DNA of 64,000 nucleotides from Hyphomicrobiales bacterium 4NK60-0047b (GTDB lineage Bacteria > Pseudomonadota > Alphaproteobacteria > Rhizobiales > HXMU1428-3), in the NCBI GenBank assembly GCA_040367435.1, contig BAABWY010000005.1, positions 62,001 through 126,000 of the forward strand. Reading direction: 5' to 3'. The notes beneath the pieces were generated by a model. It saw only the letters and a program-made list of their open reading frames with translations, made no database searches and had not been told where the DNA came from. Positions 1 to 64,000 of the stretch are shown here, in pieces. Numbering within the stretch: the first letter of the stretch is position 1; each line of letters starts with the position of its first letter. The position numbers were made by a program, and so were the translations under genes.

Positions 1-317
1 TTTTGCGTGAAAATAGATGTCATTTCAGACCTTTCCTGTTCAAACCCTAATGTTGATATAGTCTGGTATGGCAGTTTGTTTGGCCATTTATGTGTGAGCT
101 AAATTTTCATTTTTTGCTCAAAACCAGGTTGGGGGTGGGGTTTGATTTTTTTAAGCTCTCTTTTGTCTTTCTAGAGCCTTCATTGAAACGAGCCCTTCTC
201 TAGCATGGTGTTTCATGGACAACAAGACTGCACATTGTCTTTCCATGAAGAATTTTCATCTCAATCATGTGATACTAATCTATGATATGAAGAAAAATAA
301 GTCTTGTGGCAGGGATA
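1..317. other. Left-edge stretch with no recognisable gene
   Basis: I see no convincing reading frame here. The only structure is an imperfect inverted repeat at 212-249 (TTCATGGACAA, then TTGTC, a three-base bulge and CCATGAA). It has no clear T-run, so I do not call it a terminator. It lies downstream of the small minus-strand gene that ends at 318 and could help end its transcript. Confidence 0.4.
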
Positions 318-515
318 TTAAGTCGCACTTTGTGCTATTTTGCGCTTTAGTTTTTTTACTGCCAAATTTGTCATATGCTCTTTCGTGACTTTTGCAGGCC
401 CAATGACTGTTGCCTCCAGTCCTGTTTTTGCGTCAATCGCTGTCGCTTTTTGACTCTGGCCAACAACTTGAAATTCAATGTAAATTTCTCCAACATGGTT
501 TAAATTATTCGCCAT
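318..515 (-). CDS. Small conserved alphaproteobacterial protein (DUF6898-like)
   Basis: A 65-residue protein starting MANNLNHVGEIYIEF. The body (IEFQVVGQSQKATAIDAKTG, then EATVIGPA) resembles, from memory, the short DUF6898-type proteins of Rhizobiales, whose function is unknown. A longer frame begins at 527, but the ATG at 515 gives the family-like start. The GAGAG about 7 bases upstream of it, which would act as ribosome binding site, is the outer edge of a family B repeat, so the repeat ends immediately before this gene. No partner gene is visible on the left. The reading frame is good; the family assignment is tentative. Confidence 0.6.
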   Translation of the reverse strand: MANNLNHVGEIYIEFQVVGQSQKATAIDAKTGLEATVIGPAKVTKEHMTNLAVKKLKRKIAQSAT

Positions 516-520
516 TTTTT

Positions 521-725
521 CTCTCACGGCTATTGCTTTTTGTGGCGCTTCAGGTTGCCCACTAGCAACCGCGCTGTTGAAAGCGTTAGGGCCTCCGAGG
601 GGCGGCCTTTTTTGCGATCAGCTTATCCGTACTCGCTATGCTTCGTTCGGACTGATCTTGTGCACCAGACACCACTGGCGTCATGTCCCTCAGCCCTAAA
701 AGGGGCTAAGCTCCTTACTTCGGGA
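521..725 (+). repeat. Family B hairpin module with an embedded family A hairpin
   Basis: It begins with the B signature CTCTCACGGCTATT and ends with CTCCTTACTTCGGG. A family A hairpin (GGTTGC, CCACTA loop, GCAACC) sits at 552-570. Further right come CCTCCGAGGGGCGG, a long hairpin with arms GATCAG (616-621) and CTGATC (652-657) containing TCCG/CGGA, the GACACC..GGCGTC segment, and a hairpin AGCCC/GGGCT. The same order of parts recurs at 20154, 23180, 42866 and 48541. Open frames across it are by-products of the repeat. Confidence 0.85.
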
Positions 726-851
726 CGACGGTTTAAGTTTTCTCTCTAACACTTTAATACTGTTACGGGTGAGAATTTGAGTTGAGTATAATGAGATTCT
801 TTTCATTTAAAAAGGCTGCTATTACTCGAATAAAAGGCTTTTAAAATAAAA

Positions 852-885
852 AGGCTGCCTTTGAATGATCAAAGGCAGCCTTTAA
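852..885. terminator. Strong hairpin terminator downstream of ldtP
   Basis: Near-perfect inverted repeat AAAGGCTGCCTTTGA, a four-base loop, and TCAAAGGCAGCCTTT, with A/T-rich flanks on both sides. It lies 30 bases past the ldtP stop on the minus strand, where it would end transcription. Confidence 0.85.
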
Positions 886-915
886 ACTTTAATTTTTATA
901 TTTAGGGTCTAGACC

Positions 916-2217
916 CTAGTAATTTGATGCTGTTGCACCAACACCGTCTTGTTTATATAGATCCCGGCGGAAATGTACTGTGCCATCTCTGGTTGCCCAT
1001 GACGTTACATAGATAAAATAAACAGGGGCCCGAGTTTTCAAGCGAACATCTTTGCGCTCGCCGTTTGTTTGCATTTGATCTACGCGGCCACGGCTCCAGT
1101 CTTTATTATCTTTCAAAAGCCATGCTACAAGTTGCTTCACATTTTGCACACGTATACAACCTGAGCTATTTGCTCTTAAGTTACGGCCAAATAAGCTTTT
1201 TGATGGTGTGTCATGCATATAAACAGCGTGTTTATTGTGAAAGTTGATTTTTACAAAACCCATTGAATTATCTTTCCATGGGTCTTGGCGATAGCGATAA
1301 TTATATACTGAATTTGAGTTCCAGTTGATCTTTCTTGGATCAACCTTCCTGCCATTACCGTCCAACGCTGAAATTTTAAAGCGTTCTAGCAGATCATATC
1401 TACCACGTTTTGCTTCAGCGCGTGCTTTTGGTACTAAATCTTTACGGACGATGCTCCGAGGCACATTCCAGTAGGGATTAAAGTTGATTTCGTGAATTTT
1501 ACTACGCAGGCGCGGCGTTTGACGATCAATTTTACCAACAACCGCTGCATGACGAGAGACAATGCGTCCATTTTCAACAACTTCAATTTGCTGAGCCGGC
1601 ACATTAACTGACACGTATCGTTTTGCAGTACTACGTGTCAGGCCATTAAGACGCGCAATGTTTGTGCGTATTTGGCGCAATCTAACAGTAGCTGGTACAT
1701 TTAACGCTCTTAACGTTCTACGATCAACTAAGCCTGATGGCGTCAGCCCATGACGAACCTGAAACCTTTTAACGGCACGTTCGACGTAATAATCATATGT
1801 GGAATAGCTTGAACTTTTTTGCAGATCACCAGAAAATTCCAAACGTTTGCGCAGTAGAGCGACGTTTTGTCCGCTGTAACCTGGGCCCATTTTTCCTTTT
1901 GGAATTGTGCGCCAGCCACCCGCTGAAACAATGGCTGCATAGCGTTTTACCGCTTGTTTCATCAGAGGAATGTTAGCTTTATCTAAGGTTGGGAACCCTT
2001 TTGGTGGGTTCATTTCCCATTCTCTGGCTGCAGATCTGTCGAATGTTTGGTCCCATCCGACACCATCTTCATTGCCGCCAAACCAACTGTCATAAGCTTG
2101 TGCTACAGTGGCTTGTGTTAGCACCATGGCACCCGTTAAAGTTAGTAGCCTTGCGAAATTAGCGCATTGTTTTTGCAGTGTATTTCTCTTTTTCATTCTT
2201 TTTAAATGTCCAAGCAT
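916..2217 (-). CDS. ldtP: L,D-transpeptidase (peptidoglycan 3-3 cross-linking), LdtP-like
   Basis: A 433-residue exported protein. The N-terminus is basic (KKR), followed by a hydrophobic stretch and an AQA signal-peptidase-type site near residue 40. A peptidoglycan-binding repeat lies around residues 110-170 (NVALLRKRLEFSGDL, RAVKRFQVRHGLTPSG). The YkuD catalytic domain follows, with MHDTPSKSLFGRN and SSGCIRVQN; Cys354 is the expected nucleophile. Such enzymes make meso-DAP to meso-DAP cross-links in the periplasm. The first ATG (2217) has no good ribosome site, and Met8 (2196) is an alternative start. The MarR regulator LdtR is encoded about 780 bases upstream on the same strand. In Liberibacter and Sinorhizobium, LdtR controls the neighbouring ldtP, so the same link is likely here. 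Confidence 0.9.
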   Translation of the reverse strand: MLGHLKRMKKRNTLQKQCANFARLLTLTGAMVLTQATVAQAYDSWFGGNEDGVGWDQTFDRSAAREWEMNPPKGFPTLDKANIPLMKQAVKRYAAIVSAGGWRTIPKGKMGPGYSGQNVALLRKRLEFSGDLQKSSSYSTYDYYVERAVKRFQVRHGLTPSGLVDRRTLRALNVPATVRLRQIRTNIARLNGLTRSTAKRYVSVNVPAQQIEVVENGRIVSRHAAVVGKIDRQTPRLRSKIHEINFNPYWNVPRSIVRKDLVPKARAEAKRGRYDLLERFKISALDGNGRKVDPRKINWNSNSVYNYRYRQDPWKDNSMGFVKINFHNKHAVYMHDTPSKSLFGRNLRANSSGCIRVQNVKQLVAWLLKDNKDWSRGRVDQMQTNGERKDVRLKTRAPVYFIYVTSWATRDGTVHFRRDLYKQDGVGATASNY

Positions 2218-2995
2218 TTGTGAATAATTTAAAAGTTATGATCTCTGTCTCTTCTGTACGATTTAATTCTAAAACCTCACAGAAAAATTAATAAAAGCCA
2301 GCACACTGTTTTAAAACTGCTTTCTTTAGCATTTTATATAAGTCAGCTTGTAAGTATTTCAAGACAGACTTTATGCAATGATAGTGCGACATATTTAAAA
2401 GATTTAATTGTATGAATAAATTGTAGTTAAAACTCCCAATTTATTCATACAGGTTTCTTTTGTAGTTTACGTCTCTATCAAATGTTTTCCAGTCACAAAT
2501 CTGCGAGCTAAATTTAAAGTTTTGTTAACTTAAACTACCCGAAAAATAGTTAAAGTTCATTAAACATTCAGCTGCAACTTGATATTGTGTGCATTTGTTG
2601 TTCAAAACTTTACGCCGAACCTTATAACTATCACTCTTTTATCAGGCAAATTTTCCTAAAGAGAATGACGAGTTTCTATAAAACGGATCGTTTAAAAGAT
2701 AAGACCAAATTCAATTAATTTTATAGTTCCGCATGTGAGTGAATTTGTACTAATTCCCTTAAAAAAGACAAGCTCATTCACTGCTCTCAATATTTAAATT
2801 ATAGAACATGTGACATTTTAGGCGTTTTTATGTTTGGAATGGATGAATATTACTTTTGAAAGACGTTATTTTTAGGAAAAGAGACATATTTTCATAAATG
2901 CCTCAAAAACAGTGCTCAATAAAGAATAACCTCGGTGCCGTTAGGCAACCGAGGTTATTTGGACTAAAGAGACTTTTGATGATTACATTCAAACT
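2218..2995. other. Long non-coding region between ldtR and ldtP, with a 15 bp perfect inverted repeat
   Basis: Nearly 780 bases with no credible gene, AT-rich. Its clearest element is a perfect 15 bp inverted repeat: TGTATGAATAAATTG at 2409-2423 and the complement at 2437-2451, with a 13-base loop. It lies about 200 bases upstream of the ldtP start. It could be a regulator operator or an mRNA hairpin in a long ldtP leader. The ldtR terminator is at the right end. Confidence 0.6.
2925..2959 (-). terminator. Terminator of ldtR
   Basis: Inverted repeat AATAACCTCGGT-GCC, loop GTTA, GGC-A-ACCGAGGTTATT with one bulge. On the minus strand it is followed by a T-rich stretch. It lies 37 bases past the ldtR stop, so ldtR and ldtP are probably separate transcripts. 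Confidence 0.85.
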
Positions 2996-3505
2996 CTACA
3001 AACGGAACCGAATTTGATCCGTCCAATAGCGCTCTAATTGTAAAAGAGACTTGTTAACCTCAGAGAGGTTTCCTTCAGAAATCCCAGCCACCTTTTCTAG
3101 TGCATTGAGCTGACGCCCATACAAACCATTAATGATGTCGCAGACTTCCTGTCCCTTATCAGTTAATTTCACCCGTACCGAACGGCGATCTGAGTCTGAG
3201 CGTTCATGATGGATGTATCCCATATCAACAAGTTTCTTAAGGTTATAAGAAACGTTAGATCCAAGATAATATCCACGAGAACGTAGTTCTCCGGCCGATA
3301 GCTCGCTTTCACCAATATTGTATAAAAGCAAAGCCTGGATGCTATTAATCTCTGAACAACCGTTCCGTTCAAACTCATCCTTGACGACGTCAAGAAGGAG
3401 ACGGTGCAGTCGTTCAATCATTCTCAGAGATGACATGTACTCACCTTTCAGCTTTCCATCCACTTCTGAGGTCTCTAATTCCGGCTTATTTTGGGCATAA
3501 GTCAT
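2996..3505 (-). CDS. ldtR: MarR-family regulator LdtR
   Basis: A 169-residue winged-helix protein. The helix-turn-helix and wing region is GELRSRGYYLGSNVSYNLKK, then DMGYIHHERSDSDRRSVRV with the MarR-type DRR wing motif. The GYYLGSNVSYNLKKL block is very close to LdtR of Liberibacter and rhizobia, as I recall those sequences. LdtR controls ldtP and osmotic or cell-wall stress genes in those bacteria. The start at 3505 has a good GAGG ribosome site nine bases upstream. The gene is monocistronic, with its own terminator. Confidence 0.9.
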   Translation of the reverse strand: MTYAQNKPELETSEVDGKLKGEYMSSLRMIERLHRLLLDVVKDEFERNGCSEINSIQALLLYNIGESELSAGELRSRGYYLGSNVSYNLKKLVDMGYIHHERSDSDRRSVRVKLTDKGQEVCDIINGLYGRQLNALEKVAGISEGNLSEVNKSLLQLERYWTDQIRFRL

Positions 3506-3680
3506 TTCTGCCTCATTTGTTGTTACGCCTACCCTGTAGTGACAGTAGCTAACATAGCGAGAAGAGACTAAAATCCGATTAAATAACGCCCTTAATTTTA
3601 GGTTAAATTTTTTCGCATTTATCTAAAAATGTAACAAAATTTGAGGTAAATGCTGTTTAATTTCTGCAATTTGGCTGATT

Positions 3681-4820
3681 TTACTGATCAACCCCAAATT
3701 CACGGGGGGGTAAGTTTAATTTTTCTTCGTGAGTTTCAATAAAATACTGCTCAACCATTTCTTCCGAAACCTCTTCTAGAGTGGCTGGTTGCCAAACAGG
3801 TGTGGTTTTATTGATGAGTTTTGCTTCAATGGCGGGTAAGAAGTTTTCCCCTTCGATAAAATGATTTGCAAGCGTCAAATCCTGCCTCAAGGTGTGGTCA
3901 ACGCCCATGCCTTTTGATTTCTGGATCGCTTTCAGTGTTACCTTTAGACTTAGAGGACAAGCTTCTTTCATATTACCAAGAGCTAGAAGTGCCCATTCTT
4001 TATTTTCTGGTTCATCTTCACTCACCTCAATCAAAGCTGTCATGATTTCTTCGATTGTTGGTTTTGAAAATACTCTGGTGATAAGCGGTTCTTTTGCTTC
4101 AATATCACTTATTTCACGATCTTTGGCTTTAATTACCTGGTTCATATCATCAAGCAATCTATCAACCGGCTTAGCATCTCTGATGGCGCCTTTGATGGTT
4201 TCAAACTTATCCGCGTCGATGCAAAATTCTATGAGTCCCAAATAAACAGCGTCATATCTGTTCACAGCGGTACCTGTTAGCCCTAAGTAAGTACCGATTG
4301 CTCCTGGCATATTTGCTAAAATCTGTGTTGCTGCAATGTCGGGGAATAGGCCTATTTTTACCTCTGGCATGCTCCAGCTATAATTTTCACCTGCAACGAT
4401 ATGGGTTCCATATTGGCTAATGCCAACGCCGCCGCCCATAACAATCCCGTTAATTAATGCTACAACCGGCTTTGTATAACATTCTATGGCCCAAATTGTT
4501 TCATATTCATTTTTAAAGCAATCGAGTGCTGCACTTTTACTTTTCTGTGCTTCTTCAAAGACTTCTTTGATGTTTGCACCGCTAGAAAAGAAATGAGCAT
4601 CCTCTGATTGGATAATGATTGTATAAATATCAGGGTCTTCAACCCATTCTTTATAGGCCCCAATTAGCTTTTGGCGCATTGCAACATTTATTGCGTTTCG
4701 CAGCTTTGGTGCATTAATGGTGACTAATCCCAAGCGACCTTGTTTTTCACAGGCCAATTCTTCACAAGTCAGGTCTTCACAGTCACTATTGGTCAGCGTA
4801 GCATCTATATTGTGCATCAT
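3681..4820 (-). CDS. Enoyl-CoA hydratase/isomerase superfamily, 3-hydroxyisobutyryl-CoA hydrolase-like
   Basis: A 379-residue crotonase-fold protein. The length and the block VMGGGVGISQYGTHIVAGEN followed by WSMPEVKIGLFPD match 3-hydroxyisobutyryl-CoA hydrolases (valine breakdown), where Glu of MPE and Asp of FPD are the catalytic pair. The first oxyanion segment reads FFSSGANIKEV instead of the usual FCAGGD, so Gly-Ala-Asn replaces Gly-Gly-Asp; substrate use could differ. A C-terminal extension of about 100 residues is present, as in the hydrolase subfamily. It stands alone, divergent from the extensin-like gene, with 72 bases between them. No other valine-pathway gene is in the window. Confidence 0.75.
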   Translation of the reverse strand: MMHNIDATLTNSDCEDLTCEELACEKQGRLGLVTINAPKLRNAINVAMRQKLIGAYKEWVEDPDIYTIIIQSEDAHFFSSGANIKEVFEEAQKSKSAALDCFKNEYETIWAIECYTKPVVALINGIVMGGGVGISQYGTHIVAGENYSWSMPEVKIGLFPDIAATQILANMPGAIGTYLGLTGTAVNRYDAVYLGLIEFCIDADKFETIKGAIRDAKPVDRLLDDMNQVIKAKDREISDIEAKEPLITRVFSKPTIEEIMTALIEVSEDEPENKEWALLALGNMKEACPLSLKVTLKAIQKSKGMGVDHTLRQDLTLANHFIEGENFLPAIEAKLINKTTPVWQPATLEEVSEEMVEQYFIETHEEKLNLPPREFGVDQ

Positions 4821-4892
4821 TATCTCAACTCGTTTGATGTTTTAGCTCGTTGAGCTATACATGAAGTGCTTTAAACCTGAAAGAACCTTTTT

Positions 4893-6191
4893 ATGAAATC
4901 CCTTTTGCGTATGGTCATATTTTTTGTGTCCTTACTCTTTTTGCCAGACCCGCTTTTTGCAATGGTAAATAATGAGCCCTTAAACGCCTCATTGTCTGAT
5001 CAACTGCAAGAAACAGATGTTGTTGATACGTCTTCACACAAGCAACAGGTTCTGGATGACCGGATTTTTATTGCTCAGGCAAATGATCCAACGGCAAAGC
5101 AAAAAAAACTGGATGCCCAGCGCTCTAAAGAGGGACTTCGTGTAAAGAAGAAGAAAGATTTTTTTAAATCAAAATCCCCGCTTCCAACAATCCAAATGCC
5201 CACTGACTGGGATGGGAAGGTCTCTTCTCCGCCTGTCTCGGCTAAAAAACCTAATTTGCGGCGTGTAAAGAAAACGAAAAAAGGTGCCATTTATGAAAGC
5301 CAGACTTATCGTAAAGCCCCTTTGACGAAGAAGGCACCTTTGACAAAAAATTCTAAAGACATTCGAGCGCTTGGCATTCCAAAGGTTACTCGCCAACCTG
5401 GTTACAGACCAAAAACCAATCTTTTATCAAAAACTGTAAGACTTCCTTTGCCGCAATTAAAACCGAAAGGTTTTGACCGGAAAAAACAAGCTCAGCGTTT
5501 AAAGATTGAAAAAGGCGAAAAGACTGCAGAGAAGCAAGATCAGTCCAATGACAAACAGGACGAAACGACCGGTGGTAAAATTCAGAAAACGGCCTTTGTT
5601 GTGCCTCCACCTGTGACGTTTTGGGAACCTAAAGAAATTAAAGATGCACAGCTTGTTTGTCAGGTTCTTATGAAAGGTATTGACGCCACGGTTACGCCCA
5701 TTAAGCCTATTCGGCGCGGCGCTTGCGGGACACCAGCTCCCCTAAAGCTTAAAGCAGTTGGGGAGCATAAGAGCGAACAAAAAATTAAAATTAACCCGCC
5801 AGCAACGCTCAACTGCCAATACACAGCAAGATTTGCGAAATGGGCCAATGAGAAATTACAACCCTTAGCAATGAAACATCTAAACAGCCCGGTTGCTATG
5901 GTGCACAATGTTGCATCATACTCTTGTCGTCACCGTTACAATGATAAGAAACGCAAACTATCAGAGCATGCTTTGGCAAACGCTCTTGATATTGCCGGTT
6001 TTACCTTAAAAAACGGAACCATTGTTTCTGTTTTAAAACATTGGGATGAAGAAGGTGATTTAGGGGCATTTTTAAAAGCTGTGCACGCCTCTGCATGTGA
6101 GAGTTTTGTTGTCGTTTTAGGCCCTGAAGCTAATGAAGCACATAAAAATCATTTTCACTTTGATATTGGCCGGTATAAGGTTTGTGAATAA
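4893..6191 (+). CDS. Extensin-like C-terminal domain protein, secreted
   Basis: 432 residues. An N-terminal hydrophobic signal segment ends near residue 24 (LFLPDPLFA). A long, strongly basic, low-complexity region rich in Lys, Pro and Gln follows (about 60-235). The C-terminal extensin_C domain (about 250-432) has GIDATVTPI, CGTPAPLKL, SYSCRHRYND, SEHALANALDIAGF and HKNHFHFDIG. Spaced His/Asp residues resemble metallopeptidases of the DD/LD-carboxypeptidase fold, so a wall-linked hydrolytic role is possible but inferred. The Lys-rich middle may bind the wall or anionic polymers. The neighbouring cell-wall genes ldtP and ldtR fit an envelope role. Confidence 0.8.
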   Translation: MKSLLRMVIFFVSLLFLPDPLFAMVNNEPLNASLSDQLQETDVVDTSSHKQQVLDDRIFIAQANDPTAKQKKLDAQRSKEGLRVKKKKDFFKSKSPLPTIQMPTDWDGKVSSPPVSAKKPNLRRVKKTKKGAIYESQTYRKAPLTKKAPLTKNSKDIRALGIPKVTRQPGYRPKTNLLSKTVRLPLPQLKPKGFDRKKQAQRLKIEKGEKTAEKQDQSNDKQDETTGGKIQKTAFVVPPPVTFWEPKEIKDAQLVCQVLMKGIDATVTPIKPIRRGACGTPAPLKLKAVGEHKSEQKIKINPPATLNCQYTARFAKWANEKLQPLAMKHLNSPVAMVHNVASYSCRHRYNDKKRKLSEHALANALDIAGFTLKNGTIVSVLKHWDEEGDLGAFLKAVHASACESFVVVLGPEANEAHKNHFHFDIGRYKVCE

Positions 6192-6412
6192 TTCAACCAG
6201 ACACAGATTTTACAAATAGGTGCAACTATGCATGCCGTTATCTTTGAAGTTGAACTGAAAGACGGGAAAAAAGAAGATTATCTTGCTATAGCTACACGCT
6301 TAAGAGAACAATTGGTCACTGCCAAAGGGTTCATTTCAATTGAACGGTTTCAATCTCTGGTCAATGAGGGCAAATTGCTTTCACTTTCTTACTGGGAAGA
6401 TGAAGCCTCTAC

Positions 6413-6467
6413 TTTTTAAGGGCGTTTCTTTTTTCCTAAAACCGGCACCCACTTTTAGGCGAAACGC
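6413..6467 (+). repeat. Palindromic element inserted in a coding region
   Basis: Nested arms GCGTTTC (6422-6428)/GAAACGC (6461-6467) and CCTAAAA (6435-6441)/TTTTAGG (6453-6459), with loop CCGGCACCCAC. From memory, similar short palindromes with AACCGG and CCCACTTTT are common in Rhizobiales genomes; no search was run. It differs from families A and B in this window. Confidence 0.7.
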
Positions 6468-6576
6468 GCAATCCTGGAAAGCGAATTTTGACCACAAGGA
6501 AGCTCAACTCAAAGGTCGCTCTAGTATTTTTAAAGATTATCGCATTTGTGTCGTGAAAGTTGAGCGGGACTATACT

Positions 6577-6617
6577 ATGGCGACCAGTACGATGGCGACC
6601 AGTACGATGGCGACCAG
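6577..6617 (+). repeat. 15 bp tandem repeat, nearly three units
   Basis: The unit ATGGCGACCAGTACG occurs twice in full and then as ATGGCGACCAG. It lies at the 3' end of the broken monooxygenase gene and would add Met-Ala-Thr-Ser-Thr repeats to its original C-terminus. Confidence 0.85.
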
Positions 6618-6765
6618 CGCCCTTTCATCTGCGACGTAAGCTCGCATTTATCCCATAAAACTCTAAGCGTAGGCTCATAAATTACCTAGTTTTTTAGCAA
6701 TTAACCAAGATTATTTTGAAAATATTCACCACTAATTGTCTGTCTTCTCTCTTCGTTCAGCCTGA

Positions 6766-7854
<1,089 letters not shown>

Positions 7855-7917
7855 TATCGTAGTACTTAGTATCGTATCGAACTTAAAATAATATCGATTT
7901 AGATCAGGATATATCTT

Positions 7918-9801
7918 TTGCTGTCTTATCTGCCAGAAATTTCAAATCCCCATATGTGGGTCACATTTTTTATCATTTGCGGTGCGATACTACTCTTCGC
8001 CAACGATCGCATTCCTCTTGAGTTAAGCTCAACTGGTGTTGTTGCTGTACTACTGGTTTATTTTGAACTCTTTCCAATCCTCGGAAGCGATGGGGAAAAT
8101 CAACTTGGTGCTTCGCAATTGTTACAAGGTTTCGCGAACCCCGTTGTTTTTGCGATTATGGCTTTGTTGGTTGTAGGACAAGGGCTCTATAATACGGGTG
8201 CGCTTGAGGGCCCCGCTAACGTGATTGCTAAGCTTGGCCGTATTGGACCCTGGCTTGCCTTTGCCGTTGCTTATATTATCGCTGGTACTGTTTCTGCTTT
8301 TATGAATAACACACCGGTTGTGGTTATATTTATTCCGATTATTACGGCAGTTGCAGCTAATATGGGCATGAACCCTTCTCGTTCCCTGATGCCTCTCAGC
8401 TTTATCTGTATTCTTGGTGGTATGACAACCCTGATTGGCTCTAGTGCCAACTTGATCGCCGCTACAATAGCCGAACAAAGCGGCATCCCTAAAATTGGAT
8501 TTTTTGATTTCACTATCCCTGGTTTGTTTCTAGCAAGTATTGGTGCGCTTTATGTTATCTTCATCCTCCCGCGCTTTATGGGAACCAAGGAGGATGAAGG
8601 TGCCAGTGCGCAACAGTCAGATGCTGGCAAACATTTCATTGCTCAAATTCCTTTAACCTATGGTCATCCTTGGCTTGGCTATGAAAGTGCGGCCGGTTTT
8701 TTCCCCGACCTAAAAAACATAACGGTTCGTATGGTACGCCGCGGGGCTCAGACTTTTGTGCCTCCTTTTGATGATGTGACGTTACAAGACGGCGATGTTG
8801 TTGTGCTAGCGGCGACCCGTAAAATTCTTTCTGATTCTTTGCAATTATCCAGCAGCCAGGCATCGAGTAATCAAACAGCAACCAAATCTGATGAAGATGA
8901 GGAAGCTACTGATCAGTCAGCTGATCGCCGTACGCCGCGCCGTAAGTCTTTATCTATCGCAGAAGCTGTTGTGGCACCCGCGTCTCGACTTGTGGGCGCG
9001 AACGTAGACCCTGAGATTATTCATGCTGAAACGGGAATGGATTTTGTTGGCATTCAACGGCGCAGCCGCATGGGACGCGGCGCGATTGAGGATATCCGTT
9101 TAGAACCTGGGGATGTGATTTTATTACTTGGCGAGAGAAGTGATATTAAGAGTTTGCGCTCTAATCGGAATTTACTGTTGCTTGATTGGCTTACCGAAGA
9201 GTTGCCGCAGACCCATCATGCTTTAAACGCCCTTGCTATCTTTGGCATTACAATTTGGCTTGCAGCAACTGGTATGCTCCCCATTGCTATTGCAGCGATG
9301 ATGGGGGCTGTTGCGATGATTGCGACGGGCTGTTTAAATGTTCGCCAGGCTGCACGGGCGATTGATGGACGGGTTTTTCTTCTTGTTGGAACTGCCTTCG
9401 CTTTGGCGACGCCGCTACAAATTACGGGCGGTGCCCAATATGTAGCAACGAGTGTTGTTAGCACATTTTCAGACTATGGCCCCGTTGCTCTTCTCTCAGC
9501 CTTCTTCTTGCTAACCGCTGTATTGACTAACTTTTTATCCAATGCGGCAACCGCTGCGCTTATGGCACCGATTGTGGTAAGCGCAGCGCGAGAGATTGGG
9601 GCGGATCCAATGCCCTTTATCTATGGATTGATTTTTGCACTTAACTGCTCGTTTGCGACGCCTATTGCTTATCAAACAAACTTGATTGTAATGGGACCTG
9701 GAAATTATAGCTTTAGTGATTTCTTGCGCGGCGGCGTGCCATTGATCTTCCTTATTTGGATTGCATATTCTTTGTTTGCACCCTTTTATTTTAACTTATG
9801 A
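7918..9801 (+). CDS. SLC13-family permease with two RCK_C (TrkA-C) domains
   Basis: 627 residues. The N-terminal half has about six hydrophobic segments (first at residues 9-30). A soluble middle follows with two TrkA-C-like domains, about 240-300 (TVRMVRRGAQTFVPPFDD, VTLQDGDVVVLAA) and about 345-420 (GRGAIEDIRLEPGDVILLLG), joined by an acidic linker. The second membrane half ends at the C-terminus. Family motifs include FMNNTPVVVIFIPI and SNAATAALMAP. Such proteins move dicarboxylates, sulfate or related anions; the substrate is not evident. The start is TTG at 7918 with CAGGA upstream. bpt begins 14 bases after its stop, so the two are probably co-transcribed. Confidence 0.85.
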   Translation: MLSYLPEISNPHMWVTFFIICGAILLFANDRIPLELSSTGVVAVLLVYFELFPILGSDGENQLGASQLLQGFANPVVFAIMALLVVGQGLYNTGALEGPANVIAKLGRIGPWLAFAVAYIIAGTVSAFMNNTPVVVIFIPIITAVAANMGMNPSRSLMPLSFICILGGMTTLIGSSANLIAATIAEQSGIPKIGFFDFTIPGLFLASIGALYVIFILPRFMGTKEDEGASAQQSDAGKHFIAQIPLTYGHPWLGYESAAGFFPDLKNITVRMVRRGAQTFVPPFDDVTLQDGDVVVLAATRKILSDSLQLSSSQASSNQTATKSDEDEEATDQSADRRTPRRKSLSIAEAVVAPASRLVGANVDPEIIHAETGMDFVGIQRRSRMGRGAIEDIRLEPGDVILLLGERSDIKSLRSNRNLLLLDWLTEELPQTHHALNALAIFGITIWLAATGMLPIAIAAMMGAVAMIATGCLNVRQAARAIDGRVFLLVGTAFALATPLQITGGAQYVATSVVSTFSDYGPVALLSAFFLLTAVLTNFLSNAATAALMAPIVVSAAREIGADPMPFIYGLIFALNCSFATPIAYQTNLIVMGPGNYSFSDFLRGGVPLIFLIWIAYSLFAPFYFNL

Positions 9802-9815
9802 TTTGAGCTGAATTT

Positions 9816-10622
9816 ATGACGAAACAGGGAAAGGACTTTCCAGAATTCTATCTGACAAGGCCGCAGCCCTGCCCGTATTTGCCTGACCGTGATGAACGGA
9901 AATTATTCACTCATTTGGGGCCGGAAGGGTCTGTTGCTGATTTTGATTATCTGCATCAGGAAGGGTTTCGTCGCAGCCAAACCATTGCCTATCGTCCGCA
10001 GTGTGAGCATTGCACGGCTTGCACCTCTGTTCGCATCAGAGTTGATGAATTTAAACGGAGCAAATCTCAAAAACGGGTATGGAGTAACAATAAATCTCTC
10101 ATCGCGTCGCGAATGGATGCCCTTTCAAGTGCTGAACAATATGCTTTGTTTAAGGCTTATGTTGAGACGCGTCACAGTGATGGCGGCATGGCGGACATGA
10201 CTTTGTTCGACTATCAAGCCATGATTGAAGATAGTTTTGTTGATAGTTTTTTACGAGAATATCGTGCGCCAAAATCTGGTATGCCATCGCCTAAAGAAAC
10301 AAGTTACAGCTTTTCTCTAAGTAGCGAGACCTACAAGCCCAAAGCCTCTTCAGACCTTATTGCTGTGGCCCTTTGCGATCTGTTAAGTGATGGTATTTCA
10401 CTTGTTTATAGTTTCTTTGAGCCCAACCTTCATAGCCGCAGCATTGGTACTTACATCATTTTAGAGACCATTGACTATGCTCAATCAGTTGGCCTGCCCT
10501 ATGTCTATCTTGGCTATTGGGTTAAGGGGTCGCAAAAGATGGATTATAAAGTAAAGTTCATGCCGCAGGATCATTTGATTAATGGCGAGTGGGTGCGTGT
10601 TGAAAGTGCAAAAGACCTCTAA
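9816..10622 (+). CDS. bpt: Aspartate/glutamate leucyltransferase (bacterial protein transferase)
   Basis: A 268-residue ATE1-like aminoacyl-tRNA-protein transferase. It transfers Leu from Leu-tRNA to N-terminal Asp/Glu of proteins, feeding the N-end rule pathway (ClpS/ClpAP). Family motifs are PCPYLPDRDERKLFTHL, the cysteine cluster CEHCTACTSVRI around residues 66-77, SLVYSFFEPNLHSRSIGTY and YVYLGYWVKGSQKMDYK. Length and order match bpt. It follows the permease closely; hemB-bpt-parC neighbourhood is usual in rhizobia. Confidence 0.93.
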   Translation: MTKQGKDFPEFYLTRPQPCPYLPDRDERKLFTHLGPEGSVADFDYLHQEGFRRSQTIAYRPQCEHCTACTSVRIRVDEFKRSKSQKRVWSNNKSLIASRMDALSSAEQYALFKAYVETRHSDGGMADMTLFDYQAMIEDSFVDSFLREYRAPKSGMPSPKETSYSFSLSSETYKPKASSDLIAVALCDLLSDGISLVYSFFEPNLHSRSIGTYIILETIDYAQSVGLPYVYLGYWVKGSQKMDYKVKFMPQDHLINGEWVRVESAKDL

Positions 10623-10627
10623 AAGCG

Positions 10628-10939
10628 TTATCTTTTTTGTGATAGATCCAGAATTTTTTCCAGGGCTTTCAGGTATTTCTTAAAGGCTTTTTTTCCAGAT
10701 GGTGAGAGTTCATAGACTGTATATGGTCTTGTACTTTTTTGTGTATCGCCGATGACCATCTCACTTTCAATAAAACCAGCCGCGCTTAATTTTTTTAAAT
10801 GAGCATCGAGATTGCCATCTGTAATTGAGAGCTTTGATTTGAGGTCTGCAAAACTTTCTCCTTTTACATAGAGCAAGATTGAAAGCCTTGTTCGCACCGG
10901 TTGATGAAATAGCGGGTCAAATTCTGGCAAGACATTCAT
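10628..10939 (-). CDS. Small winged-helix transcriptional regulator
   Basis: 103 residues. FDPLFHQPVRTRLSILLYV, then LKSKLSITDGNLDAHLKKL as recognition region and a wing with STRPYTVYELSPSGKKAF. This is the pattern of the compact MarR/ArsR-like single-domain regulators that act on one target. Its ATG overlaps the stop of the DUF1835 gene (ATGA, 10936-10939), so the two are translationally coupled and likely share a function. The stop is 5 bases from the end of bpt on the other strand. Confidence 0.75.
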   Translation of the reverse strand: MNVLPEFDPLFHQPVRTRLSILLYVKGESFADLKSKLSITDGNLDAHLKKLSAAGFIESEMVIGDTQKSTRPYTVYELSPSGKKAFKKYLKALEKILDLSQKR

Positions 10940-11958
10940 GCTATCGCCTCTGTTTTCAAGAGCTTTTCAGTCGCTTCATCCCAGCGCCATAGTGGTTTCG
11001 TGTATTCAAGGTGAACGCCGCCAAACCATTGATCAAGTTTTATTAATTCCACAGCATCCCTTTTTCCATCCATGACCTTTTCACCTAGGTCTGTCAGTGA
11101 AAGTGTTTGATCTTTGAAATCTTTCATATCAATTTCATGATCTGGTGGGCTTAAGAATTTTCCGTTTGGACGGCACGATAAGAGAGGCTGCTCACCGTTA
11201 CACATTTTGCTGATTTCTTTAAAATGCGTCCAATCGCCCATGAAAAAAACGGTTTCAGAATTCATGAACTCAAGGAAATTCTCCACCGGATTGGTCACAC
11301 CATTTTTGACAAGTTCCAGGATCTTATTTTGTGTTTTGTTTAAGCCATTTTTGAGAGACGGATATTCTTCTAATTGACGTTTTAAAGCGGCTTTTAAAAA
11401 AGGAAGTGATGATAAATCAGTTTGAATATAGGCTTCCAGATGAATTGGGTCCGGTTCACAGAAGGCTTGCCAACCAGCTTTGGCAACCTTTAAATGCTCT
11501 TCAGTAATTAGCTTTTTTATCGGCCTTAACGTTTCAATTTGCTCTGGTGTTAATTGCCCGAGACCTCTGAATGGAACGATGTTTTCATATTCATTGATGC
11601 AGATGATGCTTAGTTTTGTTTCTTTTAAATCTACACCCGAAAAGAAGTTTAAGATTTGAAGAATTTGCAATTGATCAAGCAAATCATGTTCGAACCAAAG
11701 GATGACTTCTTCATAATTTTTAAAAGCCTTTAGGTGCTCATCCCTAATTTCAAAATCACGCGTAACATCACTTAATGGCATTGCTGGACCTGAGAAATAC
11801 TCGGCTCTTATTTTTGAGTGTTCTTCTAAGCTCATCCCCTTAGGGAACGGACCGGATTGCATCGTGTCGCGCCAGGGGAGTACATCACCTTCAATGTTTA
11901 CTGCTTTCAATAAGCTGCCGGCTCCGTCGCCATTGGTAATATTTAATGTGTTTCCCAT
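10936..11958 (-). CDS. DUF1835-domain protein
   Basis: 340 residues, no signal or membrane segment. The start MGNTLNITNGDGAGSLLK, then GDVLPWRDTMQSGPFP and ILWFEHDLLDQLQILQIL, are typical of DUF1835 proteins, whose biochemical role is not established. The C-terminal part (about 230-330) is less conserved (FMGDWTHFKEISKMCNG). It is first in a two-gene unit with the small regulator. A start-site region rich in A/T with ACTCTGAAGTAACTCC lies just upstream. Confidence 0.75.
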   Translation of the reverse strand: MGNTLNITNGDGAGSLLKAVNIEGDVLPWRDTMQSGPFPKGMSLEEHSKIRAEYFSGPAMPLSDVTRDFEIRDEHLKAFKNYEEVILWFEHDLLDQLQILQILNFFSGVDLKETKLSIICINEYENIVPFRGLGQLTPEQIETLRPIKKLITEEHLKVAKAGWQAFCEPDPIHLEAYIQTDLSSLPFLKAALKRQLEEYPSLKNGLNKTQNKILELVKNGVTNPVENFLEFMNSETVFFMGDWTHFKEISKMCNGEQPLLSCRPNGKFLSPPDHEIDMKDFKDQTLSLTDLGEKVMDGKRDAVELIKLDQWFGGVHLEYTKPLWRWDEATEKLLKTEAIA

Positions 11959-12084
11959 ACTCTGAAGTAACTCCTAGATATTTATTTTCAATCAGACAAA
12001 GCTATTTAACTCTGCAAATCAGAGTTACTCTGTAACACAGAGCACTTATCTACTCAAGCCAATTCATTAGATTGCTCCAAACAC

Positions 12085-12119
12085 AAAAAAGCACCCTCAT
12101 TTCAATGAGAGTGCTTTTT
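12085..12119. terminator. Terminator downstream of parC
   Basis: AAAAAAGCAC followed by CTCATT, a short loop, AATGAG and GTGCTTTTT. It has T-runs on both strands, so it could work in both directions. It lies beyond the family A repeats that directly follow parC. Confidence 0.85.
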
Positions 12120-12120
12120 A

Positions 12121-12232
12121 GTTGCGCTTCAGATGCCCACTTCGCATCCGCGTTTTTTAGTTGCGCTCCAGATGCCCACTTTGCATCCGCGTTTTTTAGT
12201 TGCGCTCCAGATACCCACTTCGCATCCGCGCT
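12121..12232 (+). repeat. Family A hairpins, three tandem copies (39 bp period)
   Basis: Three units of the form CGC TTCA GATGC CCACTTC GCATC C GCG, separated by TTTTTTAGTTG. In the third the left arm has mutated to GATAC. Outer CGC/GCG arms pair as well as the inner stem. The block ends 10 bases before the parC stop codon and lies between parC and its terminator, so it is probably transcribed in the parC mRNA. Confidence 0.88.
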
Positions 12233-12242
12233 GTTCTTTCAC

Positions 12243-14495
12243 CTATTTCGGAGAAAACTTATTTGTTTTAGGGAAGCCTTTTGGTGGCATTCTTCCGGCA
12301 GACGCTCTTGTGCCTTGCCATTCCATCAAGCCATCTGCTTTGCAATTTCGCCCAGCGCTATCAACCCAAGTGAGGCCTTCTTTTTTATGGAAGGTTTTAA
12401 TGTCTGAGAGGCCGCCATCTTTGTATTTTTGCAAACGGACGCCCTTACCTCTGGTCATCTCATTGAGTTCATCCAATGGGAAGACAACCATTTTGCGGTT
12501 TTCACCAATGACGGCGACCATATCACCATCAACGATTGAACAGCTCACGGCTTCATCTGGTTCTTTGACATTGAGAACCTGTTTGCCTTTTCTGGTTCCA
12601 GCGATCACTTCATCTTCGCCGACGATAAAGCCATTACCCTGATGTGAGGCAACGAGGCGCTTGCGGCCGGCTGTATAGATGAAGCCAGTGACGATGTCTG
12701 AAGTGGCTTCAAGGTCGATCATGATACGAACTGGTTCACCATGGCCGCGGCCACCTGGCAATTTATCAACGCCGAGCGTGAAGAACTTACCGTTTGTGGC
12801 GAACAGCACAAGCTTGTCTGTGGTCATGGCCTGAACGGCGAACTTCAACTCATCGCCTGCTTTGTACGTCACTTTAGAGAGATCATCTTGATGACCTTTC
12901 AGTGCTCTGACCCAGCCTTTTTGCGAGACGACAACCGTGACCGGTTCTTTCTCGATCATGGCTTCGTCAAGATCAATATCAATTTCAACGGCGTCTTCAA
13001 AGTTTGAGCGACGTTTGCCCATTTCTGTTTTCTTACCGAACTTGCCCTTCGTGTCTTTGATTTCTTCTGCAATACGTTTCCACTGTAGATCATCAGATGC
13101 TAGAAGTGCTTTCAGCTCTTTCAGCTCTTTCGATAAGTCTTTGTGCTCGGTTTTGATTTCCATTTCTTCAAGCTTGCGCAAGGCACGCAATCTCATGTTC
13201 AAAATAGCTTCGGCTTGCACATCGCTAAGCTTGAAGGTTTTCATCAGAACCGCTTTGGGCTCATCTTCTTCCCGAACGATGCGAATGACTTCATCGAGGT
13301 TCAGGTATGCAATCAAATAACCATCGAGAATTTCAAGGCGGTGTTCGATTTTGCCTTTGCGGAAGTTTGAGCGGCGAACAAGCACTTCTTTGCGGTGGGC
13401 AAGCCATTCTGTCAGAACGCCTTTGATGCCCAGTACATTTGGAATTTGCCCTTTAGAAAGCACGTTCATATTGAGTGAAATTCTATTTTCTAAGTCCGTT
13501 GTTTTAAACAACGTCTCCATCAAGACGACAGGATCAACTGAGCGGTTCTTTGGCTCTAGCACCACACGAATGTCTTCTGCGCTTTCGTCGCGAATATCTG
13601 CTAGCAAAGGCAGTTTCTTTAATGACATCAATTCCGCGATTTTTTCTATCAAGCGAGATTTTTGCACCTGATACGGAATTTCTGTGATGACGATTTGATA
13701 ATTCCCGCGAGATGTTTCTTCCTTTTCCCATTTTGCGCGCACTCTAAAGCCGCCGCGTCCGGTCTCATATGCTTCTTCAATGGCCTCTTGTTTTTCAACA
13801 ATCACACCGCCAGTTGGAAAATCTGGCCCCGGGACAAGCTCCACGAGTTTCTTTGTGGACGCATTGGGGAATTTAATCAGATGAAGCGCCGCGTTACAGA
13901 GCTCTTCCACATTATGAGGTGGGATGTTGGTTGCCATGCCCACCGCGATGCCGGATGAACCATTAGCCAACAAATTGGGGAAACTAGCCGGGAGCACTAC
14001 AGGCTCTTCTTCTTGCCCGTCATAGGTTTCTCTGAAATCAACCGTGTCTTCTTTGATGCCATCCAAGAGCGCCATGGCCATTTCGGTCATTTTGGCCTCT
14101 GTATAACGCATAGCAGCGGCGTTATCGCCATCTACGTTACCAAAGTTGCCCTGACCTTCAACCAGTGTATACCGCACAGAAAATGTCTGCGCCAAGCGCA
14201 CCATGGCATCATAAATCGCCTGATCACCGTGCGGGTGGAATTTACCCATTACGTCACCGACGACGCGCGCACACTTCTTATAACCGCCTTCTGGGTCTAG
14301 TCTTAGCTGCTGCATGGCATATAGGAGCCGCCTGTGCACTGGTTTTAGCCCATCGCGCACATCTGGCAGGGCCCGGTGCATGATTGTGGACATGGCATAG
14401 GATAAATAGCGCTCTTCTAAAGCTGTGCGCAGCTCAATGGTCTCTGGGACTAAATCTCCGCCGGACACATTATTGTCTTTTGTCTTCTTACTCAT
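12243..14495 (-). CDS. parC: DNA topoisomerase IV subunit A
   Basis: 750 residues. The N-terminal breakage-reunion domain has [40 protein letters not shown] (the quinolone-determining region) and [11 protein letters not shown] with the DNA-linked tyrosine. The coiled-coil tower region follows and then a C-terminal domain of beta-pinwheel repeats ([27 protein letters not shown]). Length fits ParC rather than GyrA (about 850-900). It decatenates daughter chromosomes with ParE, which is not in the window. The last residues are basic (KTNKFSPK). Confidence 0.95.
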
Positions 14496-14548
14496 GGCCT
14501 CTGCCTTACACCGAAATCGGATTCGGGTAAATATTTATCTCTGTTTTG

Positions 14549-14621
14549 TCTCACGGGCGATGGGCACAAGTGCCCGCCCTGCGACGCGCAGCGCTAAGCG
14601 CTGACGGCCGTTCGGCCTACG
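14549..14621 (+). repeat. Diverged family B module: three consecutive hairpins
   Basis: It starts TCTCACGGGCGATG, close to the B signature. Then come GGGCAC AA GTGCCC (flanked by GGGC/GCCC), AGCGC TAA GCGCT, and GGCC GTTC GGCC. It lies upstream of parC in the divergent spacer (14496-14816). The rest of that spacer is AT-rich and shows no gene. Confidence 0.65.
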
Positions 14622-14816
14622 TTTTTCGTCTTTGGCTGGTTGTTGGATGGAGGTTGAGAAATATGAAAATTCTTGGAGAAATGTGCCGCCGCTTTGAATA
14701 AAATAAAATAATCTACTTTTCAATAACTGTGAATTGTCATTTTTTTTCTTTTAACTCAACTTAATACCTATAAAATGAAATAATTATCTCACTTCATATA
14801 TCTCCAGGAAGAATAC

Positions 14817-15773
14817 ATGTCTCTTTCCTCAAGTCATCGCTGGATTTTAGTAGGAAAACTATTAGTCCGAAACAACAAAAAGTCAGCTTCTTTTGCACCT
14901 CAATTTGAATTAGATTCCCTAATTCATGCTTTAAGGGATAGCTCTCATAACCACGACCATTATAAAGTCTATGAAAATAATACAAGGATTATGTACTGCT
15001 CCATCATTGAGGAAGACGAAAATTATTACAAATTGATTATTGAGGTTGGGGATAAAGATATAGCAGATGCAGCTTATTTAAATTTCCAAACAGGACAAAG
15101 TCGTAATATTGACAAAGAGGAAGATGAAGGTGGACATTATTCAGCACATATACTTTTAAAAAAGCAAAAAGATTCTATAGGTCGACATATTCTTCTATTA
15201 GAGAGAGCTCCAGGAATAAGCTTTACCTCTGTACAACGCTATTTTCGATGGGTCTGCAATAAAGAACGGTTTAAAGAATACGTTGAGGATGAAAAAGGAA
15301 ATAAAAAAAGTTATTTACCTACATTTGAGCTTACAGGTTTTCAATCCAAAACTATCCGAGAAGCTTTAAATGATGGTAAATTACAAGATATAGAATTTAT
15401 AAAACATTCCGAAGTTTTTCCTGATGGTCTTGATGAAGAGGGATTAATACAAGCGGTAGATTACCAAGCAAAATGGGAAATAAGACGAAGTGTCTCCGAT
15501 GAAGAAGCAAATAAAATTTTTAATTTATTGAGCCCTTTCAAGGATTTTTTTAATGATAATGATGACCCTACTAAGATATTTGTAAAAATTAAAGCTAGTA
15601 ATGGATCAGAGAAAAAAACAGAAATAACACATGGTAAAGAAGAAGTTTTAGAGCAAGCTTTTATTCAAAATGAAGTAGTGAATAATTTCGAAACACCTTT
15701 GCCGCAAAGTTATGAATGCATAAGAGAAGACATGATAGCCAAGATGGTTCTATTAGCTAGTAATTTGGATTGA
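14817..15773 (+). CDS. Unrecognised soluble protein, first gene of an AT-rich two-gene cassette
   Basis: 318 residues, rich in Lys, Glu, Asp and Asn; no signal or membrane segment. I do not recognise the family. Visible blocks are NYYKLIIEVGDKDIADAAYL, NFQTGQSRNIDKEEDEGGHY, then LLLERAPGISFTSVQRYFRW around residues 125-145, and a mixed C-terminal half (EVFPDGLDEEGLIQAVDYQ). GGAAG nine bases upstream serves the ATG at 14817. The next gene starts 4 bases after its stop and encodes a four-helix membrane protein. Base composition is clearly more AT-rich than the flanking core genes, which suggests transfer. The pairing recalls two-gene phage-exclusion systems (soluble sensor plus membrane effector, as in RexAB or Kiwa), but only in layout; no sequence match is claimed. 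Confidence 0.6.
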   Translation: MSLSSSHRWILVGKLLVRNNKKSASFAPQFELDSLIHALRDSSHNHDHYKVYENNTRIMYCSIIEEDENYYKLIIEVGDKDIADAAYLNFQTGQSRNIDKEEDEGGHYSAHILLKKQKDSIGRHILLLERAPGISFTSVQRYFRWVCNKERFKEYVEDEKGNKKSYLPTFELTGFQSKTIREALNDGKLQDIEFIKHSEVFPDGLDEEGLIQAVDYQAKWEIRRSVSDEEANKIFNLLSPFKDFFNDNDDPTKIFVKIKASNGSEKKTEITHGKEEVLEQAFIQNEVVNNFETPLPQSYECIREDMIAKMVLLASNLD

Positions 15774-15777
15774 ATGG

Positions 15778-16353
15778 ATGAAATACAATAAACATTTCAA
15801 AATTTTTACTGTGTTTTCATTTTTAAGATTGAAAAGTCCGGATTTATGCTGGTATCAATGGATTTATCCGACCATTATTTTTTTATTCATATTTCTCCTG
15901 ACCCATTCAAAATTATCTGATTGTTTTTCATATGATAGTAAACAATTAATAACTGATTTAAATACTTTCATTGGTATTTTAGTTGGTTTCTACATTGCTG
16001 CTTTAGCTGCGGTTTCAAGTTTTAGTAATAATAATTTAGACCAAATCATGAAAGGCAGGCCGCCAACTATTACTAATTTTAGAAATAATGAAACAATAAT
16101 TGAAAATTTAACTAGGCGACGATTTCTATCTATATTATTTGGTTATTGTGGTACATTATCGATCTTCTTATATATCTGCGGTTTACTCAAAATTCATTTT
16201 GTAGTTTCAGAAAATTTATCAAAAGAATCACCTATAATACTTTCAATATTTGAGTTTGCATTCTCTGCTTTATACATATGGTCTTTATCAAGCTTGTTAA
16301 TTGTAACACTCCTAGGTTTGCATTATTTAATAGAGCGGATGCACCGAGCTTAA
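15778..16353 (+). CDS. Unrecognised four-helix membrane protein, second gene of the cassette
   Basis: 191 residues with four hydrophobic segments at about 27-45 (WIYPTIIFLFIFLLTHS), 62-83 (FIGILVGFYIAALAAVSSF), 117-138 (FLSILFGYCGTLSIFLYI) and 158-186 (SALYIWSLSSLLIVTLLGLH). A charged loop with RRR lies between the second and third helix. Both ends are basic and probably cytoplasmic. It is coupled to the preceding gene (4-base gap) and followed by a terminator at 16385, so the two genes form a closed unit. Function unknown; a membrane effector or channel paired with the soluble partner is an inference from layout only. Confidence 0.6.
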   Translation: MKYNKHFKIFTVFSFLRLKSPDLCWYQWIYPTIIFLFIFLLTHSKLSDCFSYDSKQLITDLNTFIGILVGFYIAALAAVSSFSNNNLDQIMKGRPPTITNFRNNETIIENLTRRRFLSILFGYCGTLSIFLYICGLLKIHFVVSENLSKESPIILSIFEFAFSALYIWSLSSLLIVTLLGLHYLIERMHRA

Positions 16354-16384
16354 ACATAAATTGAAACACCTTATCCAATCAAAT

Positions 16385-16423
16385 AAAGCCACTAAATTTC
16401 TTTAATGGCTTTAGTTATTTTTT
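16385..16423. terminator. Terminator closing the AT-rich cassette
   Basis: AAAGCCACTAAA, five-base loop, TTTAATGGCTTT with one mismatch, followed by TAGTTATTTTTT. It lies between the convergent cassette and the GlsB-like gene and could serve both. Confidence 0.75.
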
Positions 16424-16438
16424 AATTCACTCATCTTG

Positions 16439-16693
16439 CTAAGCTCGTTTTACGAGACCTATCACAAACAACAAGACGACGGCGCCGAGGGTGGCGCTTA
16501 TGATATCAGCAACTGGGAAGCCGCCTGGGATCATTCCGGCGAAGAACCAGCCGGCGACGACGGCGCCCAAGATACCTACGATGATGTTTCCTAAGACGCC
16601 GAAACCACCACCACGCATGATTTGTCCTGCAAGCCAACCGGCCACAGCACCTATTGCCAAAAATATTATTAAACTAACCGGATCAAAAGCCAT
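16439..16693 (-). CDS. GlsB/YeaQ/YmgE family small membrane protein
   Basis: 84 residues from the ATG at 16693, which has AAAGGGGA upstream; a frame open to 16711 lacks such a site. Three hydrophobic segments with glycine-rich turns: LIIFLAIGAVAGWLAGQIM, GNIIVGILGAVVAGWFFAG and ISATLGAVVLLFVIGL. This is the classic pattern of the 'transglycosylase-associated' family, inner-membrane proteins often induced by stress; no enzyme activity is established. It is monocistronic. Confidence 0.85.
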   Translation of the reverse strand: MAFDPVSLIIFLAIGAVAGWLAGQIMRGGGFGVLGNIIVGILGAVVAGWFFAGMIPGGFPVADIISATLGAVVLLFVIGLVKRA

Positions 16694-16793
16694 TGCTAAT
16701 CCCCTTTGCAATTGTAGTAATTGTTTCTATCCAGATAAAACATAAGAGAAAGTTAATCTTTTACAAGAGCTTTAACTCGCAATACATTGATTT

Positions 16794-17096
16794 TTATGGT
16801 TTATTTTTATTTTCCAATAAAAAATTTAGATTTTCACATGCTTTTGCAGGGGTGATTTGGATGATTTCAGCTTTGACGATATTTTCTTTTACAAACGGAT
16901 CTTCTTCCACTCTAATCTTAATCTCTTCCATAGAGGCATTGTGAGCGAGGATGGCGCCACCAGCATTTGGTTCAATACTTCCGACCAATAAAAACACATT
17001 CTCATCCAACCCTCGCTTAATCCAATTTTTATGGCTTTCCATAAATTGAGGAGCACTCGCTTTGTTTTCAGAAAATTTTAAAAATACAATATACAT
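16794..17096 (-). CDS. YciI-like protein
   Basis: 100 residues: MYIVFLKFSENKASAPQFME, SHKNWIKRGLDENVFLLVGS, GGAILAHNASMEEI, EDPFVKENIVKAEI. The ferredoxin-like fold with a conserved His (here in ESHKNW) and the DPF segment are typical of YciI proteins; reaction unknown. It lies 44 bases after the tetR gene on the same strand and is probably expressed and repressed with it. Confidence 0.8.
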   Translation of the reverse strand: MYIVFLKFSENKASAPQFMESHKNWIKRGLDENVFLLVGSIEPNAGGAILAHNASMEEIKIRVEEDPFVKENIVKAEIIQITPAKACENLNFLLENKNKP

Positions 17097-17140
17097 TCAC
17101 TTCACTCCGTTTTGACTTTTATTAGTGTTAGTTCTGAAAT

Positions 17141-17737
17141 TTACTTACCTGATTGCTTTACAATTTGTTGACTGAGCCATTCGCACATGTAGTTCACTTC
17201 TTGTTTGACATATGCATCACTTGGAAAAGCTGTTGCCATTGTGGCTACACCTTGACTAAGGGCGAGCAAATGCATTGCCAGACTGTCAGCTTCTTTTTTC
17301 AGGCCAAGCTCCTTGAACTGCTTGCTCAACCATTTTCTAAACAGAGCGAAGATCTGATTGGCTTCATCTTTTGACACATGATTGAGCTTGACAAGTTCAG
17401 TACTCAAAGTGCCGACAGGGCAACCATAAAGCTTAATTTTTGCATAATTAGCGATGAGAATATGGATGAAGCAGCGGATGCGACCTTCAGCGTCTTTACC
17501 TTCTTCTTCCCACTCCTTAAGCATGTTTTGGGTTTTGATCATTCGGTGAGAAATCACGGCATTTAAGATGTCATCCTTGGTTTTAAAATGATGATAGAAA
17601 TTCCCACGTGAAATCTTCACTTCATCGGCAATGTGGGCAAAAGAAGTGAATTCATAACCTTTTTTATAAAAAAGATCGTCAGCAGCTTCTACAATTCGTT
17701 CTTTTGTTGATTGTGTATTCCCGACTTTTTCATACAT
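17141..17737 (-). CDS. TetR-family transcriptional regulator
   Basis: 198 residues. N-terminal TetR helix-turn-helix: TKERIVEAADDLFYKKGYEF, then IADEVKISRGNFYHHFKTKD. The ligand domain contains IKLYGCPVGTLSTELVKL; this GCP-type motif occurs in NemR/YxaF-like repressors, where the Cys may sense electrophiles, an inference here. An inverted repeat at 17763-17803 just upstream is a strong candidate operator, so the gene likely represses itself and the following yciI-like gene. Confidence 0.88.
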   Translation of the reverse strand: MYEKVGNTQSTKERIVEAADDLFYKKGYEFTSFAHIADEVKISRGNFYHHFKTKDDILNAVISHRMIKTQNMLKEWEEEGKDAEGRIRCFIHILIANYAKIKLYGCPVGTLSTELVKLNHVSKDEANQIFALFRKWLSKQFKELGLKKEADSLAMHLLALSQGVATMATAFPSDAYVKQEVNYMCEWLSQQIVKQSGK

Positions 17738-17762
17738 ACCTTTTTTCGTCCTATTTACTTAC

Positions 17763-17803
17763 TAGGTCGCTCGTCCTAATAAACAAATAGGACGAATGAC
17801 CTA
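17763..17803. promoter_or_regulatory. Candidate TetR operator (large inverted repeat)
   Basis: TAGGTC..TCGTCCTA at 17763-17778 faces TAGGACGA.TGACCTA at 17788-17803, with spacer ATAAACAAA. A further half site TCGTCCTA is at 17746-17753. It lies 26 bases upstream of the tetR start codon, where bound protein would block its promoter. Confidence 0.75.
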
Positions 17804-17870
17804 ATCTGTCAAAGGCAATTTAGGTGTGATGTGACTGTATAAAATTAAATGAAGATTTAAATTAAGGATT

Positions 17871-17946
<76 letters not shown>

Positions 17947-17956
17947 TTTTTTGACG

Positions 17957-18095
17957 GGGCTTCAGATGCCCGCATGGCATCCACCCCTGTACTACGGCGG
18001 TCATTTGCCAAAGTAACCGCGCTTTTTTAACGCTCCTTCGGTTGCCTTTTCTTTGCTTCAGATGCCCACTTGGCATCCGCAAAAGCAACCGTCGC
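17957..18095 (+). repeat. Family A hairpins, one single and one nested pair
   Basis: A single copy (GATGC, CCGCATG, GCATC) is at 17965-17981. At 18040-18092 an outer stem GGTTGC/GCAACC encloses CTTTTCTTTGCTTCA plus a complete inner hairpin GATGC/GCATC and CGCAAAA. The outer copy's usual CCACTA loop is replaced by the inner element. The same composite recurs near 25960 and 50566. Confidence 0.85.
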
Positions 18096-18230
18096 TGCTG
18101 GTACGGCAAAGTTTGCACTTACATAAACTAAGCTACAAACTATGGATCTGTTCTCAGGCTTTGGGAGCCCTCAAACATTGTCAGTTTTTAGGGGCTTGGA
18201 TTGGAAAATGCAAGCCCCTAAATTTTGATA

Positions 18231-18596
18231 TTAACTTTCGTCGTCTTTACCAACACCTGCCACCGGCAAGATGCTTTCGACTGCGCCTTCGGCGTCGTCT
18301 TCCACTTCCAAGAATGTATCATCATCTTCAGTTGATGGAATTGTATCATCATCGCTATCATCGATATCGATTAGATCATCTTCGCCTTCCAATAGTGCAT
18401 CAGCTTCTTCTGTTTCTGCTTCTGCCTTTGGAGCTTCTTCCTTCACCGGTTCCTTTTTAGGTTTTGGTTCAGGTTTTTTGATTTCGAAGACAGTTTCGCA
18501 CATTGGGCAAATTGCAGGTTCGCGATTCAAGTCATAGAATTTCGCACCGCAACCACCGCATGTTCTCTTTGTCCCACGTTTTGCTTTATCAGCCAT
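18231..18596 (-). CDS. FYDLN-acid family zinc-ribbon protein (TIGR02300)
   Basis: 121 residues. The N-terminus has a four-cysteine ribbon: CGGCGAKFYDLNREP and CPMCETVFE. The C-terminal two thirds are strongly acidic (runs of Glu/Asp, e.g. DLIDIDDSDDDTIP). This matches the alphaproteobacterial TIGR02300 family, usually next to aroA and of unknown function; the acidic tail suggests binding to a basic partner. It is divergent from aroA, with 234 bases between start codons. Confidence 0.9.
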   Translation of the reverse strand: MADKAKRGTKRTCGGCGAKFYDLNREPAICPMCETVFEIKKPEPKPKKEPVKEEAPKAEAETEEADALLEGEDDLIDIDDSDDDTIPSTEDDDTFLEVEDDAEGAVESILPVAGVGKDDES

Positions 18597-18830
18597 GCTA
18601 GCCCTCGAACATATTTCTTAATTTCATGAAACAAACTGCATGACATGATTGACCGCCCCCTGTCAAAGCCGTTTTTCGATGTTTTTCAAAAAAAATTGCA
18701 TCGAAGCTGCTTTTTTATGCTTCTTGTGCCCCAATCTTACCAATATCCACTGGACGCAAGGGGTTTGTACACGTATATCCTTGGTCTGCACTGCAATTTT
18801 TTACAGCAATTGTCCTGGTATTTTTCCAAA

Positions 18831-20144
18831 ATGATAAAATCTCTTTCTGGCCTGAACTCTAAAAATCTTACCGGCACTGTTCAAGTGCCTGGCGATAAAT
18901 CAATCTCACATCGTGCTGTCATCTTTGGCGCGCTCTCAACTGGTGAGACGGAAATTCATGGCCTCTTAGAAGCAGAAGATGTTCTTGCCACTGCACAAGC
19001 CGTTGGCAATATGGGAGCCACAGTTCAACATAAGGGGTCTGGGCATTGGATTATTCGCGGTCTTGGTGTTGGTGGGTTTCAAGCGCCTAGCGTTCCGCTT
19101 GACTTTGGTAACTCTGGAACTGCAGCCAGGTTAATGATGGGCGTGATCGCTGGTCATAATTTTGAAGCCAAGTTTGTTGGCGATGAGAGTTTATCGCGGC
19201 GACCAATGGCACGCGTGCTCGACCCATTGCATGAAATGGGACTTAACTGGCACGAACAATTTGACCATTTACCGCTCACTCTTCATGGGCCAGAGCGTTT
19301 GATGCCGATTGAATATAAATTACCGGTGCCTTCAGCGCAGGTGAAATCTGCCATTCTGATAGCCGGGTTATTTGCCCCGGGCGTGACTACCGTTTTTGAA
19401 ACAGAAGCTACACGCGACCATACTGAGCGGATGCTTGGATATTTTGGCGCTGAAGTATCTGTCGAAGAAAAAGAAGGTGGGCGTTTAATATCAGTGAAAG
19501 GTGACGCAGAGATGAACGGTGCGCCAGTTACTGTACCAGGTGACCCGAGCTCAGCGGCCTTTTTAACGGCAGCGGCTCTTGTTTGCCCTGGGTCTGATAT
19601 CACCATTAAAGGTGTTCTGGTGAACCCAACACGAATTGGTTTCTACAAAACCTTATTAGAAATGGGTGCTGATATTGTTTTTGAGAATGAGCGCACAGAA
19701 AGCGGCGAGCCGATTGCTGATATCCGCGTGAAACATAGCCAACTTAGCGGCGTTGATGTGCCAGCTGACCGCGCTCCTTCTATGATTGATGAATATCCGA
19801 TGCTTGCTTGTCTCTCCGGTTTTGCTACTGGGACAACTCGTATGCGCGGCCTGAATGAACTCCGCGTAAAAGAAAGTGACCGTTTAGCGGCGACACAAGC
19901 CGGCCTTAAGATGGTCTCTGTTTCTTCTGAAATTGAAGGAGATGACCTGATTGTGCATGGGAATGGTAAAGTAACCGGCGGTGGCTTTATTAAAACTCAC
20001 CTTGATCATCGGATTGCCATGAGCTTCCTTGTGATGAGTTTGGCGGCCCAAGACCCAATTGTTGTTGATGACACGCGGATGATTGCAACGAGTTTCCCGA
20101 GTTTTATTGGCTTGATGGAAAGCTTGGGAGCGAGATTTAAGTAG
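18831..20144 (+). CDS. aroA: 3-phosphoshikimate 1-carboxyvinyltransferase (EPSP synthase)
   Basis: 437 residues from the ATG at 18831. The frame is open back to 18645, but that part is not family-like. It joins PEP to shikimate-3-phosphate in aromatic amino acid synthesis. Motifs: VPGDKSISHRAVIFGALSTG at the N-terminus, LDFGNSGTAARLMMGV, DESLSRRPMARV, SAQVKSAILIAGL, NELRVKESDRLAA and DHRIAMSFLVM. The ribosome site is poor. The order aroA-cmk-rpsA is conserved, but here a family B repeat separates aroA from cmk. Confidence 0.95.
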   Translation: MIKSLSGLNSKNLTGTVQVPGDKSISHRAVIFGALSTGETEIHGLLEAEDVLATAQAVGNMGATVQHKGSGHWIIRGLGVGGFQAPSVPLDFGNSGTAARLMMGVIAGHNFEAKFVGDESLSRRPMARVLDPLHEMGLNWHEQFDHLPLTLHGPERLMPIEYKLPVPSAQVKSAILIAGLFAPGVTTVFETEATRDHTERMLGYFGAEVSVEEKEGGRLISVKGDAEMNGAPVTVPGDPSSAAFLTAAALVCPGSDITIKGVLVNPTRIGFYKTLLEMGADIVFENERTESGEPIADIRVKHSQLSGVDVPADRAPSMIDEYPMLACLSGFATGTTRMRGLNELRVKESDRLAATQAGLKMVSVSSEIEGDDLIVHGNGKVTGGGFIKTHLDHRIAMSFLVMSLAAQDPIVVDDTRMIATSFPSFIGLMESLGARFK

Positions 20145-20153
20145 GGGATTTTT

Positions 20154-20317
20154 CTCTCACGGGCTATTCCGCTGCTTCGCGGCGGGCACTCCGAGGGGGC
20201 GACTCATTTTACGATCAACTTATCCGTACTCGCTACGCTCCGTTCGGGCTGATCTTGTGCGCCGAACGCCTCTGGCATCATATCCCCAGCCCGAGAAGGT
20301 CTGGGCTCCTTCTTCGG
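20154..20317 (+). repeat. Family B hairpin module
   Basis: CTCTCACGGGCTATT, hairpin CCGC/GCGG, then CCGAGGGGGCG, the long GATCA..TGATC hairpin segment with the core TATCCGTACTCGCTACG, ACGCCTCTGGC, and CCAG.CC/GG.CTGG before CTCCTTCTTCGG. It lies between aroA and cmk, transcribed with them if they form one unit. Confidence 0.85.
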
Positions 20318-20405
20318 TTTGCTAGTTTTGTGTTGTTAATACTGCCTCCCTCCACTATTAAACTTTATCCAATTCATTTAGATTGTGCTCAAATGGAGAC
20401 TTCAG

Positions 20406-21053
20406 TTGACTAAACAAACAATCACCATAGCTGTTGATGGGCCTGCTGCTTCTGGTAAGGGGACGCTGTCTCGCAGGCTTGCCAGGCATTTTGGGTTGAA
20501 CTATTTGGATACGGGATCGTTATATCGAGCTGTGGCATTGATTGCTCTTAATGACAACATTCCTCTTGATGATGAAACGGCCCTTTCGAAAGTGGCTTCC
20601 TCATTGTCTGATGATGTTTTATCTGACCCTCGTCTTAGAGACCCCGGAGTTGGAGAAGCTGCTTCAAAAATCGCCAGTTTAATTCCCGTTCGTGAAACTC
20701 TTCTTCGTTATCAACGCGACAGAGCTGAAACGGCACCTGGTGCCGTGCTAGATGGCCGTGATATTGGCACTGTTGTTTGCCCAAATGCTGATGTTAAATT
20801 GTTTGTTACGGCGAGTTCTGAAGTTCGCGCAGAGCGACGTTACAAAGAGCTACTTTCAAAAGGGCAGGATGTTACCTACGACGATATTTTCGCTGAAATA
20901 GAACGTAGAGACGCCAGAGATAGCTCTAGAAGTGCCGCTCCCTTGATAAAAGCTGCAGATGCGCACTTGCTAGATACGACAAATTTAGATATAGAAAAAG
21001 CCTTAGACGCTGCTGTTTATCTGGTTGATCAAGCAATAAAACCTGAGATCTAA
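20406..21053 (+). CDS. cmk: Cytidylate kinase
   Basis: 215 residues from a TTG at 20406, which has GGAGA 6 bases upstream; the GTG at 20385 has no such site. It phosphorylates CMP/dCMP. P-loop VDGPAASGKGTLSRRLA, then YLDTGSLYRAVAL (substrate site), VLDGRDIGTVVCPNADVKLF and ERRDARDSSRSAAPL, all cmk signatures. Placed before rpsA as in most proteobacteria. Confidence 0.94.
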   Translation: MTKQTITIAVDGPAASGKGTLSRRLARHFGLNYLDTGSLYRAVALIALNDNIPLDDETALSKVASSLSDDVLSDPRLRDPGVGEAASKIASLIPVRETLLRYQRDRAETAPGAVLDGRDIGTVVCPNADVKLFVTASSEVRAERRYKELLSKGQDVTYDDIFAEIERRDARDSSRSAAPLIKAADAHLLDTTNLDIEKALDAAVYLVDQAIKPEI

Positions 21054-21374
21054 GCTAAAACACTAAAGTTTTTTAGTTTCTATTTCGGAAGTGCGGTTTA
21101 AAAACACACCATAACTACTTGTTTTTAATAACTATTGCTTATCCACCTTGTTCACAGCAGATTAATTTTAACTTTAACCTGGCTGAATTTATTAGGTCTA
21201 TTTCGCACAAAGCGTTTTGGCTTGCATCGCTTAAAAAGCGGTTAGATTTTTTCTGTAAAATGCGTTTTCTCAAGAAAATGAAGAAAATTTCTTATTTCAC
21301 TTGAATATTTTGGTGATGCAAAACACCTTTTTGACCTTCAGTTTTAGCCAATTGATCGTAAGAGACATTAATTT
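21054..21374. other. Spacer and probable rpsA leader
   Basis: 320 bases without a gene. A weak hairpin ACTAAA/TTTAGT with T-run at 21063-21078 could end the cmk transcript. The rest is AT-rich and likely holds the rpsA promoter; a 61-codon frame (21119-21304) has no coding character. Confidence 0.45.
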
Positions 21375-23120
21375 ATGACATCAACTCAAGAAATTGAGAT
21401 TTCGCAAACCCCTTCTACGGAAGATTTTGCCCAACTCCTCGAAGAATCATTTGTAACTTCCTCAATGGAAGAAGGCAGTGTTGTTAAAGGCAAAGTTGTT
21501 GCCTTTGAAAAAGACCTCGCCGTTATCGATGTAGGCCTTAAAACTGAAGGCCGCGTTCCTTTAAAAGAATTTTCTATGGCAGGACAACCTGCTGGCCTAG
21601 AAATTGGCGATGAAGTAGAAGTTTACCTTGAGCGCGTTGAAAATGCGCTTGGTGATGCTGTACTTTCTCGTGAAAAAGCCCGCCGCGAAGAAAGCTGGAT
21701 CCGCCTCGAAGAGAAGTTCGAAGCACAAGAAAAAGTTGAAGGCGTTATCTTTAACAAAGTTAAAGGTGGCTTTACTGTTGACCTGGATGGCGCAATTGCG
21801 TTCCTACCTGGTTCACAAGTTGATATTCGCCCTGTGCGCGACATCGGCCCTTTAATGAATGTGAAACAACCGTTCCAAATCCTGAAAATGGACAAACGCC
21901 GTGGCAACATTGTTGTTTCTCGTCGTTCTGTATTGGAAGAGTCTCGTGCTGAACAGCGTACAGAGATCGTTTCTCAACTTGCTGAAGGCCAAACAACTGA
22001 AGGTGTTGTTAAAAACATCACTGACTACGGTGCCTTTATCGACCTTGGCGGCATTGACGGCCTATTGCACGTTACAGACATGGCATGGCGCCGTGTTAAC
22101 CACCCAAGTGAAATTGTGAATGTTGGCGACGCGATTAAAGTTCAAATCGTTCGCATCAATCCAGATACACAACGTATCTCACTTGGCATGAAACAACTTG
22201 AGAGCGATCCTTGGTCATTAGTAAATGACAAATACCCACTTGAAGCTGTAGTAAAAGGTACTGTGACGAACATTGCCGATTATGGTGCATTTGTTGAACT
22301 TGAGCCTGGTGTTGAAGGTTTGATCCACGTTTCTGAAATGAGCTGGACTAAAAAGAACATTCACCCTGGTAAAATTGTTGCTTCTAGCCAAGAAGTTGAA
22401 GTTAAAGTTCTTGAAGTTGATCCTAACAAACGCCGTATTTCACTTGGTCTTAAACAAGTTCAAGACAACCCATGGGATAGCTTTGCTGAGAAATTCCCTA
22501 AAGGTGCTGAAATTGAAGGCGCTGTTCGTAACATCACAGAATTTGGCCTGTTCATTGGTCTTGATGGCGATGTTGACGGCATGGTTCACCTTTCAGATCT
22601 TGATTGGGATCGCTCTGGTGATGAAGCTGTTCAGGATTATAAGAAGGGCGATGTTGTTAAAGCTGTTGTTCTTGAAGTTGATCCAGATAAAGAGCGCATC
22701 AGCCTTGGCATCAAACAACTTTCAGATGATCCGTTTGAATCAGTTGCTACATTCAAACGTGGCCAGCGGGTTACTGTTGAAGTTCTTGCAATCACAGATG
22801 GCGGCATCGAAGTGAAGGTTGGGGACAGCGATGTTTCTGCATTCATCAAGCGCGCTGACCTTTCTCGTGATCGCGGCGAACAACGCCCAGAGCGTTTCCA
22901 AGTTGGTGAATCAATGGATGCAGCCGTATTACAACTTGATAAATCAGGCCGTAAGATGAACCTTTCTATTAAAGCTCTTGAGATTGCTGAAGAGAAAGAA
23001 GCTGTGGCTCAATATGGTTCAACAGATTCAGGCGCGTCACTTGGTGATATCCTAGGTGCTGCTCTTGGTAGCAAATCAGATGATGAAGAAGAAGGCGAAG
23101 CAGAAAAACCTGCTGAATAA
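21375..23120 (+). CDS. rpsA: 30S ribosomal protein S1
   Basis: 581 residues with six S1 (OB-fold) domains. The repeats are visible as GSVVKGKVVAFEKDLAVIDV, then EGVIFNKVKGGFTVDLDG, EGVVKNITDYGAFIDLGGID, KGTVTNIADYGAFVELEPGV, EGAVRNITEFGLFIGLDGDV and VTVEVLAITDGGIEVKVGD, at intervals of about 85 residues. It helps mRNA bind to the 30S subunit. The tail is acidic. Start ATG at 21375 with AAGAGA upstream. Base composition is regular, as for a highly expressed gene. Confidence 0.96.
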   Translation: MTSTQEIEISQTPSTEDFAQLLEESFVTSSMEEGSVVKGKVVAFEKDLAVIDVGLKTEGRVPLKEFSMAGQPAGLEIGDEVEVYLERVENALGDAVLSREKARREESWIRLEEKFEAQEKVEGVIFNKVKGGFTVDLDGAIAFLPGSQVDIRPVRDIGPLMNVKQPFQILKMDKRRGNIVVSRRSVLEESRAEQRTEIVSQLAEGQTTEGVVKNITDYGAFIDLGGIDGLLHVTDMAWRRVNHPSEIVNVGDAIKVQIVRINPDTQRISLGMKQLESDPWSLVNDKYPLEAVVKGTVTNIADYGAFVELEPGVEGLIHVSEMSWTKKNIHPGKIVASSQEVEVKVLEVDPNKRRISLGLKQVQDNPWDSFAEKFPKGAEIEGAVRNITEFGLFIGLDGDVDGMVHLSDLDWDRSGDEAVQDYKKGDVVKAVVLEVDPDKERISLGIKQLSDDPFESVATFKRGQRVTVEVLAITDGGIEVKVGDSDVSAFIKRADLSRDRGEQRPERFQVGESMDAAVLQLDKSGRKMNLSIKALEIAEEKEAVAQYGSTDSGASLGDILGAALGSKSDDEEEGEAEKPAE

Positions 23121-23142
23121 TTTTTTCTCATCACTTAAAATT

Positions 23143-23179
23143 AAAAGCGCTGCCACTTACAAAGTGGTAGCGCTTTTTT
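23143..23179 (+). terminator. rpsA terminator
   Basis: AAAAGCGCT.CCACTT, loop, AAGTGG.AGCGCTTTTTT with a single G-T mismatch, then a T-run. A family B/A repeat follows directly. Confidence 0.9.
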
Positions 23180-23360
23180 GTGGCGCTTCAGTTACCCACT
23201 AGCAGCCGCGCTGCTGAAGCGACAGGCCCTCTGCTGGGCGGCGCATTTTATGCGATCAGTTTTATCTGTACTCGCTTCGCTCCATTCATACTGATCTTGC
23301 GCCGGGCAGCTTGCGCTGCCATGTCCCTCAGCCCGAAAAGGGCTGAGCTTCTTCTTCGGA
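23180..23360 (+). repeat. Composite family A + family B repeat
   Basis: The A part is extended here: outer arms CGCTTCAG (23184-23191) and CTGAAGCG (23214-23221) pair over 8 bp. The B part has GATCAGT/ACTGATC (23254/23289 area), GGCAGC TTGC GCTGCC at 23304-23319 and CAGCCC GAAAA GGGCTG at 23329-23345. The last two stems differ in sequence from the other B copies but still pair. The remaining 23361-23628 shows no gene and probably holds the sppA promoter. Confidence 0.87.
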
Positions 23361-23628
23361 ATATATGAGATTACATTCGAATTCTAAGCTCTGTTGCAGA
23401 AGAATAGCGATACTAGGTGAGAATAACTTTCGTCCTACATTTTCCCAGTCGACCGATATTAGGTTTTATTCTTAATATCTTCTTCGTCTCTCCATTTGGG
23501 TAACATTCTTCATTTTAAAGTCATTTTTTACTAATATTATTAGGTAGTTGTTGCACCCCGGGATGAAATTGCCTTACTATGAGCAACGAATTAAAACGCA
23601 TTCAATCAATTAAGAAAGTACCGCGTGC

Positions 23629-24591
23629 ATGTCTGAACAGCCTGAATTTATCCTTGATAGACGTAAGCTAAAAAAGAAACTGTTCTTGTGGCGTTTTATG
23701 GCCATTGCTGTTGCACTTGTTGGACTGTTTAGTCTTATCACGCTGAATAAGAACTTTGCCGCTAACCTTGGTATGGCTGACCAAATTGCTCGTATTGAAA
23801 TCTCTGGGGTCATTCTTGAGGATAAAGCCAGGGCTGATATGCTAAAGAAAATGGCCGCTGATAAGTCAGTTAAGGCTCTCATTGTCAAATTTAATAGCCC
23901 AGGCGGCACCACGACCGGGGGGGAGGCTCTTTATGAAGAGCTGAGCCGCATTGCTAAGGATCGCCCTGTTGTTGCGTTATTTGGCACCATGGCAACGTCA
24001 GCGGCTTATATGTCTGGTGTGGCAGCTGAGCATATCATTGCACGCAGTAACAGCATAACTGGCTCTGTTGGTGTGATTATGCAATGGGCTGAGGTTTCCT
24101 CAATGATGGATAAGCTTGGTGTTAAAATGAACGAGATGAAAAGCGGTAATCTCAAAGCTGTGCCATCCCCTTTTCAACCACTTGATGAATTTGGTCGCTC
24201 TTCAACGCAAGATATGATCTCTGAGAGCCATAAATGGTTTGTTGATTTGGTCGTAAAGCGCCGGAAAATCCAACCTTCTCAAATTCCGGGATTTATGGAG
24301 GGAAGCATTTATTCAGGCCGACAAGCTTTAAAATATGGCTTAATCGATGAAATTGGCAGTGAAGAACAAGCTTTGAACTGGCTTTCTAAAGCTAAGAAAA
24401 TACCTAATTATCTACCAATTATTGATTGGAACCAAGAAACACACCAATCTGGTGGAGTTTTAGGGCGTGCAAGTCTTTATCTTGCAGGGCTTTTCGGCTT
24501 AGATCTAAAGCCTTATTTACAAAATATGTCACAGAACGGTTTAATTAGCGCTCGTCATTCAGGTAAGTTAATTTCGAAATGGAACCCCTGA
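23629..24591 (+). CDS. sppA: Signal peptide peptidase SppA (S49 family)
   Basis: 320 residues. One N-terminal membrane helix (WRFMAIAVALVGLFSLITL, about 23-42). The protease domain contains FNSPGGTTTGGEALYEEL, the nucleophile serine in GTMATSAAYMSGVAAEHI, SITGSVGVIM and the catalytic lysine in EMKSGNLKAVPSPF. It cleaves leftover signal peptides in the membrane. Short, single-domain form as usual in alphaproteobacteria. ihfB follows after 40 bases, as in rhizobia. Confidence 0.92.
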   Translation: MSEQPEFILDRRKLKKKLFLWRFMAIAVALVGLFSLITLNKNFAANLGMADQIARIEISGVILEDKARADMLKKMAADKSVKALIVKFNSPGGTTTGGEALYEELSRIAKDRPVVALFGTMATSAAYMSGVAAEHIIARSNSITGSVGVIMQWAEVSSMMDKLGVKMNEMKSGNLKAVPSPFQPLDEFGRSSTQDMISESHKWFVDLVVKRRKIQPSQIPGFMEGSIYSGRQALKYGLIDEIGSEEQALNWLSKAKKIPNYLPIIDWNQETHQSGGVLGRASLYLAGLFGLDLKPYLQNMSQNGLISARHSGKLISKWNP

Positions 24592-24631
24592 TTAAAGTTT
24601 GCTAAGGTAAAAATACTTAAGGATTAAAATA

Positions 24632-24937
24632 ATGACGGGGCACCTGATGATAAAGTCTGAACTTATTCAAAAAATTGCTGCTGCTAATCCACATTTGTTT
24701 CATCGCGACGTTGATAAAATTGTCAATGTCATTTTCGATGAGATTATAACTGCGCTCGAAAATGGCGGGCGTGTTGAACTTAGAGGATTTGGCGCTTTTA
24801 CTGTCAAACATCGGCCAGCTAGAAAAGGTCGGAATCCGCGTACTGGTAAACCAGTGAGCGTTGAAGAAAAGTTTGTTCCCTTTTTCAAAACAGGCAAAGA
24901 ACTGCGTGAAAGACTAAATGCCGAATATGACGGCTAA
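24632..24937 (+). CDS. ihfB: Integration host factor beta subunit
   Basis: 101 residues. Core sequence [59 protein letters not shown], typical of IHF-beta with the DNA-intercalating Pro in NPRTG. It bends DNA as a heterodimer with IHF-alpha. The start at 24632 has AAGG nine bases upstream and adds five residues (MTGHL) to the common start MIKSEL at 24647; either is possible. Confidence 0.93.
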
Positions 24938-24983
24938 GTTTTTTGCTTTTTTGTGATGTATTGAAAAACTTGGAGTGCTGCTA

Positions 24984-25466
24984 ATGCACCAACCTTTGTT
25001 GCACCAATTGGCGCAAGTGAATGTTGCGCGTCTAAAATATCCTATTGATGATCCACGTGTTGCAGGTTTTGTTAAAAACATCGAGAAAGTCAATTCTGTA
25101 GCAGATCGATCTGAAGGGTTTGTTTGGCGTCTACAGGATGACGGCAATCATGCGCTTGACGTTGTCTTTGAAGACGATAATCCCATGCTAATTGTCAATA
25201 TGAGTGTTTGGGAAACACCTGAACATTTAGAAAAATTTGTTTGGCAAACGGTTCATAAGCAAGTTTACAAAAAGAAAAATGAATGGTTTGAAGCTCTAGG
25301 TAAGATGCATTTGGCATTATGGTGGGTTAAAATTGGCCATCAGCCTAGTATTGAAGAGGCTAAGGACCGGCTAAAACATTTGAACGAATATGGCTCAAGC
25401 GACACTGCTTTTGGCTGGGATTATTTGCCCAATGTGAAACTTTGGCAAAAAGAACACTGTGCTTAA
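24984..25466 (+). CDS. DUF3291-domain protein
   Basis: 160 residues. HQLAQVNVARLKYPIDDPRV, AGFVKNIEKVNSVADRSEGF, VWRLQDDGNHALD, MSVWETPEHLEKFVW, KMHLALWWVKIGHQPS are characteristic of DUF3291, a dimeric alpha/beta-barrel-like fold related to small monooxygenases; function not established. ATG at 24984 follows TTGGAG at good spacing; a GTG at 24975 overlaps that site. It lies 46 bases after ihfB. Confidence 0.85.
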   Translation: MHQPLLHQLAQVNVARLKYPIDDPRVAGFVKNIEKVNSVADRSEGFVWRLQDDGNHALDVVFEDDNPMLIVNMSVWETPEHLEKFVWQTVHKQVYKKKNEWFEALGKMHLALWWVKIGHQPSIEEAKDRLKHLNEYGSSDTAFGWDYLPNVKLWQKEHCA

Positions 25467-25591
25467 GTGGAATTCTCTTTAAAATAAGGTTAGCTCTACT
25501 ATAAAAAGTAAGACACTCCCTGTTTGTTTTATCTTTTAAATTTGCTAGAGATATATCTAACATTTTGATTTTTTAAATTGAGGTTTTTTTC

Positions 25592-25930
25592 GTGCTCAAG
25601 AAACTCTTTAATCTGCTCATTTTCATTCCATTGGCAGTCGTTATCATTTCTATTGCTGTCGCAAACCGTCATATGGTTCGTCTTGCGCTTGATCCCATTT
25701 CACCAGAAACTCCCTTCCTTGCGATTGATGCACCTTTTTTTGCTTTTCTCTTTGGCGCCCTTTTAACAGGAGTTTTAATCGGCGGGTTTGCAGCTTGGTC
25801 AGGCCAAAGCAAATGGCGTAATGCTGCTAAATTACGCAGCCATGAAGCTCAAGAGTGGCGCAAAGAAGCTGAACGGCTAAGCCGAGAGCTTGCGACGAAT
25901 GCGCCATCAGCTTTACCTGCTCCAAAATAG
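25592..25930 (+). CDS. LapA-domain (DUF1049) membrane protein
   Basis: 112 residues, GTG start with GAGG upstream. Two membrane segments: LFNLLIFIPLAVVIISIAV (5-24) and FFAFLFGALLTGVLIGGFAA (48-70). A basic helical C-terminus follows (KWRNAAKLRSHEAQEWRKEA) and ends in the cytoplasm. This is the LapA layout; in enterobacteria LapA works with LapB on LPS assembly control, but no lapB is present here. ihfB-lapA-trpF order is common in rhizobia. Confidence 0.82.
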   Translation: MLKKLFNLLIFIPLAVVIISIAVANRHMVRLALDPISPETPFLAIDAPFFAFLFGALLTGVLIGGFAAWSGQSKWRNAAKLRSHEAQEWRKEAERLSRELATNAPSALPAPK

Positions 25931-25950
25931 AAGCTAGCTTTTTTCTTAGT

Positions 25951-26131
25951 GGCGCTTCAGTTGTCTTTTCTTTGCTTCAGATGCCCACCATGGCATCCGC
26001 ATTTTTGCTTCAGATGCCCACATAGCATCCGCATTTTTGCTTCAGATGCTCCACATAGCATCCGCAAAAGCAACCGTCGCGGCAACTGCTTTCTTAGTGG
26101 CGCTTCAGTTGCCCACCAGCAACCGCGCTTT
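25951..26131 (+). repeat. Family A hairpins: three inner copies nested inside an outer copy, plus one single
   Basis: Outer arm GTTG at about 25960 is followed by TCTTTTCTTTGCTTCA. Inner hairpins GATGC/GCATC follow at 25980, 26013 and 26045 with the spacer CGCATTTTTGCTTCA, then CGCAAAA and the outer partner GCAACC at 26070. A single GTTGC/GCAAC copy follows at 26108-26123. The block lies directly upstream of trpF and would be in its leader if transcription starts further left. Confidence 0.87.
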
Positions 26132-26190
26132 TAATTTTAATACAAAACCCAGCAACCAATTTGGTCAATGCGCGGCTTGAGGACATTCTT

Positions 26191-26847
26191 TTGCAAGTTA
26201 AAATTTGTGGCATTAAAGACAAAGATATTTTAAGCGCTGCTATTAAGGCTGGAGCTGATTTTTCTGGTTTGGTGTTTTTTCCAAAAAGCCCTCGGCATGT
26301 TAGCATTCCTCAAGCTAAAGAGCTGGCTGAGTTTGCTCGGCAGAACTCTGGCGAATTCTCCACCAAGGTAGTTGCTCTCGTTGTGAATGCGACAAATGAA
26401 GAGCTTGAGACTATCATAAAAGAGGTTAAGCCTGATTACCTTCAGCTACACGGCTCTGAGACAACTGAGCGTGCTCAAGAAATTTTTGAGCTTTTCCAGA
26501 CGCCTCTTATTAAAGCCATTGGGGTTTCTAATTCTGCAGACGCAGCTTTAGCTGATCATTATACAGAAGCTGAAATTATTCTCTTTGATGCGAAAGCAGA
26601 CCCGAAACTTACCAGTTTGCCTGGTGGAAATGGAATTCCATTTGACTGGACCGCGTTAAAGGGCCAAAAAGAAACTCGAAATTTTATGTTATCAGGTGGG
26701 TTAACTGCTGAAAATGTTTCAGAAGCGATCCATTTAACTGGTGCATCTATTGTTGATGTTTCATCTGGTGTTGAGACGTCTCCCGGTGTTAAAGATGAAG
26801 CCTTAATTGAAGCTTTTATTCAGTTCGCTAAACAGACAGACAGCTAA
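26191..26847 (+). CDS. trpF: Phosphoribosylanthranilate isomerase
   Basis: 219 residues from TTG at 26191, supported by GAGGAC eight bases upstream; the frame runs back to 26161 without a comparable site. TIM-barrel enzyme of tryptophan synthesis. Motifs: VKICGIKD (catalytic Cys), GADFSGLVFFPKSPRHVSI, VVALVVNAT, YLQLHGSET, LFDAKAD (catalytic Asp), LSGGLTAENV and VDVSSGVETSPGVKD. First of trpF-trpB-trpA. Confidence 0.94.
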   Translation: MQVKICGIKDKDILSAAIKAGADFSGLVFFPKSPRHVSIPQAKELAEFARQNSGEFSTKVVALVVNATNEELETIIKEVKPDYLQLHGSETTERAQEIFELFQTPLIKAIGVSNSADAALADHYTEAEIILFDAKADPKLTSLPGGNGIPFDWTALKGQKETRNFMLSGGLTAENVSEAIHLTGASIVDVSSGVETSPGVKDEALIEAFIQFAKQTDS

Positions 26848-26920
26848 ACGATTTCGTGATTAGAGCTACGTAAAGTGTGGCTTGGTACAAAAATAAAATT
26901 ATAAGAAGGATTTCAGTCCT

Positions 26921-28144
26921 ATGACACAAGTAGATAATATAACAAACAGTTTGATGAATGGCCCTGATGACAAGGGACATTTCGGACTTTTTGGTGGTCG
27001 CTTCGTGGCTGAGACCTTGATGCCGCTCATTCTTGACCTTGAGAAATCTTACGATGAAGCAAAAGCTGACCCAGAGTTTCAAAAAGAGCTTGATTATCTT
27101 TTGAAATATTATGCTGGGCGCCCCAGTGTGCTCTATCATGCGGAACGCTTAACTGAGCATTTGGGCGGTGCTAAAATTTATTTCAAGCGTGATGAATTAA
27201 ACCACACTGGCTCTCATAAGATTAACAATTGCCTGGGGCAAATCTTGCTTGCCAAACGCATGGGCAAAACACGCATTATTGCTGAAACTGGTGCTGGTCA
27301 ACACGGTGTAGCTGTTGCAACCGTTGCTGCTCGGTTTAACCTCCCGTGCACAGTCTTTATGGGAGCTATGGATGTTGAGCGGCAAAGTCCAAATGTATTT
27401 CGGATGAAAATGCTTGGTGCTGAAATTCGCCCCGTTACCGCTGGCCGCGGCACTTTAAAAGATGCGATGAATGAAGCCTTGCGTGATTGGGTGACCAATG
27501 TGGATGATACATTCTACATCATTGGCACTGCAGCTGGACCGCACCCTTACCCTCAATTAGTTCGTGACTTTCAATCAGTTATTGGCCGCGAGGTCCGTGA
27601 ACAGATGATGGAAGCTGAAGGCCGTTTGCCGGATAGCCTCGTGGCTTGTATTGGCGGCGGTTCGAATGCGATTGGCCTTTTCCATCCTTTCCTTGATGAC
27701 AAAGATGTAGATATTTACGGCGTTGAAGCTGCAGGTCGTGGGCTTGATGGGCCTGACCACGCAGCTTCGCTTAATGGTGGTCAGCCTGGTGTTTTGCATG
27801 GTAACCGCACTTATTTACTGCAAGATGATGATGGACAAATTTTAGAGGGACACTCGATTTCGGCTGGACTGGATTATCCAGGCATTGGGCCGGAACATTC
27901 TTGGCTGAAAGATATTGGCCGAGTTAATTATGTGTCAGCCACTGACAAAGAAGCACTCGACGGTTTTCAGATGTGCTCAAAATTAGAAGGCATTATCCCT
28001 GCGCTTGAACCCTCACACGCCCTTGGCTTTGTAAAGAAACTGGCGCCGACTTTGCCAAAGGACCATTTGCTTGTGATGAACCTGTGTGGCCGGGGTGATA
28101 AGGATGTGTTTGCCGTCGCTGAGCATTTGGGTATGAATATATAA
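26921..28144 (+). CDS. trpB: Tryptophan synthase beta chain
   Basis: 407 residues. PLP lysine in [15 protein letters not shown], ammonia-tunnel and active-site region [18 protein letters not shown], glycine loop [32 protein letters not shown], and the C-terminal [11 protein letters not shown]. It makes Trp from indole and serine in an alpha2beta2 complex. Good AAGGA upstream. It is 73 bases after trpF and 18 before trpA. Confidence 0.97.
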
Positions 28145-28162
28145 AAGTTGAGACAATAAATT

Positions 28163-28987
28163 ATGACTATAAAAACACGTATTGATGCCCGGTTTGAGCA
28201 GTTAAAGACAGAAAATCGTGGTGCTTTAATAACTTTTGTCACGGCCGGTGACCCGACTTATGATGTCTCATTAGAGATTTTAAAATCATTGCCAGAGGCT
28301 GGCGCCGATATTATTGAATTGGGCATGCCTTTTTCTGACCCGATGGCTGATGGGCCGGCCATTCAACTCGCGTCTGAGCGGGCTTTGGCCAATGGCCAAA
28401 ACATGATCAAAACACTTGAGATGGTGCGCGAATTTCGCAAAACAGAACCAGACACACCTCTTGTGTTAATGGGCTATTTCAACCCTATTTATTATTATGG
28501 CGCTGAGAAATTTGTTCACGATGCCAAAGAGGCGGGTGTTGATGGTTTGATTGTGGTTGATGTTCCACCAGAGGCTGATGATGAACTTTGCATTCCGGCA
28601 ATGAAAGTCGGACTTAACTTTATTCGCCTTGCGACACCTACTACAGATGATAAGCGCTTGCCTATGGTTTTACAAAACACCAGCGGGTTCCTCTATTATG
28701 TCTCTGTGACGGGAATTACTGGCGTAAATGCGCCTGATATTTCAGATGTGTTGAAAAACGTTGCACGGATACAGGGTCAAACGGATTTGCCGATCGCGGT
28801 TGGATTTGGTGTTAAATCAGCTGAACAAGTTCGCGAGATCACCGCTGGTGCTGCTGGTGCTGTGGTTGGTTCTGCGATTGTGCGGGAAATTGAAGCTAAT
28901 TTAAACGAAGATGGCAGCCCTCAAGAGGGGCTTGCTATGCGTGTCAAAGCACTTATATCTGAATTAGCTCAAGGTGTTCGAACTTAA
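28163..28987 (+). CDS. trpA: Tryptophan synthase alpha chain
   Basis: 274 residues, TIM barrel. [39 protein letters not shown] (catalytic Glu), [27 protein letters not shown] (catalytic Asp), [10 protein letters not shown] and [14 protein letters not shown] are all present. It cleaves indole-glycerol phosphate and passes indole to TrpB. Last trp gene here; the anthranilate-stage genes are not in the window. Confidence 0.97.
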
Positions 28988-29357
28988 GTTTAAGAGATTA
29001 CACGCAACAATTTATGCATTTTTTTGTAATTTTAGGTCATTTTTGCTAAAATTTTGAAAGAAAGCCTCTTAGAAGATACCTGCTTGTATGCATAAAAATT
29101 ATTGTTTGAAGATGTGTTCTTTTTTCTATAGTTTGCCTAAGATTATATGAGACGCCTCAATAGGCATTATATTTGAAGCCTCGATAGGCTATGATTTTAT
29201 AAAATTAAGAACTTTAACCAAAATTAAAGTTAGTTCCGCAAAACCGGCATTGTTATTCGTTTTTAATGATGTTTCGTGGGTAATTGGTGTATTTTAGAGC
29301 ACAGAATAAGCTCAGCTTCTCCCAAGAATGGGATTGTTTTAGAAAGGCGTAAGTGAC
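28988..29357. other. trpA-accD spacer with a paired small direct repeat
   Basis: 370 bases without a gene. Two copies of GCCTCRATAGGC at 29154-29165 and 29178-29189, each able to fold as a short hairpin (GCCT/AGGC), 24 bases apart. The rest is AT-rich and probably carries the accD promoter. No clear trpA terminator is visible. Confidence 0.5.
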
Positions 29358-30440
29358 GTGAACTGGATTAACAATGTTGTTCGTCCCAAAATTCAGGATA
29401 TTCTCTCAAAGCGAGAAATGCCTGATAATCTTTGGGTTAAGTGCCCTGAGAGCGGACAGATGGTCTTCCACAAAGATTTGGAGGCCAACCAGTTTGTTGT
29501 ACCCGTTTCTGATTATCACATGCGCATGTCTGCGCCTGATCGCCTGAAAGACACTTTTGATGATGGCGAATATGAAGAAATTGAATTTGCTGAAGTTGCT
29601 CATGACCCGTTAAAATTTCGCGATGAAAAGAAATATGTCGACCGTTTAAAGGACGCTAAAGCTAAAACTGATCTCAAAGATGCAGTTCTTGCTGGTGTTG
29701 GAAAAATTCACGGTATGGATGCTGTGGTAGCGTGTCAGGATTTTAATTTCCTTGGTGGTTCACTTGGAATGGCAGCTGGTGAAGCCATTGTTACTGCTAT
29801 GCTGAAAGCTGTTGAGCTTGAAGTTCCGTTCATCATGTATGCAGCTTCTGGCGGTGCGCGTATGCAAGAAGGTATTTTATCTTTAATGCAAATGCCGCGC
29901 ACAACTGTTGCAGTGCAACGACTGCGCGAGGCTAAACTTCCTTACATCGTTGTGTTTACAAATCCGACCACTGGCGGTGTTACAGCATCATATGCCATGC
30001 TTGGAGATGTGCATATTGCTGAGCCTGGTGCTCTTATTTGTTTTGCTGGCCCGCGTGTGATCAAACAAACCATTCGCGAACAATTGCCTGAAGGCTTCCA
30101 ACGCGCTGAGTATCTCCTTGAGCATGGTATGGTTGATATGGTTGTTCATCGTCACCAAATGAAAGATCAGCTTTCTTCTCTATGCCACATCTTGATGAGA
30201 GAGCCAGTTCCTGTTACCGAGACAACTCTTGTCGACACTGATGCTCATAAGAATGGTTCAGCTGTTGGTGAAACACTTGTTTCTTCTGAAGATGGTGATG
30301 CTGAAATTATTTCAGTTCAATCTGATGAACCTGCTGTTGATGCTGACCTTGAAAGTGGTGATGAGGCTCCTTTAGAGCAACCTGATGTTCCACATGATGA
30401 GGCTCAGGCAAAAGAGAACCAGGATAAATCCGCTTCTTAA
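29358..30440 (+). CDS. accD: Acetyl-CoA carboxylase carboxyltransferase subunit beta
   Basis: 360 residues, GTG start with AGAAAGG upstream. The crotonase-like core has YPxx-free alphaproteobacterial blocks: [57 protein letters not shown] and [20 protein letters not shown]. The N-terminal zinc ribbon is degenerate: [20 protein letters not shown], then VVPVSDYH, so only one of four cysteines remains. As I recall, this is also seen in rhizobial AccD. An acidic C-terminal tail of about 70 residues is poorly conserved. folC follows. Confidence 0.95.
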
Positions 30441-30527
30441 CGTCAAGCTTTATTTTTACTCTTAAATTTATTACTGGTAAATTTTTATGATCCGGTTGAA
30501 GATCAGCCAAAAGTGCAACAGGCCTCA

Positions 30528-31853
30528 ATGAAACGTTCAGAAACTTTGCTTCAAGAGATGCATAAGCTGCACCCTAAGTTGATTGACCTTTCACTTGATC
30601 GCATACATGGGCTCCTTGAAAAACTTGGCAACCCTCATAAAAAGTTGCCGCCTGTTATTCACATTGCCGGGACAAATGGCAAAGGATCTGTGCTGGCTTT
30701 TTTAACGGCCATTTTAGAGGCGCATGGAGACCGAGTTCAACGCTTTTCTTCTCCGCATTTGGTTTCTTTTCATGAGCGGATTAACTTACCCCTTGAAAAA
30801 GACAATCAAGTTAAAACGTCCCCCATTTCAGAAGACCAGCTCGTTGATGTGCTTCAACGCACGAAAGATGTAAATGGCGAAGATCCGATTACATTTTTTG
30901 AAATTACCACTGCTGCTGCCTTTCTTGCCTTTTCAGAAACTAAGGCCGATTGGTGTTTGTTAGAGACAGGACTTGGCGGACGGTTAGATTCAACGAATGT
31001 GATTGCATCACCAGTGGCGACCATCCTTTCCCCTATTTCTATTGATCATACCAAATTTCTTGGTGAGAGTATTCGGGAAATAGTACGAGAAAAAATCGGA
31101 ATTTTAAAAGCGAATTCTCCTGTTTTTGTTGGCCTTCAAGAACCGGAACCTCTTGAATTGATTGAACAACGCGCCGCTGAGATTTCGGCCTCCTCTTACA
31201 TACGTGGGCAGGACTATGATGTTTATGCCCAGCGCGGCCGGTTGGTTTATTCTTCGCCTGATGCGTTGTTTGACCTGCCTTTGCCTCGCAATATGCTTGG
31301 TCGTCATCAAATTGAAAATGCTGGCCTTGCCCTTTGTGTGGCTCAGCATTTATTAAAAGAACGGCTTAATCCGGACGCCCTTGCAACTGCAATGAAAACA
31401 GCTCTTTGGCCCGCACGCATGCAAAGATTACAGGCCGAAGATTACTCACCGCATTTGCGACAAGAAGATGAGCTTTGGCTTGATGGCGGGCATAACCCAG
31501 CGGCAGCTTTGGTGCTGGCTGATATTCTTGGTGATTTAGAAGAGCGTGTTTCGCGCCCACTTCACATCATTATTGGCATGATGGATGGGAAAGATGTTCG
31601 CGGCTTTTTAAAGGAATTTCTTGGGCTTGCTTCTCAAGTGATTGCCGTGCCTATTCCGGGTGAAGAAAATGCAATGAACCCAGATAGACTAGCTGATTTG
31701 GCTTGCGAAATGGGGTTTGAATCTGAAAGTGCCGCGACCCTTGATGACGCTTTACAAATTAGCGCTGAAGGACGACATGAAGGCGTGCGCGTATTGATTT
31801 GCGGCTCACTTTACTTGGCTGGTTATGTTTTGAGTTTGAAAGAAACTAGCTAA
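30528..31853 (+). CDS. folC: Bifunctional folylpolyglutamate synthase / dihydrofolate synthase
   Basis: 441 residues from ATG at 30528; a GTG five codons upstream is less likely. Mur-ligase fold: P-loop HIAGTNGKGSVLAFLTAILE, SSPHLVSFHERINL, FFEITTAAAFLAFSE, ETGLGGRLDSTNVIASPVAT, ISIDHTKFLG, and ELWLDGGHNPAAALVLADIL in the C-terminal half. It adds glutamate to dihydropteroate and folates. Located after accD as in rhizobia; trxA, its usual follower, is displaced by accessory genes. Confidence 0.94.
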   Translation: MKRSETLLQEMHKLHPKLIDLSLDRIHGLLEKLGNPHKKLPPVIHIAGTNGKGSVLAFLTAILEAHGDRVQRFSSPHLVSFHERINLPLEKDNQVKTSPISEDQLVDVLQRTKDVNGEDPITFFEITTAAAFLAFSETKADWCLLETGLGGRLDSTNVIASPVATILSPISIDHTKFLGESIREIVREKIGILKANSPVFVGLQEPEPLELIEQRAAEISASSYIRGQDYDVYAQRGRLVYSSPDALFDLPLPRNMLGRHQIENAGLALCVAQHLLKERLNPDALATAMKTALWPARMQRLQAEDYSPHLRQEDELWLDGGHNPAAALVLADILGDLEERVSRPLHIIIGMMDGKDVRGFLKEFLGLASQVIAVPIPGEENAMNPDRLADLACEMGFESESAATLDDALQISAEGRHEGVRVLICGSLYLAGYVLSLKETS

Positions 31854-31906
31854 CTGACTAGTCAATTTTTCTTGTTTGCATCCTGCCCTTCATAGATATG
31901 CGTCAC

Positions 31907-32380
31907 CTATTTCTTCTGACATCCAGTAAATGGGATGGGTTCTTCAAGGACATAATTTTCTTCTATCTCCGCTACGCTATAGCCTGCAACTGCCTGGTGT
32001 GTTGGTTCAATATTCGTTTTGACGATGGATTTGTCACATAAAATTACTTTAGGAAAGTCGTTTGTTTTTTCTATTTCTAAAGTGTAACTTCGGCTTCGCT
32101 TAAACCTCTTGCCCTCACGATAGAACTCTTCCACCATAGGGGCCTGACAGCAACCACCATTCCAAATTTGGATAATGTTTACAATCTTGCCAACCTTATT
32201 GAATAGATAGATTGTCTCAAAACTACTGTTCGTATCTTCTCCCATAAAGGAGACCATTATTTTTGAATAGTTAGCAGATATAGCTGCCTTCAAAGACATT
32301 TGTGAAGACATCAGTAAAGTCAAAGCAGTTAAGGCCAGAAAACTAACCCAGATAATATAGTGAATTCTACGTTTAATCAT
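31907..32380 (-). CDS. Hypothetical membrane-anchored protein
   Basis: 157 residues; not recognised. One N-terminal membrane segment (IIWVSFLALTALTLLMSSQ, 9-27) after a basic start MIKRRIHY. The rest is likely periplasmic with WNGGCCQAPMVEEFYREGK and a C-terminal Cys (FTGCQKK), so disulfides are possible. It lies in the accessory segment between folC and trxA. No clear neighbour partner. Confidence 0.55.
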   Translation of the reverse strand: MIKRRIHYIIWVSFLALTALTLLMSSQMSLKAAISANYSKIMVSFMGEDTNSSFETIYLFNKVGKIVNIIQIWNGGCCQAPMVEEFYREGKRFKRSRSYTLEIEKTNDFPKVILCDKSIVKTNIEPTHQAVAGYSVAEIEENYVLEEPIPFTGCQKK

Positions 32381-32519
32381 TTAACAACTCACCTCACCAA
32401 AAATCAGCGCTCTATTTTGTCAAATTACCTTTATCAATTTTTAAAAGTGTATTGCAACAAACTTGCTATACTCCCTTCAAATGATTTCCATTATTCAAAG
32501 GGAGTGAATATAAAGTTTT

Positions 32520-32786
32520 TTACTGCACCTCCGATGACCTCCGACAACCTGTACTACGGCCCCATCTCTGGCGTTTTTGCTTCCATTTTATATGGCTTTT
32601 GCAGCGCTTTAATGCTCTGGCACAAGCTACACTACCTTTTCTGTGTTGGGCATGTGTCGTTATGACTCTATTTTTAGTATCCACTGCCTTATATGCGCAA
32701 TATACTGCTGAGGCAGGTGTTGTAGCAGTTGAAAGAATAACTGCTCCTAAAAAAGCGGCTGCAGATAATGTTTGAACCTGTTTCAT
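32520..32786 (-). CDS. Small secreted cysteine-containing basic protein
   Basis: 88 residues from the ATG at 32786, which has AAGGAAGTATC upstream; a frame open to 32810 is longer by eight residues. Signal peptide MKQVQTLSAAAFLGAVILST then TTPASA. The mature part starts VYCAYKAVDTKNRVITTH and contains four cysteines and many Arg/Lys (ARALKRCKSHIKWKQKRQRW). From memory, small exported proteins of this YCxY...C...C...C pattern occur in rhizobia; function unknown. Confidence 0.6.
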   Translation of the reverse strand: MKQVQTLSAAAFLGAVILSTATTPASAVYCAYKAVDTKNRVITTHAQHRKGSVACARALKRCKSHIKWKQKRQRWGRSTGCRRSSEVQ

Positions 32787-33021
32787 GATACTTCCTTTTA
32801 GATAATTCACGCCAGGGGCTTTATCCCCCTTGAAAGATCTGTCGCACTGTCAGGCAAAAAGGTTCATAATTTTTACATCTTTCTATTTCTAAGGTTTATT
32901 CTTTGAGCAAAAGCGATGTACTTTCAAGAAAAAGACCCGGTAACCGATCATTTCAAGTTCTGTTTTGTATTGTCTCCAGATGTTTGAGCGAACTGTTTTA
33001 TGGAAGTATCTATCGTCCTTA

Positions 33022-33696
33022 TTATCTTGTTATAGTATCAATACACTTTAGAAGTTCCTGTTCTAAACCATCACCTCGGCATATATCACCATGACAGGGG
33101 ATGAGTACATTCGGACTGTATAAAGACACAAAATCATTTGCCCATTCCTGGTATTTTTCTCGATTCTCTACTCCATAGCTCGGAAATGTTTTAAGTAACT
33201 GCGGGGTGCCATTTTCCTTTTTATTTTTCAATATTTTTGGACCACAGAATGCATCTACGACTATAAGGGCCTTATTCTTTCCCTCTTCAATGCAAAACCA
33301 AACTTCCCCTGTCTTTAATCCAACTGGTTCAACAATTGTTATGTTTTTTGGGAGCTGCATCTCTAGGTCATTAAGTGCATTTATACTCAAGCCTGTAACT
33401 TTTTCTAAACGAGAGATAGCATTGGTGGGAGCACAAAACTGCGCATTTGGAAACCGAAGGGTTGCATCTTTAGCCCCTTTGTTGTGGTAGTGGTTTGGGG
33501 CTACAATAAATTTGACTTCAGCCACACTTTCCAGTTCTTCCCAAGCTTCTTCTGAAGTGTTTGCAAGAGGACTTACCAAGCATAAGCTTTTGCTTGAAAG
33601 TTTGAGCGCAACTGAGCGCAAGTTTCCATTTGTTGCTTCATATAAATTGTTAAATGGACTTAGCTTTTGAAATGTAATTTTGTTTGCCACTTGCAA
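33022..33696 (-). CDS. Metallo-beta-lactamase-fold-like protein (DUF4336-like)
   Basis: 224 residues. NLRSVALKLSSKSLCLVSPL, FIVAPNHYHNKGAKDA in the place of the first metal motif, ALIVVDAFCG, and LIPCHGDICRGDGL at the end. The HxH-type and terminal HGD elements suggest a reduced MBL fold, but the full HxHxDH motif is absent, so catalysis is uncertain. Members of DUF4336 look similar. Stands alone, no operon partner. Confidence 0.6.
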   Translation of the reverse strand: MQVANKITFQKLSPFNNLYEATNGNLRSVALKLSSKSLCLVSPLANTSEEAWEELESVAEVKFIVAPNHYHNKGAKDATLRFPNAQFCAPTNAISRLEKVTGLSINALNDLEMQLPKNITIVEPVGLKTGEVWFCIEEGKNKALIVVDAFCGPKILKNKKENGTPQLLKTFPSYGVENREKYQEWANDFVSLYSPNVLIPCHGDICRGDGLEQELLKCIDTITR

Positions 33697-33958
33697 AACA
33701 CTCCCATAATTTTACACACCTCTTTTACTCAAATTTTATTTTTCTGAAATTTACATTTCTCATTTAATTATTAAGAATGTAAAAATAAAGTATAGACCTT
33801 ACGTTAATCTATAGACTAACCCCTAATACATTACATACGCTTTTAAGCCCTCAAATAAAAATGAAATTTTATTGCAGGCTTATTACATTAGATTGCATTT
33901 TTTCGTTTTAAGGTATGCTCCTGACATAATGCAAAAAAATCATTTTAAGGGAGCAAGT

Positions 33959-34540
33959 ATGACTGATACGGAGAATAAGAAGGGTACCAGTGAAGTGGCT
34001 ATTACCAGGCGTGAAGGAGTTTTTGCCATGGGGGCAGCCGCTGCTTTGAGCATGCTAGGTTCTGGCTCTGCAGTGGCAAAAAAAGTTTCTGGAGAATTTG
34101 ATCAGTCGAACATCAAATGGAATAGCTTGGAGGGTATTGAAAATATTTGGTACCACATCGTCAGAGTTGATTCTCAAGCTAAAGTGGTCGATATAATCTT
34201 CAAGTTTGCGGCAAACAAGAAGGTCGTTCTGCACCGACACCACGCAGATTATAGTACGTTCATCATACAAGGTGAGTTACGTCTTTATGACAAAGATGGT
34301 GCTCTCAAAGAAATCCGGCCGACGGGAAGTTATGTCCAGAAAAAAGCTGGAGGACCTCCGCATGATGAAGGTGGAGGAGACGTGGATTGCATTGCCTGGT
34401 TTAGCAACTGGGGCACTGATGGTGTTATTTATGAAGTTCTGGATGCAGAATTGAAAACCGCTGCTACCTTTGGCCTAAAAGATTTTAAAGCTTTGTTTGA
34501 AGCTCAAGAAAAACCAATACAACCAATTATACCTGGATAG
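33959..34540 (+). CDS. Cupin-domain protein with a twin-arginine signal
   Basis: 193 residues from ATG at 33959, with AAGGGAG at ideal spacing; the frame runs back to 33872. N-terminal TRREGVFAMGAAAALSMLGS followed by AVA fits a Tat signal, so a folded, perhaps metal-loaded protein is exported. The cupin barrel has HRHHADYSTFIIQGELRLYD and a second motif with PPHDEGGGDVDCIAWFS. Substrate unknown. A terminator follows at 34552. Confidence 0.75.
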   Translation: MTDTENKKGTSEVAITRREGVFAMGAAAALSMLGSGSAVAKKVSGEFDQSNIKWNSLEGIENIWYHIVRVDSQAKVVDIIFKFAANKKVVLHRHHADYSTFIIQGELRLYDKDGALKEIRPTGSYVQKKAGGPPHDEGGGDVDCIAWFSNWGTDGVIYEVLDAELKTAATFGLKDFKALFEAQEKPIQPIIPG

Positions 34541-34551
34541 TTACTTGAATA

Positions 34552-34589
34552 AAGCACACCTTCTTATTAACTCGGTTGGTGTGTTTTTT
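34552..34589 (+). terminator. Terminator of the cupin gene
   Basis: Arms GCACACC and GGTGTGT with a 17-base loop, then TTTTTT. It starts 12 bases after the cupin stop codon. Confidence 0.75.
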
Positions 34590-34646
34590 CGATCATTGAT
34601 ATCTCCTTAGGTTTCATTTGCGCCCCCCTGCAGATGAAGCTGACAT

Positions 34647-34689
34647 AAAAAGCCTGGCGTGATGTTTTCCAATCTAACGCCAGGTTTTT
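34647..34689 (-). terminator. Terminator of the SnoaL-like gene (near copy of the trxA terminator)
   Basis: AAAAAGCCTGGCG ... CGCCAGGTTTTT, 13 bases from the gene end. Most of it, including AATCTAACGCCAGG, is repeated at 35401-35443 downstream of trxA. Confidence 0.85.
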
Positions 34690-34698
34690 GTTCATTAA

Positions 34699-35181
34699 TT
34701 ATGCAGGCTGATATGGCAATGAAGAATGATGCAAGACTATTCGCAAAACGCCTGCTTCGTCTTTTTTATAGCCCCAGCTTTTGTCAGCCTTCGTTACGGC
34801 GCCATCTTTATCTGTGAAAGAAACCGAACCCATCCACATGGCAACATCGCCTTGAATGAAACTTGCCGATGTTTCGAATGCAACTGAGCGCCACCCTCTC
34901 AAACCAAAGCCAGTATCATTTGGGTATTTATCATTGTGAGCTACAAAATAAGATAATGCACCTTCACGGGTCGGGCGGAAAGTTTTCTCTCCTCCTGAGA
35001 GTGTTGGTTTGAAAAGTACGGGCCCCAAATTATAGCCATAGGCCGCGTCTAGCGCACCATTTGCTAATTCGGTTGCAGCTTCAATACCGTTCTCTTCATA
35101 GGCCTTGGAGATAGCAATCAGGGCATCAGCCCAAATATTACGTGCATCAGCCAGTTCTTGTTCTGTAATCGCATTACTCAT
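34699..35181 (-). CDS. SnoaL/DUF4440-like protein (often mislabelled phosphoribosyl-AMP cyclohydrolase)
   Basis: 160 residues from ATG at 35181, with AAGGAG eight bases upstream; the frame is open to 35205. Conserved blocks: YGYNLGPVLFKPTLSGGEKT, FRPTREGALSYFVAHNDKYP, DTGFGLRGWRSVAFE and VLRIVLHHSSLPY. From memory, relatives in marine bacteria carry the same LFKP and HHSSLP motifs and are sometimes named phosphoribosyl-AMP cyclohydrolase; there is no HisI metal motif here. A cone-shaped NTF2-like fold is likely; function unknown. It lies between two similar terminators. Confidence 0.65.
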   Translation of the reverse strand: MSNAITEQELADARNIWADALIAISKAYEENGIEAATELANGALDAAYGYNLGPVLFKPTLSGGEKTFRPTREGALSYFVAHNDKYPNDTGFGLRGWRSVAFETSASFIQGDVAMWMGSVSFTDKDGAVTKADKSWGYKKDEAGVLRIVLHHSSLPYQPA

Positions 35182-35400
35182 TATTATTCTCCTTAAGTGG
35201 CGCATTTAAAATGCGAAGAATTGATGGATTTGGTCTGTTAGACAAATTTCTAATGACCAAGTTTCGTAGATTTTTTCCAGCTGGCCGGACGGTATTTTGC
35301 AAACCGGAGAGAGTCAAGATCTATTGATTTCAAATTTTTTGATAGTGATATGTTTTTTGAAGAATGAGTTAGTATTTGAACTGAGGAAAATAATTTCATA

Positions 35401-35443
35401 AAAAAGCCTGACTTGATTGCTTGCAATCTAACGCCAGGCTTTT
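35401..35443 (-). terminator. trxA terminator
   Basis: AAAAAGCCTG at left and CAGGCTTTT at right, with an inner GATTG/CAATC stem. It lies 22 bases past the trxA stop on the minus strand. It resembles the terminator at 34647. The spacer 35206-35464 contains nothing else convincing. Confidence 0.85.
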
Positions 35444-35464
35444 GTTTGTTTATTTTGCTCTTAT

Positions 35465-35785
35465 CTATACGTAAGAGTTTAGCCACTCTTCTAGTGAGCT
35501 TTTTGGTAGAGCACCAGTTCTTGTGTCAGCTAGCTCACCATTTTTGAAGACCATCAGAGTTGGTACAGCACGTACGCCATATTTAGCTGATGTATTTGGG
35601 CCGTCGTCCAGGTTTACTTTGACGATCTTTGCTTTGCCTGACATTTCAGAGGCAACTTCATCAAGTGCTGGGGCCATTGCTTTACAAGGTCCGCACCAAT
35701 CTGCCCAGAAATCAACTAATACAGGCTCGTTAGAATTTAGAACTTCGGCTTCGAACGTTTCATCTGAAACAGTGATAGTTGCCAT
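35465..35785 (-). CDS. trxA: Thioredoxin
   Basis: 106 residues. Active site VDFWADWCGPCKAMAP with Cys31 and Cys34, cis-Pro in YGVRAVPTLMVFKNG. Cytosolic disulfide reductant. In rhizobia it lies between folC and addA; here addA is on the same strand upstream and folC is separated by accessory genes. AAGGAAGAAAAAG precedes the ATG. Confidence 0.96.
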   Translation of the reverse strand: MATITVSDETFEAEVLNSNEPVLVDFWADWCGPCKAMAPALDEVASEMSGKAKIVKVNLDDGPNTSAKYGVRAVPTLMVFKNGELADTRTGALPKSSLEEWLNSYV

Positions 35786-35975
35786 CTTTTTCTTCCTTTG
35801 CGTATTTCAGCTTTTTGTGTTTCAGATCAATCGGGCTTCTGTGAGTGATACTCTCTATTTCTATGAGACTCACTCACTTCATAGCGATTCCTGATCTTTT
35901 AATCTTGTTAGCTAGAAAATAGGAACGAATAAAATAAAGTCAAGTCCTCTAATCCTTCTAGCATTGTCTTTTCAG

Positions 35976-38900
35976 TTATTCTTTATTCAAAATTGCCTCA
36001 TATTTATCCAGCATTTCATCTGGAATTTCCATCAAATAAGGCCCATCTGTCCACAGGAGAGCTGATTTGAGCTTGTGATGGGGGTAAATCTCCCGCAAAG
36101 CAATGCGATAGGCGGCGAGCTGGGCTTGATAGGCTTCAGCGACATCTTCAAGCTTTCTAGGGCTAGGCCTGTTTGATTTGTAGTCAATGATCAGAATTTC
36201 ATTCTCCCGCACGACTAATCTATCAATTTGGCCTTGCAGAAGGATTGGCGTTGCTCCTGTTTTTTTAGGAGTAATCCTTGCGATTAAAGATACCTCAGCT
36301 TTCGAACCTGGGCCGAATAAGTCTTTGTAATCAGAATTATTTATAATAGCCAAGGTTTCACTTATGATAGAGGCTTGATGTCGCTCTCTTAAATCGCGTC
36401 CGTGATGTTTGGCAAGTGTTTCAGCGGCTTTTAAGCGATCAGCTTCAGGTACGTCAGGGAGATACTCCAAGAGTTTGTGAACCAGACGTCCTCTGATGAA
36501 GCGGCCATCATCACCCATTTTCTTCGGGCTAATCAGTGCCGGCTCGACGGGCAGTTTATCTTCATCATCTTCTGGTGTTTCATAGGGGATGACGCTTGAT
36601 GGTGCGACGGGTATTGTGCGAACAGGCTCGGTTAGGGCTTTCGTTTTTGCCCACTCTGGCAAGGGCGCTGTTTCTTTTTCCGCGCCTGACGTTTGTTCTA
36701 TTTCAGTCGGCTTTGATTGTTCACCTGTCTGGAATTGACGAACAATGGTGCCATCTTGTTTTTTAACCTCTTTGAGGTGACCTTCTAAACCATCATCAAT
36801 TAGATTATACCAGCAATCTTTCGTGCGGCCTCTTGTGCCTTCAAAACCGCAGACATAAAGACGGTCTCTGGCGCGCGTCATGGCCACATAAAGCAGGCGC
36901 ATCTGTTCGCTTTTTGCGTCTTCAGATATAGCCGCTCGAGCTTCTTTGATCGGAGCTAGATGGCTCTTATTTGGCAACGACCAGAGTGTGGTTGATATCA
37001 GGTTTTTATTTTTCGGGCTCTCTGGTAAATCCGGTCGTTTGATTTTCAGTAGGCTCTCTGATTGGCTTGCTGATTTGCTTGAGCACGTATCGGGAAGAAA
37101 AACTATATCAGCTTCCAAGCCCTTAGCACCATGGACTGTCATGACACGCACTTCATTGCGCCCCTTTTCCATATCGCGTTTTACTTCTGCGCCTGAGCGG
37201 CGTAACCAAGAGAGAAAACCTTGCAGTGATGGTGGCTCAAGCTCATCATATTGAAGTGAGAGATTGATAAATTCGTCTAGCGCGTCACCAGCTACAGCGC
37301 CCAACCTTGCTATGAATTTTTTACGTAAACCTTCTCCTTCCAGGAGGTTTGCAAAGAATTCAAAAGGAGGGAGAATATCTGCTCTTGATAACCAAAGACT
37401 TAACTGGCCTGCGACTTCATTGTATTTTTCTTCTCGCTTAGCGAAGTAACGCAAGCTTTGCCACAGAGAGCCTTTGCGTCCATGAGAGAGTTGGAACAAG
37501 TCATCATCATCCAGATTAAAAATCGGACTTTTAAGAAGGTTTGCCAAAGCGAGGTCATCTTCAGGCAGAAGTAGAAAATCACCTAAAGCTAGCATATCCA
37601 TCACTGCTAATTGTTCTGTGATAACGATCCGGTCGGCGCCAGCTACGGGAATATTTTGTGCTTTTAATGCTCTGATGATCATGGGAGCGAAGGGGGCACG
37701 TTTGCGCACCAGAATGAGAATATCACCAGGTTCAACAGGGCGACCTTTTGATGCTAAGATTTCACCTGCGTCGAGCCACTCTCTGATTTGTTTTGCAATT
37801 TTCTCTGCGCATCTTCCACTCGCATTATGGGCTTCACCTTCTTCAAGTGGATTGAACGCTTCTGATTTTTCTATTTTTTCATCTTTTTCCGTATCCCAAA
37901 TTTCGACCAACCCCGTTTCTAACTGTCGGTTGGAATAGTGGGTGATTTCCGCCCCGGACATGGTGAGGCAATCTCTTAAGTGAGGTTTTTGAAAAACAAG
38001 ATCAACCGAATTTAAAACCGCACGGGTCGAACGAAATGAAAGGTTGAGCGGAATGGTTTTAAAATTTTTATTGGCGCGCTCTGCACTTTTTGTAAAGTGT
38101 TCCCCCATCTCGCTGAACTGTTTTGGTTCAGCGCCCTGAAAGCCGTAGATCGATTGTTTTTCATCTCCCACAGCAAAGATTGTGCGCTCTTCAATCTGGC
38201 GGTCAAACATTTTCTGACTGTCACTGCTTTTATCTGTTTTTATGACAGCGTCTCTTGCGCCTTCGCTAAAGAAGAACTCTTCTGTAAGGCTAGTAATCAC
38301 TTGCCATTGTTCGGGACTGGTGTCTTGCGCTTCATCAACCAATATATGATCGAGGCCCTGATCAAGCTTATACAGAACCCACGCTGTGTTTTGACGCGAG
38401 CTCAATAGATCTGCTGTTTTTTCAATCAGATCTTGATAATCGAGTGCGGCTCGGATGCGCTTTTGCTGCTCATAAAGAGTGATGATTTTGTCAGCCAGAA
38501 TAAGCAATGATTTAGTGGCGTCTGCCACCATTAGGCTTTCATGTGCGATGAAAGCTTCATAGTAACTTCCCTGCCCCCGAAAAAGCTGGCTTGCAAGGGC
38601 TGGGTAATTTTCTTTTATCGCTTTGGTAAGCAACGTCTTTTCAGAACGGGGTTCGTTTTTGTCTGTTAAATATGCTTTTTGCAGCGTTCTAATTCTATGC
38701 TCAAGTGATTTTGTTTGTAGCACTTCATCAAGTTTTTTGGCTAGGCCCTGGTCCCTTTTGCTACCTTCATCATTTAAAATGGGGACCAAAGATTTGAGGA
38801 GTTCATCATCAACACTGGTTGCCATTCTTTCTTGCCAATGCGCTGTAGATTGGTTTTCTGGCAATTGCAGCAATGTCACGAGTGACGCTATTAATGCATT

Positions 38901-39593
38901 TGTGTCTGGTGCAATCAGCGGACCCCAAATAGACTTTTGTCTCAAGGTGTTTAAAACTAAACTTTCAAACTGACTATCGTTTGAAAAACTAATGACTTTG
39001 CCAAGGGCTAGACTTTCTTCACTTTGAGGATTTTTCAAAGCTTTTGTGAGCACTTGATCCATCGCATGTTTTAAAATGTCACTGGCGACAGTTTCATCTA
39101 GAACTTTAAAGTGAGGTGGCACTTCAGCTTCTAATGGGAAGCGCTGTAATAACTTTTCGCAAAAACTATGAATGGTTTGGACCTTCATGCCGCCAGGCGT
39201 TTCAATTGACTTTGCAAACAGGCGGCGGGCAAGTTCTATTTCTTGAGTTGAGGGTTCACATCCCAGAACTTTAGCCAGGCTTTCGTTATTTTCTTCATCC
39301 AGCAACACATCAGTTGGCATGGTGACCCATTTGGCTAATGTTTGGAAAAGCCGGTTTTCCATTTCAGCGGCGGCGGCTTTGGTGAAGGTCAGGCATAGGA
39401 TTTTATGAGGTTCATTGCCCCGCAGCAAGAGACGAAGAACGCGGTTGACCAAAATATATGTTTTGCCAGTGCCTGCATTTGCAGAAACGAAAGCTGACGT
39501 TTTTGGATCAGCGGCGTTTGCCTGGCTTTTTGTTGTTTGCTCATAGATTTTAGTGAGATCAACGATTGGCTCAACTGAATGCTTGTTCATCAC
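35976..39593 (-). CDS. addA: Double-strand break repair helicase-nuclease AddA
   Basis: 1205 residues, UvrD-type superfamily 1 helicase. Walker A FVSANAGTGKTYILVNRV, Walker B HILVDEAQDTSPEQW, FAVGDEKQSIYGFQGAEP (motif III), LNLSFRSTRAVL, VRVMTVHGAKGLEADIVFLP and QMRLLYVAMTRARDRLYVCG. The C-terminal RecB-like nuclease has GQIDRLVVRENEILIIDYKS and AYQAQLAAYR. It processes broken DNA ends with AddB. Its ATG overlaps the addB stop by 4 bases, so the two are coupled. Confidence 0.95.
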   Translation of the reverse strand: MMNKHSVEPIVDLTKIYEQTTKSQANAADPKTSAFVSANAGTGKTYILVNRVLRLLLRGNEPHKILCLTFTKAAAAEMENRLFQTLAKWVTMPTDVLLDEENNESLAKVLGCEPSTQEIELARRLFAKSIETPGGMKVQTIHSFCEKLLQRFPLEAEVPPHFKVLDETVASDILKHAMDQVLTKALKNPQSEESLALGKVISFSNDSQFESLVLNTLRQKSIWGPLIAPDTNALIASLVTLLQLPENQSTAHWQERMATSVDDELLKSLVPILNDEGSKRDQGLAKKLDEVLQTKSLEHRIRTLQKAYLTDKNEPRSEKTLLTKAIKENYPALASQLFRGQGSYYEAFIAHESLMVADATKSLLILADKIITLYEQQKRIRAALDYQDLIEKTADLLSSRQNTAWVLYKLDQGLDHILVDEAQDTSPEQWQVITSLTEEFFFSEGARDAVIKTDKSSDSQKMFDRQIEERTIFAVGDEKQSIYGFQGAEPKQFSEMGEHFTKSAERANKNFKTIPLNLSFRSTRAVLNSVDLVFQKPHLRDCLTMSGAEITHYSNRQLETGLVEIWDTEKDEKIEKSEAFNPLEEGEAHNASGRCAEKIAKQIREWLDAGEILASKGRPVEPGDILILVRKRAPFAPMIIRALKAQNIPVAGADRIVITEQLAVMDMLALGDFLLLPEDDLALANLLKSPIFNLDDDDLFQLSHGRKGSLWQSLRYFAKREEKYNEVAGQLSLWLSRADILPPFEFFANLLEGEGLRKKFIARLGAVAGDALDEFINLSLQYDELEPPSLQGFLSWLRRSGAEVKRDMEKGRNEVRVMTVHGAKGLEADIVFLPDTCSSKSASQSESLLKIKRPDLPESPKNKNLISTTLWSLPNKSHLAPIKEARAAISEDAKSEQMRLLYVAMTRARDRLYVCGFEGTRGRTKDCWYNLIDDGLEGHLKEVKKQDGTIVRQFQTGEQSKPTEIEQTSGAEKETAPLPEWAKTKALTEPVRTIPVAPSSVIPYETPEDDEDKLPVEPALISPKKMGDDGRFIRGRLVHKLLEYLPDVPEADRLKAAETLAKHHGRDLRERHQASIISETLAIINNSDYKDLFGPGSKAEVSLIARITPKKTGATPILLQGQIDRLVVRENEILIIDYKSNRPSPRKLEDVAEAYQAQLAAYRIALREIYPHHKLKSALLWTDGPYLMEIPDEMLDKYEAILNKE

Positions 39594-42500
39594 TTATCCT
39601 CGCTCTCATCCTCAGCGCCCCATTCCTGAACGCGTGCTAGGTGAGCGTAATCATCATATTCATATTGGCCTTTAAAATCGTGGCGGCGCAGAGCTTTATA
39701 AGGTGTTTCCTCTTTATCAAATTTAGCAACCAGATTTTCGAGCTGCTTCAGTGATTGCTCTATAAGCTCGCCCATCTGATCACCATCGATCGTGGTCTCT
39801 ATGCCAGCAGGGCTTCCGCCTTTTGCGGCAATGTAAGAGAGGGCTGTGACTTCACCTTTGTTTAGCCCCTTAAAACCAGCTTCTTGCTGAATGGCAGCTT
39901 CTAACGGCAATTGTGGACTAAACAATGCTTTGACTTTTGCCGGGCTTGGAACGGTTCCAGTTTTATAATCATAAATATGAAAGCTGCCATTTTTTGCTTC
40001 GTCGATGCGATCAGCTCGTGCTGTCAGATAGAAAGGACCAGCTGGGGCTTTGACTTCCAAGCGCCCGCTTAATTCTGTATGGCATTGTTTCAATTCATCA
40101 CGCCTTGCTGGTTCTGTTTCTGCGAACCATTTGGTAAAACGCTCGAACCTTGGCTGCCAGAAGGTGCCGATTTGTGGGTGATTGGCAATTTCTTTCATTA
40201 GCTCGGCTGAAATTTCTGCCAACTCTTGCTCGCTGTTTTGCGGCAATGTTTTTGGATATCGCTCCGTAAAAATCTGCATGGCTTTGTGAATTATCTGCCC
40301 CCGCATGGCTGCATTTGGCGGGGCACCTAAGGGCTCCAACGGTGCGAGCTTTAAAATCGAGCGGGCAAAGATGCTATAAGGATTGGCGATCCACTCTTCA
40401 ATGCGGGTTACACTTAGTTGACGCGGCCGCGCTTTCACTGGTGGTTTCGGTGCCGGGCTTTTAATTTTTGGCGCTGGTTCGACTTTATCTCGAAGTGCTG
40501 CCCATTGATCAAATGGCTCATCTGTTTTTGGTTCTAGCAATTCACTTGCCTCTAGACCGTCTAACAGAGCTGACATGCGCATGATCCATCTTGATGGCAC
40601 CGTTTGGACGCCATCCGTTTTGCCTGCTCTTGTTAGGTAAACTTCTTTGGCACAAAGAAGAGACGCAAAATCATGAGCGCCATAGCCAATATGTTGTTCT
40701 GGTGCCGGCAGGCCTAACTCTTGGCACATGGGACGGGACAGCCACGGGTTTGCGTTAGCGGTATTGGGCCAAGTGCCTTCATTCAATCCGCCCAAGATGA
40801 CTACATCTGTTTGTTGCAAACGTGCTTCAAAGGGGCCCCAGATGAAAATTCTCGGATGAACTGGAGTGAGTGGGCGAACCGTCTCACCTGCGATTAGGCT
40901 TCTATAGAACTCAGGGTAATCTCTTGCCCTAAGGTTGGGCGAGACGTTTTTAATTGAGATGATTTCAGCACATAGTTTGGCCAATTGCTCACCAGCGGCA
41001 CCCACCCATAATTGACTGCCAATTTCGGGTTCTTGTGGTTGGTCTTGATCTGGCTCCGAGCTTTCTATTTCTTGTGCACTTTCTCGCTCCTCAAAACTCT
41101 CAGCTAAATGTTCAGCTGTATAGATGTGCGCATCTAAAAAACTTTGAAGGTTATGATCTTTTGTAGATTTGAAAAGTTCAGTTAAAGGCCCAAACGCTTT
41201 TTCTAAACGCTCTAATAATTGTTCAGCGAGCGCCCATTCTTCTTCCTTTAAACGTTTGATCGCTGGGTGAAGATGAACGTCCGATTGTTTTTTCTTTCCT
41301 TCATCATCATCATTGACTGTGCATTGCTCTTTTATAGTCTCAAAGGTTAATCTTAACCCTTCTAAACCTCGCCCCATCCAGGGTTGTCTGAGAGCTGAGA
41401 TTTCAAGCGCTCTAGCGCCTAAGCGACTGTCTCCGCGTTCAAAGCCAAGACGTGTTAGAGGGTGTTTTAACAATGCTAAAAGGAATGATGGTTCAAACCC
41501 TGAATTTTGACATTGTATGATGCTGTCAAAAAAAGCCCCCGGCATTGTTTTAGCTAGGGGACGGCCACCTGAATCGTCGACCTTGATGCCCCATTCTTCT
41601 AAGCGAACAGCAACACGCCGGGCTAACAATCTATCTGGAGTGACGAGAGCGGCTGTTTGATTTTTTTGTTCGGCTGTTCGGCGCAAAATGAGCGAGACCA
41701 TCTCTGCTTCTTCTTGAGCATCGCGGGCTAGATTGAGCGAGATGTTTTCAAGGCCAGCTTTTAAATTGTTTTTCTCTTCAGGTGTTGCTTCGTAATCTTT
41801 TATATAATCTTGCCATTGCTCAGTTGAGCTTGAGGGACGAAGAGCTTCACTTACAAATTTTGTCAGAGCTGCTTTACTTGAAGACGCCTCAGTACCTTCA
41901 ACCGCTTTGACGTTTGACCTCGGCTCTCCAATATCGGCACATAATTTGGATAACCCAAATTGAGGATGTTCTGGATGATTGGGCACCAGATTGGTAAATG
42001 CTAAATCATCTAATTCCTGATCAAGACCAGGGAGAACGATTAAGCCATTTTCTAAGTTCGCCACCGCTTTCATTAATCTGGCGGCTGCAGGAACACTACC
42101 AGTTGAGCCAGCGATGATGATTGGGTTTTCTGGCTTTGTTTGCTCTAAGCGCTCAGTTTCTTTATTCAGCATAATATTGCGTCTTGAGGCTTGGCTAAGT
42201 TGATCCGTGGCTTTTAAATAGTCTGGCCAGACTTTAGTGATGATTGTTAGGAAATCCAGTGTATGTTGCCAATGTTCTGAGAACTGGTCTGGCACCAGAT
42301 TTTCCAAGTTTGAAAGATCGACCTCTTCGGTTTCAGCATTATCGATAAGCTTTGCGAGCTCATGAGCCATGAGTGAGGCTTGAGCAGGCTTGATTTGACC
42401 TTCTACTTGTTCTTTAGCTAAGTGCGGTTCTGGAGCTAACTCAGGATTTTTCCGCCAGCTTAAGATCGCTTGCGTCAAGATGAGGTGGCGCTCAAGACTG

Positions 42501-42832
42501 GAGACTGCCGGCTTCATATCTATTAAGCTTTGGTCTGGCCCCTTGCCTGTAAAACCACTGCTTAGTGCTTCATAGATCAGCCCTTCATCATCATCACCAT
42601 CTCCTAAAGGGCGGATGGTTGGCAGGATAATGGCTTTGCAGTTCGACAATCTTAAAAAGGCTTCGCCGCAGACGCGACATGCTCGCCTTGTTGGGAGCAA
42701 AAGAGTGATATTGGCTAATTCTTCAACTTTTGGAGCTTGCCCTTTTTGGAAAGGGAGTGACCCTTCCAGAATGGCCGACACTAGGCTATCAAGAAAAGGA
42801 GCAGTTGACGGGATATGGACAATATTTGTCAT
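39590..42832 (-). CDS. addB: Double-strand break repair protein AddB
   Basis: 1080 residues, alphaproteobacterial AddB type. N-terminal inactive helicase-like part (LANITLLLPTRRACRVCGEA; PIIIAGSTGSVPAAARLMKA; VVILGGLNEGTWPNTANANP) and a C-terminal nuclease domain (TARADRIDEAKNGSFHIYDY then KTGTVPSPAK). No four-cysteine iron-sulfur set like that of Bacillus AddB is visible. It partners AddA. A family B repeat ends about 34 bases upstream of the start codon. Confidence 0.93.
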   Translation of the reverse strand: MTNIVHIPSTAPFLDSLVSAILEGSLPFQKGQAPKVEELANITLLLPTRRACRVCGEAFLRLSNCKAIILPTIRPLGDGDDDEGLIYEALSSGFTGKGPDQSLIDMKPAVSSLERHLILTQAILSWRKNPELAPEPHLAKEQVEGQIKPAQASLMAHELAKLIDNAETEEVDLSNLENLVPDQFSEHWQHTLDFLTIITKVWPDYLKATDQLSQASRRNIMLNKETERLEQTKPENPIIIAGSTGSVPAAARLMKAVANLENGLIVLPGLDQELDDLAFTNLVPNHPEHPQFGLSKLCADIGEPRSNVKAVEGTEASSSKAALTKFVSEALRPSSSTEQWQDYIKDYEATPEEKNNLKAGLENISLNLARDAQEEAEMVSLILRRTAEQKNQTAALVTPDRLLARRVAVRLEEWGIKVDDSGGRPLAKTMPGAFFDSIIQCQNSGFEPSFLLALLKHPLTRLGFERGDSRLGARALEISALRQPWMGRGLEGLRLTFETIKEQCTVNDDDEGKKKQSDVHLHPAIKRLKEEEWALAEQLLERLEKAFGPLTELFKSTKDHNLQSFLDAHIYTAEHLAESFEERESAQEIESSEPDQDQPQEPEIGSQLWVGAAGEQLAKLCAEIISIKNVSPNLRARDYPEFYRSLIAGETVRPLTPVHPRIFIWGPFEARLQQTDVVILGGLNEGTWPNTANANPWLSRPMCQELGLPAPEQHIGYGAHDFASLLCAKEVYLTRAGKTDGVQTVPSRWIMRMSALLDGLEASELLEPKTDEPFDQWAALRDKVEPAPKIKSPAPKPPVKARPRQLSVTRIEEWIANPYSIFARSILKLAPLEPLGAPPNAAMRGQIIHKAMQIFTERYPKTLPQNSEQELAEISAELMKEIANHPQIGTFWQPRFERFTKWFAETEPARRDELKQCHTELSGRLEVKAPAGPFYLTARADRIDEAKNGSFHIYDYKTGTVPSPAKVKALFSPQLPLEAAIQQEAGFKGLNKGEVTALSYIAAKGGSPAGIETTIDGDQMGELIEQSLKQLENLVAKFDKEETPYKALRRHDFKGQYEYDDYAHLARVQEWGAEDESEDK

Positions 42833-42865
42833 TGTTCTAGTCTCTTTTTTGATGCCGTTTTATTT

Positions 42866-42975
42866 CTCTCACGGCTATTCTGCAGCTGAAGCTGCAGGCC
42901 TCCGAGGGGCGGCGCTTGCACCGGACGCCCCTGGCGTCATGTCCTGACGCCGAAAGGGCGTCACTCCTTCTTCGT
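42866..42975 (+). repeat. Family B module, short 110 bp form
   Basis: CTCTCACGGCTATT, hairpin CTGCAGC TGAA GCTGCAG (42880-42897), CCTCCGAGGGGCGG, GGACGCCCCTGGCGTC, then GACGCC GAAAG GGCGTC (42945-42961 area), ending CTCCTTCTTCG. It lacks the long GATCAG hairpin of the copies at 521, 20154 and 23180. It lies upstream of addB. Confidence 0.9.
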
Positions 42976-43004
42976 ATATATAATTTCCGCGTCAGTTCGC
43001 TTTT

Positions 43005-43235
43005 TTACGCTTCAAATGCCCACTCTTTTAGTGCTCCTTCAGGTTGCCCACCTGCAACCGTCGCGGCAACCGCGATTTTTTAGTTGCGCTTTAGATTGCC
43101 CACATGCAACCGCGATTTTTTAACTGCGCTTCAGATGCCCACCAAGCATCCGCGCTTTTTTAACTGCGCTTCAGATGCCCAACAAGCATCCGCGCTTTTT
43201 TAACTGCACTTCAGATGCCCAACAAGCATCCGCGC
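43005..43235 (+). repeat. Family A hairpins, about six copies in a row
   Basis: Copies with GGTTGC/GCAACC (43034), ATTGC/GCAAC (43092), and three with GATGC/GCATC in CGCTTCAGATGCCCA.CAAGCATCCGCG spaced 38 bases apart (43128-43230). Spacers are TTTTTTAACTG. A degraded copy opens the block. The last one runs into the stop codon (CTA on this strand, 43235-43237) of the nucleotidyltransferase gene. Confidence 0.88.
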
Positions 43236-43978
43236 TATAATGTTGGTTCAGCTTGGCGAATGCAATCCTCTGCTTCACTTAGAGCTTCAGTTGTCCCCAC
43301 ATGCATCCAAATGCCTTGGTGTTTGATGCCATAAACACGGTTTTGGGCTATTGAGACGTCCCAGAGTTTATTGAGAGAAAAAGAGCCTTTCAATCTATTC
43401 TCAGGAACGCTTTTCTCAAATAGATTTTTGGTGGCGATGCTAGCGCCAATGAACACATGGTCTGAGGCAACATCGCTTGGTTTTCTGCTGATTAGCCCTT
43501 CATTGCTGAGAAGGAAATCCCCTTTGCCATCATAACCAAGGGATGTGTTTTTGTTAGCAAGGCAAAGGAGGTTATCCATTTTTTGTGGGTCAAAGTTTTT
43601 GACCATTTCAGCCAGATTATTATGCCCACTTTCAACCCAAACTGAATCAGAGTTGTGAATGAAAAATGCTTTATCTCCAAAGTGATCTAGCGCTTTATAA
43701 ACACCGCCGCCAGTGTCGAGTAGTTCATCTCTTTCATCAGAGATGATGATTTCTACATCGGTTCTTTGGCGCAAGTGAGTTTCAAGAACATCAGCTAAAT
43801 AATGAACATTGACAACAATTTTTTTCACACCGACTGAAGTCAAGCGATCGATGACATGATCAATCAGTGGTTTCCCTGCGAGCTTTACCATAGGCTTGGG
43901 GACTGTATCCGTCAGCGGGCGCATGCGCGAACCAAAGCCTGCCCCTAGAATAAATGCTTGATCAACCATGTCCCTCAT
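43235..43978 (-). CDS. murU: MurU-like sugar-1-phosphate nucleotidyltransferase
   Basis: 247 residues. QAFILGAGFGSRMRPLTDTV, PKPMVKLAGKPLIDHVIDRL, ISDERDELLDTGGGVYKAL, FFIHNSDSVWV. This is the nucleotidyltransferase fold with the GXGXRMRPLT and PKPM signatures. Placed next to an AmgK-type kinase, it probably makes UDP-MurNAc from MurNAc-1-phosphate in the wall-recycling route known from Pseudomonas and alphaproteobacteria. Start could be ATG 43978 or 43969 (MVDQAF); ribosome sites are poor for both. Family A repeats begin 8 bases upstream. Confidence 0.82.
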   Translation of the reverse strand: MRDMVDQAFILGAGFGSRMRPLTDTVPKPMVKLAGKPLIDHVIDRLTSVGVKKIVVNVHYLADVLETHLRQRTDVEIIISDERDELLDTGGGVYKALDHFGDKAFFIHNSDSVWVESGHNNLAEMVKNFDPQKMDNLLCLANKNTSLGYDGKGDFLLSNEGLISRKPSDVASDHVFIGASIATKNLFEKSVPENRLKGSFSLNKLWDVSIAQNRVYGIKHQGIWMHVGTTEALSEAEDCIRQAEPTL

Positions 43979-43985
43979 CTCTTTT

Positions 43986-44213
43986 TAGTGCTCCTTCAGG
44001 TTGCCCACTAGCAACCGTCGCGTAGTGCTCCTTCAGGTTGCCCACTAGCAACCGTCGCGTAGTGCTCCTTCAGGTTGCCCACTAGCAACCGTCGCGTAGT
44101 GCTCCTTCAGGCTGCCTACTAGCTACCGTCGCGTAGTGCTCCTTCAGGTTGATGTTTTTTTGTGCTTCAGATGCCCACAAAGCATCCGCACTAACAACCG
44201 TAGCGACATCTGC
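43986..44213 (+). repeat. Family A tandem array, 37 bp period, ending in a nested copy
   Basis: Unit starts (TAGTGCTCC) at 43986, 44023, 44060, 44097 and 44134. The first three are identical hairpins GGTTGC CCACTA GCAACC followed by GTCGCG. The fourth has changed (GGCTGC..GCTACC) and no longer pairs. The fifth encloses an inner hairpin GTGC TTCA GATGC CCACAAA GCATC C GCAC between GGTTG (44147) and CAACC (44194). No spacers, so not CRISPR. The rest to 44286 shows no gene. Confidence 0.9.
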
Positions 44214-44286
44214 ATAACTGTCTTTCAAATACCATTTTTGAATGGCTTTAGGTTATCTACTCGTTGCCAACCTAGCACCCGCAAAA

Positions 44287-45855
44287 TTAACCGACCATAC
44301 TGAGATCTTTTTCCGATTTGATGCGCAACTCTTCTGGAAAGTTTGTTTCGTACCAGTTGAATATGTCAATCAAATGTGAGTGTTTTAAATTGCGCTCCAA
44401 ATAATCCCAGATGCGTGGAATGTGAGCCAGATAATGTTTTTTTCCATCTCTCACAGCTAGTCTGACAAAAATCCCGAGTAATTTACTGGCGCGCTGTGCC
44501 CCTAATATTGCGTAGGCCCTCAAAAAATCTTCTTCATCAAATGATGGGTCTAACCGCTCAGCTTGCTTGAGATAACGGGCAACGAGGTGTTGCTCAACGG
44601 CTTCTGGGACTGTTATGCGGGCATCCTGGCAAAGGGAAACAACATCATAAGCAGCATGACCAATGACTGCATCTTGAAAATCGATAATGCCAAGTGACTT
44701 TAAATCGCTTTGATTGGAGAGATGCATTAAATTAGGAGAATGAAAATCCCTCAATACCCAATGCCTGTTATTTGGGCTTAAATCATTAAGGAGTTTTGAC
44801 CAGAGGTTTTGATAGTTTTGTCGCTCAGCGCTAGAGACTTTGGTGTTTTTTAATTTTGGCCAATACCAATCAATAACCAACTCTGCTTCAATTGATAGCG
44901 CATTATTTGAATAAGATGGGAGCTCATAAATACGTTCTCCTACTTGCATTGGCTTTGGTTTGTGCCTGCGCAGTTCGCATAAAATATCAATCGCCGTTTC
45001 ATATAATGTTTGCTGATTTGCATTTTCTTGCGTGATCATATGATAGAGCTGGTTGTCGCCAAGGTCATTTATCAGAAGCAAACCATCTTCTAAATTAAAC
45101 TTATGAACCTTCGGTGCCGAAAGCCCTGCATCAATAAGTGCGTTAGAGACTGCCACAAAGCTTGTCATGTCTTCGGCTAAATGAGCGATTTGACTATAGG
45201 GTTTACCATCTCTGATTGGAGGGCCATCTGGTTGTGGCGGGGCGTTCATCAAGAGAGCTTCATCTGCTGTTTCTCTCAAGCGAATGTAAGATCTGGTGGA
45301 CGCATCACCTTGTAAAAATTGCCACTTGGCTTGCCGCCATTTGGTTGCCTCAAGGAAGCTGCCTATTTTAAAAAACCGCTCGCATTTTTCTTTTTGTTTT
45401 CCGAACCCGGTTATTTTCAAGAGGCGGTTATCATCTTCAGCTGTCACCACCTCTTCTAATGAGATTTCATAACGATCATGAATATTATGATGTTCGCCCA
45501 ATTGCTCAGGCCACTCGATGAGGGTAATGTGATTGTCTAACTCATCATAGAGACCGAGTTCTTCAACCTCACTGCTATCTGAGAGACGATAGAGATCGTA
45601 GTGGGAAATTTCAGCTCGTTGTGTTTCATAAGGAATAAGAATTGGGAAAGTTGGACTTTGAACCTCAAGTTCAGGTGAGTTTGCTATACTTCTGATGAGA
45701 GCACGAGCAAAGGTTGATTTACCAGCGCCTAAATCACCTTTTAGAAACAGCGTATCCCCCTTGCTTAAGATGCAAGACAGTTTTTGGGCAATGACTTCTA
45801 ATTCAGCTCTATTCACTTTGGAATGGTTAGCTGATATTTGTTTGAATTCGTTCAC
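44287..45855 (-). CDS. tsaE: Fusion of TsaE (tRNA t6A synthesis ATPase) with an AmgK-type anomeric kinase
   Basis: 522 residues, two domains. Residues 1-150: TsaE, with Walker A DTLFLKGDLGAGKSTFARAL, VQSPTFPILIPYE, ISHYDLYRLSDSSEVEELGL and ITLIEWPEQL. Residues about 180-500: aminoglycoside-phosphotransferase fold with FLQGDASTRSYIRLR, LLINDLGDNQLYHM, WVLRDFHSPNLMHL (catalytic Asp) and LGIIDFQDAVIGHAAYDVVS. The kinase half resembles AmgK, which phosphorylates MurNAc at C1; the next gene is the MurU-like partner. The fusion is usual in rhizobia. Located between divL and the nucleotidyltransferase, all minus strand. Confidence 0.9.
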   Translation of the reverse strand: MNEFKQISANHSKVNRAELEVIAQKLSCILSKGDTLFLKGDLGAGKSTFARALIRSIANSPELEVQSPTFPILIPYETQRAEISHYDLYRLSDSSEVEELGLYDELDNHITLIEWPEQLGEHHNIHDRYEISLEEVVTAEDDNRLLKITGFGKQKEKCERFFKIGSFLEATKWRQAKWQFLQGDASTRSYIRLRETADEALLMNAPPQPDGPPIRDGKPYSQIAHLAEDMTSFVAVSNALIDAGLSAPKVHKFNLEDGLLLINDLGDNQLYHMITQENANQQTLYETAIDILCELRRHKPKPMQVGERIYELPSYSNNALSIEAELVIDWYWPKLKNTKVSSAERQNYQNLWSKLLNDLSPNNRHWVLRDFHSPNLMHLSNQSDLKSLGIIDFQDAVIGHAAYDVVSLCQDARITVPEAVEQHLVARYLKQAERLDPSFDEEDFLRAYAILGAQRASKLLGIFVRLAVRDGKKHYLAHIPRIWDYLERNLKHSHLIDIFNWYETNFPEELRIKSEKDLSMVG

Positions 45856-45892
45856 GCATTACTCCCAAAAAATATATCTGCACGCAGAGGGG

Positions 45893-48442
45893 TTATGCGG
45901 CATTACTCTTCTTTTCGTCAAGAGAGCTTTTATCACTGCCTGTTCCTGTCTGTTTAACGGGGAGTGAAATTGTAATGGTTGTACCCATACCTTCATGTGA
46001 GTTTAAATTAACAGTGCCATTATGAGCTTCAACCAGGTTTTTTACGATTGAAAGCCCAAGGCCTGCTCCTCGATGGTTCGAGCCACGAGACTTGCTCTCG
46101 AACCGATCAAATACCGAACTTTGCTCAGCTTCAGGAATACCACAGCCACTATCGATCACAGCAATTTGGATCTGGTCTTTACGTTTTTTTGCAGAGACGC
46201 TGACCTTAGCACCTTCATCTGTGAAACCAACTGCGTTGCTTAACAAATTATACAATACCTGACTGATACGTTTGCTATCAACCTCAAAGTCTCCAATGTT
46301 TTTGGGGAGGTCAATTTTCAGATCGACCTCTTCTTTATCATATTGTTTTTGCAAACGTTCAGTTGCATTATCTATGACATCTTTAACTTTCACAGTTTCA
46401 ACATTCAAATCCAGACCACCTGCATCGATGGTTGCCAAGTCAAGGATATCGTCAACAATGGCTAGCAAACTATCTGATGAATTGCGAATATCACTTAAAT
46501 ATTCGCTTTGTTTTTCATTTAGATCGCCGCTGGTTTTGGCGCTCATTAGTTCGCTAAATCCAATGATATTAGTGAGAGGTGATCTTAATTCATATGATAC
46601 ATGTGAAATAAAGGTGTTTTTAAGGTTGTCGGCTGCGACCAGTGCTTCGTTGCGTTCACGCAGAACGCGCTCCATGCGGCGATGAACTGTGACGTCGCTA
46701 TATGTTAGCAATGTTGCTCCGTCTGGCAATGGTGAAGACGTATATTCAATAATTTTACCATCAGGCCTCGTCAGTTCGGCCGTTTGTCTATCACGGCGAT
46801 CACTAATTGAGGTCACAGCACTATGAACATCATCCCACGATGCATCATCGAGTAACGTGCGACATTTATAAATCACATCATCTATGTGAGGAACATTTTT
46901 CAAAAACTCTTTGTCTAGGCCCCAGATTTTTGCAAAAGCTGGATTAAAGAGGCGCAAACGACCATCGGTTGAAAACACTGCAACGCCTTCAGCAAGATTA
47001 TCCAAAGTTTCTCTTTGGACGCCGATTAATTCATTATAGCGGCTTTCCATTGCAAAGCGCTCTGTCACATCATCATATAAATGTGTGACGCCGCCGTCAG
47101 AACGTTGTTCGCTCATGACTTGAATGGTACGACCATCTGGTAAGTGCCACCATTCTTCATGATTTTCCTGAGATTGATACACTTTCAATTGACTCTCGCG
47201 CCAAGCATTATAATCAGCTTCTTCCGGCAGACGGCGCATAGAACTTAGCTTGTCTAGAATTTCACCTTCTTCTGGCCCGGTATCCAACCAGTTTTGGTCT
47301 AAGCCCCACAGTTCAACATAAGCTTCATTGCAAAAGGTTAGTCTTTGGTTGCCGTTAAAGATTGCGGTCGCAGTTGCCACTCTATTCAGGGTTTTTGTGT
47401 GAGCTTCAATGAGATTTTCTAACTGACCTTCAGCACTTTCAACAGCTCCCATATCAATGGCAAGGCCGGCACTTCCCTCGACGAGTGGGATGGCAACAGC
47501 ATCAAATGTCCGCTGCTTTCCTGCAACAATCGTATGAAAACGTTCTGAAAAACTTTGGTTGTTTTCTATTGTTTCTGCAACAGCTTTTCTTTGGCGTTGC
47601 TCGAGCAATTCTATTTGCCGTGATTTAATATCATCCAGGTTCACGGCACCGACATGATCCATGTATGATTTATTGACCCATGTTAGCTTGCCTATTTCAT
47701 CTCGAAACCAAACGGGCATAGGAAGAGCATTTAGCAATGAATGTTGCGCTTCAACGAGCTGAGTTAGGCTGCGGCGATGCTCGTAGATGTTTGCGATTTC
47801 GCTCGCGCTACCTGCAATATTTCTTAATCTTAAAATAGGTGTACCACCAGCTGAGCGGCCGTCAGCTTCAAGATGATGGCCTGTTAAGGTTCTGCTGGTT
47901 AAAGTAAAGGCACTGCCATCACGAAAAAGCCCCTCAAGCTTATTGCGCAATTCTATGGCTGAGGGTAACTCAAGCCATTGATCAAAATAAAGAGTTTCTG
48001 AAAAATGGAAAGGAATACCTGTATCTGTATCCAATGTGTGAATGATCAGGTTTGGCTCGCCTTTTTCGTCCCATAACATTAAAAGTTGCGGCTCAGCCTT
48101 TAACATAGCTTGTGCTAAATTCAATTCCTGGCGGATCAGACCAACGTCTTTTTTTGCTCTTTCACGCTCTGTTTGAGCTGATTTTTGTGTTTGAATGGCA
48201 TAAAAAGAGATTACAGCTGAAAAAACCAGGGCCCCTAAACTCAAGATCACAGCTAAGAAATCCCAAGAATTGAATAAAGGCGATCCTTCTAGACCAGAAA
48301 TTTGCGCAGCCCAAATAGCAAGACCAACAAAAGCAGCACTTACAACAATTAATGGCAATATATGCCCAAATTGCGGGAGTGCGCTCCCAAGATTTTGCAT
48401 TTTATTTTTTAGATTATCTTTTGCTTGCATAAGACCCTGCAT
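45893..48442 (-). CDS. divL: DivL-like PAS-domain histidine kinase homologue with Tyr in place of His
   Basis: 849 residues. Two N-terminal membrane helices (about 20-38 and 50-72), then several PAS-like domains (about 130-560; LLNALPMPVWFRDEIGKLTW, GVAVFSTDGRLRLFNPAFAK). The dimerisation box reads FISHVSYELRSPLTNIIGFS; the usual phospho-accepting His is Tyr617. The ATPase domain is intact: LYNLLSNAVGFTDEG, VIDSGCGIPEAEQ, GAGLGLSIVKNLVEAHNG. Tyr at this place defines DivL, which binds phospho-signal partners DivK and CckA to control CtrA and the cell cycle rather than acting as an ordinary kinase. ATG 48442. Confidence 0.88.
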   Translation of the reverse strand: MQGLMQAKDNLKNKMQNLGSALPQFGHILPLIVVSAAFVGLAIWAAQISGLEGSPLFNSWDFLAVILSLGALVFSAVISFYAIQTQKSAQTERERAKKDVGLIRQELNLAQAMLKAEPQLLMLWDEKGEPNLIIHTLDTDTGIPFHFSETLYFDQWLELPSAIELRNKLEGLFRDGSAFTLTSRTLTGHHLEADGRSAGGTPILRLRNIAGSASEIANIYEHRRSLTQLVEAQHSLLNALPMPVWFRDEIGKLTWVNKSYMDHVGAVNLDDIKSRQIELLEQRQRKAVAETIENNQSFSERFHTIVAGKQRTFDAVAIPLVEGSAGLAIDMGAVESAEGQLENLIEAHTKTLNRVATATAIFNGNQRLTFCNEAYVELWGLDQNWLDTGPEEGEILDKLSSMRRLPEEADYNAWRESQLKVYQSQENHEEWWHLPDGRTIQVMSEQRSDGGVTHLYDDVTERFAMESRYNELIGVQRETLDNLAEGVAVFSTDGRLRLFNPAFAKIWGLDKEFLKNVPHIDDVIYKCRTLLDDASWDDVHSAVTSISDRRDRQTAELTRPDGKIIEYTSSPLPDGATLLTYSDVTVHRRMERVLRERNEALVAADNLKNTFISHVSYELRSPLTNIIGFSELMSAKTSGDLNEKQSEYLSDIRNSSDSLLAIVDDILDLATIDAGGLDLNVETVKVKDVIDNATERLQKQYDKEEVDLKIDLPKNIGDFEVDSKRISQVLYNLLSNAVGFTDEGAKVSVSAKKRKDQIQIAVIDSGCGIPEAEQSSVFDRFESKSRGSNHRGAGLGLSIVKNLVEAHNGTVNLNSHEGMGTTITISLPVKQTGTGSDKSSLDEKKSNAA

Positions 48443-48540
48443 CAGCTTTTATTTGCGAATCAATTTTTAATTTACACGCTTAACAAGGCCACACTCAAAT
48501 AAAGAGCTCTCTTTTCATTGGCTTACACACAGTAAGTTCT

Positions 48541-48925
48541 CTCTCACGGGCTATTTCTCTGCCAGGGCGGCAGAAATCTGTTTTCTCTCACGGCTATTCT
48601 ATGAGCTGAAGCTCATAGGCCTCCGAGGGGCGGCGCTTGCACCGGACGCCTCTGGCGTCATGTCCCTCAACCAGAAAAAGGTTGAGCTCCTTCTTCATAT
48701 AGAGAGGTTGTCATTTGCTCTCACGGGCTATTTCTCTGCCAAAGCGGCAGAAATCTGTTTTCTCTCACGGCTATTCTATGAGCTGAAGCTCATAGGCCTC
48801 CGAGGGGCGGCGCTTGCGCCGGACGCCTCTGGCGTCATGTCCCTCAACCAGAAAAAGGTTGAGCTCCTTCTTCATATAGAGAGGTTGTTATTTGCTCTCA
48901 CGGGCTATTTCTCTGCCAAAGCGGC
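48541..48925 (+). repeat. Family B, 177 bp tandem duplication (two full units and part of a third)
   Basis: CTCTCACGGG starts at 48541, 48718 and 48895, giving a constant 177-base period. Each unit has a mini-hairpin (CTGCC/GGCAG in the first), a second CTCTCACGG, the stem CTATGAGC TGAA GCTCATAG, CCTCCGAGGGGCGG, GACGCC TCT GGCGTC, and CTCAACC/GGTTGAG, then CTCCTTCTTCATATAG. The two units differ at only a few bases, so the duplication is recent. The rest of 48443-49026 shows no gene. Confidence 0.93.
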
Positions 48926-49026
48926 GAGACTTTCGAAAGGCTGTATTTTTGTGGGTGAGGATATTGTTTTGCAGGAAACTGCTGTCGCAGGCTTCTTCTT
49001 AAAGCCCGCGACAGCTATATGTAGTC

Positions 49027-50430
49027 TTAGTAGCGGTAGTGTTCTGGCTTATAAGGGCCTTTAACTTCCACACCAATATATTCAGCTTGCTCTTGTGACA
49101 ATTCAGTTAATTTCACACCTAGTTTTTCAAGGTGTAAGATCGCAACTTTTTCGTCTAAGTTTTTAGGCAAGACATAGACTTCGTTTTTGTACTTGTCATT
49201 GTTGTCCCACAGCTCGATTTGAGCCAACACTTGGTTGGTAAAGGAGGCACTCATTACAAAACTTGGGTGACCTGTTGCACATGCCAAGTTTACCAAACGA
49301 CCTTCAGCTAAGAGGATAAGGCGTTTTCCATCAGGAAATTCAATTTCGTCAACTTGTGGCTTCACATTGTGCCACTGTAGGTTTTTCAATGCTGCGACCT
49401 GAATTTCACTATCAAAGTGACCAATGTTAGAAACAATTGCACGGTCTTTCATTTGGCGCATATGCTCGATGGTGATAACGTCTTTATTACCGGTTGTTGT
49501 TACAAAGATATCACCTTCAGCTGCAACATCTTCCAATGTATTAACTTCATAGCCCTGCATAGCAGCTTGCAGCGCACAAATTGGGTCAATTTCAGTCACG
49601 ATAACACGTGCACCCTGACTACGAAGACTTTCAGCAGAGCCTTTACCCACATCACCAAAACCACAAACCACAGCTACTTTACCAGACATCATAACATCTG
49701 TTGCACGTTTAATACCATCAACCAGGCTTTCGCGGCAGCCGTAAAGGTTATCAAACTTAGATTTGGTCACACTGTCATTTACGTTGATAGCTGGGAATGG
49801 TAAACGGCCTTGCTCAACCATTTGATAAAGACGGTGAACGCCTGTTGTGGTTTCTTCTGATACACCTTTGATGGCATCTCTTTGTTTTGCGAACCAACCT
49901 GGGCTTTGCTCCAGGCGCTTTTTAATGGTTGCGAAAAGAACTTCTTCTTCTTCATTGCCAGGCTTATCTAGTACTGAAATATCTTTTTCGGCTTCTGCAC
50001 CTAGAATGATATAGATTGTTGCGTCTCCACCATCATCAAGGATCATGTTAGATGTACCACCATCTGACCAATCAAAGATTTTGTCGATGAAGTTCCAGTA
50101 TTCTTCAAGAGTTTCGCCTTTATGTGCGAAAACTGGGATGCCTTCTTTTGCAATGGCAGCAGCTGCATGATCTTGCGTTGAGAAAATGTTGCATGATGCC
50201 CAACGAATGTCAGCTCCCAGCGCTTTTAATGTTTGAATAAGAACAGCTGTTTGAATGGTCATGTGCAAAGACCCTGAAATACGTGCGCCTTTTAATGGCT
50301 GAGCTTCGTTATACTCTTCACGTACGGCCATTAGACCTGGCATTTCAGTTTCTGCGATTGCAATTTCTTTATATCCGAAATCAGCCAAGCTGATATCTGC
50401 GACTTCATAATCTGTAAATTCGGTCATCAC
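49027..50430 (-). CDS. ahcY: Adenosylhomocysteinase (SAH hydrolase)
   Basis: 467 residues. Hydrolyses S-adenosylhomocysteine to homocysteine and adenosine. [56 protein letters not shown]-binding [31 protein letters not shown] and the C-terminal [10 protein letters not shown], which completes the active site. Long proteobacterial form with the extra insertion (about 150-190). AGGAC precedes the ATG. Family A repeats fill the upstream spacer; I saw no SAH riboswitch. Confidence 0.97.
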
Positions 50431-50462
50431 TCGTCCTTTAGTTAAGCTGTTTTTGCCATTTT

Positions 50463-50656
50463 TGTGCTTCAGTTGCCCACTAGCAACCGCATTTTGTGCT
50501 TCAGTTGCCCACTAGCAACCGCATTTTGTGCTTCAGTTGCCCACTAGCAACCGTATTTTGTGCTTCAGTTGCCTTTTCTTTGCTTCAGATGCTCACTCGG
50601 CACCTGCAAGAAGCAACTGCATTTCTGTGCACCAGTTGCCCACAAAGCAACCGCAT
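50463..50656 (+). repeat. Family A hairpins, three tandem, one nested, one more
   Basis: Three copies of TGC TTCA GTTGC CCACTA GCAAC C GCA (34-base period; the third ends CGTA). Then a nested copy: GTTGC, CTTTTCTTTGCTTCA, inner GATGC/GCACC (one mismatched pair), GCAAGAA, GCAAC. A last copy GTTGC CCACAAA GCAAC is at 50635-50651. The block lies 33 bases upstream of the ahcY start, in its leader or promoter. To the right CCCAAAA/TTTTGGG (50663-50686) and GGCTTT/AAAGCC (50698-50715) may end the ptsH transcript. Confidence 0.88.
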
Positions 50657-50809
50657 AGCTAACCCAAAACCTAATTCGCTTTTGGGTAGAACGCTCTGGC
50701 TTTTATGCTAAAGCCTTATAATGCGGTCTTAGGAAAAGAGCAAGAGGGATATAAAGAAAGTTTTATATGTTATTTATACGGAGTATTTCACAAGATGCTC
50801 CTTAGAGCT

Positions 50810-51091
50810 TTATTCACCCTCATGAAATTTGGCTTCAATCAGGCTAATTAGAGCTTTTAAAGCTTCATCGCCTTCAGGGCCTTTGGCTTCAATTACAATT
50901 GACGACCCTTGAGAAGCTGCAAGCATCATTAACCCCATAATGGAACTTCCGCCCACTGTTTGTCCATCTTTGGTCACATCAATTTCAGCATTATATTGGC
51001 CAGCACACTTAACAAAGGCTGCAGATGCTCTGGCATGTAGCCCTTTTTTATTGCAAATAGTTACTTCTGCAATCATTGACTGATCTGTCAT
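50810..51091 (-). CDS. ptsH: HPr phosphocarrier protein
   Basis: 93 residues. ICNKKGLHARASAAFVKCAG holds the phospho-accepting His19; the regulatory serine lies in GGSSIMGLMMLAASQGSSI, the target of HPr kinase encoded nearby. With EIIA and HprK it forms the regulatory PTS branch of alphaproteobacteria, not a sugar transporter. 240 bases separate it from the EIIA gene. Confidence 0.93.
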   Translation of the reverse strand: MTDQSMIAEVTICNKKGLHARASAAFVKCAGQYNAEIDVTKDGQTVGGSSIMGLMMLAASQGSSIVIEAKGPEGDEALKALISLIEAKFHEGE

Positions 51092-51332
51092 TTTTTCTTC
51101 CCTCTCCCATCTTAAAACTTTTTTGAAAAGGCACTCCCCAGTGTTCCTCTTTAAAAATGGCTTATTTGCCGCGATATCAGATGGTTTAATTCTTCATTTC
51201 TTGCGAATTTATAGAGCAAACTCATTGCGTTGTGCCTCTCATGATTTCCAGCACTCACAAGCTATTGTAATATAAGTTTATTCTTTTCTTTTGTGATTTA
51301 ATGTTTCTTCGACAACTTCATGATTTTTATTA

Positions 51333-51734
51333 TTATTTATCGCTTAAAACATGACTTGCTATTGAAATGTATTTTCTACCTGCTTCTTGGGCTTTTAAGA
51401 TTACATCTTCAATGTTATTTTCATTTCGAAGGCTTGCCAATTTAATTAGCAAAGGTAAATTTACCCCCGCTATCACTTCAATTTTAGCATGATCCATAAT
51501 TGAAATTGCTAAATTTGATGGTGTGCCACCAAACATGTCGGTTAACAACACAACCCCGTCATTATTATCTACGCGGCCAATAGCATCAATGATGTCTTTA
51601 CGGCGCATCTCCATATCATCGTCAGGGCCAATAGATACAGTTTCTAAATTATCTTGAGGACCAACAACGTGCTCCAGCGCGGCTCTAAATTCTTCCGCCA
51701 GTCTCCCATGGGTGACAATAACAAGACCAATCAT
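51333..51734 (-). CDS. PTS IIA component, mannose-type
   Basis: 133 residues from ATG at 51734; a TTG at 51746 in frame is less likely because GGGA then lies inside it. MIGLVIVTHGRLAEEF with the phospho-accepting His9, VLLTDMFGGTPSNLAI typical of the EIIA-Man fold. In alphaproteobacteria this protein accepts phosphate from HPr and affects regulation. hprK is upstream on the same strand. Confidence 0.9.
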   Translation of the reverse strand: MIGLVIVTHGRLAEEFRAALEHVVGPQDNLETVSIGPDDDMEMRRKDIIDAIGRVDNNDGVVLLTDMFGGTPSNLAISIMDHAKIEVIAGVNLPLLIKLASLRNENNIEDVILKAQEAGRKYISIASHVLSDK

Positions 51735-51894
51735 TATTTTTCCCAAATAACCTTTTTCAAATGACTACCATTTTCTTTTATTTATTGAGATGCCAACATC
51801 TTCAAAAGATTACATTGTCTATGATTGGGGCCGCTGGCAAGTTATTTTGTTTCATTCTTATCAATTTTTTATGAGATTTGATAAAATGCCGCTT

Positions 51895-52359
51895 TTAATT
51901 ACTGAGGATCAAATTTAATTTATTCAGGACTGAGGCTTCAAAAGGGTCAAGGAAAAAGAGTGGGACAACATGCCCTTCGATTATTTCAATTTCATTGCCT
52001 TCGTCAGGTAAGCGTTCGATTTCATAGTGTTTTTTGAGTTTTATAACAAAATCTATTGGGCTTTTCTCTAAATAATCAAACGTTTTAATTCCCAAATGCC
52101 TGACCTCCAAAAGTCCTTTTAGAGCTTTGGGGGCCTGACCATATAATGTTTTTTGATGTTTGGCCGTTTCACCAATTATTTCAACCTGATCATCTGCAAC
52201 AAGGTGAGCAGAGTTTTTTTCTGAAACAAAGGGTGATGGTGGCATGATCAGACGAAGAGCCAGATCTGATTTTCCTGCTGCAGATGGCCCCAGCAAAAGA
52301 ACACCTTTGCCGTTAATATTGATGAGAGTTCCATGTTGAATGGTTTTATGAATTGTCAT
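51895..52359 (-). CDS. hprK: HPr kinase/phosphorylase, short alphaproteobacterial form
   Basis: 154 residues, only the catalytic domain. P-loop VLLLGPSAAGKSDLALRLI, ADDQVEI, and the HprK signature LLEVRHLGIKTF, then FFLDPFEASVLNKLN. The N-terminal domain of Gram-positive enzymes is absent, as in rhizobia. It phosphorylates the HPr serine. It overlaps the end of chvG by 14 bases, so it is translated from the chvG mRNA; this links envelope sensing with PTS control. Confidence 0.92.
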   Translation of the reverse strand: MTIHKTIQHGTLININGKGVLLLGPSAAGKSDLALRLIMPPSPFVSEKNSAHLVADDQVEIIGETAKHQKTLYGQAPKALKGLLEVRHLGIKTFDYLEKSPIDFVIKLKKHYEIERLPDEGNEIEIIEGHVVPLFFLDPFEASVLNKLNLILSN

Positions 52360-54199
52360 CTTGTTTCAATTTATGGATAGCTGGTAACTCGATTACAAAC
52401 CGTGCGCCTAAAGGTGGGCGGCTGCCGATTTGTTCTCTTGTTTCTGTTTGCGGTTGGCCTGGTAGGCTATATCTATTTTCAGCTTTGATCGTTCCTTTAT
52501 GAGCGGAAATAATTTGCTGAGAGATGCTTAGTCCCAAGCCAGAGTTCTTGCCAAATTCTTCACCTTCTGGCCGATCAGTATAAAAACGTTTGAAGATCTT
52601 GTCTAAATGTTCGGGTGGAATACCAGGTCCTTCATCATCAACGAAAAGAATAATTTTTCCGTCTTTTCGTCTTGCCGTTACCCAAACATCCCCATCATCT
52701 GGAGAAAAAGACAAAGCATTTTCCAGCAAGTTAATGAGAACCTGACCCAGTCGGCTATCATGGCCTCGGAGTAAATAGGCCCGCTCATCAGTGGCTTGGA
52801 AAACTTGCAACTTTACATCGGTTTTATTGCTTCGATGAATGTCGTTAAATACATTTAATGTTCCTTCCAGAACATCTTTGATATTTAAAATGTCTGTATC
52901 TTCTCTGGCTAGTTCGGCATCAAGACGCGAGGCATCAGAGATATCACTAATTAAGCGATCTAATCTTTTCACATCATTTTGGATAATATCAACCAGGCGT
53001 GTGCGTTGTTCATCCGTTTTAACTAATTCCAATGTTTCTGCAGCGCTGCGCAGTGAAGTTAATGGATTTTTTAATTCATGAGCCACATCTGCGGCAAAAC
53101 TCTCAATAGCATCTAATCTTCTATAGAGTGCTGCGGTCATTTCACGAAATGAGCCAGAAAGCTGGCCGATTTCGTCATTTCTATCTGTGTAATCAGGGAT
53201 TTCTTCTCTTGCTTTGATACTCTCGCCAACTCGTTTAGCAGCAGCTGACAATCTGCGCATTGGCAATGCGATATATCTTGTTAGAAAGAGAGAGGTGAGT
53301 AAGCTCACACCAAATGCCAGAAATGCAAGACGTAATATGGCGCGTCTTTCATTGCGAATGGTTTGTTCTACCCCTCCGCCTTTAGTTGAGAGCAATAGGA
53401 CACCTAGAACACGGCGTAACCTTCTGATTGGCACAGCAACGGAGACAATATGTTTTCCCTCTGTTGTGACGCGAACCATTGGTGTTGCAGCGCCCGCGCT
53501 TGCAGCGCCAACTTCATCGTAAACTTTTCCATCACCAATTGGATCTTCTTTATAGATAGGCAAGTCACTATAAAACAGCACGCGCTTGAAAGCTTGTTCT
53601 ATGCGGGAATAGAAACTTTTATCTTCGTTCCCATTCTGGTTATTCTGAGATTTTGGTTGTAGACCACCAGAATAAAGCCTTTGGCTATCAATAATCAATG
53701 TTTGATCAGAATCGTAAATTCTCGCTCGTGTACCAGTTGGTTGAACCAACCTTCTTAATATTGGCGCAACTCTCTCAGGATCAATTGGGAACTCAAGTGA
53801 TGTAAAAGCATCTCCTGCGATAAAGGGCGCGTCGGCACCTGTTTCCAACAAACTATCTGGATCTACGATGATTTGGTCTGTATCTGCTGTGGCAGAAGCG
53901 GCTATCGCTCCAGCGATAATTTCACCTTGGGTTTGAAGGCTTTCAACTTTTGCACCGATCAAGCCGGCGCGCAATTGATTGAGGTATAAGATGCCCAGCA
54001 TCAAAAACACGAGCGCAATCATATTTGAAATAAAGATTGTGCGACCAAGCGTTGAAAAATTCAAGCTTGAGCGAAACGCTGAGCGGAGGCGTACAAGGAT
54101 TTTTTTTAATGTCATAAGGTAAGATTGACTGCTTGTTGGAGACAGAGACTTTATTGAATTTACAACTGTTTCTGGCTGCCACTTTTTACTCTGTGACAT
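52346..54199 (-). CDS. chvG: Sensor histidine kinase ChvG
   Basis: 617 residues. Two membrane helices (about 55-73 and 283-303) enclose a large periplasmic sensor domain. HAMP follows (ALPMRRLSAAAKRVGESIKA), then the H-box FAADVAHELKNPLTSLRSAA with the phospho-His, and the ATPase motifs LINLLENALSFSPDDG, VDDEGPGIPPEHL, NSGLGLSISQQIISAHKG. Partner of ChvI in acid/envelope stress sensing (ExoS in Sinorhizobium). Order chvI-chvG-hprK is conserved. Confidence 0.94.
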   Translation of the reverse strand: MSQSKKWQPETVVNSIKSLSPTSSQSYLMTLKKILVRLRSAFRSSLNFSTLGRTIFISNMIALVFLMLGILYLNQLRAGLIGAKVESLQTQGEIIAGAIAASATADTDQIIVDPDSLLETGADAPFIAGDAFTSLEFPIDPERVAPILRRLVQPTGTRARIYDSDQTLIIDSQRLYSGGLQPKSQNNQNGNEDKSFYSRIEQAFKRVLFYSDLPIYKEDPIGDGKVYDEVGAASAGAATPMVRVTTEGKHIVSVAVPIRRLRRVLGVLLLSTKGGGVEQTIRNERRAILRLAFLAFGVSLLTSLFLTRYIALPMRRLSAAAKRVGESIKAREEIPDYTDRNDEIGQLSGSFREMTAALYRRLDAIESFAADVAHELKNPLTSLRSAAETLELVKTDEQRTRLVDIIQNDVKRLDRLISDISDASRLDAELAREDTDILNIKDVLEGTLNVFNDIHRSNKTDVKLQVFQATDERAYLLRGHDSRLGQVLINLLENALSFSPDDGDVWVTARRKDGKIILFVDDEGPGIPPEHLDKIFKRFYTDRPEGEEFGKNSGLGLSISQQIISAHKGTIKAENRYSLPGQPQTETREQIGSRPPLGARFVIELPAIHKLKQDDNS

Positions 54200-54259
54200 T
54201 TAATCTGTTCCTTAATTAAGGCTTTTTAAAAACTCCAACAGCATCTTTGTACACTAAAA

Positions 54260-54296
54260 CTGTGTCTTTAAAACATTGTTATGATTAAAGACACAG
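54260..54296 (-). terminator. Hairpin between chvI and chvG (possible attenuator)
   Basis: A perfect 12 bp stem, CTGTGTCTTTAA and its complement, with a 13-base loop. On the minus strand it is followed by TTTTAG, a short T-run. It lies 39 bases past chvI and upstream of chvG, so it could lower chvG expression relative to chvI. Confidence 0.65.
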
Positions 54297-54335
54297 CTAA
54301 AGATTAAAGGCCAGTTTTTTTCACGCTTTTAAGTT

Positions 54336-55040
54336 TTAAGCGTTTTTTTCTTTGAAGCGATAGCCAACACCATAGAGTGTTTCGATCACATCAAAATTAT
54401 CATCAACGACTTTGAATTTTTTGCGAAGACGTTTGATATGGCTGTCAATTGTTCTGTCATCGACATAGACTTGATCATCGTAAGCTGCATCCATTAATGC
54501 GTCACGGCTTTTTACAACTCCTGGGCGCTGCGCCAAAGATTGAAGGATCAAAAATTCTGTTACTGTTAGTGTGACCGGTTTATTGTCCCAATTGCAGGTA
54601 TGGCGCTCTTCATCCATCACCAAAAGACCGCGCTCAAGTATATTGCTTGCATCTTGTTTGACTGGCTCAATGGCTCTGGCAGCTGAACGGCGCATAATGG
54701 CTTTCACACGCTCTAGAAGTAGTCTTTGTGAAAATGGCTTTTTGATATAATCATCTGCGCCCATTTTCAAACCAAAGAGTTCGTCTATTTCTTCATCTTT
54801 CGATGTGAGGAAAATAACTGGCAATTCAGATTCTTGGCGCAGCCGGCGCAGCAATTCCATGCCATCCATCCTAGGCATTTTAATATCCAGAATAGCAAGA
54901 TCAGGTGGCTCGCTTGTTATGCCTTCCAGGCCTGAGGCCCCATCATTATAAGTGCGAACAAGATACCCTTCCGTTTCAAGAACTATACGGAGAGATGTAA
55001 GGATATTTCGATCATCATCTACAAGTGCTACTGTTGGCAT
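54336..55040 (-). CDS. chvI: Response regulator ChvI
   Basis: 234 residues from the ATG at 55040 ([20 protein letters not shown]). A TTG ten codons upstream opens the longer frame, but the ATG fits the family and has AAGG upstream. Receiver domain with phospho-Asp in [14 protein letters not shown] (Asp52), [20 protein letters not shown], then an OmpR-type winged helix ([48 protein letters not shown]). Regulates envelope and symbiosis-type genes in rhizobia; divergent from pckA. Confidence 0.94.
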
Positions 55041-55070
55041 ATTTATTAGGGCCTTATTGTTATTGCTCAA

Positions 55071-55629
55071 ATTTTATCTTTAAAACACATTCCGCGATAA
55101 GGTCTTTTTATGAAGATATTAAGGCAGCGCTTTAAAGTCGCCCTGAATGTTAATGCTTTTCAACTGAAAGGCAATGATATTGACGCGAATTCCTTGTGTA
55201 TGAATTGTGAGTTAGGCGATAATCTGGCAAGTTTGATACTTTTTTCTATTTTCTTTGCCTAAAATTTAATCTTCTCTTTGCTTTGTCCCATATTTTTTTC
55301 AACACCTAATTATGTTTAACTTCACCTTCTTTTTGGTACTTTTCTCGCTCTTTTATATGGGTTAAAGAAAGGCTTGCTCCACTTTTAAAATGGGAATATG
55401 TCGATTTTTTCGCCAAGAATGCCTTAATTTTGTTAAAATGACGCTACTTTACACAATTCGTGGGTTGAACATTTTGTTCCTGTAGAATAGTAAATTGGCT
55501 GAGGCATTTGTCATATATTTGAAATATAGCTTGCCCTTTTGGAAACAGAGTGAAAAATTGGTACATGGCCTTAGATTAGTGCCACCCAATTTTAAAGTAA
55601 CAAATATCCATTTTAGGAGTTGATTTGTC
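55071..55629. other. Divergent chvI/pckA spacer
   Basis: About 560 bases without a credible gene, AT-rich. It must hold the promoters of both genes. I saw no clear hairpin or known operator. AGGAG at 55614-55618 is the pckA ribosome site. Confidence 0.5.
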
Positions 55630-57243
55630 GTGACGTTAAAGGCAATTGATGGTGGTGCAAACAAGCATGTAACCTTCCCTATTCGGGAACCAGGTACTAT
55701 TCACCTTAATAACAGCCGCGCAGAGCTATATGATGTAGCTATCGAGCGCGGCGAAGGTAAGCGGGCAGCGAACGGTGCCTTTGCTGTAACCACTGGACAA
55801 CATACGGGCCGCTCGGCGAAAGACAAATATGTCGTTCGTGATGCATCTACTGAAGATACAATCTGGTGGGACAATAGCGCTGCTATGACCCCTGAACAAT
55901 TTGCAACCTTGAAAGAAGACTTTCTAGCGCATGCCAATAATCGCGAATTGTTTGTACAAGATTTATTCGCTGGCGCTGATCCTGTCCATAGGTTAAATAG
56001 CCGCATCTATTGTGAATTTGCCTGGCACGCTCTGTTTATCCAACATCTGATGATTGAACCAAGCGCTCAAGATAGAGAAAATTTTGACATTGGTTTCACT
56101 ATTGTAGACCTCCCTAGCTTTAAAGCAGATCCTGCCCGTCACGGCACTCGCTCTGAGACTGCTATTGCTCTAGACCTTGCAAACAAGCTTGTCCTTATCG
56201 GTGGCACTGAATATGCCGGTGAGATGAAAAAATCTGTTTTCTCATATCTGAACTATATCCTTCCTGAAAAAAATATTATGCCGATGCACTGCTCTGTGAA
56301 TGAAGATGCTTCAGGCAGCTCTGCTGTCTTCTTCGGCCTTTCTGGTACGGGTAAGACAACTCTTTCAGCTGATCCAAAGCGACCGCTTGTTGGTGATGAC
56401 GAACATGGTTGGGCCCCTAACGGTGTCTTTAACTTTGAGGGTGGCTGCTATGCGAAAGCCATTCGCCTTTCTGAAGACGCAGAGCCTGAAATTTACGGTG
56501 CTATTAACCGCGAGCATGCGGTGATGGAAAATGTTGTTCTTAATGATGCTGGCGAGCCTGACTTTGATAATGGCTCTTTAACCGAGAATACTCGCGGTGC
56601 CTATCCTCTTGATTTTATTAAGGGCGCTAGCGAAACTGGCATGAGTGGCCAGCCTTTAAATATCGTTATGCTAACTGCTGACGCTTTTGGTGTTTTGCCT
56701 CCAATTGCGAAACTCACACCAGCTCAAGCGATGTATCACTTCCTTTCAGGCTATACAGCCAAAGTTGCTGGTACTGAAAAAGGTGTCACAGAACCAACCG
56801 CTACATTCTCTACATGTTTTGGCGCTCCATTTATGCCTCGCCATCCAAGCGTTTATGGCAACTTGCTTCGCGACCTAATTGCGGAACATAAGGTTGATTG
56901 CTGGCTTGTTAACACCGGTTGGACCGGCGGCAAGTATGGCGTTGGTAACCGGATGCCTATTAAAGCGACACGCCGCCTTCTTGATGCTGCCCTTGGTGGT
57001 AGTTTGAAATCTGCGCCTATGCGGGTTGATCCAATTTTTGGATTTGAAGTGCCTGAGCAAGTTGAAGGTCTTGATGATCAATCAATTTTAACACCACGTG
57101 AGACTTGGGCTGACAAAGCTGAATATGATCAAGGTGCGGCTAAACTTGTCGAGATTTTCGTTGAGAATTTCAAAAAATTTGAGAGCCATGTGGCTGCCGA
57201 TGTGAGAGCTGCTGCTCCTCAAATTCAGGATGCTGCTGAATAA
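55630..57243 (+). CDS. pckA: Phosphoenolpyruvate carboxykinase (ATP)
   Basis: 537 residues, GTG start (no other start is in frame, since a stop precedes at 55621). Makes PEP from oxaloacetate with ATP, first step of gluconeogenesis. [20 protein letters not shown] is the P-loop, VGDDEHGW the metal site; earlier [17 protein letters not shown] and [20 protein letters not shown], later [15 protein letters not shown]. Divergent from chvI, the conserved rhizobial layout. Confidence 0.96.
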
Positions 57244-57269
57244 ACTTTTCAGTTTCAAAGAATTAATTA

Positions 57270-57299
57270 AAAGGCTGCTTTTAAGCGGCCTTTTTTTTT
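57270..57299 (+). terminator. pckA terminator
   Basis: AAGGC.GCTT, short loop, AAGC.GCCTT followed by nine T, 27 bases after the pckA stop. Confidence 0.88.
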
Positions 57300-57433
57300 A
57301 CGTAATTTTTGCTTAAAATTTTTAGAGTCAATTTAACATTTTTGTTCTTTTTTTGGTTTAGATCAATTTCGTAGTCTATTTCTTAGTATCTCTGATTTTT
57401 CACTTTTTTATTAACCAGCTTTGGAGGCCATTG

Positions 57434-58495
57434 ATGGTTCATTTATCTAAACTTCGCTCCTCTGTTATTCTGAAATGTCTCTTATGTCTTCTATCCTTTG
57501 CTCCACTGGCCTTTACTCCTCAGGCCTTTGCAGAAACTCCCCAAGCACAGCTTAAAGGTCTGCCTACTTGTAAGGGTGTTGATATTATTGAAGAAATGAG
57601 GATTATTGAACCAGAGCGGTATAAAAAATTAAAGCGTGTTTCAGATATAGAGAAGAACTCAAATGCAGTTCTTTGGCGCATTGAGGGGGCAACAGGTGCG
57701 CCCTCTTATTTATTTGGAACCATGCATACAACAGACCCTGAAGTCACTGCATTTAGCGATCAGGCAAAGGCCGCCTTTAAAGAGGCAAAGACAGTTGCTG
57801 TGGAAATTGCTAATTTGAAACCAACTACTATTCAGGCTTACATACAAAAAAATTCCAATAAGTTTTTTTCACTTAAAGGCCCTAAACTCAATGAATATTT
57901 GAGCCAGGATGATTACAGTTATGTCATAAATTTAGCCGTGAAGCAGGGAATGCCTAAAAACATGATCCCTCTGCTGAAACCTTGGTTTGCCTATATCAGC
58001 TATTTTCAAATTCCTGGTTGTGAAGCTTTTCGCATGAGCAATGGACTTGTTTCTCTTGATCAACATATAATCAAAAGAGCAAAATTGGCTGGTAAACGTT
58101 TGGTTGGTCTAGAAAGTTTAGATGATCAATTTTCTGCGTTCGATGCACTTGCCCCTAAGCACCAAGTTACACTTCTTCAAGATGGAATTTTTCAACATAA
58201 GCGGATTAATGATTTTTATTTTACTGCTATGCAACTTTATAAATCTCGCCAGATAGGCATGATGATTCCTCTCTCGATCGCTTTTGGCAAGGATGAGGAA
58301 AAGACAACTGCGGCTATGGCTGAATTTCTTGAAATCATGGTAGTTAAACGCAACAAGCAGATGTTTGAACATTCTCTCCCTCTGGTAAATAAAGGAGGCG
58401 CTTTTATTGCTGTTGGCGCTCTTCATATGACGGGGCAACATGGCTTGGTTGAGGCATTTCGCAGTGCTGGTTATGACGTGACAAAAATAAACTAG
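57434..58495 (+). CDS. TraB/GumN family protein, exported
   Basis: 353 residues from ATG at 57434, with GGAGG seven bases upstream. Signal peptide with hydrophobic core (LKCLLCLLSFAPLAFTPQAF) ending FAE. The TraB/GumN fold shows WRIEGATGAPSYLFGTMHTT (GTxH motif), AFKEAKTVAVEIA, and at the end KGGAFIAVGALHMTGQHGL. Related proteins are metalloprotease-like (erythromycin-esterase/Tiki-related); the substrate is unknown. Monocistronic or with the DUF2059 gene 87 bases downstream. Confidence 0.82.
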   Translation: MVHLSKLRSSVILKCLLCLLSFAPLAFTPQAFAETPQAQLKGLPTCKGVDIIEEMRIIEPERYKKLKRVSDIEKNSNAVLWRIEGATGAPSYLFGTMHTTDPEVTAFSDQAKAAFKEAKTVAVEIANLKPTTIQAYIQKNSNKFFSLKGPKLNEYLSQDDYSYVINLAVKQGMPKNMIPLLKPWFAYISYFQIPGCEAFRMSNGLVSLDQHIIKRAKLAGKRLVGLESLDDQFSAFDALAPKHQVTLLQDGIFQHKRINDFYFTAMQLYKSRQIGMMIPLSIAFGKDEEKTTAAMAEFLEIMVVKRNKQMFEHSLPLVNKGGAFIAVGALHMTGQHGLVEAFRSAGYDVTKIN

Positions 58496-58582
58496 GGTCT
58501 TGATATCCCTCTCGAACCTTAGAGAGTTCTTGGCCTATTAATTTTACGTGTTCTCTCAAATAATTTTATTAAGGAATCCCAA

Positions 58583-59110
58583 ATGAGATCTTTTATTCTA
58601 CCTTTTCTATTAATGAGTGTTTTAATTCTCAATTGTTCATTCACCATGTCTTCAGTCGCTTTGGCTAAAGATGCTCAAAATAAAAGTGCCGATACGGAAA
58701 CGTTAGCAGCTGCTAAAAAACTCGTTGATCATTTGATTGGCAGTACTTTTATTGAGCAAATGGCCAAACAATCTTGGGGGGCAATTGCATCTGAAGTTAA
58801 ATCTAAAAACCCCAATATTGATGCGGCCCAATTAGAAGACTTTAGATTGGCTTTTCTAGAACTGCAAAAACAGAATATGGATGATATTCTTTCTGATACG
58901 CCGCAAATTTATGCACGCTACTACACAAAGCAAGAACTCACTCAACTTTATGAGTTTCAAACCTCACCATTAGGCAAGAAAACATTAGAAGTTACTCCTA
59001 AAATAATGGGAGAAATGATGCCTGTTATTCTTAAGAAAGTGCAAACCATTGCACCTCGTATTCAGCAATTAATGAGACAGCGGATCAAAGAAAAAGGTTA
59101 TAAAATTTAA
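58583..59110 (+). CDS. DUF2059-domain secreted protein
   Basis: 175 residues. Signal peptide (FILPFLLMSVLILNCSFTM, then VALA). The mature helical domain has YARYYTKQELTQLYEFQTSP then LGKKTLEVTPKIMGEMMPVI, the DUF2059 hallmark. Function unknown. AAGGAATCCC precedes the ATG. A strong terminator follows at 59133. Confidence 0.85.
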   Translation: MRSFILPFLLMSVLILNCSFTMSSVALAKDAQNKSADTETLAAAKKLVDHLIGSTFIEQMAKQSWGAIASEVKSKNPNIDAAQLEDFRLAFLELQKQNMDDILSDTPQIYARYYTKQELTQLYEFQTSPLGKKTLEVTPKIMGEMMPVILKKVQTIAPRIQQLMRQRIKEKGYKI

Positions 59111-59132
59111 TAATCATAACTACTTATAAATT

Positions 59133-59171
59133 AAAAAAGGCGCGATTTCGAAAAGAAATTGCGCCTTTTTT
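59133..59171. terminator. Bidirectional terminator between DUF2059 gene and lpdA
   Basis: AAAAAAGGCGCGATTTC, loop GAAAA, GAAAT.GCGCCTTTTTT. A- and T-runs on both sides suit the two convergent genes. Confidence 0.92.
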
Positions 59172-59206
59172 AATACGTTATTTTCAAAACAATCGAAGTT
59201 TTATTC

Positions 59207-60622
59207 TTACATATGAATAGTGCGTTTGTCTGTTGCGAGCGCTGCTTCTTTGATCGCTTCAGTAAGTGTTGGGTGAGCGTGACATGTTCTAGCTAAGTCT
59301 TCTGCTGACCCACCAAATTCCATCAACACAGTTGCTTCACCAATCATTTCGCCTGCCATTGGACCAACGATGTGAACACCTAAAACACGGTCCGTTTTCT
59401 TGTCAGCTAAAACTTTAACAAAACCATCTGTTTGATTATTGGCTTTTGCACGTCCATTGGCCATGAATGGGAATTTACCGCTTACATAATCGCGGCCTTC
59501 TTCCTTCAGTTCCTCTTCTGTTTTACCAACAGTTGCCACTTCAGGGTATGTGTAGACAACACCAGGGATCAGATTGTAATTCACGTGCCCCGCTTGGCCG
59601 GCTAGGTTTTCAGCTAATGCTACGCCTTCTTCTTCAGCTTTGTGAGCTAGCATCGCCCCTTCAATAACGTCACCGATTGCAAAAATGCCAGGAACATTTG
59701 TTTGGAACTTCTCATCTACAGAGATACGTCCACGATTATCTTTAGCAACGCCTAAATCTTCTAGCCCTAAACCTTCAGTAAATGGCACGCGGCCAATGGC
59801 CACGAGAACTGAGTTAGTCTCGATCACTTCAGCGTCACCGCCATCTCTTGGCTCGATTGTGACTTTCGTTTTGCCTTTGGCTGACTTTGCTTTTTCAACG
59901 CCCGTTACTTTCGAGCCGAGCTTGAATTCGATGCCTTGCTTTTTCAATATTTTCTGGAACTGTGTTGCAACTTCAGTATCCATACCAGGCAAGATGCGAT
60001 CAAGAAATTCGACAACCGTTACTTTGGCACCTAAGCGGCGCCAAACTGAGCCAAGCTCCAAACCGATAACGCCTGCACCTACAACAACCATGTGATCAGG
60101 AACTTTACCAAGTTCTAGGGCACCAGTCGATGAGACAACTGTTTTCTCATCAATCTCAATGCCTGGAATTTGCGCAACATCAGAGCCAGTCGCAATACAG
60201 ATGTTTTTTGATTTCAGGGTTGTTGTTTTACCATCATCAGCTGTCACGGTGACTTCACCGGCTTTTGAGATCTTGCCCATTCCGTGAAAGGCTGTGATTT
60301 TATTCTTTTTAAACAAGAACTCAATGCCGCTAACATTCCCATCGATGGTATCTGTTTTATGCTTCATCATGCCTGGCAAATCTAATTCAGGCTTCACTTT
60401 AATACCCAATTTAGCCATACCGTGATTGGCTTCGTCGAATAATTCCGACGCATGCAACAATGCTTTGGATGGAATGCAGCCGACGTTCAGGCAGGTTCCG
60501 CCGTGGGTTTTTCTTTTCTCAACAACAGCAACTTTCATGCCCAATTGCGCAGCGCGAATGGCGCAGACATAGCCCCCTGGACCAGAGCCAATAATTGTTA
60601 AATCAAATTCTTGATCGGACAT
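59207..60622 (-). CDS. lpdA: Dihydrolipoyl dehydrogenase (E3)
   Basis: 471 residues. FAD site [19 protein letters not shown], redox disulfide [20 protein letters not shown] site [19 protein letters not shown], second FAD motif [20 protein letters not shown], and the C-terminal catalytic His region [15 protein letters not shown]. It reoxidises lipoamide for 2-oxoglutarate dehydrogenase, whose E1 and E2 genes lie upstream on the same strand. 160 bases separate it from the membrane protein gene. Confidence 0.95.
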
Positions 60623-60782
60623 GGTTTTCCCACCCTCAATTTATCTTATCGGTTTTTGGCTCAAAAAAACTGCTCTCATGTTTGAAAAATTTAAGAAGCA
60701 ATCTTTGTAATATGAGCCTTTTGTTTAATTTAAAGCTTTTGCTGTTTCAAGATAATTCCTTGAAAAGTTAAAGCGTTAAACC

Positions 60783-61253
60783 CTATGTTAAAATATCATC
60801 TTCATCACATCCGGCTGCATAAAGCGCCAGGATTAGTGAAATTAAAATCATAATGGTTGAAGCAATTAGGCCGTATGTACCATACGCTTCAATGCCATTT
60901 GCCATTAAGAGGTCATAGCCAACAAAACCTATGACCATTGTGATTGGTACCAACCAAAGAAATGGCACGGCCCATTCAGAGCGAAACAACATCAACAAGC
61001 CACCAATGATAGCACCACCTATTGACGCCATCCAAAGGCCTGTGCGCCATATAGGAAAGCTATCTACCATTTCTTTAAATGCAGCGGGTAGTTGAGCAAT
61101 GTATTCAGCGTTTCCCGTCGTGATCATATAATAATCAATAAGACCGAAAGCACCCCAGATGATTGCCAGAAGACTGACAATCCAAAAAAGGAAGGTTGGC
61201 TTACCATCTTCCTTGATTGAATCGTTTTTGTTCACAGTTGTGTTTTCACTCAT
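60783..61253 (-). CDS. Four-helix membrane protein between sucB and lpdA
   Basis: 156 residues from ATG at 61253, with GAGGAAAAG upstream; a frame open to 61334 overlaps sucB and is not preferred. Helices at about 22-42 (LFWIVSLLAIIWGAFGLIDY), 70-90 (GLWMASIGGAIIGGLLMLF), 97-115 (VPFLWLVPITMVIGFVGYD) and 126-146. Both ends acidic. From memory, similar small membrane proteins occur in the alphaproteobacterial suc cluster; function unknown. 46 bases after sucB, so likely co-transcribed. Confidence 0.72.
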   Translation of the reverse strand: MSENTTVNKNDSIKEDGKPTFLFWIVSLLAIIWGAFGLIDYYMITTGNAEYIAQLPAAFKEMVDSFPIWRTGLWMASIGGAIIGGLLMLFRSEWAVPFLWLVPITMVIGFVGYDLLMANGIEAYGTYGLIASTIMILISLILALYAAGCDEDDILT

Positions 61254-61299
61254 AATCTTTTCCTCACTCTCTGTTCTGGATTGCGAGATACCCTTTAAA

Positions 61300-62505
61300 T
61301 TAGAGATCAAGCACCAGACGCTGTGGATCCTCAAGTGCTTCTTTTACACGCACAAGGAAGGTCACAGCTCCTTTTCCATCTACAATACGGTGATCGTAAG
61401 ACAGAGCCAAATACATCATTGGGCGAATTTTGATTTCTCCATCCACAACGATTGGGCGTTTTTCGATGCGGTGCATGCCTAAGATGCCCGATTGCGGAGC
61501 ATTTAGAATTGGTGTTGACATTAGCGAGCCATATACACCGCCATTTGAAATGGTGAATGTGCCGCCCTGCATTTCATCAATACCAAGCTTGCCATCACGT
61601 GCGCGAATGCCAAAGTCACCGATTGTTTTTTCAATGCCAGCTAAGCTTAATTCATCAGCGTCGCGAACAACAGGGACAACCAAACCTTTTGGTGTGCCAA
61701 CAGCTACAGCTACGTGATAATAATTTTTATAGATGATGTCGTTGCCATCAATTTCAGCGTTAACTTCAGGAACATCTCTTAGAGCCTGGATACAAGCCTT
61801 AACAAACAGCCCCATAAATCCTAGTTTTACGCCATGTTTCTTCTCGAATAGATCTTTATAATCTTTTCTAAGTTCCATTACCGCTGTCATATCGACATCG
61901 TTAAAGGTTGTAAGCATGGCTGCTGTTGATTGAGCATCTTTCAGACGACGTGCAATTGTTTGACGAAGTTTCGTCATACGAACGCGTTCTTCGCGCGGCG
62001 CATCATCGGCACTTGAAGGTGCACGTGCTGCGACAGCTGGAGCTGCATTCTTTTGAGCGCCGCCTTGATCAATAGCACTTAAGATATCTTCTTTCAGCAC
62101 TTGGCCACGTCTGCCAGAGCCATTTACACTTGCTAGATCAATATTATTTTCTTTGGCAAGTTTTCCAGCTGATGGGCTTGGCGGCATATCATCATTGGCA
62201 GCTGCTGCTTTTTCTTCTTTTTTCGGACTTTCAGCTTTGGCTGCTGGGGCTGCAACGGCCGCTGCTTCACCTTCTGCGATGGCGCCAAGAAGAGCACCAA
62301 CTTCAACGGTGTCTCCTTCTTCAACTTCAATCGCTCCCATTACGCCTGCCACTGGTGATGGCACTTCAACGGTTACTTTATCAGTTTCTAATTCAACGAG
62401 AGGCTCATCAACATTGACGGCCTCGCCAGGCTTTTTAAACCATTGTCCAATGGTTGCTTCAGTGACACTTTCACCAAGAGTTGGAACTCTTATTTCTGTT
62501 GACAT
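61300..62505 (-). CDS. sucB: 2-oxoglutarate dehydrogenase E2 (dihydrolipoamide succinyltransferase)
   Basis: 401 residues. Lipoyl domain with the lipoylated lysine in [20 protein letters not shown], an Ala/Lys/Glu-rich linker, peripheral-subunit-binding domain [20 protein letters not shown] then [13 protein letters not shown], and the catalytic core with [20 protein letters not shown] and [17 protein letters not shown] (His and Asp of the transferase). TCA-cycle enzyme. It follows sucA after 33 bases. Confidence 0.96.
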
Positions 62506-62538
62506 TGTATTGCCCTCATATTTGCAATTTCATCAAAA

Positions 62539-64000
62539 TTATACAGTTAATGCTTCATCTAAGAAGGCATTGAGTTGCGCCATGTGCCTGCTCATCATGC
62601 CAGTTGCAGTGGATGCACTTGCCGCACGCCCAACATAAGATGGACGTTTGGTTTTAGCTCCTGTGTGATCCAAGACCCACTCAATATTACTTTCAACAAA
62701 GCTCCAAGCGCCCATGTTTTTAGGCTCTTCCTGACACCAGATGACATCTGCATCTTTAAAGCGCGATAGCTCTTGGGCCAAAGCGCGCGCCGGGAATGGA
62801 TAAAGCTGTTCAACACGCATTAGATAAACGTCTTTTATGCCGCGTTTTTCGCGCTCTTCAAACAAATCATAATAAACCTTGCCTGTGCACAAGACCACGC
62901 GCTTGATTTTCTCATCAGCAACCAGCTTATCTTTTTTATCTGATGCCAACTCAGCGTCATCCCACAAAACACGGTGGAATGTTGAGTCTGGACCGAATTC
63001 ATCTAAACGAGATATCACACGTTTGTGCCGCAATAATGATTTTGGCGTCATCAGAATAAGTGGTTTTCTGAATTTACGATGTAATTGACGGCGCAGAATA
63101 TGGAAATAGTTCGCTGGTGTTGTACAGTTCGCTACTTGCCAATTGTCCTCAGCAGACAATTGCAAATACCGCTCGAGACGCGCTGAAGAGTGCTCTGGCC
63201 CTTGCCCCTCATAACCGTGAGGCAGCATCACAACCAAGCCCGACATACGAAGCCATTTGCGCTCGCCTGAACATAAGAACTGATCAAAAATAACCTGTGC
63301 CCCATTGGCAAAGTCACCAAATTGAGCTTCCCACATGGTAAGAGCTTGTGGTTCTGCCAGGCTATAGCCATATTCAAAGCCAAGAACCGCTTCTTCAGAA
63401 AGACTGGAGTTGATCACCTCAAAATGACCTTGGGTCTCTGAGATGTTATTTAGGGGTGTATATTTATCTTCATTTTCCTGATCAAGCAAAACTGAATGGC
63501 GATGAGAAAAAGTGCCGCGTTCACAATCTTGGCCTGAAAGGCGAACTCTGAAGCCTTCATTGACCAGCGAACCATAGGCCATATGCTCTGCCATGCCCCA
63601 ATCAATGCCAGCTTCGTCGTCGATCATTTTTCTGCGTTTTTTAATCAAACGCCCGATGGTTTTATGGATTTTAAAACCTTCCGGGATCTCGGTGATTTTA
63701 TTACCAATATTTCTTAGTTCATCCAATTCAACGCCTGTTTCACCACGCCGCGCATCATCTTCAGCAAAACCAATCGCTGACCAACGACCATCAAGCCAAT
63801 CTGCTTTGTTTGGCTTATAATCTTCACCAGCAGAAAACTCAACATCGAGCATTGCGCGTACTTCACCGCGCATGGCTTCAACTTCGTCTTTGGTCATCAC
63901 ACCTTCTTTGACGAGTTGTTCTGAATAGAGCTCAATGACAGATGGATGAGATCTGATTTTCTTGTACATCAATGGCTGTGTGAATGACGGCTCGTCGCCT
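62539..64000 (-). CDS. sucA: 2-oxoglutarate dehydrogenase E1, 3' part (runs off the right edge)
   Basis: 487 codons of the C-terminal half. Codons before the TTG at 63972 continue the frame (GDEPSFTQP then LMYKKIRSHPSV), so the true start is outside the window. Blocks: SGQDCERGTFSHRHSVLLDQ, FEYGYSLAEPQALTMWEAQF, GDFANGAQVIFDQFL, VVMLPHGYEGQGPEHSSARL, CQEEPKNMGAWSFVE. These belong to the transketolase-like pyrimidine half. Thiamine-dependent decarboxylation of 2-oxoglutarate. First of sucA-sucB-membrane gene-lpdA. Confidence 0.96.
   Translation of the reverse strand, partial: GDEPSFTQPLMYKKIRSHPSVIELYSEQLVKEGVMTKDEVEAMRGEVRAMLDVEFSAGEDYKPNKADWLDGRWSAIGFAEDDARRGETGVELDELRNIGNKITEIPEGFKIHKTIGRLIKKRRKMIDDEAGIDWGMAEHMAYGSLVNEGFRVRLSGQDCERGTFSHRHSVLLDQENEDKYTPLNNISETQGHFEVINSSLSEEAVLGFEYGYSLAEPQALTMWEAQFGDFANGAQVIFDQFLCSGERKWLRMSGLVVMLPHGYEGQGPEHSSARLERYLQLSAEDNWQVANCTTPANYFHILRRQLHRKFRKPLILMTPKSLLRHKRVISRLDEFGPDSTFHRVLWDDAELASDKKDKLVADEKIKRVVLCTGKVYYDLFEEREKRGIKDVYLMRVEQLYPFPARALAQELSRFKDADVIWCQEEPKNMGAWSFVESNIEWVLDHTGAKTKRPSYVGRAASASTATGMMSRHMAQLNAFLDEALTV

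Follow-up and report, generated by a model that had tools for sequence, protein, structure and literature searches.

The CcrM-associated intergenic repeats (CIR) of Caulobacter, Brucella and other alphaproteobacteria were reportedly described by Chen and Shapiro in 2003, and the Bru-RS1 and Bru-RS2 repeats of Brucella are said to have been described by Halling and Bricker in 1994. Dispersed palindromes occur throughout alphaproteobacterial genomes, and rhizobia possess some of their own, the RIME elements. In the portion of a review that concerns them, CIR are about 110 bp long and have two hairpin arms connected through a linker, a GANTC site in a loop and TA termini, and no terminal inverted repeats (TIR) are ascribed to them; their target duplication is tabulated as '?', that is, as unknown, and their mechanism of mobility is left open (PMC2229807). 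The same portion states that CIR were not found inside genes (PMC2229807), and the relevant excerpt of another paper calls them strictly intergenic (PMC10969869). The Bru-RS are presented, in the sections that deal with them, as palindromic repeats of Brucella of 103-106 bp (PMC10800456, PMC2266754). IS711 has been reported to prefer Bru-RS and YTAR targets. The repeat analyzed here lies inside a gene, within a window that comprises the whole stretch of 64,000 nucleotides under study.

This gene opens with an ATG at 6228 and carries an ABM domain (6228-6639, plus strand). Its 5' part (6228-6411, plus strand) is in frame and runs on into an inserted piece, where the upstream frame (6228-6416) is closed after 63 codons by a TAA stop (6417-6419, plus strand); the 3' part (6472-6639, plus strand) is open in frame +1 up to the TAA at 6637-6639. 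The Pfam ABM family (PF03992) matches the first half of the gene with an E of 7.4e-12, and the second half taken alone gave no Pfam match. This ABM match is the sole one in the genome, and 18 of the 41 searched genomes have one. Intact orthologues of 107-110 aa are present in four congeners (G003, G006, G007 and G004), and alignment reveals a net insertion of 55 bases in the window gene relative to all of them. The preliminary description had proposed that a two-armed palindrome separates the ABM halves, shifts the frame and adds a stop, and that a dispersed repeat has landed in the gene; the stop, both pairs of arms, the intact congeners, the net gain and the further copies across the genome bear out both proposals. 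Indeed, the outer arms GCGTTTC (6422-6428) and GAAACGC (6461-6467) pair with each other and enclose the pairing inner arms CCTAAAA (6435-6441) and TTTTAGG (6453-6459), and this exact nested arrangement was found a single time in the window and in none of 20 shuffles. The RNA fold of 6405-6490 is not stabler than that of shuffles (z -0.38). Towards its 3' end, the ABM gene holds three tandem copies of a 15-nt unit (6573-6617) that is single in relatives. One scan with the intact ABM protein placed several proteins of Campylobacterota MAGs (Sulfurovum, Arcobacter) among its closest named relatives, at 66-70% identity, a likeness that possibly reflects lateral transfer or mis-binning.

The boundaries of the insert were placed by comparison with G003, which reads GCCTCTA-TTCTC-TCCTGG, whereas the window has GCCTCTA, then 60 nt (6412-6471), then TCCTGG. 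The alignment puts its gap at 6417-6471 (55 nt), while the piece differing from relatives is 6412-6471 (60 nt, minus strand being the element's own); the 55 bases first attributed to the element thus hold as a net length and not as its extent. Judged from these aligned sequences, the event at the ABM gene was probably a gain of 60 nt and a loss of 5 nt. Across the 96 codons of both ABM halves, no changed codon can be assigned to the window lineage, six being assigned to G003 and five unpolarized. Since neither half carries a substitution assignable to the window lineage, the insertion is recent, and, for the same reason, the cluster of differences at its left edge most likely arrived with it. 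Read along the element strand, the end of the insert directly abuts the beginning of the gene's own TAGAG. The comparison with relatives suggested in the preliminary description thus found the gene intact in four of them and a net difference of 55 bases, with no target duplication readable at the window copy.

A search for further copies, also suggested there, returned 11 other places in the genome at the nucleotide level, the best of them 90% identical to the window insert over 49 bases. At E <= 0.1, a covariance model built on eight copies gave 49 matches, of which two are opposite-strand readings of others, with 150 of the 503 first-look candidates scored. In 30 distinct rows, the positions of both arms pair at 84.6% against 76.4% in shuffled rows and contain 51 doubly changed cells against 20.8, in an alignment that was fitted to the model and therefore favours the structure; structures slid out of register pair at 53% or less in the same rows. 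When 28 of the 30 distinct loci were read further (two array units being omitted), 16 of the 28 ran past the palindrome into a second hairpin. These 16 full copies measure 103-117 nt and consist of two hairpins and a linker between TAGAGC...GCTCTA ends. Their layout is TA-GAGCGTTCC, then hairpin 1, whose core AAAAGTG....CCGGTTTT is conserved, then a linker rich in A, and TAGAGCATTTC...GAAATGCTC-TA, so that imperfect terminal inverted repeats are present, GAGCGTTCC at one end and GAAATGCTC at the other. TA stands at both termini of full copies, and a few copies have mutated ends. A full-length model matched at least 60 places in the genome at E <= 0.01, with 150 of 2943 candidates scored. The window copy has one hairpin only, hairpin 1 with linker and without hairpin 2; the earlier idea that it defines the ends of the element was therefore wrong, since it is half of an element of about 100 bp.

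Units of hairpin 1 also form three head-to-tail arrays that repeat about every 59-60 nt (L052/L054/L062, L057/L060/L068 and L058/L065), located at C4:302752-302929, C7:116128-116304 and C8:85269-85448. These tandem arrays show an additional, local multiplication of hairpin-1 units. In seven of nine longer copies read at other places of the genome (L162-L164, L166, L167, L169 and L170, by eye), hairpin 1 contains a family-A-like hairpin, always at the same position, as would be expected had a composite element spread. The preliminary description had called the element unlike families A and B; its core sequence indeed differs from theirs, but the nested hairpin tempers the separation from family A.

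The repeat is not confined to this genome but is dispersed through its genus and order. Across the order, the full-length model matched at E <= 1e-5 in at least 76 of 199 genomes and at least 44 of 99 genera, counts that are lower bounds because 19 candidates were scored per genome, and copies from other bacterial families retain both ends and core. Named relatives on plasmids come from Rhizobium (282 of 310 records), Sinorhizobium, Bradyrhizobium, Mesorhizobium, Ochrobactrum and others, and the plasmid search gave no relevant match to the window element itself. Furthermore, the alignment of the Rfam family BASRCI27 (Brucella sRNA CI27) to copy L051 spans its two hairpins and scores 40.4 bits, the family cut-off being 59.8. 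Within 1 kb around the window site, the CI27 match has an E of 0.72, which is at chance level and was discarded; it gained meaning only through the full-length copies.

Filled and empty versions of the same site were then compared between G000, the genome of the window, and its congeners. The element is present at L104 in G000 and G003 and absent in G006; L105 is empty in G003; L114 is filled in G003 and empty in G000; L121 is filled in G000 and empty in G003 and G006. TA flanks both sides of at least one filled copy at all four sites. When the possible cuts were scored over 44 flank bases, the cut that keeps one TA tied for best at L105 (4 edits), at L114 (4) and at L121 against G006 (9). For L121 against G003, it scored 3, compared with 1 for another cut of equal net length, and L104 was unsupportive, with 10 edits for a 2-base duplication against 7 for the best cut; a variable ACA run adjoining the element may cause this misfit. 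The net length equals the element plus 2 at three of the four sites, as TA duplication predicts, though TA also ends the element consensus, so that sequence alone cannot separate a duplication from the element end. Three further sites (L106:10695, L119 and L120) were set aside as evidence of duplication, the G003 stretch being decayed, rearranged or unalignable, and at L107 the element is present in both genomes. The full-length copy at L121:15575-15678 (G000 C3:223575-223678) splits a DUF4399 gene (PF14347) of which G003 and G006 have intact versions. Therefore, together with the ABM gene, two genes of this genome have been hit.

The ABM gene was almost certainly broken by an inserted half-copy of this repeat. 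For the family as a whole, transposition with duplication of a TA target may, on balance, be the mode of spread, and the complete explanation, which joins the break by a half-element to MITE-like movement of the full one, is in our view probable. Under this explanation, the full element, TA-GAGCGTTCC...hairpin 1...linker...TAGAGCATTTC...hairpin 2...GAAATGCTC-TA, would be inserted at a TA by a putative transposase acting in trans and perhaps no longer encoded in the genome, and the TA would be duplicated. The target in the ABM gene would have contained TAGAG. The half-copy most likely results either from insertion of the full element and subsequent loss of hairpin 2 between its internal TAGAG and the TAGAG of the gene, or from copying of hairpin 1 through the same microhomology by template switching. 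The full element, as it would have stood before loss of hairpin 2, was not seen at the ABM site in the genomes compared. The four transposase families searched (DDE_3, DUF4096, DDE_Tnp_1 and Y1) gave no match in the genome, and mobilization in trans, by a transposase absent from it or outside these families, is accordingly putative. Among eight genomes of the genus, DUF4096 was found in none, DDE_Tnp_1 (PF01609) in two (G003 and G006) and Y1 in one.

It is possible, if rather doubtful, that template switching or gene conversion in the course of replication, promoted by the hairpin and using the TAGAG microhomology, gave rise to the half-copy without any transposition of the window copy. The insert ends precisely at the TAGAG of the gene, where the full element has TAGAG ahead of hairpin 2, five target bases are gone with no readable duplication, and the hairpin-1 arrays testify to local copying, all of which would suit such an event; however, other sites hold complete elements between TA flanks and are empty in relatives. 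Single-strand movement by a Y1 transposase, without duplication and with the second TA as part of the element, appears unlikely. IS200/IS605 and REP-like elements have two subterminal hairpins, as the repeat does, and the sequence of the sites compared does not show whether the second TA is a duplicate or belongs to the element. On the other hand, Y1 is found in one of the eight genus genomes and not in that of the window, and the element bears inverted repeats at its two ends, as DDE-type elements do. It is highly improbable that the window copy acts as a functional RNA element or as a regulated gene fusion whose product is still made: the compensatory pairing in the arms and the resemblance of full copies to CI27, below the family cut-off, would be in keeping with an RNA, but the fold is no better than shuffles, the window copy itself matches CI27 at chance level only, and an expressed fusion was rejected because the frame is out of phase and contains a stop. 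An artefact is scarcely credible even in a draft of 26 contigs, since gene sequence flanks the insert on both sides within one 290-kb contig and the insert is a coherent family member, distinct and diverged from its best other copy, which also led to the rejection of a sequencing error.

Returning to transposition of the full element at TA, the GANTC site deserves attention. Among the copies of the genome, 2 of 27 have it (one of the two in the linker alone), whereas elsewhere 15 of 21 do, the shuffled expectation being 3.4 in both cases; these counts omit L147 and L159-L161 from other genomes and the congener loci L132-L136, and keep the congener locus L146 (G007) among the 21. The window as a whole has 0.56 GANTC per kb, where base composition would predict 3.7, and seven control patterns range from 2.2 to 5.1. 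We would tentatively suggest that the two-hairpin repeats of Hyphomicrobiales, of the CIR / Bru-RS type, could constitute a superfamily of TA-duplicating MITEs that continue to move, can hit genes and are mobilized by a non-resident transposase, and that the GANTC (CcrM) site was shed in this genus with mobility kept. If this is true, the CcrM methylation site is not needed for mobility. With GANTC lost in nearly all copies of this genome, mobility is uncoupled from the proposed link with CcrM. The insertions within genes, at sites that are empty in several relatives, delimit the element and provide data on the proposed TA-target mechanism; they also show that dispersed alphaproteobacterial palindromes can inactivate genes.

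A literature search with the letters of the element gave no match among open-licence PMC papers, and known systems were compared by description. In the part of the review that treats them, RUP of Streptococcus pneumoniae are 107 bp long, insert at TA and are thought to be moved in trans, much like the present repeat, but belong to an unrelated host and have a known partner, IS630-Spn1 (PMC2229807), whereas DDE_3 was not found in the genome here. The RPE of Rickettsia are likewise presented there as palindromic repeats within protein-coding sequence; their peptides, however, are fused in frame (PMC2229807), whereas here the frame is broken. RIME, Sm-repeats and the AB/C palindromes of Sinorhizobium/Rhizobium, in the excerpt describing them, are intergenic rhizobial palindromes (PMC2573895), and the present repeat is also carried by Rhizobium and Sinorhizobium plasmids. 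The Bru-RS share the size of 103-106 bp and the repeated palindrome and, with BASRCI27 as an indirect link, are probably the Brucella counterpart of the repeat; no DUF4096 (IS5-type) match occurs in the eight genus genomes. With CIR, as portrayed in the passages available, the repeat has in common a length of about 110 bp, two arms with a linker, TA termini and dispersal in alphaproteobacteria. It differs from them in its inverted terminal ends and probable TA duplication, as against no TIR and a duplication marked '?', and in its presence inside two genes, as against a purely intergenic location. Since the GANTC site and the exclusively intergenic location both fail in this genome, the repeat is a variant of the CIR kind and not a member.
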